Below are positions 1-64,000 of a stretch of DNA of 64,000 nt, in pieces. The stretch lies in assembly GCA_031310005.1 (NCBI GenBank), contig CM062379.1:7688001-7752000 (forward strand), in the 5' to 3' direction. The position numbers were made by a program, and so were the translations under genes. The notes below the pieces were generated by a model. It was not told where the DNA came from. It searched no databases and worked only from the letters and a program-made list of their open reading frames with translations. Source of the stretch: Dactylellina haptotyla (Eukaryota > Ascomycota > Orbiliomycetes > Orbiliales > Orbiliaceae). How positions within the stretch are numbered: the first letter of the stretch is position 1; each line of letters opens with the position of its first letter.

Positions 1-1076
1 AGATGCTCGGCTTTTGCTGAATTGGATGCTGAATGTGAATAAGAGATACGGATTGTAGCACAGATATATATGCCTGGGCGCGAACGCTCTAAACCAACTA
101 GTATGGAGAGCGCCAAGGTTTGAACTATGGTAGCTTAAACGCTTTCCTTTCGCTTACGTCTGGGGTAATCGAATCTAGATCGTGTGGCTCCGTTTCAAAA
201 TAAAGTCGGACGGGATTGAATCGATCCCTGGTATGTGGCATATTACCGAGGCTACTGCGTAAAAGGAAATTCTTCGAGGGTTTCATAGTTACTTAAATCG
301 GACCTCGGTATACTCATTCGCTTCCAACTTTAGATCACCAATGGAAGCGAAGTATAGCCGGAGGTAGGTATTAATGTATGCCGAATCGTTGAGTTGGAGC
401 CGATGAGATTGATAGGTAGTTATTTTCTTTGACCTCTCTATAATCCCTTGTTCTTAAACCTAAAAAGGGAACATATACTAATACGGAGTGAGGGGTCGCC
501 GGGTTCGGACAATTTGTGTTTACAGGATCAAGTAATAGTCATCCAATCTCGTTCCAGGCTTCACAAAGCGCAGCGCATGGACATTCGGATGCTGTGCCTA
601 GTCGCCGCGACATATATGTGTTGTTCGAGCATTCTGCAACAGCTGATGCGGGAGACCATGCCCTGTTGGTCTCAGGATTGTGTCAGCGAAAATCTGGGGT
701 CTGCGGGACTTTGCTTTTATCCTCGGCATCGGGAGGAGTAAAGATACGGCTTATTCGCAAATACCGAAGAGATATACGTTAACTTCGCCTCATTAATATT
801 TCGTGATTTTGATTTGTTCCAATTAATATGCTTGTAAACTTAAGAACCATGACTATAGGCCTGACAACAGAGAAAAGGATAAATCGCCTCCATCCTAGAC
901 AATAAGATCAATTTTGACCATTTGAAGGAAAAGGAAACCGTAACTACGGCCCGGAAACCGTATGCTGTAAAAGCCATATATTTTTAACGCGAGTTAAAAG
1001 AAATCAATGCAACCGAATAACACAAAACAAATTAACCAACTCCAAATAATCATATGGAATGATAAGATAGTGAGAA
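1..1076. other. Intergenic, no gene supported
   Basis: I see no convincing coding frame or structured RNA here. The two overlapping + strand frames at 448-782 are short, lack a recognisable motif and have no intron signals that extend them. The right end (about 950-1076) is A-rich and probably holds the 3' untranslated region of the leftward gene that ends at 1077. Confidence 0.5.
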
Positions 1077-3941
1077 CTAAGAGAAATAGATATCATCATC
1101 ATCTTCAAAACTATCGTCTTCGTCATCATCCTCATCCATGACCCAGTCGTCTCCAACTTCCTCGGATGAGGACATGACTACATCGTCCTCGTCAGACATA
1201 CTAACGACGCTTGCGCTGCTGCTGTTGCTGGGATTGTTTACAGCGACGAAGCTATCAGTAGTCGAAGCGGTGCAGACGCTACCGACACCGATGCTACTGA
1301 CATTTACACTCATGTTTTCGCTAGCGGAGCTATCGCCAAATCCGCGATTTGAGGTTCCAGCCTTGTTATTTGAAGGCACGGCTTCACCGCCGGACCATAG
1401 TGGCATGAAGGCCCGCTCCGACTCTTCCAAACAAGCCAACTGCTCCTCGAGAAGAATCGGCTCGAAAACTACGTTCCGAGCACTCATCTCGGCGCACTTG
1501 CTCTTCACGTAAGCGTCACAGAGACGTAGAATGTTTACGAGATTGTTTGGTATAGAGATGGAGGACATATCTGTTGTAGGCGCGGGTTTCGGGTTATATC
1601 TCGCTTCCCAAGCGTCAACTTCGGGGTCTCGAAGGCTGCTGCCCTCATAATTAATTGAAGCATTCGCAGCATCCGTTCCTAGAAGCCCTTCAGATATTCT
1701 GCGACTTTGGAGGCGATTAATATGCTTAATATTTCGAAGATGGATTCTAAAATTCTGTAGGGTCTCTCCGGGACCGGCAAAGTACAGGATGTCCGGGCAG
1801 TCTAGGCAACGGATGCGGGGCTCAGCAGCACGTGTAAAATCGTTGTTGGGATGGTGCATCAGGGCCCAGAAGTGAGCTGGACTGTGCTCGTTAGAGAGGG
1901 CGGAAAGTTGCAATCGAAGCCATTCGGGAGCGCGATGATCAGACTGCGGATATAGAGGTCTTATTGGCCGATATTGAGCACCGTGGGTTTCAGGGCTGTT
2001 ACTAGACTCAAACTTAAATATATCTGTCTTTTGATCGCTATACTTATCGCTGTTTCCGAGGTAGTCGATGTTGTTATCATCTCTAAGCTCTATACTACTA
2101 GACTTTGGCGAAGACACATATTTACTTTTAGGGGATGCCATATCGTCATCGATCTTGCTGAAAGTATTTACGACTGGCTCGGGTGAGATTAGTTGCTCGG
2201 TGGTAGCAAGCCCTCGCATCGCGTGATTAAGTGTGCTTGTGCTGCTGATGCTTCGCACATCATCACCAGGTGTTGCGATTTCTGTCCCAGTTTGGCTGGC
2301 AATTTCGCTTCTTGCGTCTTCGTTATAAAAAACTGATTCAGTATTGTTATCGATGGTAGTTTGCTGTGTTACAGATGGCAAGGGATATTGGGGGGCACCA
2401 AGTTTAACATCTTTCCAGAGGTCATCGTTACCGACACTTTCACCCTCTGTCGATGCTTCCCATCGATTCCAATGGAAAATGGCGACTTGGAGGTAGGATT
2501 GAGATATCTTATCGAGAAGTGCAGGGCTTAAAGATGAAACCTCACTGCACAAGCTGACGTGCTGAATCGACGCCCACACATTCCTGGCCAAGGCCTGAGG
2601 ATGAATGGGATCATCTAGGGAAACATCTGCGACACCTCCGCTGAATTTCATTTGCCTCGAGATGTATGCCTGGAGGTTAGTCCGAAATGTGTCGTAGTCG
2701 CTTCTTTCAATCGTGTTCGGCTCAGAGGGCTGGGGAGGGAGATATTGATCAACCCAGGCGACACCAAGAAGCTCTTTGAATTCTTTTTGGGCGCGCGTAG
2801 CGAAGGCGATGGCTGCGTCGACAGCTCCAGGGATGTCCTGGGCACTGGTGGGATCGAAACTATACCGAATTACGGCAGCAGCAAACGCGTCGGATGCAAT
2901 TGTAGCTAACCCTGCTTCAACAGAAACCTGCCAAATAAATGCGGGGTGGGTCTCAATTATTAGGGAATTGGCAAAAATCCAGCGTGCAATGTAGTCTCTA
3001 GTAGCATCGGTGGTGCCAAAAGCCACGGACAGACAATGCAGCGTATACCAGTCTACAGTATGCTGGACGAGCGGATCGATGCCGTGAAGAATATGAACCA
3101 ACCGTTCCAAAGCCAGAACATGACGGCCGAAAGAATATTCGGGAAGGTTGTCTTTTTTGGGCAGGCTTGCCTTTCTGGGCGGTGGTGTTGTAACTTGTGT
3201 CGGAGAGCTCGGGGCGCCATCTTCATCAGGTCGGGCACCACCCCATTCCTTCTGGCGAAACTCATCGAGGGTTTTTGCAAGTTTATCTTCGTCAGAAGGA
3301 GGGGGGAGTGGCTCAAAGTCAACCAAGCTAGATTTCCATCGCAGGACAATATCTGGACACCATAGTTTTTCTTGCCATTCTACAGCTTTCTCCCCCTCGT
3401 CTTCGGGGGTGAGATCCATGACGAAGCGGATCCCCTGAGGAAGCTTCCCGTGGATAAGCACGATTTTCTTTTGTTTAACCAATCGATTAAGGATCCGTTG
3501 CTGCATTGGCGGAGCGAGTAATTGGGTGAAAACCTGAGAACCAGAGGATAGGAGCTTCGAGGAAAGGACCCTGAGAGGGGCCGTCTTCGCGCTATATCGA
3601 AAGGAAGTCGTATCCGCGGAAGCTGCGGTGGGAGGTGGGCTGATGAATAACAGCGTATCGCCATCAGGAAACTGGAGCAAGGGAAGAGGGGTATTCGTGG
3701 AGGGGTTCGAGGGAAGGGTGTTACTGGCGTCACGCGGAACGTAGGCGTGTGCTGGAGTGGTGTGGCCGTATGCAAAGTCTCCAATGGTTGAATTCGTCGC
3801 AAAGCTGGCACCCGAAAAGGTCGTTGTGGTCTCCGTCGAAGCTTCGCTGGCGGCATAGACGGACGAAGAAGAGTTGGAGGGCGGGTACGTGGGGAGGGTC
3901 AAGACCGTAGCTCGCCCGCCCGGGACAGAATCCTCGGCCAT
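1077..3941 (-). CDS. Large acidic-tailed conserved-type protein, function unknown
   Basis: An intronless frame of 954 residues starts at an ATG (3941-3939). The protein begins with a Ser/Thr-rich disordered stretch (about residues 1-100). A folded-looking region follows at about 120-500, rich in Trp, Leu and aromatic residues. A Ser-rich linker covers roughly 510-660. A second ordered block near 660-840 contains WLRLQLSALSNEHSPAHFWA, a pair of cysteines in RIRCLDCPDIL, and a basic helix IKHINRLQSRR. The C-terminus is Ser-rich and then strongly acidic, running to the terminal IYFS. There is no signal peptide and no membrane segment, so it is likely nuclear or cytosolic. I recognise no catalytic motif and assign no function. 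Its length and long uninterrupted frame make the gene itself secure. Confidence 0.85.
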   Translation of the reverse strand: MAEDSVPGGRATVLTLPTYPPSNSSSSVYAASEASTETTTTFSGASFATNSTIGDFAYGHTTPAHAYVPRDASNTLPSNPSTNTPLPLLQFPDGDTLLFISPPPTAASADTTSFRYSAKTAPLRVLSSKLLSSGSQVFTQLLAPPMQQRILNRLVKQKKIVLIHGKLPQGIRFVMDLTPEDEGEKAVEWQEKLWCPDIVLRWKSSLVDFEPLPPPSDEDKLAKTLDEFRQKEWGGARPDEDGAPSSPTQVTTPPPRKASLPKKDNLPEYSFGRHVLALERLVHILHGIDPLVQHTVDWYTLHCLSVAFGTTDATRDYIARWIFANSLIIETHPAFIWQVSVEAGLATIASDAFAAAVIRYSFDPTSAQDIPGAVDAAIAFATRAQKEFKELLGVAWVDQYLPPQPSEPNTIERSDYDTFRTNLQAYISRQMKFSGGVADVSLDDPIHPQALARNVWASIQHVSLCSEVSSLSPALLDKISQSYLQVAIFHWNRWEASTEGESVGNDDLWKDVKLGAPQYPLPSVTQQTTIDNNTESVFYNEDARSEIASQTGTEIATPGDDVRSISSTSTLNHAMRGLATTEQLISPEPVVNTFSKIDDDMASPKSKYVSSPKSSSIELRDDNNIDYLGNSDKYSDQKTDIFKFESSNSPETHGAQYRPIRPLYPQSDHRAPEWLRLQLSALSNEHSPAHFWALMHHPNNDFTRAAEPRIRCLDCPDILYFAGPGETLQNFRIHLRNIKHINRLQSRRISEGLLGTDAANASINYEGSSLRDPEVDAWEARYNPKPAPTTDMSSISIPNNLVNILRLCDAYVKSKCAEMSARNVVFEPILLEEQLACLEESERAFMPLWSGGEAVPSNNKAGTSNRGFGDSSASENMSVNVSSIGVGSVCTASTTDSFVAVNNPSNSSSASVVSMSDEDDVVMSSSEEVGDDWVMDEDDDEDDSFEDDDDIYFS

Positions 3942-5851
3942 CGTAGAGGGATTTGGTATTTCGAGATGCTCTGGGCTAGAAATAAGGCTCTAGAATATGC
4001 TTGAGAGATTGGTGGTTCGACAGAAAAGTGATATAAATTTTGAGTGTTCAAGAAGGATCTAAACGTCTGAACTAATTTTCGAGTCAGAGACCATTCACGG
4101 AGGGAGAAAAGATAGAGACGAGAAGACGAGCGAGGACGGTTCTTGCTTACAGGTTCGGGTCCAGATTCACAGGTTGTGGAGGCGTTGCTACGTTGACGGC
4201 ACGGCGGCGATGGTCTGGCGATTGATATATTTATGTATCCGGCGGCGGATAGACTGGGTGAGCTGTTCAGGTTCAGGCAAGACGAGCCTGGAGGAGTGAA
4301 TCCCGAAAGCCTCGTCGATATTGCTGCAGCCCCAATGCGAGCAGTGGGCGGATTCCTTATAAGCGTGTCGACAAGGCTGGCCAGTATTCGGTTTGCTGGG
4401 GATGTCGAAACGACTGTCAAACCCGCTGGCAGGATCCAAGTGCACCAAAAGCACACCAAGTGCACCAGGCTGGTCGATGCAGCCGAAAGAAGGAAGGTTG
4501 GCCTCGTGGTGGCCGTCGGGGGTTCGCTCGATCTCGCTCCAATCCCCTCCCCGTGTTTTCCGTATCCGCGCCCTGATGTACACGCAGATATCCTTCGCTG
4601 TACTCTCTGGAGAAGAGAACAATCGCAGATCTAGATGTTGGAAGCCTCGAATAATGCCCTGGGTCAGGACGGGTCGATTGTTGATTGCTGCGCAGGAAAC
4701 AGACGGTGCAGCGGCAAACTCTCACGCAGAGCGAGTGACCTGAGATCCAAAGATCGCCTCGAGTGTCGTGGGCCCGCAGGAATCGCAGCTGTGCCGCAGG
4801 AAGCAGAGCTACCGGCTGGTCGGTGCTCCGGAAGAGTCAGGTCGTCATGCACATTCGCAGTTTGCGGAGGCTAGTTAGCCAGTTCTGTCCCGGCCGGTTG
4901 ACACCGCTCGAAAACGCAAAAAGCGCATGAGTCAACATTCTGCTCTCTTTCCCCGCTGTCGTCGGAGGCAGAGCTCGAGCGAGGAGAGCCCGGGGAGGGG
5001 CTTTCATACGCTCGCCAAATCATTGGCAAGCACGATTGTCACCGTCTCTCGACAAACTTGCAGGCTGCGATAGACACGCGTCCACGTCGACGTACTTCTC
5101 CTCGCACAAACAGACGGATGGAGCTACAGCCCGATGCTTGCTTGCTTGCTCGATTGATCGATCGAACCAAAGAGAGGCGGGTGCTGCTTCGGGCTGTGGC
5201 TTGCCCTGTGTAACAAACAATATGTCAACAACAACACGGAGGAGGGCCGGCTGCCAAGCGAGAACCTTTCCCAATATATATTTTTAATATCTTGTGGATG
5301 AACATTCCTCGCACTCGGGCTTCGAATGCCGCATCTCTCATGCCCATTCTTGTATCTTTAAATTCCTCGACCCCCTGGGCTCCCGCTTTGAGGCCCCGAG
5401 TCACTTTGATACGATATGTTTATGCCACTTGCGTGATCAATCAGACTGGCCTGCATATAAGTCGATTATCATCCTAATTTCTCGCCTCCTGTGCTGCTGA
5501 TACTATCCCCGAACTGGCTGTAAATAATCTTTAACCCCAGAAGGAATGAAACCCCCCCTTCAAGGAGTAAACTCCCTGCGGTTCTCCTTATAAGCAGTCT
5601 GTCAAACCCGCTACTTCAAGTTTGAAGGTTTCTAGGACTACAGAAATCACGTATTTGCCTTCGGTCCTAAGAGTGTTTCTTGGTTCTATCGCTGTCAGAT
5701 CTCCGAATATGAAGATATCCTATATCTAATATTTCCACACTCCTTTTACCTTCTCTTCAATTCGTTCATAAGCTTTTAACGCGCGGTATTTCGAATATTT
5801 CTCATTTAGCTTCCCGCTATTCGGCCACTACGACTAGTTACTATTTGCGAC
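3942..5851. promoter_or_regulatory. Divergent intergenic region between the acidic-tailed gene and the GT92 gene
   Basis: About 1.9 kb separates two divergent starts, so it must hold both promoters. The part at 4100-5000 is relatively GC-rich and opens several overlapping frames on both strands (4188-4874). They antisense each other, share no motif and show no splice logic, which is what GC-rich non-coding DNA gives. A CT-rich stretch with TATA-like tracts lies at 5700-5850, immediately upstream of the glycosyltransferase start. No specific operator is identifiable by eye. Confidence 0.5.
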
Positions 5852-7310
5852 TTGGCCGACATGGCTTTCCAGTTTCTCGTTTATAAATGGCAGCTTTTTT
5901 TCCTCCTTGCCGGAGCCTTCATTCTAGTTTTTTGTTCTCTACCTCTACAAGACCATGTGCACACTTTACTGGACCCTTCGATATTATACGGGACCAACAG
6001 ACAAATTACTCTGGGATCAAACCATCCATTGCGCCGGGATATAGGCGTAGATGTGAATGCGACTGCGACTGATATCGACGATGAGAGCCCTATCGGCGAC
6101 CACGGCCAGAATGATGATGTTGTAATCCAAGCCACTGAGGACTACCTTCGGAAGCTGGTATTTGAAGCCGTCGATGAGGCAATGGAAAAATCTCTGGCTT
6201 TGTATGCATATACATATCCTTTAGCTCCCCGAATCGGACGTAGTTTCGAGCACTCCCTGTTTTCTCCAATAGTCTCACTAACACAAACGTCGTCTAAAGG
6301 GATATTCCGGCGGAGCTTCAAAAACCAGTGAGCGGATGGCCTTCCCATAAATTCGAATAGCCTCCTAACGAAATGGGGTACATTGGGAAAAAAATATAAA
6401 TTCTAATTAGATAAATTGATTCGTAGATGTACCCTGGCGCTCTGCCTGATATCGATGAGACGGTCGCGATTTGCATGGTCATCCGGAACCAACACGCAGA
6501 TCTCCAAGAATTCCTCACCCACCACTACCATCACTTAGGAATTCGCCGGTTCTACATCATCGATGACGGATCAGTCCCAGCACTCTCAAACCACGACGAT
6601 TATCCAATCCCTCGCAATTCTATCACATTTTTATATTTCAGTTCTTCGGAAAGACCAGGCAACGGCCAAATGCAGTTTACAGCCTATAATACGTGCCACC
6701 AACGGTTCGGTACCCGACACAAATGGCTAGGGTTTCTTGACGCGGACGAATACTTGGAGATCACTAAAACCCCTGGCAGGTCCATGGCGCAATTTCTCGA
6801 AGACTACGAACAGTACGGTGCGCTTGGCGTGTCCTGGATAATACACGATTCAAACAATAGGACCCACAAGTCAACTATCGGAAATAGAAAAGCGTATACG
6901 TCATGTATCTATGACGGAGAGGACAGCGACAATAGGCACATCAAAAGTTTCGTACAGAGTAAGTATTACGTTGGGCCGACCAGTCCCCACAGCTTCAGGC
7001 TTAACGGGAGCATGGTTACGGTTGGGGAAAACGGTGATACTGTAACATATGCATTTAGGAAACCCATTACGAGAGATAAAATTGCGTTGCATCATTACGC
7101 GGTGAAAAGTAGGGAAGACTACGAAGAAAAGATGGCTAGAGGCACACCTACTGATCACAGAAAAGATGATGTCTGGTGTAAGATTAGTTCAGTATTTTCC
7201 AATCAGTTTGGAAACTAGAAAAGCTGATTTTGACTACCAAATATCTAGGGCAACACATTAAAGACCTACCAAAACAGCATTGTGATTCGCTAGCGAGCTA
7301 TTATCCTTGA
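5852..7310 (+). CDS. GT92-type (DUF23-like) glycosyltransferase, type II membrane protein
   Basis: Proposed exons are 5852-6201, 6300-6327, 6427-7177 and 7249-7310, giving 396 residues. All junctions are GT-AG, and phases close only if the 28-base micro-exon 6300-6327 is kept (donor GTATGC at 6202, AAG acceptor at 6299, donor GTGAGC at 6328, TAG acceptor at 6426). The last intron (7178-7248) replaces a premature stop with the C-terminus DLPKQHCDSLASYYP, which resembles the usual family ending. The N-terminus has one hydrophobic segment (about residues 12-30) after a short cytosolic tail, as in Golgi type II transferases. The core has AICMVIRNQ, FYIIDDGS and the metal-binding FLDADEYLE (DxD-like) motif of a GT-A fold. 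It probably transfers a sugar to glycoprotein or glycolipid in the secretory pathway; the acceptor is unknown. Confidence 0.82.
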
Positions 7311-7491
7311 AGGGAACATTGTGCATTACAAAGGACAGCCACGCGGCCATTAGGATATCAATTAAAGTATATAATCCAAAAGCATTGTCTTCTTCCTCTT
7401 CTTCTTCTTTCTTTCTTTTTTCAATTAGTGGTATAGAGATCCGTGAAATACGTTGTGGCCGACTATCTGGAGAAGTCCCGGGAAAATGTAA

Positions 7492-9504
7492 TCAAAATTT
7501 GATACCCTGGAACCAATCTCCAGATGCATCGTAATTTCTAATTCTCCATTCAGAAGCTTTCATAAAACTGAGGTTCGCAAATTCACCGTTCCGTATTTCA
7601 TCGGGTCTCACGGGTTTGTAGAGTATTCGGTGGCCCTCTGAACTGACCTCCCTGCTCTGGTATCTAGACTTTGGGGGTTCTGGCTGCAGCCCACTCCCTA
7701 AGATATAGGCAGAGTGTCCAAGGACGACCATACGAAATTTGTAGCGGTATTCCCATTTCGGGAGCAATGGCGCTCCGTCACTCAGTTGACGTAAGAATGG
7801 CTTGCAGATCGACTCAATAACCCCAGTAATACTTGGTTCCGAATTTAGGTTTACCCAGGAAACAGCTGGGAGATAAAAACAAGAGAGGTGTCGGAAGGTG
7901 GGGAGAATAGAAAAGAAATCACCCTGAAGATGGAAAACTGCATTAAAAACCTACTCCAAGTAGCGAAAAGTTTAGGCCCATGGAGACTTACCTGTGCACT
8001 TTGCTCACACACACATGTTAAATGTTCAAGTCGTGGGAACGAGCTCTGGATTTTGTATAACTGTAAAGGAGATACCTGCCACCGAATGCCATGGGGCGAA
8101 GGCACATTAATACTCAGCCAAGTAAGGTTTTTGTGTGGCTCTAGGGCTGAAAGGAGACTTTCCACAGACGTTAGTTCCTGTTCTGTGTCACCTTTTGAAT
8201 GTCCCGTTTCCTCAAATACGAAAGTCGTAAGAGTATCAAACGATGAGAGTAGTGATAAGAACGTCTCACTCGGATAAACTGGCTTTTGTGATCTGAACCG
8301 AAATGTTTTCCATGAAAGCTTTCTGGCACTAGAGTATGCGCTAGGTTGATCTAGAAGTGCCTGAAATAGAAATTCGTGGCTGAATTTACCCTCTTCATAC
8401 TCTGAGGTGGAGAACTCAAAGTATGTGAGATGCTGGAAGTTTATAGCGTTCATTAATGCTGGCACATCGTCTAGTTCTAGCCGATATGGTTTTATGCATA
8501 TTGTATGAAGATTTGGAAATACGATATTCTTGCCGTTATAGAGGACAAGTTTCCCAAGATAAATTTGGTTCTTTTCAGGAGCCATTGCTTCTTCGAAGAT
8601 TAGCGTTTCGAGTGTATGACTTGAGGCTGACAAAATTTCTTGAGAATGTAAGGGGTTGCTGTAACTCTGGTGGGAGTATATATCCAGATAAGTTAAATTT
8701 CGTATTTGTCGGAGGGAGGCTAACTCGTGTGTAGCGCACATGTTGAAAGTGAACGCCTTCAACTTTTGTAACTTGCCAACTATTTCCCCGATAGCTATAG
8801 TGAATGGAAGATCGCAATCTATCCATCTAACCAAGCTCATAAGTCAACAGGGTATGTCCGGGTAGTGAATATGCAGTGGATTTAGACATACACAATAGCT
8901 TCGAGGTTGGGGGCATTCTTCAAGAACTCTTCGATATAGCGGGCAAGGCTAGGTAAATGGCCTTCACCCGGGTTGGTCCAGCCTACGAGGAGACGTTTCA
9001 CATATTGCGAGCAGTAAGGAACCAACTCTTCGTCAACACCTTTGTGGTACCATTGTCCTGGATAGCGGCGCTCTGAATGGAGCAGCTGGCGTTGTGTGAC
9101 CGAAAGGTATTGCTGCAGGCCCTCTATAAACCCTCGAATGCTTTTGTGCGAAGGAGCGGCGGCCACGACGTCTCGATATAATCTGGGGCTAAAGATTTGA
9201 TACAAAGTCTGGGAGACTCGGCTAAGAGATGCGAGGGTTTGAGTATCTCGTGACTGAGAGTCGCTCAAACCAAGAAGCCAGTTAACGGACCGGGTTCAAT
9301 GGTATATAATATCTAGGCGATACATACGGGTATAGAATCCGCAATTAATAGCCAGACATCCAATGGGAAGATCCCATTGGCACCCTCCTTCTCACTCGGA
9401 GTTGTCTTTCGGCGCTTCGAGCTTCTGCCCTGGACCTGCGACTCCGAGAAGTGCCCCGGGGACATGTGCTTCGTGGTGCTACTGAGGGAGCTAGATTTCT
9501 GCAT
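7492..9504 (-). CDS. F-box protein with leucine-rich C-terminal region
   Basis: Four exons on the minus strand join in frame: 9504-9328, 9253-8892, 8826-7992 and 7923-7492, giving 601 residues. Donors are GTATGT (9327), GTATGT (8891) and GTAAGT (7991); acceptors are CAG, TAG and CAG. After a basic Ser-rich leader with a nuclear-signal-like SSKRRK, the F-box starts at about residue 45 (IFPLDVWLLIADSIP) and continues over the first splice junction into SRVSQTLYQIFSPRLYRDVV. The rest has irregular leucine-rich units such as LKAFTFNMCATHELASLRQ and FPRLEHLTC, typical of fungal F-box/LRR-like receptors. By family, it should be an SCF ubiquitin ligase substrate receptor binding Skp1; the substrate is unknown. 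It lies tail-to-tail with the glycosyltransferase, with about 180 bases between the stops. Confidence 0.82.
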
Positions 9505-11408
9505 AGCGAAAAGTCTTGGAATATAGAAGGTTGGAAAACAGAGAATTTTAGCAACGAGGTAATCGACGGCCAGGATATCTAGCCGTCACACTATCCTCAG
9601 TCAGCTATTGGAACAAGGGGAGCTTGGAGAGCGCGTAGGCAACTGGGTTTTAATTGTGCGACGCGTCTTTGGCGTGGCGGCATTTGTGTTGCCCGAACCG
9701 CAACATCACCACGCATCTCGTTTCAGCCGCAAACCTCATCTCTCAAATTTTTCTCGCTGGCGATACAACGGTAACACAGAGCTTCCACGCCTATCAAGCG
9801 ATCAAATCTTCGACATCCTGCCCTTTATTCTTTTCCTTCCTTTTTCCCTGCTTGCACGGCGCTGTTTAGATGGCTATCGACCTGTTTGTAGACGCTCATT
9901 TAATGGCAACTCGACAATCGTTCCAATACGGGCTCTTGAACGAGTTTTTGAACATTGGAAAATTCAGTGCCCCATCGTGCGAGGATAGACCAAGGTCGCA
10001 GTCCTGAAAATCAAAATCACATTGGTATATCTCCGTGTCCCAAATTTTAGACACGATACGACCCCCCACGTGATCGTAAGCTGCAATCGATAGCCTCTCG
10101 GCTCAGAGCAATCGGAGCCCCATTGCTGGCCAATCACCTTCTGAATCCTGCCAGATCGAAGGATGAGCGGAGGGTATTCGCCTCCTGCCTCCTTTCGACA
10201 GATTTGATTCAAATTCTAGCTTGCTGATCAAATCCTTTTCTTGTTTACCACCAATAAGAGGATAGGCCGCATCAAGGTGGAAAAGAGAAGGTTATCCAAA
10301 AAATATATATACCCTGATTAGGACAAGGATAGGGATAAGAATGAAAGTTCTTAAATCAACCGCCTCGCCCACCTCTCAGCTTGATGGCAAGGAGAATGGT
10401 GTGAGGCAGAGCTCTCGAACGAATCAGCCAGCGCTTGGCTCAAGCAATCAACTGGTGTTTGCAGGCTCGAACCACCCGGCGTGCGCGCACCAGCTCGTCA
10501 GGGCAAGCAAGGCACAGACTGTTGGGCGAAGCAAACGTGGGCTTTCCACATTTCCAGTCGAAGAAGCCCAGAAGTCCAGACACCAGCCTTTTCTGGCCAC
10601 CCACCAAACCCTTTCTTGTTTCTCGGGTCGGCAGTGCTACAGCGGTCCTCGACCGAAGCTAAGGTGCTCTCCCGGTTGATTGGCTCCACCACCTGCGGGT
10701 CAAGCGAGGGCCTTGGCGCAACAATTGGCTGCTGTTCGTCGACCGCTCCTCAACACATTCGCTTCGGGTCTCACCTGTCCGCTAATCAGATTGTCTACAT
10801 ACCATGTAGTTCGATCGGTGTCTGGTCTTTGAAATTTGACGAAAAATCTTAAAATTGAATGAGAATGCGAGCTGCAGTCCGGACGCATCCAGCAAGGCTG
10901 CAGGAAATCTCAACCCGTGGTGGGGACGTTACAATCCTGGTACGGCGCCTCCGCCGCTGTCCAATGATGGATATGTCTTTGGCATCCGGTTGAATGGCAC
11001 CCATCAGAAAGGTTCTAGCTGCAAATTTGACGGGGAGTCTTGACCAGTCAGAGATACAATCAGACCGGTAGAAACCGTTTTGATCCGTATATATACCTGA
11101 CGGTCCTTTGTGAGACAATACCGTTGGAGATGTATTTCTGTTCCCACCCTCCCCATCGTTTGTTCTTTTCTGTTGACCCTTTATGCACCGGCCTTCATTT
11201 TAAATATTGAAAAGGTTGGAAGCCTACTCGGAACTTCGCACCTGACCTTCTCTTCTCTCACCCAAATTTTTACAAAATATTCCGTTCGCTAGAGTATTCT
11301 TTTTAGCACATGTGGTTGCTAGCGGGTCACAAGGGATCGGTCGACCGACGGCATTGAGCTCGACTAACCTGACATATACACGCAAATCGACATATTTGAA
11401 CAACAAGA
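9505..11408. promoter_or_regulatory. Divergent intergenic region upstream of the F-box and rhodopsin-domain genes
   Basis: About 1.9 kb holds the promoters of the two divergent genes. Short frames at 10341-11118 overlap each other on both strands and have no motifs, so I do not call them. Local sequence is mixed GC with repeated CAAGC/AAGCAA patches at 10440-10530. No RNA gene or repeat is evident. Confidence 0.45.
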
Positions 11409-13247
11409 ATGAGTGCAACAAACGGTACGGGGAGCCCAACAGGGTATCCTTTAGGGCTATCGTACGCCGAATATAATGGACTACTCCAGCTTGGTTTTCT
11501 CGCACAGGCACTCGGTCCTTATCACAATACGACGATGGCAGAAACTGTTGATCTTTTGCTGGCCCCAAACTCACCAGTGAATGTCACTGCCTTACTTGGC
11601 CCAGTATTGCAACAAGGAGGCATGGCATTTGGGCCAGTCATTGCCTTACAAGCCCTCAAACTGGTCTTGAAGGAAGTTCCCCACGACAACGTTAGTTTTA
11701 AAAACGTGGTAGCCTATATCATCATGACGGCTGTTTCGGTTGCGTTTGTTCTTGTACGCTTGTATAGCCGCAAGTTTGTGACAAAGAAGATCCGGCCGGA
11801 AGACTGGGCTATGATTCCCGCCGTGGTAAGTTCTTTTTGATGGATAGACTTGGCCAACGGCATACTTACCATAATGTGTTGTCTTACAGATTGTGTCTGT
11901 CCTTCTTGGAGGCTGCTTTGCGCTAGGTAGTCCCACCCTCCATTATGCCTTGGATCAAACCTAAGCTAATAGACACTAGGTTCTGATGAGCGGGTCGGCA
12001 AAGGCACCTTACATCAATGGGATCTTACATTTGACGAGTTTAAAAGATATCTTCAGGTACTTTTTTCGGTCTCTCGTCATTCCAGTTCCATAACATTGCT
12101 AACACATATCAGTGGCTTTTCGGTTGCGAGATATTTTACCCTGTCGCCTTGTTTCTTATCAGGAATTCTCTCTTGATATTCTATTGGTCTCTCGTGCCCC
12201 CTCGTTCGTCGGCAGTTCGTGCCCATCTAGTATTTCGCAACGCGGTGATTGCCTTCTTCTTCGTCAACATTGCCTGCGTTAGCGTCTCCTTAGGCACCAT
12301 TATCTTCCAATGCACACCGATAGACTACTGGAATGATCCAATATTCGCCAAGTGTATAGATAGATCTGCTAGCTTCATAGCTGGCGGTGTCCTCATCGTG
12401 GTCACAGATGTTATGGTTCTGTAAGTCTTTCAAGAATAAATCCGCCATATCTTCAAAAATCACTTTTGCTAATCGTAAATGAATAGCCTGCTTCCGATCC
12501 CTATTATCTGGAAACTCAAGCTCCCAGTTCGCTCTAGGCTCGGTGTCATTGGAATATTTTCTCTTGGGCTTTTTGCCTGCATTGCTTCCGTCAATCGTAT
12601 AATCCTTGCCAGCGAAGTCACCGGCTCCGACAATGGTGATATCACTTACACGAACGCCATCAACGGTTCCGGAACTTGGAGTCTTCTTGAAGTCAACATC
12701 GGCATAATCGCCTCGTGCGTACCCGCTATAAAGGCCCTATTTGTCAATTCTCCAGAGCGGACCGGTACCAACCGAAGTCGCACTAATCAGTCAGGTCGGT
12801 CAGGAAGATCTGGTAGATCTGGGGGAGGGACCGTTGAAAGCGGTAAAGCTGGGACAGGCAAGCGCGAGGTTATCGGCAAAGATGGAGCTGTTGAACTCAC
12901 AGTGACTACTTCTGTGACCGTCACATCAAACACGAAGACCGATATCGAAGCCACTATTATTGAAGATGACGATGGTAGGTTTGATATCCGACAATATTTC
13001 CTCTTTCGACACTAACAGACTATTTACAGACCCTCAATATACTCACTACTCTCGACCCTTTAGGGGAGAAGATAGCACTTACGGCCATGACTACGAAATA
13101 ACTTATGTCGGATCGGACAGCGATTCGAAATCACTCAAAACTAGTGAACATTCACCATCAGAATACGCGTACAGACCAGAGTCGCGATCTGACCCCAGGT
13201 GGAATCCTAGATTGGACTCAATACAGAGAGCCCCATCGTTCATCTAA
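11409..13247 (+). CDS. Rhodopsin-domain integral membrane protein (PTH11-like, no CFEM)
   Basis: Six exons join in frame: 11409-11825, 11890-11926, 11980-12056, 12113-12420, 12487-12974 and 13030-13247, giving 514 residues. Every intron is GT-AG (for example GTAAGT at 11826 and 12421). The extracellular N-terminus has several NxT/NxS sites. Seven hydrophobic segments follow, beginning with VAYIIMTAVSVAFVLVRLYS. The family signature appears as the RPEDWAM motif after helix 1 and as FQCTPIDYWN before a later helix. The tail is Ser/Gly-rich and then acidic and disordered (from about residue 380), with a run of SGRSGRSG repeats. There is no eight-cysteine CFEM domain. By family it is a plasma-membrane protein possibly involved in sensing; the ligand is unknown. 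The family name is well supported by the residues, the role is not. Confidence 0.88.
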
Positions 13248-14805
13248 CCATCTCTTTCAGCTCACGCAATTATAATAGTATTATTTACCTGTCGCCAATC
13301 CTTCCTATTCGCTATATAAGCCTTCTCGATTCACCTACTCGAAATTGTGCTGTTAGATTGATATCATTCGCCCGCTCGGTATTGCTAGAACTATTCCGTC
13401 CTTTAATATCTGCCAGGTTTTAGCGACTGTCTTTAAATCCTTTCTTGTGTCATAAGCAACTCTTTTTTTCTTATTTTTCTTACAAACCTGTCACTGCTGT
13501 GTGGCTGTTCGGAAATAGGGGTCGAATCAGGAATCCGATCATCATACTACAACTTTCCATACTTCTTTCTGTTTGCCAATACCCCATTACGTTTTCTATA
13601 AGCTTTGAGTGCTTGATTGTACGGATTTTATCCCTTATCGCTTCTTTTAGGAAGATGGCCGCCACTTTCTCTCATCGCTTCGCGTTCCATTAGCATTCGC
13701 GGTTTCTTCTATTTTAGAAATACCTTTCATCCTGCGAGGGATTTTGCGAATGCGGATAGCTTAATACAATTTTGTATATAGATTAAGATGCACCGGAAAG
13801 GTGCCAATATTATAATGGATATTACTTCGAGATGCTGTGCTAGCAAACAATGGCTTTTTTCTCAAGACTTCGGTGCTTCGCTTCCCTTACTTAAGATTTG
13901 ATGTATTGTATAGTTTCAGCCATCTGATTGGATTTGTATAATCAAGTTTATATTATATTTCCGCTGGTATCCCTTTGGCTACATATTTTAAGAGCTTCGT
14001 TTTTTCAGTTAGGCAGTCAATATTGAGAAGGTACCTGGCTGCGTAAAAGGCCTTGTCAGATGTATCTTCAAATTACCGTCGATTAAAGTGCCAAATTTTT
14101 GTTCCACGCAGGTATCCGTATCGCTGTTAAGCTTACTCTAAGTACGCAAAACACGACAGTTCAGATCTTATAATATAGAATATTCTGGTACTTTTCTAAG
14201 CAGATACGTATTACAGGCAAAAAAAAAAAGTAGAAGATGGTATCTAAATACATTTAACAAATACAAAATATTCGCTCCAGAATGAGAAAGAAGCTTTTCA
14301 AAAGTATGCAATATGCGCCCCAATCCCATCACCTAAAATAATATGCTAATTAGAGAAATGGAGGGAAATATGGAAGGATCATCCCAATTAGTAGATCGCA
14401 GTCCCCAGGTAAAAGAGTTGTTAAAAATAGTGAAGAAGGAAAGAAGAGAGAAAGAGAGAAAGAGATGTGAGATTGTAATAAAGACGTCGGCACCCTGATC
14501 TATAGTTCATTAATCCATCTAAATCCTTATAGAGAAAAGTACTAGCGATAAAGTAACCTTATATTCTCTATTCGTAGGATCCTCCTTTTCTCCTAGATCG
14601 CCTCTTACTTGGATTTTTTTCTTTATTTTATGTTTTTTATGCTCAACAACTTTCGAGTAGTTCTTCAGGTATTTATTAGTAGACATAAACATTAAGTATC
14701 GTATAGTAATAATTCGTGACGGAGTATTTATTTATTTTGGATAAAAAAGAGCGGGTAAAGTCGTAAAGTCGTAAAGTCGTAAACTAGTCGGGGTAGAGTT
14801 CCATC
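13248..14805. other. Intergenic, convergent 3' flanks
   Basis: This 1.5 kb lies between the stops of two convergent genes. It is AT-rich with short purine tracts, including an A-run at 14220-14230, a GA-rich run at 14435-14470 and three tandem copies of GTAAAGTC at 14755-14780. It should hold both 3' untranslated regions. The two overlapping opposite-strand frames near 13445-13693 have no motif and are not called. Confidence 0.5.
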
Positions 14806-15994
14806 TTAGTAGGCTGGCACCCCAGGACACCGGAATAGGTCTGTTCGTCCCCATAGACGCTCATCGTCAAATTGTCGCGTTTTATAGTCAAAATCGACGC
14901 ACTAGACAAATTGATTAGCAAAAGATAATTTGGAATTGATATAGTATATTAGAACATACTTTCATGCCGCCTGTTGGCCCAACATGCGGACAATGGGCAT
15001 CTGGTCGCACGAGAGTGAGGACAATGTGGATAGAGCGGCAGACGACCGAGTCACTCCATATATCCGTATAGCTACCGAATGGCTTTGCGGACAGAACTTC
15101 TATGCAGTGATCTATGCTATCATATTGGCTATTCACGCCAACGCACCTTAAAGCTTGAGCATTGCAGGTCGTTGCTATAAGCTCGGCTTGTGCGGCAGGA
15201 TCAGTGTAGTCCGTCGATGTAAGTTCTTCGATGAAGTGGTCAACTTCAATGAGAGCGAGGTCGTAGTTAATTACTTCTCCCTTGGTGTTAAACCTCCAAA
15301 ACCCCGTTTGTTTGAGTATCGTGACCAACTTGCCGTTGTCTGGGCTAGTTTCATTGACTACTGATGCGTAGAGATAAACTGTGCTGGAAGCAATTTCAGG
15401 ACACTCGGAAGAAAATTGCGCCAGTTCAAATCGAGTGAAAGCAGCAGAGTTTTTATTCGAGATGGGGAGCGGAGGCAACGCAAAGAAGTATTCTATCGAA
15501 TCTTCAAAATCGGTGAAGTTGCCGACAGGTGATATCCTGCCACTGGCATGGTCCGCGAACAAGCCATCCGGAACAGCGGAACCACCAAATGCGATTATGG
15601 GCACCTGATTAGGGAATATTGTCAAGTTATAAATATGCTTTATGGTGTTGAAATTGCGATCCCGGTAGGGATTCCCCGGTGGCGTGGATGTGGGTTCTGA
15701 GGTTGAGGTCGAAGTTGAGGATTCGATTTCTGTTGACGACGATACAATTGAAGTCGTCAAAGTTGTATCGGATGGAGATGACGATGTTGAACAGCTCGTT
15801 ACAGTTGTCGTGCTCGTGACAGGAGGTAGCTCAGATGTTGTGCAAGGTTTAGTCGCTGCGCAAGCAGAGTTTGCGCAGGAGGTGATCGTCACTACCTCCC
15901 ATACCGTGCTGAGCGCAACAGGTGCTGAGGCCGCCTGTTGGCAGAAAGCTAGGAAGGCGAGAGCCTGTGTGATGCAGGAGAGCTTGTTCAACAT
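14806..15994 (-). CDS. Secreted Ser/Thr-rich protein of unknown function
   Basis: Exon 1 is 15994-14960 and exon 2 is 14901-14806, giving 376 residues. The donor is GTATGT (14959) directly after the HCPHVGPTGG motif, and the acceptor is TAG. The N-terminus is a clear signal peptide (MLNKLSCITQALAFLAFCQQ, cleavage probably after ASA). A Cys/Ser/Thr-rich, probably O-glycosylated linker follows (about residues 35-105). A globular domain of about 250 residues then has conserved-looking cysteines and N-glycosylation sites. Exon 2 is open in two frames: phase 0, forced by the donor, gives a tail with KCVDFDYK, while another frame ends at 14784. I chose the phase that the splice site dictates. I recognise the general type (fungal secreted protein with a C-terminal HCPHVGPTGG motif) but no enzyme class. 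Confidence 0.72.
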
Positions 15995-18530
15995 CTTGAA
16001 AACCTGTGATTTTTAGCGACGCGAATGGCTCAGCACGCTTGAAGCTCAGCTGCGGAACGGTAGTTATTTCGGGCGGAGGATTGGAATTGGGCTTTCAGCA
16101 CATAGGTGAGCAGTTGCTTATCGATATGCGATGCAAATCTCGAGCTGTAATCTTGGAACGGGGGACGCTTTTAAGATGAGAGCAGAAAATATTTCTGCGA
16201 GAGGTATGATGTACCAGAGGTAATCTAAAGTGGGTTAAGGAACAAAAGAAATCGTGAATGCGCCCGCGAACGAGAGTCAGCAGGATGACAAAAGAAATTC
16301 GTAGAAACAAAACAATGAGGGATGCGATGTACCAATCGATCGCAGAGCTGTACCCCTCAATTCCGTGTTTTGTTCTCGTGGAGGATGAAGATGGCTTCCC
16401 AGCTTGCCATGTGGCACGTTAGACTGCTGGCGGCAGCTCGATTATAAGGAAATGGGTGAGAAGCGGCCTGAGAAGAAAATTCTATGCCAGCGCATCATGG
16501 TGTTCAAGTTTCTGTGGAGTTGGGACACCCTCTTCCCATCGAGAAAACAACCGGGCCCAGCAACCCTGGTTCTCGATCGCAGCTTTTTTTTTTTTTTTTT
16601 GGTAACAACCTCTTATTGATTTCGTTTCTGGTGGGTTTTGCAGGGGTCGCTTTTTGGCTCTAGCAATGCAAGCCAGTTCACAAGGTGATGAGATGTCCTT
16701 CAACAGTACGTCAACGCTACCAGGAAGGGCATAGTAGCATGCAGGGAACCCAAAAGAGGTGCCTCACACCAGCGCAGGTCCCACGAGCCCGGAATCCAAG
16801 AGGCCGAGCCATCGAATCACGATGCATTCGACGCTCTCGCTTTTTCTTAGTCACAGAAGGAAGCGTGTTGTCAGAGGAGGTCTGGGCCATTGGATCAAGC
16901 GCCCTCAGATAGATGAAAGTATCGGTCAAGGGCTCCCCAATGACGAAAAATCTGCTTTTTTTTGATAATCGTGAGATGCGCGTCATTTGTGGATTATCAC
17001 TTTTTCAACCGGTTCTTTCCAATGGCGGGCCATGCAAAGCATTGCAGGACGCGACGAAAGCTCAGGTGGGGACCTTCATGCATGGGTGTTCCCAGGCGTG
17101 ATACATTTCTGAAGGCTTTCCAACCGACTAGACAGAAAAATGGGAAAAAGGAGGGCTGAGGAGCTCAAGCTCTTGGTCCACCCATTCTCTAATCACCCAG
17201 CATCCCCAAGGAGTCTTGCTGCCAAGACACTTATGCGACGCGAAGGATTGCTGTGAATGGTCCCGACTGAGACCGACAATGTATCATCGTGATGATATGA
17301 TGTGATAATAAATTTGTGGTAGGCAAAGTCGCGAGCAAGCTCTTTTACTAAGAAGGTTTTAAATAAATGTAGTTAATAATAGCAGAAGGGCAAGCGTCAA
17401 GGGATATGAGCAATTTCGATATTTGTTGTTCAAAAACGCGAGGGCTGAGTTTGGGATACCTGCCATTCCTTTGGGTGTGGCATGTTGATATAGCTCAATT
17501 CGTTAATGCGCAGGACTGGCCCTGGTTTGGCAAACCTTCCCTGTGTCTTGTAATCTTGGTGTAGTTTGGGTGTTCTTGGTCGCATAATGCCGAATGAGAT
17601 ATCCACAACACTGTGCTGGGCATTAAACTATCACACAGTCAACACAGTTTCATACAAATGTTGGTGTTAGGATGCGCGATGGTTTCATCCCAAACACAAA
17701 CTACCTTTAACGACGGAGGCTCGTTTCTGTGACAATTAGAAAACAAAGTACATCACAGTATAACATGTACTCACTAAGACGGTGTTTGTATTTCCATTTT
17801 AAGAACCGCTTTCCCAAGTTGCTCTCGAGTTCTTGTTGGTCTCAGGTAGTTTGTAGCTTTCGCGTCGCAAATATTACCACACAAGTACATGTACATGCAT
17901 ATACATGAATAACTTGTAATTAATAAAGGTCACGTGGGTCTTTGATTGCAAACGAAGCCATCGTAAATCGTACACCTCACAATCATACCCAATTAATCTG
18001 CCCGTTTTCTTGTTTAATTAGCATTAGTATATAATGTATCTCTGAGCTCTGTCGTTAACATCGAGGCTCGGACTTGCCCCCCCAACGATCTGCATCTGAA
18101 TGTGTTGATCGGTGGCGTCGCCTAGTCGGCCTAGATTTTGCGTGAAGGAACACCGTCGGGAATGCAATACCCCGGGCCGGCAAATCAATTACTTCATGTG
18201 GTCGGTTTGGCTATCCATGACTTAATTAGCTTAATATTCCATAGTTTAAACGCCTTCAATATCGTTACTATCTGCTGAAGTAAGCTGCATCGATTTTTTC
18301 TTGATATCGACCCATCGAAACCATATAGAATGCAAATGGCAGTGGTGGGAGAAAGTAGAGTGCTTGAGCAACTATATATTCTGATGGCACCCAGATAGTT
18401 AACGCTCATAAATTAAGATCTATTCTATAAGGAAACCTTTTACCCCACACCTATAAGCAATAGATTGAAGACTGCTCAGGAAGTTCGTTTCTCAACGGTA
18501 TAAGACGAGCATAAATTTAGGCTAAGAGCC
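15995..18530. other. Intergenic, 2.5 kb without a supported gene
   Basis: This stretch separates two divergent genes. Frames at 16404-17159 overlap on both strands and lack motifs. A T-run of about 18 bases sits at 16584-16601. A short palindromic GTACATGTACATG motif lies near 17885-17898. From about 17940 the sequence becomes AT-rich toward the start of the membrane protein gene. No tRNA or other RNA gene was recognised. Confidence 0.5.
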
Positions 18531-19667
18531 ATGGAATCAAAATTATGGTGTCTCTCTCTATCCAAAGTTTCCAAAAAAACTCCAGAGCCTGAGAGCAGCT
18601 CTTCTCGCGATCATCTCTCAACAAATCCTCCTAATTACAGCGCTCACCCACCATACCTCCCCATAAATTTGGAAGAAAACAAGAAAACAGTTGCAATTAC
18701 AATAACCATTCTGATTACATCTAACTTTATTCTCCCGTCCGTGATGTGGTTCATCTTGAAATATGGTGCAAAAGCTGAGGAGGTTATAGGTAAGCACTCA
18801 GAATGGTAGAAATTAAGTTATGGAAGAGTTGAGTACTTAGAAGACTAAAATTGCGAATTAGTATACTCTGTCCCTGCGGCTATATTTGGCGCTGCGACAA
18901 TCCCTGGTTTAATCAAGCGCTGGTACCGTAGCTTTCAGAAAGATGATAACTATCGGCCGCTTCATGCTGGCCGTTACGAGGTAACCAGCTCCTGATATCT
19001 CTTAAATAAATATTCCTACGCACTCTAACTTGAAGCTAGATGGATTTCTTCATGATTAACTTCTTGATCGACTTCGTAATTATAACGCTCATGATATCTC
19101 TAGGTATAGCATTTGAGGCTTACAAGTTAGTGAGTTTGCCTTTACCTTTTCTACTCTGTGCTGTGGCTCCCCAAGTTCTAGTTACCTGGTTTCTTGAAAG
19201 CTTCACAAATGTACGATATCCTATAAAGATCTCAAGTATGGATTGTGAAAAGAAAATGAGGAATGGCATTTACACAATAGTCGAAGATGTAATGGCAGTG
19301 GATTGCGGGTGTGGGAAACAGTACCGGCAGGCTCTTGACGACAGGTGGATGGTAAGCAGCGAGCTACGATCAATTTTCGCTTCACTAGCAGTTTTGTGGG
19401 GCATTTTTGGTACCGCAGTTGGTGTTGCTTGTGTGATCACAATATCTCTCGTGGATAGTAGAGTGGTCGAATGGGCCGTAGGTAAGTAACCTGCAGAAGA
19501 GATGCGTTTCTACGAAAATTGCCCAGTTAACCTGTTACTAAGGGTGGGGGATACCCCCAAGTTTTGGGGCGATTATGGCCTTGATAACTACAGCGATTGT
19601 GAGAGCAGGACTCAAAAGGGAACAGGAACAATGGAGAGCTAGATATATGAGTGGCTTAGCAGTCTGA
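18531..19667 (+). CDS. Multi-pass membrane protein of unknown function
   Basis: Four exons join in frame: 18531-18789, 18862-18980, 19040-19481 and 19543-19667, giving 314 residues. Donors are GTAAGC, GTAACC and GTAAGT. The short cytosolic head is Ser/Pro-rich. Predicted membrane segments include VAITITILITSNFILPSVMW, FLIDFVIITLMISLG, LPFLLCAVAPQVLVTWFL and LAVLWGIFGTAVGVACVI, and the last exon supplies a further helix after a GWGIPPSFGA motif. A cytosolic loop between helices contains a CGCGKQYRQALDDRWM segment. Helices flanked by a W-G-x-P-P motif near the end recall an uncharacterised fungal membrane family; I cannot name a function. The exon phases match at each junction, which supports the model despite the lack of a named domain. 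Confidence 0.72.
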
Positions 19668-21861
19668 GGTTTGAAAATGATAGCGAGTATACGACTCTTC
19701 TTTATAAATATGAGGTTTTGGTGCAAATAGCCTAGCCTACATCTACTTCTTTTTCGTTCGGGGCTAAACCGTGAAGTATTCTTGGGACGAATGTGATAAA
19801 TTATGTCGTGTCGTCATTACAACTAATTATATGTATGTTAAAGAGGCAAAAGTATTGTACTCGACCTCCAAAATTTCTACAAAAGTTTCGGGAATTCAAA
19901 CTCGTTGCTATGATAATCATGATATTCCTCTCCTTGACTAACCCCATGTCTAGTCTGAGTCAGTTTTACTTGCAACATTGCGATCTCTGTGGTGTTTGGA
20001 GCGCAAAACTAGAGTATAATACTAAGTTACCATGAGCTTAGTTCCGATTTTAAGGCTAAGCAAAAGGACGGTTGGGTCGTCTATCGATTTTAGATTTTAG
20101 TTTTCGAAATTTTGGGGGAAGGAAGTTTTGCGCTTATACTTGTCTACTTTTCAGTGTAGCTATTTCCCACTTTGATCTAGTTTTAAACATCATGAGACTG
20201 GCACAACCTAACCGAGAATGACGCGACGTAATATTTCGGTATGAAAACTTGAACGACCCGGAAATGTCAGCGTGATATAACAAATTTATGTGTCTCTTCT
20301 AATTTTCTGGCTTACCCAAATGTAATAGAGGTGAACCGATTTTCTATGATTAACTCGAAAGTTCTTAGGAACTTATCTTTCTTAGTCTGGGGTCTCTTTA
20401 CATATTTTTGCAAAGAGGGAAGCTCCTTTGATTAATTGAACGAAACCAAACAGTGTACCAAAATGTTTATATTTTCAAAATTCTTAGAGTTTTTGATCAA
20501 TGAGAGATATCGCGAACGGTTTGGTCTTAGATTTGAAAGGGGTATTCGGGTTGGTCTTGTTGGATGTTAAGCAGCGTGCAGCAAGAAGCGGTGGCTTCAG
20601 CTGCCTCGGCTAGAGTGGTCAGCAATGTCTGGGCAATGTATTCTTCGAGCATCTCTACATATATTGCATTCACAGTTTAGATAACCGCGCACCTTATAAT
20701 TCGTATAGTATACATATTCAAGGATTTAACCAGCTATTTCTATTCCTAGGTATAATAGGCTTACATGTTAGAGACCATATAGATTCAGGCGATCTGGTTA
20801 TTTGTTTTTGACTTCGGGTGCTAGCTAGGAGGAGAATTATTTTGCAACTTCCGAGGTATCATTTGAGATGGGTATTTCCACAAATTTGTTATCTACGGGT
20901 GGCTCGAACGTTTGCTGATTGCGTATTCGGACACAATCGGAGTACATATATTCTACAAAAACTTCCTCGTATTCGGAACCCAGGTATGCTTGCGGAAAGT
21001 GTCAAAATATAAGATGATGATAGAGTTATTGCTTAAAGCCTAATAGGAAGGCTGAGGATACGGTCGCTGCCTCAGTGCATGGATTACAGAGCTGTGTAAA
21101 CATATAAGCTTGTTACGAGATACGTTGGCGAGGTCATTGCAACTTCTATGATGCGAGCTAGGAAAGGTGTTTTGCACACAAAACAAAATACGTCCAATCA
21201 CAACAATGAAGGATGCCATGCAATTTGGATCTCGTGAGCATTAAAGCGTCTTGAACTGTAAGGATGTTTTCTACTTCGAATATTGTTTTTCCACCTTCCG
21301 CTTCGGCTCTAGCTTCTGATGGTGTGAGTATTGCTCGAACAGATTCTGCTTCCGATCTAGGAAGTCTATTTCCATTGAGATTAGGGATTATCTTTTCAGG
21401 CACAGAAATTGTTGATCTCATTAGCCGCAGAAGGTCAATAATTCGCTCGTCGATGCCACGTGCTCAGGCAATGTCCTGCTGGATTCATGGATTTAAGCTT
21501 AAAAGGCCAACCGAGTATCTGCCTAGAAGTCGGCAGCGGGTGTTAGCTACCGTGTAATAATTTGGAAAATTAGGCGTATGTACCCCGCAAAACAGTCGGG
21601 TAAACTAGGCTAGTATAACGCACAATCTCCACAGCTAGTCTAACCGAGGATAGAATCCGAATATAGACGGTAGGGCAAGAATATATCGTCATAAAATCAA
21701 GTAAAAGGAGCAAATGGCCGGTATCCAGAGGCTATAAATACAATAGGGGCGGCCGAGGTGGACGAAACCGGTTTTCTTGTGATATCTCAATCAAACCGAA
21801 ACTCTAAGTTTTTCACAATATATATTGTCTTACATAATTGCTAAAAGGTTCATCCGTTATA
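19668..21861. other. Intergenic, 2.2 kb, no gene supported
   Basis: AT-leaning sequence with scattered short frames but no motif and no consistent splice pattern. The small frames around 19793-20035, 20818-21012 and 21264-21557 are isolated or antisense pairs. The last 100 bases upstream of 21862 carry a TATAAATA-like box at about 21732-21739, a plausible core promoter for the secreted protein gene that follows. Confidence 0.45.
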
Positions 21862-22809
21862 ATGCGTTCCGTTCTTTGTCTCGCACCTTTTGCAGCCGTG
21901 GCCGCCGCTCTTGTTGCAGCGCCTCGCCCCCTTGACGCCCAGGGCAGATCCGCGGATGTCTACATCGTGAACGACTGGAGCAAGTCGCTCACGGTTACAA
22001 CCAGCGATAATAAGTTCATGTCCAAAGGTCTCCAGAGTCCAATCAAAGTCCCAGCTAGCTCGAAAGCATCAAAATATTCAATCGAGTCATCTGATCAAGG
22101 CGGTTTCAAGCTTAGCTTGAAAGCCGATGGTTCCAAAGAGAGCAAGGCAACAATCGATCTTGGTGCCAAAACTGCCTACTCGTTCGACTCGGGCAACCCT
22201 ACTACCCAAGCTGGTCTTCTACTTGCCCCTGTCAAGCCACAAGATACGGGGCGCGACTTCGACTTTTACGTATTTAGCGGGCAAGGAGATTCCACTTCGA
22301 CTATCAATAGCCTCATCGATTCGAAGCTAAAGCCTGCTTTGGCTGGTATCAAGGACAAGCCGGTCAAACTCAGTGCAGAAGGTGTCGAAGTCACCATTAA
22401 AGAAGTTGCCAACCCCATTGTCAAGAGCAGCTATGCAACACTTGAGTGGAGTGGTTTTAATGTTAAAGTCAACGCGATCATTGACATGAGTGCTGAGGTT
22501 AAATTGACTGCTACTTTCAAGGGAAAAACGCAAGATGCTACAGTGAAAGTTTCTGGTCTTTCAATGCTCTTGACAGCTGCTGGAAGTGTTACCAATCTAT
22601 CGTCGATTACTGTTAGTCGCTTGCAGGCTTCTCTTGACCAGCTTACCTCAGATGCGGATATCCTTGTTGATATCTTGCAGGCCGTCTATCCCGAAATTGG
22701 ACAGGTCGTAAAGAATACTTTCAAATTAGCTTCTGTAGCCAACACCTCGGAGAACGCCAAGATCATTGTCTTAGTTAACAATGCCATCAAGAAATTTGCC
22801 TCTGGTTAG
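21862..22809 (+). CDS. Secreted protein of unknown function
   Basis: A single exon encodes 315 residues. I start at the ATG at 21862 because it begins the signal peptide directly (MRSVLCLAPFAAVAAALVAA); upstream in-frame codons lack an ATG. The mature protein looks beta-rich with alternating polar and hydrophobic strands, starting with VYIVNDWSKSLTVTT. It contains no cysteine in the mature part, is Lys/Ser-rich, and ends with two predicted amphipathic helices (about residues 260-313). It has no GPI signal and no catalytic motif that I recognise. A TATA-like box lies about 125 bases upstream. It may be a secreted, possibly surface-interacting protein; that is inference from the signal peptide only. 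Confidence 0.8.
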   Translation: MRSVLCLAPFAAVAAALVAAPRPLDAQGRSADVYIVNDWSKSLTVTTSDNKFMSKGLQSPIKVPASSKASKYSIESSDQGGFKLSLKADGSKESKATIDLGAKTAYSFDSGNPTTQAGLLLAPVKPQDTGRDFDFYVFSGQGDSTSTINSLIDSKLKPALAGIKDKPVKLSAEGVEVTIKEVANPIVKSSYATLEWSGFNVKVNAIIDMSAEVKLTATFKGKTQDATVKVSGLSMLLTAAGSVTNLSSITVSRLQASLDQLTSDADILVDILQAVYPEIGQVVKNTFKLASVANTSENAKIIVLVNNAIKKFASG

Positions 22810-23336
22810 AGTTTACAGTTCAGTGAAGCGGGCATGATCTGGGGGCTGGGAATCGTTGCGTTTGTGGAAGCCTTAAGGACCCGATAAGATGTACGATTTG
22901 GGTACTGTATCGATACACTTGACTGTTCTGAAGAGCAGTACCTGTAGTATGATATGTATTATACATGTATAAACGAATTTGCGAAATATTTGAACTTCGA
23001 TTTTGAAAAAATTGCAAAAAAATCGTATTTACCAGAAATGATCTCACTGTAAAACGCTCATATGATTAATGTTCAAGGTATTGGTAACTATTTTTAAATA
23101 CTATCACATAAATGTATATCAATCATAGCTACGAAGCATCTACTATCACTTGATTCGCGCTGGCTACCTGCTAATATCGTCTAATATATATAAATAATAC
23201 GACGAATACTAGAAAATTTGCTTTAAGTAGATATTAGAATTTGAAGCTAAGCTAATTAGAAAATCGCTAAGAATCATATACAAGGTTGCTTCGAAATTCT
23301 AATTACAAACACAAAGATACTAGCTCTACCAGCATG
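22810..23336. other. Intergenic, convergent 3' flanks
   Basis: About 530 bases of AT-rich sequence lie between the stops of the secreted protein gene (+) and the GLEYA gene (-). I see only probable 3' untranslated sequence. Confidence 0.5.
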
Positions 23337-24445
23337 TTAGCTCTCGCTTCCAAAGGACTCTGAATATATGGTGGACGGATCATCGCAGGAACGAGAAATA
23401 AGGTATGGCGAGGACGCCCCGTATGTAACATAGCTAAGACTAGGATCTGTAGCGTCGAAGATTTGGAACGTGTATTTGCCAGGGCCTCCACGATTAGCGT
23501 ACATCACCCTAATGGGGAAATATTGTCCGGCAGTTAAGCTAAATGTCTTTTGACCAGGTACTGGCGAACTACTAAACGTGGTAATGCCGTCGCTATTACC
23601 TCTTATCCACCCTGTTCGCGCAGTTGTGCCCGCCCAGAACAGAGCGATATCATCCGCATCGGTGACTAGTAGCGTATAATCTGCGGTCTTTGGCGCGTAG
23701 AAGTAGCCGCGATAGTTAAGTGTGTATACATCTGCTGTTGCCGGTGTAAGTCCATGCGGGTTAGCGACTTCGGCCCCAGTGCCAAGACCCATCGAATCCG
23801 CAGTCGAGTTTCCGTAAGGTTGTGGATTTGTTTTGAAGGATTCAGGTATAAAGCTCGGGTAACCATCACTAAATTCAGTGTACGGGTTATTGTAGATGGC
23901 GACTTCGAGACCAGCGTTTCCACAAGATATGTCTGGGGTGGGCGCGATTGTGGGTTCCACCCAGACCGTTTCAGTGGGCACGCGTATGTAAGTCGTTCCT
24001 GTCGCTGTTACACCAATGCATTCACATGCTGATGAATAGGATGCTGAGTTGGCGCAAGCGGCGGCATAATTTGGCACGACTCTGCCAGGGGACGGAGGAT
24101 CCGTCGGCTTAGGTGCTGTTGAAGGAGGTGTCCCAGTACGTGTAACCGTACTAAAAACGGTTAGGACTTTATCAACCGAATAGGAAAAGTTTCTTACTCT
24201 GCGCCAACGGTAATTGAAGTCCATAAAAAGGACCTGCAGTCATCGACAGTAGCTTGGGAAGGAAATGGTGAAGGTCCTGCCAGCCCTAATTTGTAGAGAT
24301 TCTGTGAGCGGTAAATACTATTATTTAGCAGATGTTAAGTGAACTTACTTGCCACGCAGTTGTCTTGAATGCACTTGCATGTACACTGGGCAACTATGCG
24401 GCCTGCGCCTGCGAGAATCAATAACAAGCTTGCAGCGAAGAGCAT
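23337..24445 (-). CDS. GLEYA/PA14-type secreted adhesin-like protein
   Basis: Three exons join in frame: 24445-24349, 24285-24198 and 24150-23337, giving 332 residues. Donors are GTAAGT (24348) and GTAAGA (24197), and both acceptors are TAG. Exon 1 gives a signal peptide followed by a CTCKCIQDNC cysteine cluster. Exon 2 gives an ATVDDC motif and exon 3 a SACECIGVT motif, a cysteine layout common upstream of fungal GLEYA domains. The GLEYA domain spans about residues 135-315: YRGYFYAPKTADYTLLVTDA, then DIALFWAGTTA, then FPIRVMYANRGGPG. There is no GPI signal. By family it binds carbohydrate or surfaces at the cell wall. The name-giving motif itself is diverged, so ligand specificity cannot be guessed. 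Confidence 0.86.
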
Positions 24446-26006
24446 ATTGAAGACACTAGCCGATTTGACGGACACTCTGACCCAAAACTCGCAAACATCG
24501 CTTTTGAATTAAAGAACCACAGCTCATGATTTATACTAGCAATGAACAACGCTTGTCGTCCTCTGAAATGATCATCTTGAATTGAATTTTGGTTGGATCG
24601 TCTCCGCTTTCCGAAATCGATGAATAAAGTGAGAAAGCTCTTAGGGTGGATCGGGGTGGAGCGTTACCACGCCTCTCATTTTTCAGCTGCCTTGCGAAGG
24701 GCCGGGCTTTTTACGTTTTTGTATTCCACGTAAGGAAAAGTCTGTTGCTTTGGCGTTAATAACCCACCTTTTAATCTTTATTATTATGGTTATTATTATT
24801 ATCAACAAGAATTGTCGACGTAACTCACCCAGCCAAGGAAGCCATCGAAGCCATCTCTGCAGGTTCCGGGTGTTGTAATGAGGATAACTCGGATCTGCAA
24901 CGACGCAAGGAGGAGGTTGGGATGTGCAGTCCCAAATTAGGACTGAAACGATGTTCCCTTGCATCAGACATGCTGAATTTGCAAACCGTGCATGCTCGCA
25001 CGCACAGGCACGATAGATGCTCAGGCGTCAGTCGCATTGTATCAAAGGATATACAGGTACCAATGTAGATATTAAATTTCCCTGCTTGACCCCAGTTAGT
25101 CGCTTGCCAGGAATTCGTGAAGGGTGAGAAACAGACTAGGGTTGCCCCAACGAATCGCGTCGCTCCGACAAGCCAGAAGTAAGACATTTGCCCGCCCAGA
25201 CTGTCAGTCGTCTCGCGAAAATAAAACATTCTGAGCGCATGATGATCGGGCCGTGTCTGATCTACAGAGGATGTTTAGAGCTTGAGTATTCAGCTCGGAG
25301 AAATGACGATAGGCCCCACCGAAAAGGGGTGAGGCTGTACTATTATGACTGCGGGGACGTTTAACCACCAAGTTTAGAACCTCGCGCAGGTGAACGGAGG
25401 TTTCTCCAAGCATGAGGGGCCACCTGCCCTTTTGGGAATACTCCCGTGTCGGTACTTAGCCGAGAGAGACGCAATGTTAAAGACAGTACCACGTACTCAG
25501 CATGTATGACCCATCTTGAACCTTTTGAGAATGCGCTTCGTGGTCAAGCAAATAAGGAAAAACTATCGGGATGTATTTGGTAACTGCAAGAAAGATCGAG
25601 TTTCACTATAAAAATATGATCAATGCAACGAAAGAATCTGGTGAAGCATCCATGTCACAAAGCGTACACTCAAGATATAGATACGCTCGATAAGGCCCCT
25701 CATTCCTTCCTCGTCATTTTTGAGGATTCAAATCCATATTGTAGAGGCTTATAGGCTTAGCCCTATAAAACCAAGTTGCAAGCTATATAATAGTGGATTT
25801 GATATTATATATCATGGAACTTTCGTCACATTCGTTGGTCAATGTTGATGAGGGTCGGTCGCGTGTCTATGCTTTATGCGATAGATCGATCGCCTTTGCC
25901 TTTGCACCAAAACCTTTCCGTTCTCAATAACGAAAACTGTCCTTGAGCGATAATCAATTAAGAGAAATAACGGAGCTTGGTATCTTTCAAATTGTAGAGT
26001 CTGAAT
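24446..26006. other. Intergenic with a doubtful cysteine-rich minus-strand stretch
   Basis: On the minus strand, about 25045-24831 opens a frame with CACEHARFANSACLMQG and ends at a GTGAGT donor-like site near 24831. Another frame over the same bases also stays open. The cysteine spacing is reminiscent of small fungal secreted domains, but I find no start with a signal peptide and no in-frame continuation. It could be an exon relic or chance. The remainder (25250-26006) shows nothing. Confidence 0.3.
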
Positions 26007-28231
26007 TTATAGCGATCTTTCAAAGTATTCTAAGGGAAATCCCAAAGTAGCGCACTGAGTTTCTTCACTTAGGTCTACGAGACCACCTTTCCATTGGATC
26101 CGCATCATCTTTGGATTTCGTACGTTTACGGCTTCCCACTTACCAGTAATAGCGACTTGACTTGGAGTCCCCCAATACCCCCTCGCCTTGAGGTATCCCG
26201 CTTTGGGATTGGGATCGTTATTCCAGAGGTATGCTGCCCAATAATCAACTACTAGCTGTTCGAATGGAATATCGAGCCCGTCTCGTATAGATTTTGCCCC
26301 ATAGAGCAGCTCACCATGCGCCGTCCCAATCTCGCCGCTGTGGTACTTGAAATATTCAGCGCTAGGATCACCATAAGGATGTTCTATCGTGACGGGTGGC
26401 TCGCACAACGCAATGGTGAAGGTGCTTGGTTGATAGGTACGGTTAAATTCATACGTGTAAACCTTGGGCAGAACTTTATGCTTAACAGCAGAGTATGCAG
26501 TGGCCCATGACAAGCATTTCACCCCACCATCTGATAAACCTCTCTAGGTGAGATTGAATGCCGACCATGCGGGATCTCCGGATGGAAGGGGAAACGCAGG
26601 ATGATTGGCAAATTCGGAGAGATCCCGACCGACAATGGCTTGACCGATATAGCTGAGATAAGTGGCAGCATCGGGAATCCCGTAGTAACCGGATAGCTGT
26701 ATTCCGTATTCGTCACGGTTTACGCCAATAAGGAGCGGTACATTCGCAGCATAGGCCTTCCCCGTTACTGGAAGATCTCCCCTCTGTAGGAGAATATTAT
26801 CTACTACAGGGAATGTAAGGCTGCGCAAAGATGTCAACAATCGGTGCTACCATGGAGAATACTCCGAACTGCATGCTAGGAAATATGTCTATAAAGGCCA
26901 AATGGATGACGGGGCACTCACTGTCCTACAGGATCCGGAAAGACAATCGGACTGAGAACAGCTATATCTACGGTTTTGAGACACGTCTCAAGATCTTCCG
27001 CTACACCGCAGCCAGTGCCTTGAATGACTGTAGGGCTGAACATCGCCGAGAATTCAGGTATCGTAATCTAATGAGAGAATAGGTTGACTGGATAATAATA
27101 CCCCATTGGCGCAGACTCTATGAGTGCCGCGCTGAACAACCCTGCGGCCATTTCAGACGCTAGGAGAGCTCGCACGTTCGAGGCGCCGGCAGAATCCCCA
27201 CCGATTGCAATTCGACCTGCATCGCCACAAAAGGCCCAGATGTTCTGGTGGACCCATCGGAGAGCTGTTACCATGTCTCCAAGGCCATAGTTTCCTGTGA
27301 TAGAGGTCCCATTGACAGCTAGCCATCCAAAGTGGCCGAGCCTGTAATTGATCTTCACAACGACGACATCGCCACGAGTCGCGAGATTTATCGCATCTGA
27401 GTTGCCAAGATTTCCATTAACCTCCACATTGCTACCCCCATGAATCCAGAAGACTGGTTTCAGATTAAGCTTATCGGGTCCTGGAATTTACGGTGTAGCG
27501 ATGTTTAAGAAGAAGCAGTCTTCGTCACCGATATCGTGCCCATCATGCAGTTGCCGACAGATATCTTTATATTCCAGAGCATCGACAGCCCCTATGCCGC
27601 TATAGACGCTACTATGTTGAAAGCGCCCTGGATTTGCTGCGTACCGGATGCTTCTGAATCTGAATCTATAGCCGTCTCTGAAGCCTGTGACGCTCTGGGA
27701 ACCAACATTAACTACTACTCGATACTTCTGAGCGGTATCCCAGAAGCTAATGTTGCTTAATGGTGCACTGTGCGTGCATAGCGATGGAAGAAGGCGATTG
27801 CAGTCCAATACCCTGACCTTCCCAGCAAGATCAATGGCCCTGCAGGTATCACCAGCATGGTCTGCAACCCAGAACTGCTGACTATATGAGAACTTTCGGA
27901 GATACGCTTGGTATGAGAGAGAGTTGTTTACTCCAGCAGTAAAATCGTGAAGCTCTGGCGACCACAATGTTTTTGACAAGGATGAGCAAGCAGATTTGGC
28001 CAAAAGGAAAGACCTGGTTTGTTCGGCAAGGATCGCGGTAGAGGTTTTGTTGGAATATTGTGCTTCAATCATCTCAAATTAGCAAAATCCTATAATACCG
28101 AGCTGAGATAGCGAAGTCACCGTATAGATCATTTTCTTTGAGAATAGTTAGCGATCCAAGATTCAAAGACCCGGTGTGGCAGTTACGGAAACACCGAAGA
28201 GAACCATAGAAATAAGCATGTAATTCACCAT
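26007..28231 (-). pseudogene. Secreted type-B carboxylesterase (COesterase) with three in-frame stops
   Basis: From 28072 to 26007 the minus strand reads as one carboxylesterase frame with one GT-AG intron (26921-26821). Family landmarks appear in order: DGYRFRFRSIRYAANPGRF, DEDCFFLNI, FWIHGG, VVVKINYRLGHFG, the nucleophile elbow GGDSAGAS (Ser codon 27193-27191), LLIGVNRDEYG, and YHSGEIGTAHGELLYG near the usual catalytic His. Three stops interrupt it without changing frame: TAA at 27490-27488, TAG at 27070-27068 and TAG at 26521-26519. Upstream, a signal-peptide-like frame from an ATG at 28231 (MVNYMLISMVLFGVSV) runs into stops and shifted frames, with LTILKENDLYGDF visible in another frame. 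All catalytic landmarks remain, so decay is recent. Sequencing error at three separate places is the alternative. A functional version would be a secreted ester hydrolase. Confidence 0.8.
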
Positions 28232-28995
28232 CCTGCCTCTATTCATTAGTTCGATATTCACTACAAACTGATGCATCGAGATTTATATAAATCATAAGTC
28301 CTACAGTTACTCATATTTTAAGACTATGAGAGCTCCGTATCTGGAAGCTCCTCTTCTTGGTATGCACTGATTTTAACCATCTATGTTTCCGCTTTCGGAT
28401 AAATAGGGATGGGTAACAGGGACATTGGTTTTTGGCTAATACCAAGATATAAACGACAGGAGATGGGAGTACGCCTCGTAGAAGCACCTTGTGAGAAATA
28501 AGAGCTTTTACAGAATATATTCTGGAACTTTACAGAAAATCAACGGGCTAGCTGTAGGATATGGGGCTGGGAAATTGCCAATGTTGTATTTTAGCCGTCA
28601 GTTGTGTTGCATATTATGACATTTACAGTTCTTAAGCCCATGAGGAATGGCGTAGCATTGAAAACATAGTAGTAATATGGATACGAAAAGTTTGATCTTC
28701 CATAATATATATCTTACAGAGGGGTATAAAGGCGAATAGGGCTCTTTGCACAAAGATCACGTGGCTTTGTTACTGAGGTCTTGAAATTACGCGATCAGAA
28801 TAATTAAGCAAAGCCGCGTGCGGCAGTTGGCCTGTAGCATGGCCCGATCAATTACTAACACGGCCACGAGGATAACTTCAGGCTGGATGGCCAGTTGTCG
28901 TAGATAGGACGGTCCCACACATGCAAGTAGGGATATTTTGAAGGTATTTACAGAATCAGCGCGGCAGGGGAAGCCTAACATTCAAAAAAAAAATA
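28232..28995. other. Intergenic, no gene supported
   Basis: About 760 bases between the esterase relic and the DUF7136 gene, AT-leaning. It should contain the promoter of the (former) esterase and the 3' end of the next gene. No motif-bearing frame was found; a short minus-strand frame at 28787-28981 is not supported. Confidence 0.45.
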
Positions 28996-29847
28996 TTAGA
29001 CAATGAAAATGCAAAGCCCAGCCGCTCCAGCGAAGAGGGCGGCAGCGGTTTGAAATGGACCTCCCCTTGGAGCGTTATTGCCTGTTACCGAAGTTGAAGT
29101 GCTGCTTGGGAGATCGGTAGAGCTAGAGGTGCTTGTTGACGACCCGGGAGTCGTCAGAATGGGGGCCGATGTAGTAGAGATTGTGACCGAGGGCAATTGG
29201 GCAGATATGCTGCTGGCAAGCTGGTCGTTGATTACTATGTTGCATGGCTTCGCTTGTACGCCCGAATCGTCAACATGAGCACATCCTGTGATGTTGGACT
29301 GGATTCCGATGGCTGCTCCAGCAGGGGGGCATGGTCCTCCGGCGGTTAGATTAGCTGGCTTGCCGCCGTCTGCAATTGTGAAAACGAGCCCTCCTTCAGC
29401 GAGCCTTGCACCGATTGAGTGGTTTATGAAATCGCCATCTCGTGTACAATTTTGGCCCAATGCAAAGTACCAAGTTAGCTGGTACGTGCCGATACCCTCC
29501 TGGTATAGGGATGTAAACTCGTCCGTGGAGTTCACAATGAACAAAGTGTTCGACGGGGCAGGTACACGTAGGGGAAGGTTGCTTCTGAGAATGCTCTCTG
29601 AATCGACGAAGTCGGAGGACAAGCCCCGGGTACTGAGGTTTCTGAGCTCCCAAAGAAGATGGAAACCAAAGTCATACGCGAGTGGTGCGTTCTGCAAAGC
29701 CAAGACAATAGGGAATTTGTCTGCTGGGCTATAAGTCTCGTTTCGGGGGAAGATGATATCTATCTCAATATTTGCGGGTAGAATTGGGGTATCTACAGCT
29801 CTAGAGAGCGTAGGTAAGAAGGTTGCTAAAAGTAGAAATTCCTTCAT
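28996..29847 (-). CDS. DUF7136-type secreted, probably GPI-anchored protein
   Basis: One exon encodes 283 residues. I start at the ATG at 29847 because it leads directly into the signal peptide (MKEFLLLATFLPTLSRA). The body contains IEIDIIFPRNETYSPADKFP followed by IVLALQNAP, a combination I associate with fungal DUF7136 proteins. It is followed by a beta-rich domain with four or more cysteines and several N-glycosylation sites. A Ser/Thr-rich stalk covers about residues 215-260. The C-terminus ends in a hydrophobic tail (TAAALFAGAAGLCIFIV) after small residues, as expected for GPI anchoring. The function of this family is unknown to me. The protein would sit on the plasma membrane or in the wall. 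Confidence 0.84.
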   Translation of the reverse strand: MKEFLLLATFLPTLSRAVDTPILPANIEIDIIFPRNETYSPADKFPIVLALQNAPLAYDFGFHLLWELRNLSTRGLSSDFVDSESILRSNLPLRVPAPSNTLFIVNSTDEFTSLYQEGIGTYQLTWYFALGQNCTRDGDFINHSIGARLAEGGLVFTIADGGKPANLTAGGPCPPAGAAIGIQSNITGCAHVDDSGVQAKPCNIVINDQLASSISAQLPSVTISTTSAPILTTPGSSTSTSSSTDLPSSTSTSVTGNNAPRGGPFQTAAALFAGAAGLCIFIV

Positions 29848-31855
29848 CGTGAGCGGTTGAGGCAAGATGGGAAATATCAGGATCCGGAAATCAAAATTTT
29901 AGCAATGACGCGAAACGATAGTCAACGCCATTTCGGTTGTTTTGTCTGGTTGAAAGTGTATTAAGATGCCAAGAGTGGGAGATTGGATGGGATCGATTGA
30001 CCGGGGTCAATTAATTAATATGCAACGTCAGTTTCGTTAACAGTCAACCCGAGAGCTCGGTGTGGGATTTTGCATAAACACATTTTCTTGTTTGTCGATT
30101 GTGTAGATTAACCAATCAGAGCTGACTTAGGTACGACTGGACTGCTGCGCAGCACCAAACCTGACTGTTGTCCAGAGTACCCCAACGCTACTCTGTTGCT
30201 CTCTCTCTATATATATATCATGATATAGGCTCATAACTAGAGCTCCAGAGAAAGTGACTCAGTGACTGTGACAAAAATATCAAAAATAAAAACAACACAT
30301 TTTTTCGGAGTACCACCACCAGAAAGTTGAGATTAAGAAAAAGTATTAAGTGTTTGTTAATGAGGTCTGAGGTAACCCTCCCCTCAGTCGGGCATCGGGC
30401 AAATAATCTCCACTTTGGTCTAAACAATCGCGAATCTCAAAAGGATTGGAAAAAACACTAATTATTTAACGCAATATTAAGCGAAAACATGTGATCATAT
30501 TTCTGATTGATAGGTATGTAATTGATAGAGGCTCGACGAACATCCTCATAGGTTGTTTGGTTGGAACGCGTGTACATGTACATGTACATGTATGTGCACA
30601 CCTTAGTGTCCGAGTATCATTTTTTCGCATAACCAGGACGGCACCTGGCTTGCGAGGCAAAGTATCAGCGTGATTCATGAACTTAGCTATTTTGTAGCAT
30701 TGCAGCGCAGCTCCGCCAAACCCTGGGCTAAACATCAACATGATCTGAACACACCTAGAACCAACAAACTGAATGATAATAAGTTATTTATAAGCTTATA
30801 AGCTTTAGATAGGGTATTCGATCTGTGGTAAGCCAAACCACTCTGAGTGTCTGCTTTGCAAGCTTTGATGTAAAACATCAACATGTGGCTGAAACGACGA
30901 CCGTGCTATAGCGCATAGCGCTACATTTCCGTAGCAGGACACGAATGTGTAGATATCGCGGATATTGTTAGCTTCCTCAAGCCCTGGTCTAGATGGTTTG
31001 GGCGTTAGCTTGTAGAAAATAAAAGCCATTAGAGCCCTTATGCATCTTAGGGACCTACGTTGATAAGTGTAAAGTCCGCAACCCATCCTTATACTAATAA
31101 TAAATCCCTTTCTATCATATTATTTTACATGGTAAATCGACTCCGAGAACCTAACAGCGGAGCAAAACTCCTCAACTTCACAACAATAGTTTCTATTAGT
31201 GCCACTATTACTACTATACAGCGAACCGCACTTATTAAGAATTTGAAACAGCAGACCCAAACAGCACCTACTATACCTAGAAATGTCAAATCTTACCAAC
31301 AAATTTGAGATTATGGCATGCGACCCATAGGATGATGGGAACTGGGGGAGAATGTCGGATAGCATTCGTGGGCTGCATGTACAGTTTTGCTATCAGATAT
31401 TGGGGATCAAGTATTGTGCTAATGGAAGCGGAGTCGCTACCATCAGACCTCCCGTGGTACCATAGCGGCTGCATCGAGATTGTCGTTCTGCCAATCAGAA
31501 CCCACCCAGGGCACCTGTATCATAAATTATTTAGCTTCATGTCAATAATATATATATTTAAGTATTGTTTCGATTATTATACTTGCCTACCTTACCTTTT
31601 TGTGTTCCAGCTAAAAAAAGTTAGTCGTTGGATAGGCTGCTATTGATTAACTTATATTTGGGGCTGTTGAAAGATAGCACGCTTGCTGCTATTGGTATTG
31701 GTATTGGTATTTCCATACTGATAATCTATTAATTTGCAAATATTTTAACCGATATAAAACTTTTATCGGGTAGATTAATGTGTTTCTGAGATTAATTTGA
31801 ACTCAATGGAACTATTTGACAAATAATGGCTTTAAACATTATCGGGGAATCCACA
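29848..31855. other. Intergenic, 2 kb, with a GTACAT microsatellite
   Basis: No coding frame with a motif is visible. At 30568-30592 there is a palindromic run of tandem ACATGT/GTACAT units. A (TTGGTA)-type short repeat lies at 31690-31712. The first 200 bases next to 29848 probably hold the DUF7136 promoter. The 31120-31646 region opens small frames on both strands but they antisense each other. Confidence 0.45.
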
Positions 31856-32534
31856 CTACTCGGTAATAGTCCACAAGACTTGGTGCTTATTATCAGCGTC
31901 TACTTTTTTAGTAATCGTGTAGTGAGTGCTCTTGGTAGTGCAGGCGAAAGTGGCATCGTTGTCGCTTAATTGCTTGGAAGCAACTGTCACAAGAGCCCCA
32001 CTTCTACCAATATGCCAAGCCCAATTTGCGGAAATACCATGCGAGTCTCCCTGTAGTTGATATTCTTGTTTCTGTCCCGAGCTGATAGTTGTGGGGGCAT
32101 CTCCGATCAGTTTGCCAAAGCTACAGTTGAGACGGCTAGTTTGGAGGTCGCTGGTGGTATTGTTTACAAGTGTGACCGACAAATTGAAGTTCTCAGGTGT
32201 ACCATGGACATTTGAGTGATCGTGCCCATATTCTTTGAGCTCATCTTCGAATTTCTTTTTCAAAGCATCTCGTTTCTTATTCAGCGCCTGAATTTCTTCG
32301 GATGATTGAACCTTATCATCGAATTCGTCCCAGCTTTCGCCTCCAGTACCTTGCTCATAATTTTTAATGACAAGGTCCTCTCTCACTTTTTGCAGCGTAT
32401 CATTATATTCATTTTCATGATCGTGCGCATTCCGCAGCTGCTCTACAGAGTTTTAGTAGAATGCCAATACAGACGGGTAGTAGGTACATACTCGCAATAA
32501 CTTCTTTGAAGGCTGGTGAGTTTGGGTTCGCCAT
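31856..32534 (-). CDS. Small protein: helical N-terminus plus beta-rich C-terminal domain, function unknown
   Basis: Exon 1 is 32534-32492 and exon 2 is 32442-31856, giving 209 residues. The donor is GTATGT and the acceptor TAG; joining them gives a start MANPNSPAFKEVIA and removes the need for an internal start. The first 90 residues are highly charged and helical (for example EIQALNKKRDALKKKFEDEL), probably a coiled coil. The last 110 residues look like a compact beta domain with two cysteines (LNCSFG and TFACTT). There is no signal peptide, so it is probably cytosolic. The beta domain is vaguely like single-domain beta-sandwich proteins of fungi, but I see no diagnostic motif and assign no family. 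Confidence 0.7.
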
Positions 32535-34048
32535 TATATTAATAAAGTTTCGGAGAGAATCGATGCAAGCCTTGACCTTTTTCAAAGAAATTCAATCCAG
32601 ATGATAGATAATTACAATATTAACCAGCCAAAATAAGGAATAAGGACAAATATATATATTTGGCGGTGGCGCTGACCCCGCACGACGTAATGAGTAAGCC
32701 TTGCACTAGCCAGCTGTCATGATCGACATTGCTAAGAGAGAGAATGGTTCTTAGTGCGAATCAAACTGGTCTCGTTCTAATCAAACCTAAATAGTGGAGC
32801 CAAATATATTGCGTTGTCGTAGAATCAAACCCGCGCATACAGGCTGGCCCAGTCTCGAACTCAAACCAAAACACAACAGATCTCGTCATTGAAAATATTT
32901 TAGGTTTTACATATCAAGGATCTATCAATAGTTTGAGCATTAATCATTCGTGTTACAACCAGCCGCAATTCCTTGTTTCAGTATAAACTGCAATTTAAGC
33001 GCAGGAATATCACTTGATATAAGTGAATGAAGCTGGAAATTAAGGTCGAATACGCCTCGCAATCGCTCGAACAAATTCTTGCGACATCTGGGGCAGAAAA
33101 CTTTCTGCATCTATAGTATCGTACGACTCACAGGACAACGAACATACAAGGGGCTGCTCTTATGCCTGAGTATTCGAAGATGATGCAAACTTATCAGCGG
33201 TAATCGGGAGGAACGGTCGATGTTTGTTTGAGGTCATTTTACTATAGCCTATGTTTAGCATACGCTGGCTAGGGCGTTTGCCTAGCAAGTTGATTTTTGT
33301 ATCACCATATTCGTAACAGATGGTTTGCAGTAATCCTCTGGCGTTCGAATCTTGATATTCAATGTTACAGTACACTGAAAAATACTCATTTTTTTAACCG
33401 CGAACTATACTCCCAAGCCGATCGTTTATATTCCGAACAACGAAATAAAGTTAATGATAGCCACAAGGTCTATATAACTTAAGAACTGAGAAGGTTTGAA
33501 AGCCAATGCGGCTGAGTTCGTGAAACTGTAAGTTAAATATACAAAGATGATGATATCGATGTAACGCAGGTGTGCACTACAGAACTCTAGGCCAAAAGCT
33601 TCTTGTAAGCAAAGACAATAATGTATCCAATTCGGCATGAATTCGCTTTACTCATCAGGGCGGTCGGATATGTGGGGCTTTAATAAATACTGCAAATGTT
33701 TTCATACATCAAACATCAATATTCCGCCCTTGCTGCGAGTTTAAAAGTGAAGAGCTCTAAGAGTTGAGACGTTTAAATCTTCCGAAATTACTGATGAGAT
33801 CAGACGTGTCGAGTTCATGTGTTGTGGGCACTGTCGCCCCGTTACCATTTTGAATAAACGAATCTCAGCCGCACATCAAGATTGTAAGGCTTCTAAAATT
33901 CAGTTGATACCGATAAAAACGCGAGGGATGCTGAATCAAAAGAAAGATTTTACATCCACTAACTAATTAGAACAACGTCCCTCCGGAGTCGGGTTCCTCA
34001 CCTTGGGAATTCCCCTCTACGATAAACTGTATCCTACCCTATTGCAGG
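32535..34048. other. Intergenic, divergent promoters
   Basis: About 1.5 kb between divergent genes. No motif-bearing frame. The sequence is AT-leaning, with a TATATATATTT tract at 32651-32661 that could serve the leftward gene. Confidence 0.45.
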
Positions 34049-35032
34049 ATGCAACTCTGGGCTTTGCTGGAGTGCAATTCTGGTACAGTTGTACCGATCC
34101 TTATTGCTTTTGCGACTTTCCTATTGGCCGCCGAGGCGGCAATTGGCGATATTTTTACCGCACCTACGCCAGGGGAGAGGATCAATGTCGGAAGCCCGTA
34201 TAAACTTGTATGGGATGCCTCTATGATGCTATCCGGGATTGGTCTGAATACAGTCACTGTGGTTCTAGGGCAACCTGATGGCAAGGAGTTCCAAGCGATT
34301 ACGACTATCGGAGAGAGTATACCCAACAGCGGATCTTACGTGTGGAGTGTTCCATCAGATCTCGCACCTGGCGTATATCAGCTCAAGATATGGAATGATG
34401 ATGTCCCCAACAATTTAGTTAGTATTTCGCAGCGATTCTATCTGAATAGCGTTAGCAACACAGCGGCAACAACGCTGGCAACACAACCAACAGCGGATCA
34501 GACGTCTACGCACCCTTCAGACACACCACTAAGGACATCTCAGGCTAGAACTACAAGGGCGGACTCGGATTCAGGTTTGAGCTCGGGCTCCGAAGAGTCA
34601 AGCTCACGGCCCACATCCATCGGCTCCCAAACATCAACGCCGGTAACGGAAACATCGTCAATCAGTTCAACAACAACACCCAACAACACACAAACCCGAA
34701 GTTTGACCGATTCTCCTACCAGTTCATCGATTCCATCGCCTCCAGCCTCAACCAATCCGCCTATTGGGGCGATAGTTGGCGGAGTAATTGGAGGCTTAGT
34801 TGTAATTGTCACGGGCGCTCTTATTGGCATTTGGATTCTAGCGAAAGAGCGGAGGAAAAAGGCGTTTTACGTAGGAGAGAAAGAGATACCACAATTACCA
34901 CCCGCGCCTCCAGACCCCCAGAACCAGTCGATCTGGGGAGGCGGCGCTGTTCAATCGATGAACCCACGGCAGGACCTTAGTGGTATTTACCCAGGACGTG
35001 ATACTTTAGTGGAAGGGATTGCAAGATCATAG
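34049..35032 (+). CDS. Kre9/Knh1-like N-terminal domain, single-pass wall/membrane protein
   Basis: One exon of 327 residues starts at an ATG. Residues 12-32 are hydrophobic (signal peptide, ending AAEAA). The ectodomain at about 33-133 has the features of the Kre9/Knh1-like Ig-type domain (PF10342): FTAPTPGERINVGSPYKLVW, then LAPGVYQLKIWND. A Ser/Thr-rich stalk follows (about 135-235), then a glycine-rich transmembrane helix (IGAIVGGVIGGLVVIVTGAL) and a basic stop-transfer (KERRKK). The cytosolic tail of about 60 residues is Pro-rich. The layout recalls wall-stress-sensor-like proteins, but the ectodomain is not a WSC domain. A role in wall assembly or sensing is inference from the domain. 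Confidence 0.85.
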   Translation: MQLWALLECNSGTVVPILIAFATFLLAAEAAIGDIFTAPTPGERINVGSPYKLVWDASMMLSGIGLNTVTVVLGQPDGKEFQAITTIGESIPNSGSYVWSVPSDLAPGVYQLKIWNDDVPNNLVSISQRFYLNSVSNTAATTLATQPTADQTSTHPSDTPLRTSQARTTRADSDSGLSSGSEESSSRPTSIGSQTSTPVTETSSISSTTTPNNTQTRSLTDSPTSSSIPSPPASTNPPIGAIVGGVIGGLVVIVTGALIGIWILAKERRKKAFYVGEKEIPQLPPAPPDPQNQSIWGGGAVQSMNPRQDLSGIYPGRDTLVEGIARS

Positions 35033-35375
35033 CTTCGATGGTTACCCGGCCCAGTATAGAGATTGGGTATCAACCCAAGTTAATCTCCATCCTCAGCTTC
35101 AATAAATTTAGAAGGTTCAGATACGATATAATTAATTTAACATGATAATTGAAAATATTGCTTAAAATTCCACTCTAGTCGGTATTCAGCCTTTAATAGG
35201 GCCATATGCTAGTAATCGCATTCAATATTTAAATCTAGTTTCTTAGGTTTGTCGCTAAATCGAAACGGGTTACATGTAGCGATAAATTTGCTAAAAATAG
35301 ATATAAAATAATATATATAACAATGAAATAACAATAATAGTTGCACTATTTCCGGAGTTGAACTGTCATCAATAC
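35033..35375. other. Intergenic, convergent 3' flanks
   Basis: About 340 AT-rich bases between convergent stops. Only probable 3' untranslated sequence is seen. Confidence 0.5.
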
Positions 35376-36815
35376 CTACGCAGTGGTGGTCCCGAGCGCG
35401 GCAGCTACGCTCGGATCCACTGCCGGCTTAGTAGAGAAGAGGGCCTTATTTTTGTTTGCATCGACTATAGCCTGCAGTTCGGGAGTCAGGGCGGGGACAG
35501 GCCCCAAAGCCGCACTCTCTTTTACGGCATATTCGGGCAAGGCTGGCTCAATTGGGGCAATAGGAAAGAACTTAAGCATATTGATGGCTGCAACAGGGAT
35601 AAGGGCGAGCGTTGCAGCAACGTCCAAGGGATTCAAACCGGGAGCCCACAGCTGCATACTTTCCGTTGGAAGGTCAACTCGGCCAGGTCCAATAACAGCA
35701 GGCCCTCCATTAATGATTGCATCCTTGGTCAGGGCCCATGCTACATTATTATAAAGCACGCCTGAATGTCCATGGAGAACACCTGCCGGTGTGAATGGGC
35801 ACCGCTGCTGTAGGTCAAAGTTTAGAACACCAACACCTCGTTTGTCCTTCATATAAGCCGACGCCATATCGCCGATCTGCGGCTGAACGACCTCATCGTA
35901 CAATGAGGAGTAAATGGAAGTCGTAGGTACGTAGGCTGAATCACCGTCGTTGGCACGCAGTGTACGGATAAACTTGGAAAAGTACCACTGATGTAGAATC
36001 GCTGGGGCAGCAGCGATCGGGGGGGCCAGTAAGGTGCCATGAAAGTCCGCGGAGATGGCAACAAAGTTCTTTACCAAGTTGCGGGTGTGCGGCCAGTACT
36101 TGAGTGCCCACTGGATCGACAGGTTACCTTGGGACCAACCAATCACCGTGATCTGATGCTTGCTTATGTCGTCCCCTGTGTAGCCTCGATATGTTCGTAG
36201 CCATAGCCAGTGCATTGCGTACGCGATATATTCAGCGTTTTTGGGTGACTCGTCGCACATGGCGCCGGGGACGTTGACCCACGCGAAAGTTGCGAACCTG
36301 GGGCTGGCGTTCCTTAATAATTTGGCAAAATTGTGATGGTAACAACTTCCACCATAGGAGCCAGTTCCCGGCACAAGAAGGACAGGGTGCAGGTCGATGT
36401 ATTTATCCCAGTCTGCATCCAGTTGTATGGCAGCTTTCAGCTTATCTTCTGAGATGCTATAGTTTGGAGTTTCAGGAGGGATGTAGCCGCTCTTGTCCTT
36501 GACTACCGGCAATCTAGGATCGTTTGGTGCGGTCACCCTGGGCCATATCCCCCCGATCGGGGCGGCATTGTTATTATTATTTGTACTGTCGATACCCGTA
36601 GGAATGATGCCACCGCCGATAGTGGAGAGCGCATCACCAGTAACACCCTTGAGGCTTGGCGTGCTAAGGCCAAACTTGCTGGATGGGGCAGCGAATGGGG
36701 GCGCTGTTGTGCCAGGTACTGCTGGTATGGCAGTGGCAGGTGCAGTACTTGCTGGTGTAGCGGCCGGCGTCAATGCCGATACAGCCTTCTGCTTGAGGTA
36801 GGAAGAAAGGCTCAT
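35376..36815 (-). CDS. CALB-type (Candida antarctica lipase B-like) lipase
   Basis: One exon encodes 479 residues, starting at an ATG (36815). Residues 1-100 form an Ala/Pro/Thr-rich leader with a short Asn run. The alpha/beta-hydrolase domain begins near residue 140 (HPVLLVPGTGSYGG, oxyanion region). The nucleophile elbow is GWSQGN (Ser228), the acid is in YDEVVQP (Asp307) and the histidine is in HGHSG (His350). The order and spacing match Candida antarctica lipase B. No cleavable signal peptide is visible at the N-terminus, unlike typical secreted members, so it may be intracellular or exported by another route. Substrate: esters or triacylglycerols, by family. C-terminal residues 380-479 extend past the usual fold with a hydrophobic, Ala/Pro-rich segment. 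Confidence 0.9.
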   Translation of the reverse strand: MSLSSYLKQKAVSALTPAATPASTAPATAIPAVPGTTAPPFAAPSSKFGLSTPSLKGVTGDALSTIGGGIIPTGIDSTNNNNNAAPIGGIWPRVTAPNDPRLPVVKDKSGYIPPETPNYSISEDKLKAAIQLDADWDKYIDLHPVLLVPGTGSYGGSCYHHNFAKLLRNASPRFATFAWVNVPGAMCDESPKNAEYIAYAMHWLWLRTYRGYTGDDISKHQITVIGWSQGNLSIQWALKYWPHTRNLVKNFVAISADFHGTLLAPPIAAAPAILHQWYFSKFIRTLRANDGDSAYVPTTSIYSSLYDEVVQPQIGDMASAYMKDKRGVGVLNFDLQQRCPFTPAGVLHGHSGVLYNNVAWALTKDAIINGGPAVIGPGRVDLPTESMQLWAPGLNPLDVAATLALIPVAAINMLKFFPIAPIEPALPEYAVKESAALGPVPALTPELQAIVDANKNKALFSTKPAVDPSVAAALGTTTA

Positions 36816-38654
36816 CTTGATTGTTGATATCTAGACTAATAGTTTCTTAATTGGAGTTATGGGGTTTTAGAGTTATTGGGAGGTTGCTCAATTAGATATG
36901 ATAATAACCACCCTGAGGAAGATGAGATCTTGAAAGAATAGGGAATTGTGAGAGCTGTTGGGAACTGTTGATTTATATAAATCGTGTTATTCTGACTACC
37001 CCACTTCTGTCCATGGTTTGAGCTTTTAAGTTTCATATAAAATATTGAATATCAGCTCGAAAAAATCATCGGCGACAGCTATGCCGAGAATCTACGGAAG
37101 GTATGGTGTTCTCTAACTGGATCAGACCCGAAATAGCGATAGCTACCTCCGATTGCGACCTAATCCGCAGGCCGAACCGAACACTAGTCGTATCGATATC
37201 AAGCCAAGTAGTTTTCAAAACAGCGGATTAGATGGATTAACTATATCAGCAAGTACATACCCTGTTCTATTTCTTGCATTAAAGGCTGAGTATATACTAG
37301 TTGGCGACTGCTCAGCTTTAGGAACTAAATTTCAGAGCTTTGTTGGTTCTAAGCCCTCGGATGTGTTGAGTATATGAGGGTTTATTTCCTCATGCCTGCA
37401 TCTATACCAGCTGATAGAATCCCTGCGAATGCATATCTTTTTCTCATTCTAGCTAGGGTAGAGACAAACAAAAAGGCTTCAGATGTCAAACATCCGGCGG
37501 CGCCGACAGAAAACTAGGATTGCGACTCATGGCTAAGGCACACCACTGTGACTTGGACTGGGTTGCCTCTCACGACATTCCAGATACCACCTGATGCATA
37601 GCGATTGCGACTACGCATAGCTTCGAATACGCTGTCGAAGCTTAAACTGCCGTTTATTCTTGGAGTTGAGCACTAAAATTCACGGAATGTCATTTTAAAA
37701 AGATGTATTTGTTCGCGATTGCGACTCTTGCTGTGGGTCTGGTTTAAACCTCCCGAGTTCCGCCACGCCGAGCCGGAAGCGATCGTGAGTGGCCTTATTT
37801 ATTCCGCTGTGGATTTCTTTTTGCTTCCCTGGTAAAGCAGCCTGTTTTGCCCACATTGCGATTTAGCGCGCTCTTTGATCATAAAACGTAAGCCGGAGTA
37901 AACGGGGTCGTTTTTATAATGCCTAGGCGTTGTGTAGCTGAGAGTTTGCTGTCAGCGTTCCACTAATACTGAGAACTCGCGCTTCCAAAGAACAGTACCT
38001 GACTTTGTGTTCGCGTGATGCCCTCCGGTTCTGGTAATACGGTGCAACTGAGAATGATTCTGTTTTTGATTTACAGAGTCTAGCGTATATTTTGACGGCC
38101 CTGTCTATCTAGCATATCCTTGCAGGTTCTAGCACAATAAGACACACACCGCCTATAAGTCTCGCGAGCCCTCCTTCGCTTAGCGGGAATGAACAAACAT
38201 CTAAAATATCCTATTCGAGCATACAATGGCTCCAAATACAATTTATTACCCCGTATTTTCGAGGAAATAAAGACCTATGTTCAAGAGGTAAATAAAAAAT
38301 GGGTGACTGCTGAGGATTTTCAATGCAGTTACCACAACGCGCTCCTCTGCAAGTTCAGATAACAATGTGAAGGAAACCGAAGTGTTTTTAAACCGTTCGC
38401 CAGATTTAGGAAACAACCGCACTTGTGAGTTCTACCTGAGGGTACCGCTTTTAATCTCGGCGCAAAGAAAACCTCTATTTAAATAAGTTTATCAAACGAA
38501 TCTTTGCGTAGCGTAACTAATAATTGGTATTGAAACTGGGGGTATAAAAGCTCGGATATGTACATAAGAACAAAAAATCTAGATGATATCATCAAACAGC
38601 CCTCCTACGCCTCGAATAACAAGATTTACAGTGTATCAACACTTTGTGAATCTA
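36816..38654. other. Intergenic, 1.8 kb, no gene supported
   Basis: This holds the lipase promoter near 36816-37000 and otherwise shows no motif-bearing frame. The short + strand frame at 37153-37377 is isolated. Several CTCGGC/GCGACT-like patches recur (37137, 37515, 37605), but I see no ordered repeat. Confidence 0.45.
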
Positions 38655-39041
38655 TCACGGACGTCCGGATGATGTAGGCTGAATCGTAGGTCGAACAGTT
38701 GGAGTAGATCCTGTGCTGCTTGTGGGTGGAGCAGACCCGGTTGGCGTTGGGTCGGCTTCACAAGGCTTTCCGATCAAGTCTCGCAGCTTTTCCCAGATGA
38801 TACCGTCATATTTGCAACCGCGGAGACTTGGGAAAAGTGGGTGCGCCCGATCGACGGGGACACCAACGCTCCTCGCCCATTCGTTGATAGCGAAGATAAC
38901 GCTCATTATTTCTGCCTCTTGCGATTCAAGAGGTATTGGTGGCGCGGTAACAGGAGGCGGAACTGCGGCCTGAGGTGTGGGCATCGCATTTAGTCCGCTT
39001 GCGATAGTCGCGATGAGGAGAACCAGGCTTGCAGGGCGCAT
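38655..39041 (-). CDS. Small secreted protein, Pro/Thr-rich C-terminus
   Basis: One exon of 128 residues. It has a strong signal peptide (MRPASLVLLIATIASGLNAM). A Pro-rich segment at about 21-40 leads to a helical domain (about 41-95) with two cysteines (GCKYDG and KPCEAD) that could form one disulfide. The Thr/Pro/Ser-rich tail is probably O-glycosylated. It has no GPI signal. Size, secretion and cysteine pair are compatible with an effector-like small secreted protein, but nothing identifies a target. It sits alone, with about 1.8 kb of non-coding DNA on one side and 2 kb on the other. Confidence 0.72.
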   Translation of the reverse strand: MRPASLVLLIATIASGLNAMPTPQAAVPPPVTAPPIPLESQEAEIMSVIFAINEWARSVGVPVDRAHPLFPSLRGCKYDGIIWEKLRDLIGKPCEADPTPTGSAPPTSSTGSTPTVRPTIQPTSSGRP

Positions 39042-41032
39042 TTTGTGATGATAAGGATAAGAATTGAAGGGATTTAATAATCAGATGTAAATCAGTGATC
39101 TGATCAATGGACAAGATGTTGTGAATAAATATCCGATTGAGGTATTGCTGAAGCGAATATCTCTTTGATCATCGTACGGAGCTACCACCAATCTATATAT
39201 ACTTTGATATAGGGATATCAAGATCACACGACATGACCGCCAAGCCCGAGAACGGACATTCTATTGCTACTACCTACAATGATCATCGCGGCGACCCTGT
39301 AATCTCCTAGATGTTCTCACCAGCCAGGTTCAGAAGGGCGCCCAGTCCCCAATGTCTAACATTTCGCCCGAGTCGGCTTGGTTGATCTGGATCAAGTTTT
39401 GAACCAGATTTCCCCGGTTTTAAAATGCTGGGTCTAGCTGTAGTGGGATTTCCAACTAGATGTCATTTATCAGAAGTCAGCACGTTATATTGGGCTGAAC
39501 CCTTGTGCTTGTCCGGGTAGTGCCTTGTTGCGTTGGAATTCCAGTGGATGCCAAGCCAAAAACTAGCCGTGCGCTGGCTATCTCGCGTGTTGAAGACACA
39601 ATCCTTCCCTTCATATATCTTTCTCGATTGAGAGAATTTGGTCTTTGCTATTATTGATTCGAGATGCTTCGCTAGGGTTAAGATGCTTTTGATCGGCATT
39701 CTCTGTTAGAATTATATCTTATAAATATTCGAGTATCATAGGCATCCTCGCGCGAGCATGACTACCAACAAACCACCAAGATATAAGGATGAAACATTCA
39801 AAAAGCGAGTTCAAACAAAGATTAGCTTATCAGATTTCGCAATTTTAAGAATATAACCTTCCGAGATTTGTACTCCGATGCAAGCCAAACATGTCAACAG
39901 CCAAATTAACGGGAGTCGATCTGATACTCCGCTGGGGTCTTTGTTGCACTTATTCGTTAACTGGTCATGCGTGACTGACCACGTTTTTCTACTCTCGGCT
40001 ATTGCTTGTCCGCCCGAAGGCAGGGTAATAAAGGAAATTCTCCGAAACTAGCGCTACACTTATGCTAGCTTGGAAGTTTTACAAAGCAATGTAATTGATA
40101 GAATAAAAATGTAAAAAAAGTTCGAATATCTTCCAAGTTTACCGATATAAGAAGAATTATATCTATTGAATATAGGATGAAAGAGAACTCCATTGAGGTA
40201 ATTTATTTTACGAACGCTAGAAACTGAAGGTGTTACAGCGCACGCACAAGGTCGCTGGAAGAAAGCACAACACATTCTAGACTCGGTTCACATGAAAAGC
40301 TTGACCCTTAGTATGTAATGAAAACGCAGGCTGCTATCAACGTAGTTATGCGTAGTTGATTTACATCTACTAACCTTCCTGCTTCCGCTGGACGAGAACG
40401 CTGCGTTTCATCGAATATGCAATCAGCTAACCTCGAATGTCTCATGGGGACCCATGTTCGAGACTCTTTACTATTTGACCTACCATATGCAGTAAGAGAG
40501 TTAGAGAACCTAGATTGAGCTTGTGTGCTAAATGGGGATAAAGTTGAATATCTCTAGGCTTAAAAGGGTTTAGAGCAGTAAGAAAAGGTCGCCAAACAAG
40601 CCCTAGGCTATAAGCAGGCACCCAAGGCCAAAACGTAATATTCCCGATGGTGATACCAGTGATGCATATATTATAGCTAAAGGAAGAGTAGCCTATCAAG
40701 ATTGTAGCCACATCTCGCATCCCAAGGTGTCTTGTATCCTCGTAGTAGAATAAGTTGTACCATTGCCTAAAAGCAATCGCAAAAAACGTGTTGGAACTTG
40801 GCACCTATCGCCTACCTTTCGCGAAAATACAATTGAGATCGGAACCCATATAGTCATGGTAAGTTGCTAATAACTAGCTCCTATATCTACGTTTAAACAG
40901 CCTAACACTCATAGCAAGCCTTATGGGTACCCTGGGTATAGTAGATCTGTGCATTAGGCCCTCGCGGACCTACTCGGCTTCGGCACGACGGGTATCGCGT
41001 TGACGACCGTGATTCCCTTTTGTACAGCAGCA
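39042..41032. other. Intergenic, 2 kb, no gene supported
   Basis: Short frames (for example 39463-39699 and 40442-40804 on the minus strand) lack recognisable motifs or flanking splice logic. The second is hydrophobic but has no homologous feel. Nothing else stands out. The region leads into a zone of decayed genes. Confidence 0.4.
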
Positions 41033-42039
41033 CTAGCATATAACTCGCACCCGGCGTATCAGCTTCAAATAAAAGCTTTTCAAATCCCAACTTGGAGATC
41101 TACAAAAGTTCTTTAAGGCGTTAACCACTGCTATCAATTTGCCCCAGTCCGAAAATTGCGAATGCGCGCAAAGGCCCTGTACTAATAACTGCGCGTCGTC
41201 TCCTCCTCCTCCATATCCATGGTAGGAAGGATTAAACTCATCGCTATTATCGTTACAATCACCGCTATCAGATTCATGACCATCGGAATCAAAACCAGCA
41301 TGTATTACTGTGGCTTTGGTCCCGAAATGTTGCCTCATGTACTTTTCGTAAGCCTTTTTAGTAGATGCTTTTTCTCTTTCATTCACTTTGAATCTTGGGT
41401 ATTTGCGTAGGAATTGTGTTGTTTCGTTAATAATATTGTCCTTAAGACCCGGAATTTGCAAATTCTGCCGCGGCATACAGTTGGACAATCTGTTCGTATT
41501 TAAATGATTTTGGTGGCATTTTGTACGGTGTTTCGTACATCCAGGTGGCGACCGCTTCAAAGGTATCAGCTGAAATGTTATTTAATGTTACGATACCGGT
41601 TTTCGATTCTAGAAATTGCCCGTTGCAGATGGCCTTCATATAGCTAGATTTATCGATTACTTTTTTAGAGTAAAGCGGAAAGGATCTCTGCATGGTACCA
41701 GACCCCGCGATGACTTCCATGTCAGTTTCTTTGAAGGACTTGAGTTTAACTAATCTGATAAGATTGAAGGTCAGCCTCGTATCTAGTTGGAGTGATTGAT
41801 GGTGCTATTGTAAAGAAAGGCGGATACTTTAAAATCCAACTATCAGATTCTTCTACACCGGGTGTAAATACAAAGTCATCATCCTTCTGATCAATTATCA
41901 TGGTCGGAGGCGGTTCGGCCGTAGATTCGTCATTTTGAGCTATTGCTGGGTGGTGAGTCGTGGGTTCATCGCTATTTGTTGGATTAGGTTTCGAACCGGT
42001 TTTCGATTTTGAAACCCCGAAACGTGTAGTTGGAGCCAT
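41033..42039 (-). pseudogene. BTB/POZ-domain protein, frameshifted within the BTB domain
   Basis: Exon 1 is 42039-41828 and exon 2 starts at 41754; the donor is GTATCC (41827) and the acceptor CAG. This gives an N-terminal disordered leader (MAPTTRFGVSKSKTGSK) then the BTB fold: LVKLKSFKETDMEVIAGSG, FPLYSKKVIDKSSYMKAICN, and ISADTFEAVATWMYETPYKM, ending at IVQLYAAAEF. At 41461-41460 the reading moves by one base, and the expected continuation LQIPGLKDNIINETTQFL is in another frame. One missing T in a TTT/TTG run explains it. That second frame then runs about 135 residues to 41033 with an acidic, Gly-rich middle. It is either a young pseudogene, a sequencing error in a homopolymer, or a shorter truncated protein. 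BTB proteins usually act as Cul3 adaptors or dimerise. Confidence 0.75.
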
Positions 42040-42348
42040 TGTAAATTTTGTTTGATTCTGTGTATTCGATCTAATATCTTTATTATTATCCGGGCTATAG
42101 CGGGGTTTTAAATAGATCTTTGGTTGACGGCGTCGTAGCGATAAAATAGCTCTCAATAGGTAGAACTCTGAGATGCTGGACTTTATATACCCGTCAGATC
42201 CGTTCGCCAACTTTCCCGGATCCTCGACAAACGCGAATCGAATCGAATATTCACGGAAACATTCCAAAAGAAAAACAGAAGATGAAACAAACTTGCAACA
42301 CACACACACGTCGCGTGGCGGAGATGTGAATGTTCAGCCTTTTGAACG

Positions 42349-42564
42349 GAGAAGTTAATTGGATTTCAAAGAAGCCCGCTATATTCCCATGACTCAGATA
42401 TACCTGGCAAAGTATTTGGCGAAGAGGGAAAAATTACACATACGCGTGACGTGTCAAAGATATAGAATTTTTTGGATGGAGAGGTTAGTTGGGTTCAAAT
42501 CAGCCTGGTTTATACTTTATTCCCATGACTCAAATAAACCTAGTAAAGTATTTTGGCGAAGTGG
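42349..42564. repeat. Degenerate direct repeat, two copies of about 80 bases
   Basis: Copy 1 (about 42349-42428) and copy 2 (about 42479-42564) share the same order of blocks: GAGARGTTARTTGG, then TTCAAA, then TTCCCATGACTCARATAWACCT, then AAAGTATTT and GGCGAAG. Copy 2 has a few inserted bases. The unit is not coding in any shared frame. It may be a duplicated remnant of a promoter or of a mobile element end. Confidence 0.6.
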
Positions 42565-42993
42565 TAATCTAGCACCACATTTGTATTGGGCCATGTATAC
42601 TTATCATATAAGTTTTGAACCTCAAATTCGCACTTCTGAAGCACATTCCTTTGGTTCGAATTGGTGCGATAATCCTTGTTTTGGTTCTTCCAATATTTTT
42701 TTTACATTGTCTTAACGCCAAAAATATCGGGTTTGCCGGGTTCTACTTTACTCACTTATTAGATCTTGGCTTTAAGAATTTGTGTCCAGACTTCTAGGTC
42801 GGTCGCAGTTAGACTGTTGTTCGTGAGCGCAAAATTTTGGTCCTCTGATTTCAACTTTGTGTTGCGCGAGTCTTTGCTACGAGACGTGAGCAAGCACCAG
42901 ATTGACCAACTCAAATAAATGTTATTACTTTTTATTTATAACTATTGTACTCGGTATTCTCTAGGAGATGTTATATTAGAGTTTCTGAAATAT

Positions 42994-43137
42994 CTAGGTA
43001 TTCATAGCCCAAAAGTCTAGAAATGTTTTCGCGCCAGATACTGCAGTTGCTGCAGCGTAAAGTTGCCAGACTTTATCTTTATGGCTGTCGGCATAGTCAC
43101 AGACACCTTTGATGATTAGGGTTCTATCGAAGACCAT
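42994..43137 (-). pseudogene. Inverted C-terminal fragment of a Pfs-type nucleosidase domain
   Basis: The 47-residue minus-strand frame reads [20 protein letters not shown] followed by [15 protein letters not shown], the C-terminal signature of fungal Pfs/MTAN-like (PNP_UDP_1 fold) domains. It keeps the aspartate of VCDYADSH. Everything upstream of the fragment (the Rossmann-like core) is missing on this strand, since the + strand copy begins at almost the same base. It looks like a broken end left by an inversion. Confidence 0.75.
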
Positions 43138-43988
43138 AATGTGGTTATAGCGTGTCCGCATAAGCACGAAGTTTTACAAAATTCCTCAGCGACGACAGCT
43201 GAAATTGTAGTTGCCGGGCTGCTTCTCTCATTCCCCGATATTAAATTTATGCTGTTAATTGGTCTGGGGGGAGGTTTGCCGCTGTCAGTTAGGCTGGGTG
43301 ATGTGGTTGTTGGTTGCACTTGAGGTCAAACGCCATCAGTAATTTTCGGCGTTGTGAACGAAGGCAGAGTGTTCACGCGAAGTGGCCAGCGTACCAGTCC
43401 TCCGCCGCTCTTCTCGCAGCATTGGCGAAACTGAACACAGAGGACTTCATCAACGCTTCTAAGGTACCGGGCTTACCCCATCACTTAGAAGAACTCAAAA
43501 CAAAGCTTCCGGATGTTGCCTCAAAATATCTAAGACCCGATTCTCTCGAGGATATTCGATTTCATTCAGAGTATCATCACATTCGCTCCTCAGCAGATGG
43601 AGTAGAGGATGCATACGGTGTGCCTTGCAAATACTGCGATGCGAGAGAACTATTTGAGAGAGCGCCCAGGACCATGAAGATTCACTATGGTCTTATCGCA
43701 TCAGGAAACCATTTTTTCGATGACTCTATTTATCGAGAATATATGAAACAGTACTTTGAAAACAAAATTTTATGCATGGATACCGAAGCTACTGGGATGT
43801 TGAGTAATTTACCTTGCCTTGTGATTCGAGGTATTTGCCATTATGCAGACTCGCATAAAGTTGGCTGTAGGGCATGGGAGGAACCTGCATCTGCTATGGC
43901 TGTAGCATTTGCAAAAGAGTTACTAACCGGTAGTTTTATTGTCCACGACCCCCGGTGTCGATTTTGTGATTGGTCGGGACCGGGGTGA
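43135..43988 (+). pseudogene. Pfs-type nucleosidase domain, N-truncated, with a stop and a frameshift
   Basis: The + strand reads HNVVIACPH, then the glycine loop LLIGLGGGLP, then RLGDVVVG, followed by an in-frame TGA at 43321-43323. The same frame resumes as SVIFGVVNEGRVFTRSG, then shifts by one frame between about 43385 and 43410 into SSAALLAALAKLNTEDF. It then continues intact to 43988 through HYGLIASGNHFFDD, MDTEATGML and VIRGICHYADSH. The usual start of the domain (about 40 residues before HNVVIAC) is absent. The position normally held by Asp in VIRGICDYADSH is His, so catalysis would be lost in any case. In fungi these domains often head NLR-like het/defence proteins; no NACHT or repeat region follows here. 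Confidence 0.78.
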
Positions 43989-44082
43989 CCCTCCCGCTTT
44001 CGGAAATGTGTTGTGGTTAAACGCCCTATTGGATCGAAAATCGACATTGGACTTCTGCCGGTTAAGATCCCTTACCAAAAAA

Positions 44083-44117
44083 TTGGGTTAATAGGTTGGG
44101 TTAACAGGTTGGGTTAC
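44083..44117 (+). repeat. Telomere-like 13-base tandem repeat at the left edge of the AT island
   Basis: TTGGGTTAAYAGG occurs twice in tandem, followed by a partial third copy (TTGGGTTA). It is the same strand sense and similar composition (GGGTTA) as the telomere array at the right edge of the island. It is short and degenerate and could be chance; its position exactly at the composition boundary is what makes it worth noting. Confidence 0.45.
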
Positions 44118-45405
44118 CACATTCAATTTTTAATTAAATAGCTAATTAGTTGGCTAACTGACCGCCCAACTGATAACCAAGGCAACACATCAACCTAGCC
44201 AACCAGGACTAAATTGCAACCCTAGCACGATTAACAATTGACAAATTTATCAACACCAAAAATCTAGACCTGGTGATGCTTATTAACATTATTATCATTA
44301 CTGTTTATGCTATTAATATTATTATTAATGTCTAGTATTAAACGAACATGGTAAACACTACTAAATCTGGTAGATCTGGTAAACAACTGATTATACCACT
44401 AAGCATGATACAGTATTAAATTAACGAATACATTTATTAATAATCAATTATTACATTTAGTAGTGGCGGATATTTTGGGGTTGATTCCCTCGTACCTATT
44501 ATTAATAATATATAAACAATCTTTTAACCACTTTTACTAAATTATATATTCTTTCTTCTATAATTTACACCTACCTATTTTCTAATTTTTTAATTACAAT
44601 TCCATCATTATAATGGGATAATTAATAATTGTAATATTATTAAAATTTTATATATATAAGAATAGATTATAACCTATATATAAATATTAAAATTATGGTT
44701 ATAATATTAAAATTAATATTATTATATTTACTTTTAATTTTTTTAATTATTTTATTTATTTTATTTATTAATTTCATTAATTATATTTATTAAGCAATCC
44801 CCAATTAAATATTATAAAGTTGCATTTAGTGTTGAGTATTAAATAATTATATTTAAGGTTATTACTACCTTAATTAAAAAAATTAAGATGGTTATTATAC
44901 CCATCACCTAATTCCACACCTAAATAATTAAAGAGCTTTTAGCTGGTGATTTTTATTAAAAAAATAAAGTAAAGATTTTCTTTTACTCAGATTTCAATAT
45001 TGCTAAACTTAGATGTTATTAGTAGGATATATCCATTAAAAAAAATAAATAATCCAGATTTTAAGTAAACAATCAAAAATATGTTCTAATTATAAACTAC
45101 TATTTGATTATAATTTTAACCTAATTTAATATAAATATAATTTGTTGATCCTGATATTTTCCTTCAATCATATAGCTTAATCAATTTAAGCAACTAAAAT
45201 TAGAACCCTCACCCCCTACACTATCTATACTTTAAACAAAGGTTTATTCAATTTATATAAAGACTTTTTTAAAAAAAACAAAATTATTTACATTAATTAT
45301 TTATATAATTGCAAATAATATTTGGGTACTATTATGTATACTCTTACTTATTTTAGATTAAGTATCTCTCGCCTAGATAATAAGGTTAAACGTAGTGTTT
45401 GAACA

Positions 45406-45810
45406 GTGCCTAAACCAAAAACTAAGGCTATGGCTACCACTATTATTACTACCAAACCTATTATTATTATTATTAGTAGTAGTGATAATAACAATAACTT
45501 TAAGTCCACCAAATCCAAATTTACTATTACTATTAGTAATAGTAGTAATAATAGTAGTAGTCCTAGTAATAGCTCCAAATCCAAGTTTAGATCCGAATCT
45601 GATTTAGGAAACTCTACTAATAAATTAATCAATAATAACAACAATATTAATGAAAAAGAAAAACCGACTAAAGTGGAAGGACCCAACAGCTCCCAATTAT
45701 TAGTTACTCTAAGTAGTAATGTTAATATTATAAATACTAGTACTAATGCTGATATTAAAAAAAAAGAAGAAAAAGAAAAAAAAAAAAAAAAAACCATCCA
45801 CTTTATATAA
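45406..45810 (+). other. Low-complexity Asn/Ser/Lys-rich frame in the AT island
   Basis: A 134-residue + strand frame made of trinucleotide-type runs (ATT/AGT/AAT), ending in a poly-Lys tract from an A-run. An antisense frame of similar length exists, so openness is a by-product of simple sequence. It retains somewhat more C and G than its surroundings (ACCAAACCT, GGACCCAACAGC), hinting at a remnant of older coding DNA. I do not call it a gene. Confidence 0.3.
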
Positions 45811-48800
45811 TTATAAGTAAGAAATTTTTAAACAATTAAAATAATATTTTAATTAAAATTGGAGTGAGAAATTAAAAAACAATTACTCCAACTACTACAA
45901 AAATAAAGAAGATTTAAAACTAAACAATAAAAAGTAATTTTTTTTATATTTTTTTTTAAAAATTTTAAAAATTTTAATTTTTAATATTTGATTTAAAAAA
46001 ATTTTTAAAATATTTTTTCAATAGTTAGGTTAAAATTTTTTAAAATTTAAATATATTAAATTTATAATATTTTTTTTAATTTAAAATAAAAAAAAAAAAT
46101 AAAATTAATATCTATATTTTTAAAAAATAATAATAAATTTAGGTTAAAAGTAATATTAAAAATGAACGTAAAGATTTCAATTTTTCTAATTTTTAATTTT
46201 TAATTTTTAATTTTTTTTAATGAACATTAGTTTCCGAACACAAACAAAATGATGGTGATAAATAATATAAGTAATTTAAAATTTATCGAAGGAAAGCTTC
46301 AGTTATAGATGTAGAAATCTCAACCAAACAATAAACATAATAAAATGTAAACCAAAGGATCCATAAAAAAAAAGAAAGGAAAAAAAAAAGAAAAAAAAAA
46401 AAAATAGTAAAAATATAATAATATAATTGAAGTTAATATAAGAAAAAAATGGTAAATATAAATTAAAAAAATGAAAATAAAAAAATATAATAATATAAAT
46501 ATGGGATTATAATAAAGATTATAATAAAAATTAGCAATAAAAAAAAAAAACAATAAACAATTGTATTATAAAACAAAAAAACAACAAGGATGGTGGAAAG
46601 ATAAAAAATAGATTAAGAACTTAATATAATAAACTTTTCCAAAACAATTAAACCTTTAAACAAATATACAGTGGAAATATATTAAATGAATATTGATGGT
46701 AGGAATGATATTGATACGAATAAAATAATGAATTACATTAAAGATAAAACAACAATATTTAAATGGAAAATGAAAATCATTAAACAAAAACGAAAAACAA
46801 AAGATAGAAAATCTTACAGTAAACTTAATTTTAATTGAATAATATTAACTAAGAATAAAAAAAATTAATAATTAAAAATTAATTTAAAAGAATTGATATA
46901 ATACAATGATAGGAAGGATTACACATACAATAAAAGAACGAATAAATAAAATATAATAATAATAAAGACAATATAATAATAAAGAGTAGAGTATAATGAT
47001 ACAATGATAATAAATAGAATATGGTGATAAAACAAATTAAATTATTACTAATAATATAATATAATCGTGAGCGAATATTTTAAAAAAAGTTTTAATTAAA
47101 AAACAAAAATAATATAATAAAAAAAAGAATAATAATAACAATAATATAATAATGAAGAAAAGAATGATAACGATAATATGATGATAAATAATGGAATATA
47201 ATGGTAAAGCAAATCAAATAACAGTTACTGACAATATAATACAGCTATTGAAAAGAAACTAACAAAAGGATGATGGTTAAACAATTAAAAAACCAACAAA
47301 TATAATATAATAATTTTATACTGAGGTAGAAGTTATCTTAGAAGATGTTTTAATAAAAAGACAATTGTTAAATAATTATAAAATAATAAATATAATACAA
47401 CGATGATAATGATTGATGATTAAATTATTATCGATGATATAATATGGAGGTAAAAATTATCTTAAAAAATGTATTAATTTTGAAAAATGATTACAAATAT
47501 CAAAAATAACGATAATATGATGAAAAAAAAAATAGATTGGAAAAAAACAACAAAAATATTTAATTCGATTAAAAAAATTAAACAACCACTGATGATATAG
47601 TATAATCTTAAAAAAAATTCTAATTGGAAGACAAATTTCAATAAAAACCATAAAATATAATGTGAGATGGAATGATAATTAAATAAAATATATTAGTGTT
47701 GTTTATAATTTGAATGGAATAAAAATGGTATAAAAATTATAAAATATTAAAAAGTACAAAAGTGGATCTACAATTATTGTAATGGGATCAATTTTATAAA
47801 TAATTACTTTTTATAATTAAAATAAATATTAATATAAGAATAAAGTAAATTGAATTATGCTTATAACACTCTAAATAATAAATTAATATAAATGGGGGTT
47901 TTAATAAAATATATAATATTAATAAATTATAAAAAAATGATATTGTGGGGGGTATTAATTATCACCATAAAATATTTATAATATTGTTATAAAATTGATA
48001 TTATTATTGGTTATTTTTTTTAATCAAAAGTAAGAAAGAAAAAAATAAAAAAAAAGGGGATAGGATATGTATGGGTTATAAATTTCTAATTTAAAAATAA
48101 AAAATAAAATTTAATATATTTGTTTGTAATATATGATCTAATGTTGAATAAATTGATAAATAATATTATTGTAAATGTTATAAATTGAATATAAAATTAT
48201 TGATAATAATATTATGGTATATTGTTTTTTGGAATATCCACTATTTTTTTCAATTATTTTATTTTTTTTTAAATTTAAAAATTAAATTAATATTATTGTT
48301 TGAATTAATTACAATAAATTGTCTACTTATGTTTAATGATAAATTGTGCTAGATTGTATGTATAACCTGCAGTTATATTGTCATATTGAATAATTTAACT
48401 GATTATTTTAAACTGATAAAAGTTTATAATAAAATATTGGCTAATATTAGGCTATCATAATTAAAAAAGTGGAAAAAGAAAGAGACTAATGAATTTAAAA
48501 AAATGGTAAAACAACCCAATGGTTGATTCAAAATATTGATATTAAAAACCATAGAATACTTTCCATACAAAACCTGTGCTGTTAGATTCTTAAACGATTA
48601 TATGGTGAAAAAGTACAATAATACAAAGTATAAAATAAAATAGAAATTTGGGTGATTTAATAAAATAATTGAAACTATAGCGTTAATCAAAAAAGTTTAA
48701 ATGTAATTAATATTCAATACAAATAGCCCCAATTATTACTATTTTTTAATTAGTAGGACACCAAATTTAAAAACAAAAAAAAAAAGAAGCCAATTGATTT

Positions 48801-49909
48801 CAGGTGGATTGATTGAGGAAGCGATTTTATATAATAATATAATCTTTTTATTCACCAAATCAGTTTAGTAAAAGAAGAGGGACTAAACTAATATAATGGT
48901 GAAAAATGTTAGAAAGGAGAGGATATCGTAGATGAACTTAACAAAATAAGCTAATTATTTGAAAAGTTTATAATTGGATGGATTAACCAAAACAAATGTC
49001 TTACCAGGATGTTAGTTGACTAAGATTGACTTGCTATTAGTCTGCATAGCTATACATATTATATTAGAGTAAGTAATTAAACATTTAGATACTTTTAATA
49101 GGGATTTAAAATAATAATAAAAGAGTTCTAAGCTTGAAAAATATATATCTAGATTGATATAGAAGATAAAATCCAATTTGGATTTTGTGTACTATATTAG
49201 CTACTAGTAGAGGTTAACCATATACTATTTATAATTATATTATATAATACCAATAAAATGGTTTAGCAAATATAAAATCATTTTTAATAAAAAAATTGAA
49301 AAACGTCTGGGCGATATTAATGAGTTAATTACAAATAAGCCTTTAAAAAAAAACGGAATAGAAAATAAAAAATCAAATAAGGAATTTATTGATTAAATTT
49401 TTAAATTTAATATTACCATTTTGAAATAAAAGTTTACTAATAGTGGTTGGTACAATTCCACAATTCATTTCACCACAATTTTAAATATTGATAAAAGTAG
49501 CCTATAATTTAAGAAGCCCAAGGATTATATAATTATATTGGTGGGTTTGATATACTACTTGCGGTTAATATTTTTGCGAGACACTATTGATAATCTAAAA
49601 TCAAACCTATTACCAACAATAGAGAAAAACGAATAAGTTATTCTAACAATTAAATATTATTAAAGGTACAGATGGAAGTAGTTGATAAATGGGAGTTATA
49701 TGTTGATAAACTTGATACTAAATAACCTAGCCTATGGTTTAAAGAAAGTGATGTTTATATTTAATTAGGTGAACCTATTGTAGGTAGATTTAAAAATAAA
49801 GATTGAATTTAAATTTAAAGAACAATTAATAACAATTAATGATTTAAAAAAAATAATGTACATATTAATAAAAAAAATAAATAAAATCCTATAGTAGGAT
49901 CTACTATTT

Positions 49910-52900
49910 ACTGAGTTGAAAGATTAAAAACCTACTATAGAGTTGGATTGTACTAATAATAATGTAACCCTTAAAATTAAGAATACTAGTAGCATCTTTT
50001 TTAACCTTAACAATCTTGCCGAGTTGGTAAAGGGCATACAGTTTATATAAAACCAATTGTTTATGAATAAAAATGCTAAATTGTATATGCTAAGTGATTT
50101 TAAATGGTTGATTTTTAAGGATTTAGATTTTAAGTGGTATAGTAGATCAGTCAATAATTTCCTGGACAAACTATTCATATTAGTCTATATTACAGGGGGT
50201 TTACTAGTTAAAAGCACCAAAATTAGCTATATTTACTACTAAAATGGGCTTTCAGTAAATAGGAATATCTTTATTATTAGTGGTAAAATTATATTTATTT
50301 TATAATATTATAAAAAAATGATATTAATTAATTAAATAAAGATGGTATTTAAAATACTATCAAAAGAGGTAGGGAAACTGATAACAATATATTTATAATA
50401 TATTAAACCATTTACCAATACCTTGAATAGGATATATTGTAAAAATAAATTAAAGTTAAATTACCTCTAAAAAAATAATAAGGGCAAGTACTAATTTAAT
50501 TATTGTATATATAAAGTGCTCGAGAAAGTAATTAAAAAAAACTTGGGTATTAAATTAGGTATACAATTATATTAGTACATTGTAATAATGTTTAACAAGG
50601 ACATCATACACTACAATAAGTTTACAAATGAATAATTTAAAAATTTTAATAACAAGGATCTTATACTGGATGAGGAAGATAAAATCAAAGGTAAGAACAC
50701 AGATTAAATGATAGCAACACTGCAAACCAATTATAGTACACACAGTCAAACGAACTATTATGGTATAACAACAAATCTAGTATTTAAGCTAACATTTAAT
50801 TTACTAAAACTATTCAGCAAAATAAATAAAAAATGGCATTAATTCTTAAAATTCAAATTAAAAGAGGAGCAAAATGTTAAAAAATATGAGTAATAAAAAT
50901 CCTTAATCAATATTAATTATACAATAATAAAAGGTAAAATTACCCCAAAACTAGAGTAATTATATATTTTTAATAATTAAAAGAAAAGTGCTACCTAAAA
51001 AAAAATGTTAATATAAAAATAATTAAAAATAAAAATTGTATAAATTAATATTATAAAAAGATAATAATTAACGATAAAATTTAAAATAGTAAAATTTAAA
51101 ATGACAATCAACATCTACAGCGTGATTACCATTATAAAGTATTGAATAAGTGCTAATTTTAATAATGAACCGGATTGGAAAACAATAGCACACAATACCC
51201 TTAGGAAAAAATTCAGTTACTAAACCTTTAAATCAATAGAATAGTTTTGAGGTATAGTAGTAATCCTAGAACAATAGCCATTAACAATTACAATCCTACC
51301 TATGGGTGGGGGTAAAAGCTTGCTCTAAATATTATTGGTGGTACAGAATTGGGAGGGTACGATGGTTATAATAATACTGTATATCAGCCTGGTTAGGGAT
51401 CTTATCAGATAGTATAAAGAAATTGGATTAAAAATGGTTCTTTGGCAATTTAGCGAGTAGTTAATAACCAAATGGGTAATAATTGTGGTAATAAAAAGTG
51501 CAGTAGACTCGATATAAAAGGAAATGAACCAATTCTAGACATTCCTCTACTACTTCTTAATATTAAAAATTAACAACTTGCTTAATTGTATAATTATTGA
51601 TGAGTACCACATGGCGGTGACTAAATAAATGTTTTGAAAAGCAATATACAACCTGCACCACGTTGTGGTACTAAAAATACTTACACTATTCACAATAACA
51701 ATATTGCTTTTATATATAAAACAGGCGTTTAAATAAATGCTAAAGCTAACTAAGAGGTTGGTTCAATATATTAAAGTTAAAAACATTTGTATAAATGTAA
51801 GTGTAAATGTAACAAACTACAGAAATAAACAGACTATCACAATGGCGTGTAAGTTGGCCAAAGAACGTGCAATGAAGCTTCGGCCAGGACAAAAAATCAT
51901 AATATACACGCAGATGAAAAGGGAAACCATTGTATTAGTTGGACCAAAAATATTGAATTGTAAAAACTACCATGGTAAAATAACAGACGCAAAAAGGAAC
52001 TCAGTGTTAGAAAAATAAAAACGAGCAAAACAAGTCTTCTTAACAGCAACAACAATTTTCAATTACGGTGTAGACCACCCAGGCATAATAAAAACAATAT
52101 ACATTGGGATACCATACAACCTAATTAATTACATGCAGGAGAGTGGTAGGGTGGGACAGCATAAAATAATAGTGTGGTTGATTGTAATAACAAAAGAGTG
52201 AAAGTTAAAACCAGCTGAAAACTTAAAAAAGATGGCGGACGCGAAATTCTCAATGTACAACAGGTAATACCTGGGTAGAATAATGTAAACGAAAAACTAC
52301 CAAATAACGTTTATTTCAAAATTTTTGGATGGGTGCAATGGGATAGACTGCACGGAGTTAAAGGTTAACTTATACAATAACTACTCAATCGCGGAGGCAA
52401 GATGGTAGGGGGATTACACCAAAAAAAAATGGCGGCCAACAGAAATTTGCGAGAGCAGTACTTACGATATTAATACCAATGCCCCAATTACATAGGGATA
52501 GAGAATAACGCCACCATTGGGGTCGGATTAGATAAGATTCATACTTAACTGGTTGATTAAAAATTGCATGGTATGTAGGCTGAGAAACAAGGAGGGGGAT
52601 AGCTAACAACAATATAAGATGATGTATTGTAACAAATTATAAAAATAGAATTTTAACACAATTGTAAAACTAAACTGATAGATTAAGTGGCCAAGCAACT
52701 AGGGCTACTGTTAAACATGTGGGTTATTGGCAGATATCTGCAATAAGACAAATTTAAAGAAGGGGGAAAAAAGGGATTGCGATTTTAAATAAATACTATT
52801 GGCGATAGTTTTCTACAATTAAATACTGAACACTAGGTTTAAAGTGCAATTATGAGAGTACATAGAGATTGTTTGGTGGAAAAAATTCGATTACCCAAGT

Positions 52901-52999
52901 TAACTAGCGAAGAAGATAAGCAAACGGTTATACAGGTTACAAATAATGAATGTATTTAGCATAATAAATATATTCAGCCAAAAATTTGTAATGGTGTAA
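49910..52999 (+). pseudogene. Telomere-linked RecQ-type helicase (TLH-like) relic, RIP-degraded
   Basis: One + strand frame, interrupted only by stop codons, can be followed from about 49910 to a final stop at 52997-52999. N-terminal half: VNNFLDKLFILVYITGG, NRNIFI and the acidic LILDEEDKIKG, which match the conserved block before the helicase in fungal telomere-linked helicases. Helicase core: ILPMGGGKSLL (Walker A, Lys codon 51314-51316), IIIDEYHMAV (DEAH-like box, 51599-51610), RPGQKIIIYTQ, VFLTATTIFNYGVDHPGI and YMQESGRVGQH (motif VI, near 52136). After it come EFLDG-like SKFLDGCNG, cysteine-rich segments and WWKKFDYPS near the end. Stops replace expected Gln (for example in DLIR-stop-YKEIG). 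Upstream of 49910, related sequence seems to continue in another frame to about 49660. Living TLH genes sit beside telomeres and are repeated; this copy cannot encode protein. Confidence 0.85.
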
Positions 53000-54084
53000 T
53001 AACGAAAAGAGGGAAGGAGGGGGGGAAAAAACGTTATCATTTTTTATATTGTTAATATTTTTGGTAAAAATTCTATTGCATATTTATTTTGAACGTTTTA
53101 ATATTTTATTTGGGATAAAAATTTTATTATATTTTTTTTATGATCAAGGCGTTTTCAATGGAGGTTAATATACAGTGGAATTTATTTTTTCAGACAAAAA
53201 GGTTAAAAAAATAATGGAAAAATATGATGGGAGTAGGAAATGAGAGTTAGAAATTTTTATTTTATTTTTTAAAAATTTACAATAATATTTTTTTTTTTTC
53301 TTTTTTAATTGTTACGAACATAAGGACAAAGTCGTATTACAATAAAAAAAGCGAAAATTCAATTGAAAGAATAATGATAAAAAACAAATCCGACCGCGCA
53401 CATAATATGATGGAGAGTAAAAGCGATTAAAAAAACAATTTGATTGAGAGAAGAATTGTAAGAGATAAATTACAAACAAAAAATAAAAGAATAGGAATAA
53501 AAAAGAAAATAAAATAAAAATATAAAATATAAGATATAATTGTAAATAAAAAAATAAAAATAAGAACATCCTAAGATGTAAAAAAAATACATTACAACCG
53601 AAAAAAATGGAAGATAGAAAATGATTATAAAAAGTATACAATAAAAAAAAAAATAAAAAACCCGACAAAAGCAAAGGGGAAAGCTGTTCAAAAAAAAAAA
53701 GAAAAAAAAATTAAGATAAAAATTATAAAATAGAAATATTAAACACAAAAACGAAATAATAGAATTGAATAATTAATGCAATAGGAAAGAGTTAAGATTA
53801 AATATAAAACATGGTAGTGAATAAAAACAAAAAACAAAATGAAAAAATAAAGGAATGGACAAAGGTTACAGTAAAAAAATAAAATTTTTTTTTACATTTA
53901 AAAAAAAAAATCTTTTTTTTTTTTCCAAAAAAAAATATAAAATCAATTGGAAAAAAAATAAAAACGAAGGGATAATATTTAAACAAAAACGAAAAATATA
54001 TTAAAATAATAATGAAAATAAAAAAGTAATATAAAAAATAAAAATAACACCATAATATCGTTACGTTTTTAAAGTAAATAAAAA

Positions 54085-54228
54085 AAAAAAAAAAAAAAAA
54101 AATAAATTTGATTGTACAAAATTGACAACAAACAAAACAAACAAAAACGATATTTATGTAGACTTGTTATGGTAAAAAAAAAAGATAACACAAACCAAAA
54201 TAAAAACACGATCGAACCATCGATTTCG

Positions 54229-54263
<35 letters not shown>

Positions 54264-54334
54264 AAAAAAAAAGGAAAAAAAAAAAAAGGAAAAAAAAAAA
54301 AAGGAAAAGGAAAAGGAAAAAAAAAAAAAAAAAA
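54085..54334. repeat. Homopolymer and GGA-spaced poly-A tract
   Basis: Very long A-runs (54085-54102 and 54230-54260), then A-runs spaced by GG or GGA up to 54334. This simple sequence sits between the helicase relic and the telomere-like array. It produces a long antisense poly-Phe frame and a + strand poly-Lys frame, neither of which is a gene. Confidence 0.7.
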
Positions 54335-54510
54335 GCGAAGCGAGACTACTTGGCATAGATTTTTTAAAAATAGCGAATATAGCGGAATTTAAAATTAAAT
54401 ATTAAAAAAAAAAAAAAGTTAGCGTAGTAGGACGTTAGAGGGGTAGTTTAAAAGAAAAAAGAATAAGGTGAGCGCAGCGTAACGTTGGGTGATAGATGTG
54501 AAAAAGAGAA

Positions 54511-54642
54511 GGTTAGGGTTAGGTAGGTTAGAAAAGAAAAAGTGCGAGCGAAGCGAGCATGTGGGATAGTTGGTTGGTAGATGTTAGGTTAGGTTAGGGT
54601 TAGGGTTAGGGTTAGGTTAGGGTTGGGTTAGGGTTGAGGTTA
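54511..54642 (+). repeat. Interstitial telomere repeat array (degenerate TTAGGG)
   Basis: A short run GGTTAGGGTTAGGTAGGTTA at 54511-54530 is followed by a longer array at 54583-54642 made of TTAGGG with TTAGG and TTGGG variants. TTAGGG is the telomere repeat of most filamentous ascomycetes. The G-rich strand reads left to right, which is the direction toward a chromosome end on the right. No CCCTAA half follows, so it is not a head-to-head telomere fusion. It lies about 1.6 kb after the end of the TLH relic. Confidence 0.9.
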
Positions 54643-57600
54643 GCAGTCAAGTTAGGACAGGAGGTTCCAGGACAGGTTGCGGTTGGAGCGACACGACGAC
54701 AACACGACGTTATGGTTGGGTTGGGGACAAACAATCAGGGCTGATGACGAAAGCAAGCAGATCTGTTGGCGATGCGACGAGATTATCTCCGTCGATAAGA
54801 TCCGATTAGATTAGATCACGGCATTAGCTCGAACGATCGGTGCAGGGACCATCGGTCGCGTGTTGCCGCCCACTCGGCCATGCTAATCCCTCAGCCATCG
54901 TATTTATTCACAAGATTCGCAGAGACATTCATATTCTCTCACCGTTTGATATCACAGCCGACCTGTCTGGTCGTATCTCGGTGCGTTCATATCCTCGCGC
55001 TGTGATTGGCCAACCCCACTCACGGATTTACGATTGTCCGGCAAATTAGAGCTCACTGGCCAAAAAAAAAGGCGAATCGAATCATGATAGGTGGCATCGA
55101 TTACCAAACTCAAACTCCTCACGCGCGTGGGATGTGCATATGTTGTTCAACCGAGAGCTCCACGGTCGGGTATGTCGTAGCCTCTTTCGTTAGCCTACTT
55201 TTTTTTCATTTTCGTTTTTCTACATTTCCTTCCGCTGTTTCTCTTTTTTTCATATTTTTCATTCTTTTTTAGGTTGACAGCCAACATGTTATTAATGTAA
55301 TGCGGTCTTACCTATCAGAATTATGCATTTCCAGGTACACACCACCGCCAACAAAAGGCAAATAATACAAAAGGCAGATCAGTTGACATTGGCCCCGGCC
55401 CTAAGGAATATTGGTGGCGGGTGGAGGAAATAAGATGGAAAGCCAGAAAGCAAAAAACAGAGTTTTTAGTAGGACCACCACCACCCCAGGTTATCTCTTG
55501 CTTGTCAAAACGCCAGTGTTTCGCCTTTTGCCTGCTTCCAGTTGTTCGATGGATTGTCCAGGTCGAATAGGAAGAGGAATATGGGGAGATAGCACAGAAA
55601 GAAACGAAGGGACCCAGACCAGGGAAATGCGTGGAGCGAAGGGCTGTGTGTAATTTTAGCACATCCGAAGATGAGGAGCACCACCGGACAAGACAAGTGA
55701 AAAAACGAGGGACCTGAGTGTTTTTGCTTAGTTACGCCAGCCAACCAGTAAGCCCAGACCCGAGTGGGTCCTTCCCTTCCCCATGCCCATCATCAAGGGA
55801 GAAAAAGCAAAGTCCCGAAGAGCAGGCTGGAAAAGAAGGTCAAGAAAGAAGGTCACGGACAACCCTCCGCCAAAGAAGCAAAAAGGCGAGCAAGACACCA
55901 AACAAGGGAACAAGGAGGAAAAAGCAAAAGTGGCATTGAGATTTGTGGGTCCCTTTAGGCCTGGCAAAAGCAAGCAAGCGCCTTGTTTCATGATTTGACC
56001 TCAAGCGAAAGAGAAAAAGAGCCGGTGCGTAAGGACCTTCTTGGCTTTTGCTTTTTCCGGGGCGCAACCACTCTTCGGTGCAGATGCGGTGGAGGTGTTG
56101 CGAGCCGGGATGGGTGGACAAGATGGGGAGTTGTTACTAAGTAAATATGGGGGCAGCAGAGCGATGTGGCATGGCATGGGGAAAGATCGGAAACCGAACC
56201 AGACAACAGCAAGGAAACAGAAAAGGGCAGATGTCAGCCAGCCCAGCCAGAGGCAAGTCAAGTGCAAGGTGCGTACCCGCCCGCACCACCTACCAGTATT
56301 GCAGACTTACCCCATTGTAGACCCCATTTTTGTTTGCCTCGCCAACCGCCATGCAAAAGTGGCTGCTACTCCGACTAACCCACTCGCCCATCGGATATTT
56401 TTTTCACTTTTAAATAGATAAAACTGTCCACGGTGGAGCGTAGGATTAAGCAAAACCGTTCAGCTGGAAGGAACAAGGCGAATGGAACAGAATGGAGGGG
56501 TGTGGGTCGGTTGCCCGTTAGAACGCCATCATGGTATCTACGCATGTACGATGCCAATCCTGTAGGTAGAAAGGCTGCTGATGCCGAACGAGCAAAGCGA
56601 AACATCCGGACGAAACACACAATACGGCCGGCATTTGTCAGGCGAAGCAGCACACGGGTTTGTCTTCGTCCGGCCCGGGTCTCGTAGAAACCGGAAATAA
56701 AATATGAGAAAAAGGAAAGAAAAGCAAGAGGGAGATGGAAACAGGTGCACCTCGCACCGACTGCGATGATGTGTTGTTGGTCGTCAGGAATAGCATCTCG
56801 TATCCTTTCTCATTTACCAGCCCCACATCCACACACACGTATCGTGCAATCTTCCTATCAGCGTCGGATGGGTTCCCAGCCCCGGGTAGAACGCATCAGG
56901 ATCCCGGAACACGCGATGTGCAACGAACGGTTGGCTGGATGGCGAAAGACAGTGCTATTCCGTAAATACATTTAAATGCATTTGATTACCCACTTTTCTG
57001 GCAAGATCTATAAAGAGGGCTAGCACTGTCTCAAACATGGTAAACGTACGCATACCATGTGCGTTGGTGATGGTGATGTACGGTCACTTCCATGTGGGCA
57101 CCTGAGGTTTGCCGCTGTGGCAGCGCCGGGCGGGCAAATCTCCTGGTTTAGCGTGAACATGTTTCGAGTTTTACCGCACAGATCCTGACAGCAGTAGCGA
57201 TCAAATTGTTGGACGAGAAAGATTCATTTCAGATCCATCGTCGGTTGTACCAGGGGAGTGTTCAGACCGCGAGGGCAAAATTGACCAAATTGCAGCCCGC
57301 ACACGTAACTAAGAACGGCTCTTCGCATGCGGCTTGCAACAGAACCCTCACCTCGCCTCCCCCACCGGACAGCCTGGGGGGAGAAAAAGCTTGATATCCT
57401 TGAAATATACTTGCAAGCAACAGATATTACATGGGCAAATTTCGAATCATTATAGTTGTGGGGTTCATGTAGGATGTTGTATTACGTCTATAACTTTTTT
57501 GTTCATCCCCTTTCACACAGGGTATATCGTGCAACATACGTGACGAATTAACTGTAATCAACCAGTGTGGGTTGGGTTAGATGATCTCAGTCCTTTTGCG

Positions 57601-60600
57601 GACTGGGCTAAGATTTCGGACGGGCCTTGCGGTAGGCGTGAGGATTCGCACCGCAAAAGAAAAGCTCGGAATCACGAGAAAAAACGGAACCGATCTCATT
57701 CACGGAAAAGCGATGGGCTGAGGGAACATGAACGATCCAAGCCCACACTTGGCAAGCAAAAGCCGAGTTTCATGAAGCACCCGTAAAAGTATGAAAATTG
57801 CCAAAGCATAAAAGGGAAAAAAGAAAATACCAATACCGAGAGAACACACCCATATTAAAGGGTAAAAAGAAGAAAAACGCAGAAAGCTCGCTAGAATCAG
57901 GAATAACCGGAGTAAGGGCATACGCCTTTTCCTGGGCATACACGAAAAGTAAATTCGCACAGGAACTGTCCCGTACTGGAAATGGTGTATGATTTCCCCA
58001 AGAAGCTTAACACGTTTTAAGACTTCTCTTCGGTGGCCCAAACGAGGAATGAGCAAGACGCCAGAAGGAGAAGAATAATAACATTCCGATCCCAGATCCC
58101 CTTACCGCAGCGTGGTGTTTTCCCTCTAGGTTCCTCATCAAGAGATCGATTAGCTGGAAGGGCAGAGCGGAGCGTACATCACTTATATGACTTCGACGGT
58201 AGTCTCATTTTTTCTCATTCTGTTTGATAAGAAGGGCTTGCATACAATAAAATGCAGATAAACACAGGGGAAAATGAGGCAAACATGCCTTAATAAGCGG
58301 GATAAAGGGTTTATGACATACCTACCCATATGTAATGTTCACTATACTAGCGTGCATACCTGCCTGCGGGAAAGGAAGGGAACGAATTCGAAAGAAGGAT
58401 GTAACGCCGTCGAAAATTTGCCTTTTCGGTCGCTTTCACCTGCTGGATTTCGGATCTTGCCTTCATGTCGATTAAAATTTGCTTTTCACATTCTTGAGGG
58501 GTAGATTATGGGATGCGGATGGAGGGGGTCGGGAAGGGCTTGGCACATAAGCTCTTTTGTCTTTTAACCATGATCTCTTTTTTTATTTCTTTCTTTTCTG
58601 GGGAATTTTTTTTTTTGAAACGTGAGACATTGCAGGAATTGGGATGTCCGCGAAACCCAGCCGGGCGAAAAATGAAGATGAAATATGACGGGGCCGATTA
58701 GAAATCGCAGAAGGGGGGCATTGATGATGACGTTAAAATGCCTCGGAGGGTGTGTAGTGGAGGTGGAGGGACGATACCTGCATGATCGGGTACGAGGTCG
58801 TCGGTACCTATCGACAGCTTCGGATCTTATAATAGCTTACGGAGGTTAGTCCTAAGAGATATGATGACACCTCACAACACCGATAGCATTTAATCTGTCC
58901 CCACGATGACCGACCGACTTTCTGGATGATCCATTTGTCATCGGTGCATGCATGCGGGAGAAAAAAGAACCGGCAAGGGTTAAAAATAAGAGCGTTGCAG
59001 CAGCAAGAAGCGATGGAGGGAACGAATGCACTGGATAAGAAGGAAGGGGCAAAAAAAAGAATACCTCGTAGAAGGGAACAATATGTTCTTTTTTCGCGTA
59101 GCTGGGGTGGGTAGCCACTACTAACATGATCTGGGATACATAGGCTTTACCCACCCGGCAGCGGACACGAGAAAAGGGAAGAAGCAATGTGTTAGCGGCC
59201 CTTTCCTTCCCAATGTTGGCTGGCAACCTTGAACGACCCATTTTATTTCGTTCGCCGTGTTTGCTTCTTCGTTGTGTTGCTTTAACCCTGAGACGTTTGG
59301 GCGTTGCTTTTTTGGGCGACGTTCCCAAAGTTGGTAAAGTAAAGTTGCGGGAGCACTCCCCCTCGCCATCTGGCGGTGTGTGTGAGAGAGTGTGGGATGG
59401 ATGGGTCATCAGGAGGCTTAAAAATGGAGATAAAAGGAAGTGGCTCTGATCAAACGGATTTGTGGAAGGGAAGGAGAATTCGCCGCACCAAACACTACGC
59501 GGTAGCCCTAACATGTTTGGTGGAGTCGAACTCTTGCCCCGTCCGGTAAACTATCCTTCCTGGTTAACTGATGCGATGAGCGAAGGGAAAAATGAATATC
59601 AATCTGGCGTTCCTGTGAGATGGCGGCCGTCAACGTGTGGAGGCATAGATGGGTCTTCTTATTACGCCGAAAGGTCAGGCGTGTGGTTTTCGTTTTTTTT
59701 CGTCTGTATTCAGCGCGAAACGATCGAGACGCTGGCTACCTAAAATTCTTGTATTTTCTTCTCAGAGGGCTGAAAAACAGGAGCAGGAAAAAGAATGCGA
59801 GCGAGGTGAAAAAGCACTGTTTCTATGTGGACCTTTGTGGACGTGTGTGCTGTGGATGGATATCTCACGTAGCGGTCAGGTAAAGTAATATGTATTATTA
59901 CCACAACCACCGCAAGCCCCTCTGTCGAGACAATTGAGGAAGGAGGACCCCCAAAAACCGATCGGTTGAGCGCGAAAGAACGACCGAAGTTCCGCCTGTT
60001 CTGGAGACGCAAGGAAAAATAAAACACAGGCAAGAAGCAAACATGGTAGCGTGAGGGACAAGAAAAAAAGGAAGAAGTTGTGCCCCTTCTGTCACTTAAT
60101 GACACGATCAATTGGTTGGCGAGGAACCGAACGCAGGAAAAAAGCAAAGATTAGGAACAGAGGGAGTCCGGTCCATTACGTCCAGCACGCAGTTTAATCT
60201 GAGTGGGTCCGCCATCGTTAGCCTGGTCGGTGCTGTGGAGCATTCCATCATGCCCTCTTTGGCTTGGGGTGCGAGGGAGCCGATGTTCGAACAAGGGCAA
60301 TGGCAGAATAAGAAAAGAAACACCGAAAAACAAAACACGCCCGCAATATAATCCAAGCTTGCGAGATGTGCGTAATAGCGAGGTTTTTTTTTTTTTTTTG
60401 TCTCCCAGCAGCAGCACACCCCCAAACAATTAATTTTTTGCATTCTAAGCCAGCATGCAGGAAAGATCCTTAGCGTCGAAGACTATTCTGTCTCTCCTCT
60501 GCCTCTCTCTGTTTTTGTTTTTTTCCTTCTTTTATCCCCAGGCCAGGCGAATGGATGAACCATCCGGGAGGAGCCATACCAGCCAAGCCCCATGTTCTGG

Positions 60601-61500
60601 GAATGGTGTCGATGCGTTTTGACTGTGCCTTCTCCGACTGGAAACATGGCGATCGGGATATCCCTCACCTGCACACATGTTAACCTTTTGCCGGTAATGT
60701 GATAAGTAAATAACTGGGCGTGATAAGGGACGACAATAATAACAATAGTAAGGAAGACAATAACAATAACATTAATTATAATTAGGTTTGAGAGTTGTTC
60801 GTTGTTGGGCGCGTGAGTCGGAGGACATTCGCGGGCTGCGGTGGATAGATAGATAGGTAGATAGCCCGGATTGTGAAATATTAATACGCAGAAATGAAGG
60901 AGCAAGAAACAAGTAGAAGGATGACAGAGAGAGGAGAGAGAGCCCCTGTCGGCTGCCAAGGAGGTCCTCGCCCAGGCAATCGTTACACCCTGAAGTCAAA
61001 CCAACATACGGAACATCACAATCCTCCATGATCATAATAATAAATGAGAAGAAGCAAAAGGGACGCCCACACCCTTCTTCGGGCCTAGTCGAGGAAAAAT
61101 AGGCTCGGGAGGTTTCTTTTTTCTGACGCCGCGTGCCCGAGGTTGCTTTTTCGGCACTACTCTTAAATAAAGAGCTTCCCGCCAGAGGAGAAGAAAATAA
61201 CAGACTGACATCCACCTGGGAAAAAGGAAAGAAGCCTGTGGGCTTCTTCGGAAAAAGAAAGGAACCACAGGAAAAAGGAAAAACCGATCTGTGGGTCGGT
61301 CGTCTGGGGTCAAATAAACTACTGCAGGCTGTCTTTCTGGCTGTCCTGGCTTGTCCTGGCTGTCTCCTGCTCTGTTACTCGCCCTCCGCCAGCCAGCTTT
61401 TCTTCTTTGACTTTCCTGCTGGCTCCTACCCAAGTTTTATAGTGAAATCTGACTCGCTGATAATGTGCGGTCGTGGGTCCCGCCGATACCTGAACGTGGA
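54643..61500. other. Long gene-free stretch, normal base composition
   Basis: About 6.9 kb returns abruptly to balanced composition, yet I cannot support a gene in it. Many frames of 60-220 residues open on both strands over the same bases (for example 55321-56653 and 58852-60147), with no domain motif, no signal peptide and no coherent splice chain. The purine-rich + strand composition (GAAGG, AAAGGAA runs) explains the open antisense frames. It may hold distal regulatory DNA and non-coding transcripts for the downstream corepressor gene. Confidence 0.45.
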
Positions 61501-63040
61501 ATAAGAAAACACGGGTTAAGACCAGTTCGTTATAATAAACGCTAGGCTGTGATTATTACCCGTCCAAAGTGCTTTTTCCTTCCCTCTGCTGGGCCTGCGG
61601 TCTGTGGGTTTTTGGCTTTGGCTTGTCTTGTCGTCCGTCTGGCGAGTCGGGATCTACCTGCTAACGGTCCCTCTTTTCTCTCCGCCGGGTCCTCTCTTCC
61701 TTTCTCTTCTTCCTCTCTCTCTCTCTCTTCCATTCCTCTCTCCTTCTTCTCCTTCTCCCTTCTCATCATCACCATCATCAACACCATCACCGCCATCACC
61801 ACTCCCACCGCCTCGCTTCTCTGGCACGTAGAAGCAAGAGCCTTCCTCCCTCCTTGACAGGACATCATCTCGCGGGCCTCGTGTTTCCATTCCTCCATCT
61901 GCTCTTTTTTGCCTTTTTTGCGTCTGTCCGTCCCGCCTGTGTCCTGTTTTATCTGCCCGCCGTCTTCGAAGTTAAAAAAAAGTTTCGATTGATAAGAGTT
62001 ACTTGTATGAGCGTGTATTGTCCTTTGTGAACCCAATCATACCCACCCCGACTACCTACCTTGGCTACATCGTCGTCATCATCATCACCATTTACGATCT
62101 GGTGTTTGGCGTATCGCTCCCTCAGCCCTATCTATATCTGATACTATCTATAATCCCTTCTTGGTCTCGCTCCTCTCCCTTCTCGAGCAAACCATCCGAC
62201 ACCGTTTCCAAGAATAACCACACCCACCAACCCAACCCGATCCAACCGCAGAACATCTCACCCTCAACTCGCCCTATTCTTTTTTATTTAATTTTTATTT
62301 TATTGTTCTGTTTTCTCTTTCTATATCTTCTGTCTTCCTCTTCTCTTCTTTACCTATTCCTTCCCGCCTATCATTTACGTTTACATCATAGTGTGCCATT
62401 GGTGCCTCGGGTCCTTGCGCTGGTGTTTGTTTGAGCCGACTCGCTTCCCTGCCCACTCAATTCCTTACCGCCAACCCACCTGCCATCCAAAAACCTCGCC
62501 TTTTCCCTCTTCCTTGTTTCTCCTGGCCCGTTCTCTTTCGCATCGCCCCCTCTCGCGAAATCTCCGTTGTTTATTCCTCTCGAAGCATTTTCGCATTGCG
62601 AGGCCATAAATCCACTTCCACCACCGCAATCCATCTCGTCACGTTTCCTTCCGTTGGTACATACGTCGCCTTGCCCGCATCTCGATAATCCCTTCCCCGT
62701 CTGCATCATCACACTTCTCTGGGGGAGATCAACTTCACACTCGATCCCCGTCACGTTTTCGTCTGTGCGAGCCCACCCGACAGATCTTCCCGGGGATCCG
62801 ATTCGACCGCAATCCTGTACCAATAACCCACCAACCTCATCTTCAAGTCCGAAGGCTGTCGTAGTTCGCGTCATTAAAAGAGACCAAGTCCAAAGGCTAG
62901 CGTGTCGTCTGCGGAAACGAACCATCCACAGCAGCCTCTCCGACTCGCCTCATTACCAATAACCTTCCCCACTACCCCCTTCAACCACCACACTGCAACG
63001 CTCACCTCTTGTCACGCGCGTGAATCGCGCCGCCGTCGAG
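61501..63040 (+). promoter_or_regulatory. Pyrimidine-rich promoter and long 5' leader of SSN6
   Basis: The 1.5 kb before the SSN6 start is strongly C/T-rich on the + strand (for example 61670-61830 and 62140-62700), with CTCTCTCTCT and TCATCACCATCATCA runs. Pyrimidine-rich tracts are typical of promoters and leaders of strongly regulated fungal genes. Several short upstream ATG frames exist (for example from 62003 and 62902), so upstream-ORF control is possible. The exact transcription start cannot be read from sequence. Confidence 0.5.
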
Positions 63041-64000
63041 ATGTCTGGTCCTCCGCAAACGTCCCCTCACCACCCGCACAATGCTCCTCCCGGCCCGCTT
63101 CCTAATGGCCACGGTCCCCCAATGGGGCCCGGCGGAAAGCCCAGCGCGTCTCATCAACTCAGCCAACTTAACGAGGCTGTCTGGTTGAAAATTGGTAAGT
63201 CCCAGACGCAACATAATTCTCTCAATTGGCGCTACTCGAAAGTCTTGCCACATTATCCATCTAAACAGTAATTGACTGAAATTTTGTTGTAGGTTCAATC
63301 GCCGAGATGATGGGCAACATGGATGGTGCTATGGACGCCTACGAGGCTGCTCTAAGGCAAAACACCTACTCGATACCCGCCATGGAGAATATCTCGCACA
63401 TTTTGCGCACACGGGAACAGTTCCCCAAGGCAGTCGAATATCTCCAAGCTATCTTGAACATTGACGCCAACAACGGCGACGTCTGGGGCTCTCTCGGTAT
63501 GTATCACGCCGTTATGCACTCCTGAAATACGCACCGCTAATGAAATCAACAGGACACTGCTATCTCATGATGGATGACCTGCAAAAGGCGTACCAGGCCT
63601 ACCAACAAGCCCTCTACCACCTCAGGGATCCTAAGGAACCCAAGTTGTGGTACGGAATCGGTATCCTATATGATCGCTATGGATCTCTAGAGCACGCCGA
63701 GGAGGCCTTCTCGCAAGTTATGAGAATGGATCCTCACTTTGAGAAGGCGAATGAGATCTATTTCCGTCTCGGTATAATCTATAAGCAGCAGCAAAAATTC
63801 CAACAGAGTTTGGACTGCTTCAAATTTATCGTGCAAGACCCACCACGCCCACTCACTGAGGAGGACATTTGGTTCCAGATTGGTCATGTTCACGAACAAC
63901 AGAAAGACGTAAGTAGAGCATGCAATAAAAAATTATAGATGAAAATACTAAACTAAACCCTTTCACAGTTCGAAAATGCGAAGAAGGCATACCTCAGAGT
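63041..64000 (+). CDS. SSN6: Ssn6/Cyc8 general transcriptional corepressor (TPR protein), 5' part
   Basis: Exons 63041-63194, 63293-63496, 63553-63908 and 63969 onward (runs off the window) join in frame with donors GTAAGT, GTATGT and GTAAGT. The start MSGPPQTSPHHPHNAPPG opens a Pro/His-rich leader, followed by LNEAVWLKIGSIAEMMGNMD and tandem TPR repeats: AMDAYEAALRQN, FPKAVEYLQAILNI, GHCYLMMDDLQKAYQAYQQAL, LWYGIGILYDRYGSLEHAEE and IYFRLGIIYKQQQKFQQSLD. These match the N-terminal TPR array of yeast Cyc8/Ssn6. By family it complexes with Tup1 and is recruited by DNA-binding repressors in the nucleus. Introns 1 and 2 interrupt Gly codons at TPR borders. The rest of the TPRs and the disordered tail lie beyond 64000. 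Confidence 0.95.

What the first reader, a model, noticed from the sequence alone, without database searches (positions are those of the whole stretch)
49910..52999. RIP-degraded telomere-linked RecQ helicase preserved in a single stop-riddled frame
Seen: GGGKS, DEYH, a VDHP motif and QESGRVGQ all lie in the same + strand frame over about 3.1 kb of AT-saturated DNA, with TAA/TAG but almost no indels. Known: TLH helicases are repeated genes beside telomeres in many fungi, and RIP turns repeated DNA AT-rich with Gln-to-stop changes. Inference: this is a dead subtelomeric TLH copy. The length and single frame mean it could be de-RIPed by alignment to relatives.
Basis: partly seen in the sequence, partly recalled or inferred. 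Interest (0 to 1): 0.8.

Follow-up and report, generated by a model that had tools for sequence, protein, structure and literature searches.

The report
Dead RIP-mutated telomere-linked RecQ helicase
A fungal chromosome end carries a dead copy of a helicase gene that sits beside telomeres, destroyed like its sister copies by mutation aimed at repeated DNA; this is a known kind of relic, and the DNA that the assembly draws beyond it is very probably not really there.

Summary
All four motifs lie in one + frame, and the stop-masked frame matches RecQ helicases (Pfam Helicase_C 1.2e-12; best PDB match 7e-9). Seven further stop-riddled copies were found near contig ends, each pointing to the end. 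This copy and the one on C8R differ by 946 transitions, 0 transversions and 0 gaps in 3,381 bases, which is strong evidence for RIP-like mutation. Dinucleotide indices are weak and CpA is barely preferred. Transversions against an older copy favour third codon positions, so the gene once worked; it runs about 48.9-53.0 kb in a repeated AT-rich block of about 10 kb. No intact close copy was found; two distant open relatives were.

New here: a telomere tract follows at 54.51-54.64 kb. From 54.73 kb on, the contig is a near-perfect copy of internal contig-6 DNA, and 9 of 10 telomere-less contig tips tested have such a second copy. I read this as chimeric-read overhang: the chromosome really ends at about 54.6 kb.

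RIP-degraded subtelomeric RecQ repeats are published (PMC3017866). New member of a known kind.

The parts
44300..54250 (+). AT-rich subtelomeric repeat block (about 10 kb) that holds the helicase relic; left edge approximate
48900..52990 (+). dead telomere-linked RecQ helicase gene, both limits approximate
   Evidence: third-codon-position excess of transversions against C6R (51/22/91 by phase from 48901 to about 51150, summed; p 2.9e-10); against C8L and C1L phase 3 is highest in 12 of 13 bins from 48901 to 52800
49850..50899 (+). N-terminal module shared with the open homologue on C9R; function unknown
   Evidence: phmmer of the masked frame against the C9R N-terminal frame 4.9e-11 in a search of three targets; alignment A1; no Pfam match, one PDB chance-level match at E 1.2, no PDB match by profile, PHROGs at best 0.085, unknown function
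51305..52159 (+). helicase core: GGGKS (51305-51319), DEYH (51599-51610), VDHP (52070-52081), QESGRVGQ (52136-52159)
53003..54490 (+). A-rich tail between the gene and the telomere, part of the repeat
   Evidence: 80% identical at C10R and 83% at C8R as far as these go
54510..54643 (+). degenerate TTAGG(G) telomere tract: the likely true end of this chromosome
   Evidence: read; all 34 and 74 matches to two telomere patterns in the assembly lie within 56 kb of a contig tip (reversed-pattern controls 3 and 1 matches)
54725..64000 (+). overhang: near-perfect copy of C6:1188046-1197331, very probably an assembly artefact; seems to continue to the contig end
   Evidence: the contig tip matches C6:1228680-1228852

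Best explanation
A telomere-linked RecQ-like helicase gene of a filamentous ascomycete (inferred), inside a subtelomeric repeat of about 10 kb, spread among chromosome ends in one orientation (towards the telomere) while it still worked. A repeat-recognising C-to-T process, RIP or very like it, then mutated the duplicated copies on both strands, making stop codons and AT-rich DNA without indels. Three copies (C4R, C6R, C2R) are cut off inside the gene and followed at once by telomere repeats. The copy in this window is dead, and the true chromosome end is the telomere tract about 1.5 kb downstream. Shown: homology, copies, position, orientation, transition-only divergence among the closest copies, past selection on codons, truncation at telomere tracts. 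Inferred: spread by recombination or break-induced copying between ends, premeiotic timing, and survival of two diverged single-copy relatives because they are too unlike for RIP.
For: RecQ match of the masked frame. Eight stop-riddled copies including this one, at eight of 20 nuclear contig ends, all directed to the end. Transitions/transversions among the four closest copies: 946/0, 939/0, 759/2, 898/0, 705/2, 727/2. Of 62 in-frame stops, 61 have an aligned sister among C8R, C10R and C4R and 33 have a non-stop codon in one of them; the 42 such sister codons differ by transitions only, one change for 23, two for 17, three for 2. Transversions against the older C6R copy fall 51/22/91 on codon phases 1/2/3 and the four gaps there are 15 bases each (p 2.9e-10). 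Telomere tracts follow the truncated copies. DNA methyltransferase domain (PF00145) at three places, not assigned to RID.
Against: RIP indices are weak: TpA/ApT 1.13, substrate 0.96, composite 0.17; of the thresholds in PMC7882544 (above 1.15, at most 0.75, above 0) only the composite passes, and the block upstream (-0.03) and the tail (-0.04) fail it. Target context is nearly flat. No intact close copy was found, so direction is inferred. 28 of the 61 comparable stops are stops in every aligned sister and say nothing. C6R differs from each of the four by 104 transversions, and C8L, C1L and C2R by many more: these are older lineages whose divergence is not by RIP alone. No comparison with a named TLH protein was possible.
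Confidence: 0.93

Rival explanations
1. Slow decay: an old pseudogene drifting to AT in heterochromatin by deamination of methylated cytosine, without RIP.
For: Flat dinucleotide context and weak RIP indices are what an unspecific C-to-T process would give.
Against: 946 differences with no transversion and no gap in 3,381 bases do not fit slow neutral decay, which also makes transversions and indels; two relatives near ends that are not close repeats keep long open frames.
Confidence: 0.05
2. The relic lies 43 kb inside a real chromosome end, because a piece of contig 6 was really copied onto this end (break-induced replication or translocation).
For: The contig continues for 40.9 kb past the tract, and its first 9.3 kb and its tip match C6 with the same spacing. 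Two ends (C5L, C8L) share one donor on C2, which independent chimeras would not predict.
Against: The copied tip carries no telomere. Of 10 telomere-less tips tested, 9 have a 99-100% second copy elsewhere, at eight different places. Past the first 382 bp of the join there is no difference in the 8,105 bases compared, so RIP has not touched it, although the subtelomeric repeats examined here are heavily mutated.
Confidence: 0.05
3. A core DNA-repair RecQ (Sgs1/BLM type) or a transposon-borne helicase rather than a telomere-linked one.
For: The helicase core alone matches RecQ generally.
Against: The one non-telomeric match to P0001 is weak (C1:5759024, 24.8 bits), and all stop-riddled copies found are near contig ends.
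Confidence: 0.03

Closest known systems
Sub-telomeric repeat X26 of Stagonospora nodorum, a RIP-degraded telomere-associated RecQ helicase (PMC3017866, passages read)
   Same: Subtelomeric repeat, RecQ helicase content, RIP-degraded, recognised once RIP is allowed for
   Different: There 26 putatively functional RecQ gene models remained; here no intact close copy was found, only two distant open relatives. The copies here show a flat C-to-T context.
RecQ family tightly linked to the telomeres of Mycosphaerella graminicola (PMC4522978, passages read)
   Same: Helicase of about 3.5 kb, low GC, 13 copies of which 6 truncated
   Different: That paper reports a large open frame (coding sequence 3,480 bp, GC 34.7%); here every copy found is stop-riddled
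tlh genes and tlh-containing regions of Fusarium oxysporum (PMC12857005, passages read)
   Same: tlh frames of about 3.5 kb at chromosome ends, full and truncated copies
   Different: Those are listed as ORFs and often stand beside FoTeR retrotransposons, which I did not look for here
Subtelomeric RecQ helicases of Agaricus bisporus var. burnettii (PMC7473861, passages read)
   Same: Subtelomeric, partly truncated, in two sequence groups
   Different: That paper found no domain other than the helicase core; here a further conserved N-terminal region is shared with an open homologue, though it too matches no known family

Membership tests
Telomere-linked RecQ helicase (TLH) | RecQ-type helicase core | tested here: met
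Telomere-linked RecQ helicase (TLH) | several copies beside different chromosome ends | tested here: met
   eight stop-riddled copies at eight of 20 nuclear contig ends, one direction (C11 taken as mitochondrial by eye)
Telomere-linked RecQ helicase (TLH) | next to the telomere repeat itself | tested here: met
   tract about 1.5 kb past this copy; directly after the truncated copies on C4R, C6R and C2R; C1L 7 kb from a terminal tract. Not shown for C8L, C8R and C10R.
Telomere-linked RecQ helicase (TLH) | closer to named TLH proteins than to Sgs1/BLM | not testable with these tools
   no eukaryotic protein collection on hand
Telomere-linked RecQ helicase (TLH) | working gene | tested here: not met
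   62 in-frame stops: a dead member; past selection shown by codon phase
RIP-mutated repeat | divergence among copies by transitions only, without indels | tested here: met
   4,974 transitions and 6 transversions over the six pairs of the four closest copies; not so for C6R (104 transversions against each) and the more distant copies
RIP-mutated repeat | stop codons by C-to-T / G-to-A changes | tested here: met
   33 of 62 stops have a non-stop sister codon, 20 of them one transition away and 13 two, none by transversion; direction inferred
RIP-mutated repeat | dinucleotide indices above usual thresholds | tested here: not met
   1.13 / 0.96 / 0.17; only the composite passes (thresholds from a table note in PMC7882544)
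RIP-mutated repeat | CpA preference | tested here: not met
   fractions changed: CpA 0.53-0.75, CpG 0.61-0.74, CpT 0.48-0.62, CpC 0.37-0.66 over four copies and both strands
RIP-mutated repeat | RID-type methyltransferase in the genome | tested here: inconclusive
   PF00145 at three places (C7, C5, C4), not assigned to RID or DIM-2

The most novel reading that the evidence does not exclude
The helicase family is a two-module subtelomeric mobile element: its N-terminal module, conserved between the relics and the open homologue on C9R, is a tyrosine-recombinase-like domain (by eye and from recall of the motif: RGTEL, then KNYR, then GH...TSY in the C9R frame) joined to a RecQ motor, so that the element could insert at or exchange between telomeres; and RIP in this lineage hits such repeats with almost no dinucleotide preference. 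No profile search supports the recombinase part, and in the relics the middle motif is not visibly kept.
Probability: 0.1. Interest if true: 0.6.

Novelty: new member of a known kind. Interest (0 to 1): 0.3.

Why it matters
It shows a subtelomeric helicase family of which every copy found has been killed by repeat-targeted mutation, leaving AT-rich blocks that still mark chromosome ends. It also gives a practical warning: nine contig tips in this assembly are very probably overhang, so genes annotated beyond the telomere tracts (here the TPR gene at 63.5 kb) would be duplicates that do not exist, and real subtelomeres would be misread as interstitial. The flat C-to-T context, if real and not just saturation, bears on how RIP chooses its targets.

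Tried and rejected
Stop counts per frame as evidence of coding: rejected, an antisense frame has fewer stops. A tyrosine-recombinase identity for the N-terminal module: tried by Pfam, PDB (single sequence and profile) and PHROGs without support; kept only as the novel case. A methyltransferase search could not tell RID from DIM-2. Rfam found nothing in the window at gathering scores. The organism was not identified: a filamentous ascomycete, perhaps an Orbiliomycete, is a guess from genome size, GC and a GLEYA protein, untested. Papers were seen as passages only (one search gave only a reference-list entry).

Full report
Where it lies. The finding lies in an AT-rich island from about 44.3 to 54.5 kb. 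That the organism is a filamentous ascomycete is inferred.

The observation. The four motifs lie in one + frame. With X at the stops, the frame 49610-53002 (P0001) matches Pfam Helicase_C at 1.2e-12 and no other Pfam family at E up to 10, RecQ chains in the PDB at 7e-9, and NCBIfam RecQ models at 2e-13 and 3.1e-12, far below their curated cut-offs. Stop counts are not evidence by themselves: 62 in the frame, 143 and 112 in the other + frames, but 53 in one antisense frame.

Other copies. A search of the own genome with P0001 gave 13 matches. One is the window. Eight carry stops; two of these I take as pieces of one copy on C2R, which makes seven further copies: C8R, C10R and C4R (60%), C6R (56%), C2R (43% and 31%), C8L (38%), C1L (36%). 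All lie near contig ends and point to the end. The other four have no stops: C9R (two stretches, 24% and 21%), C2R:4451709 (19%) and C1:5759024 (26%, not at an end). A search with the C9R helicase frame gave seven matches: itself, C2R at 35%, three of the relics and two weak helicases elsewhere. The C9R gene reads as frames of at least 728 and 655 codons separated by what looks by eye like an intron.

RIP. Among C1R, C8R, C10R and C4R the pairwise transitions/transversions are 946/0, 939/0, 759/2, 898/0, 705/2 and 727/2 over 2,694-3,381 bases. Gaps are none for C1R-C8R, one of 69 bases for C10R, and two at the truncated end of C4R. C6R differs from each by 104 transversions and is an older lineage. 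Of 62 stops, one has no aligned sister and 33 have a non-stop codon in some sister; all 42 such sister codons differ by transitions only, and at 20 of the 33 sites a sister is one transition away, at 13 two. Against a textbook RIP: TpA/ApT, substrate and composite indices are 1.13, 0.96 and 0.17 in the relic, 1.00, 1.03 and -0.03 in the block upstream and 0.93, 0.97 and -0.04 in the tail, so most thresholds quoted in PMC7882544 are not reached; and the changed fraction of cytosines hardly depends on the next base. Saturation could flatten both, and those fractions are conditional on another copy keeping the C. I still judge RIP much the best reading, because slow decay would leave transversions and indels.

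It was a gene. Transversions, which RIP does not make, fall 51/22/91 on codon phases 1/2/3 against C6R in the bins from 48901 to about 51150 (my sum; the start was chosen after seeing the bins; p 2.9e-10), and the four gaps there are 15 bases each. Against C8L and C1L, which are related to each other, phase 3 is highest in 12 of 13 bins of 300 bases from 48901 to 52800, by little in two of them; against C2R in 11 of 11 up to 52200. A slight phase-3 lean also shows at 48301-48750 against C8L and C1L, so the 5' limit is soft. Gaps against these three are not mostly multiples of three (7 of 17, 9 of 19, 8 of 21), as may be expected of old dead copies and rough alignments. The gene therefore spans about 48.9-53.0 kb.

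The repeat. The tail recurs at C8R and C10R at 80-83%; C4R stops near 52.29 kb. C4R is cut at residue 901 of P0001, C6R at 520 and C2R at 736, and each is followed by a telomere tract within about 250 bases. I infer that chromosome ends were healed inside the gene. Beyond the C2R tract lies DNA of 3-18% GC; the tip is 14 kb further on.

The true end. A degenerate TTAGG(G) tract lies at about 54.51-54.64 kb. From 54725 the window is a copy of C6:1188046-1197331. Over 54727-63214 there are 9 differing columns, all in the first 382 bp, and none in the other 8,105 bases. The C1 tip matches C6:1228680-1228852, so spacing is kept within 11 bases over 40.8 kb; the stretch between was not compared. 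Eight of 20 nuclear contig tips end in telomere repeats (C1L, C5R, C6L, C6R, C7L, C7R, C9L, C9R). Of the 12 others I tested 10, by pieces of 163-202 bases from the tips; C2R and C8R, which end in AT-rich DNA, were not tested. Nine of the ten have a second copy at 99-100% elsewhere (C1R, C2L, C3L, C3R, C4L, C4R, C5L, C8L, C10R) and C10L matched only itself. An eleventh piece, just past the C4R telomere tract, matched C5 at 98%, collinear with the C4R tip. Four of the nine (C1R, C3L, C4R, C5L) have a telomere tract 36-56 kb inside, in end orientation; for the other five the two patterns found none. C5L and C8L share one donor on C2, and the first 5 kb of C8L match it at 99%; independent chimeras would not predict this, and it is unexplained. 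Single chimeric long reads causing misassembly in a fungal genome are described in PMC7500977 (passages). I put 0.95 on overhang.

Compared with what is known. RIP-degraded subtelomeric RecQ repeats are published for S. nodorum (PMC3017866); telomere-linked RecQ families for M. graminicola (PMC4522978), F. oxysporum (PMC12857005) and A. bisporus (PMC7473861); a RecQ pseudogene serves as a hint of telomere linkage in Epichloe (PMC3585121). RIP is reported across Pezizomycotina (PMC7882544). This is a new member of a known kind. A little unusual: every copy found is dead (the search scores only its best candidates, and several contig ends lack their telomere, so an intact copy may be missing), the context is flat, and an N-terminal region is shared with an open relative.

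Verdict.

Noticed in passing
window 54725-64000 and on to the contig end (L009, L032, L033, L021): Near-perfect copy of C6:1188046 onwards beyond the telomere tract; the TPR-repeat frame at 63465 therefore exists twice in the assembly, very probably once in the fungus.
   Followed up: yes
tips of C2L, C3L, C3R, C4L, C4R, C5L, C8L, C10R: Same kind of 99-100% duplicated tip at eight other contig ends; C5L and C8L share one donor on C2, unexplained.
   Followed up: partly
L037 4180-4310, L026 4890-5000, L044 2050-2190: Three truncated helicase copies pass into the telomere through T-rich units (runs of T followed by AGG) before regular TTAGG(G) repeats.
   Followed up: no
C11 (249,811 bases; L031): Probably the mitochondrial genome: by eye a cox1-like stretch and LAGLIDADG-like intron frames; large for a fungus.
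   Followed up: no
C1 4.27-4.33, C2 2.39, C3 2.20-2.33, C4 1.61-1.68, C5 1.66-1.69, C6 1.82, C7 1.29-1.31, C8 1.85 and 2.61-2.63, C9 1.10, C10 1.52-1.59 Mb: Clusters of low-complexity AT-rich matches, about one per nuclear contig, possibly centromeres (listing capped).
   Followed up: no
window 23337-24236 (-): GLEYA-domain protein (6.1e-29), perhaps an adhesin.
   Followed up: no
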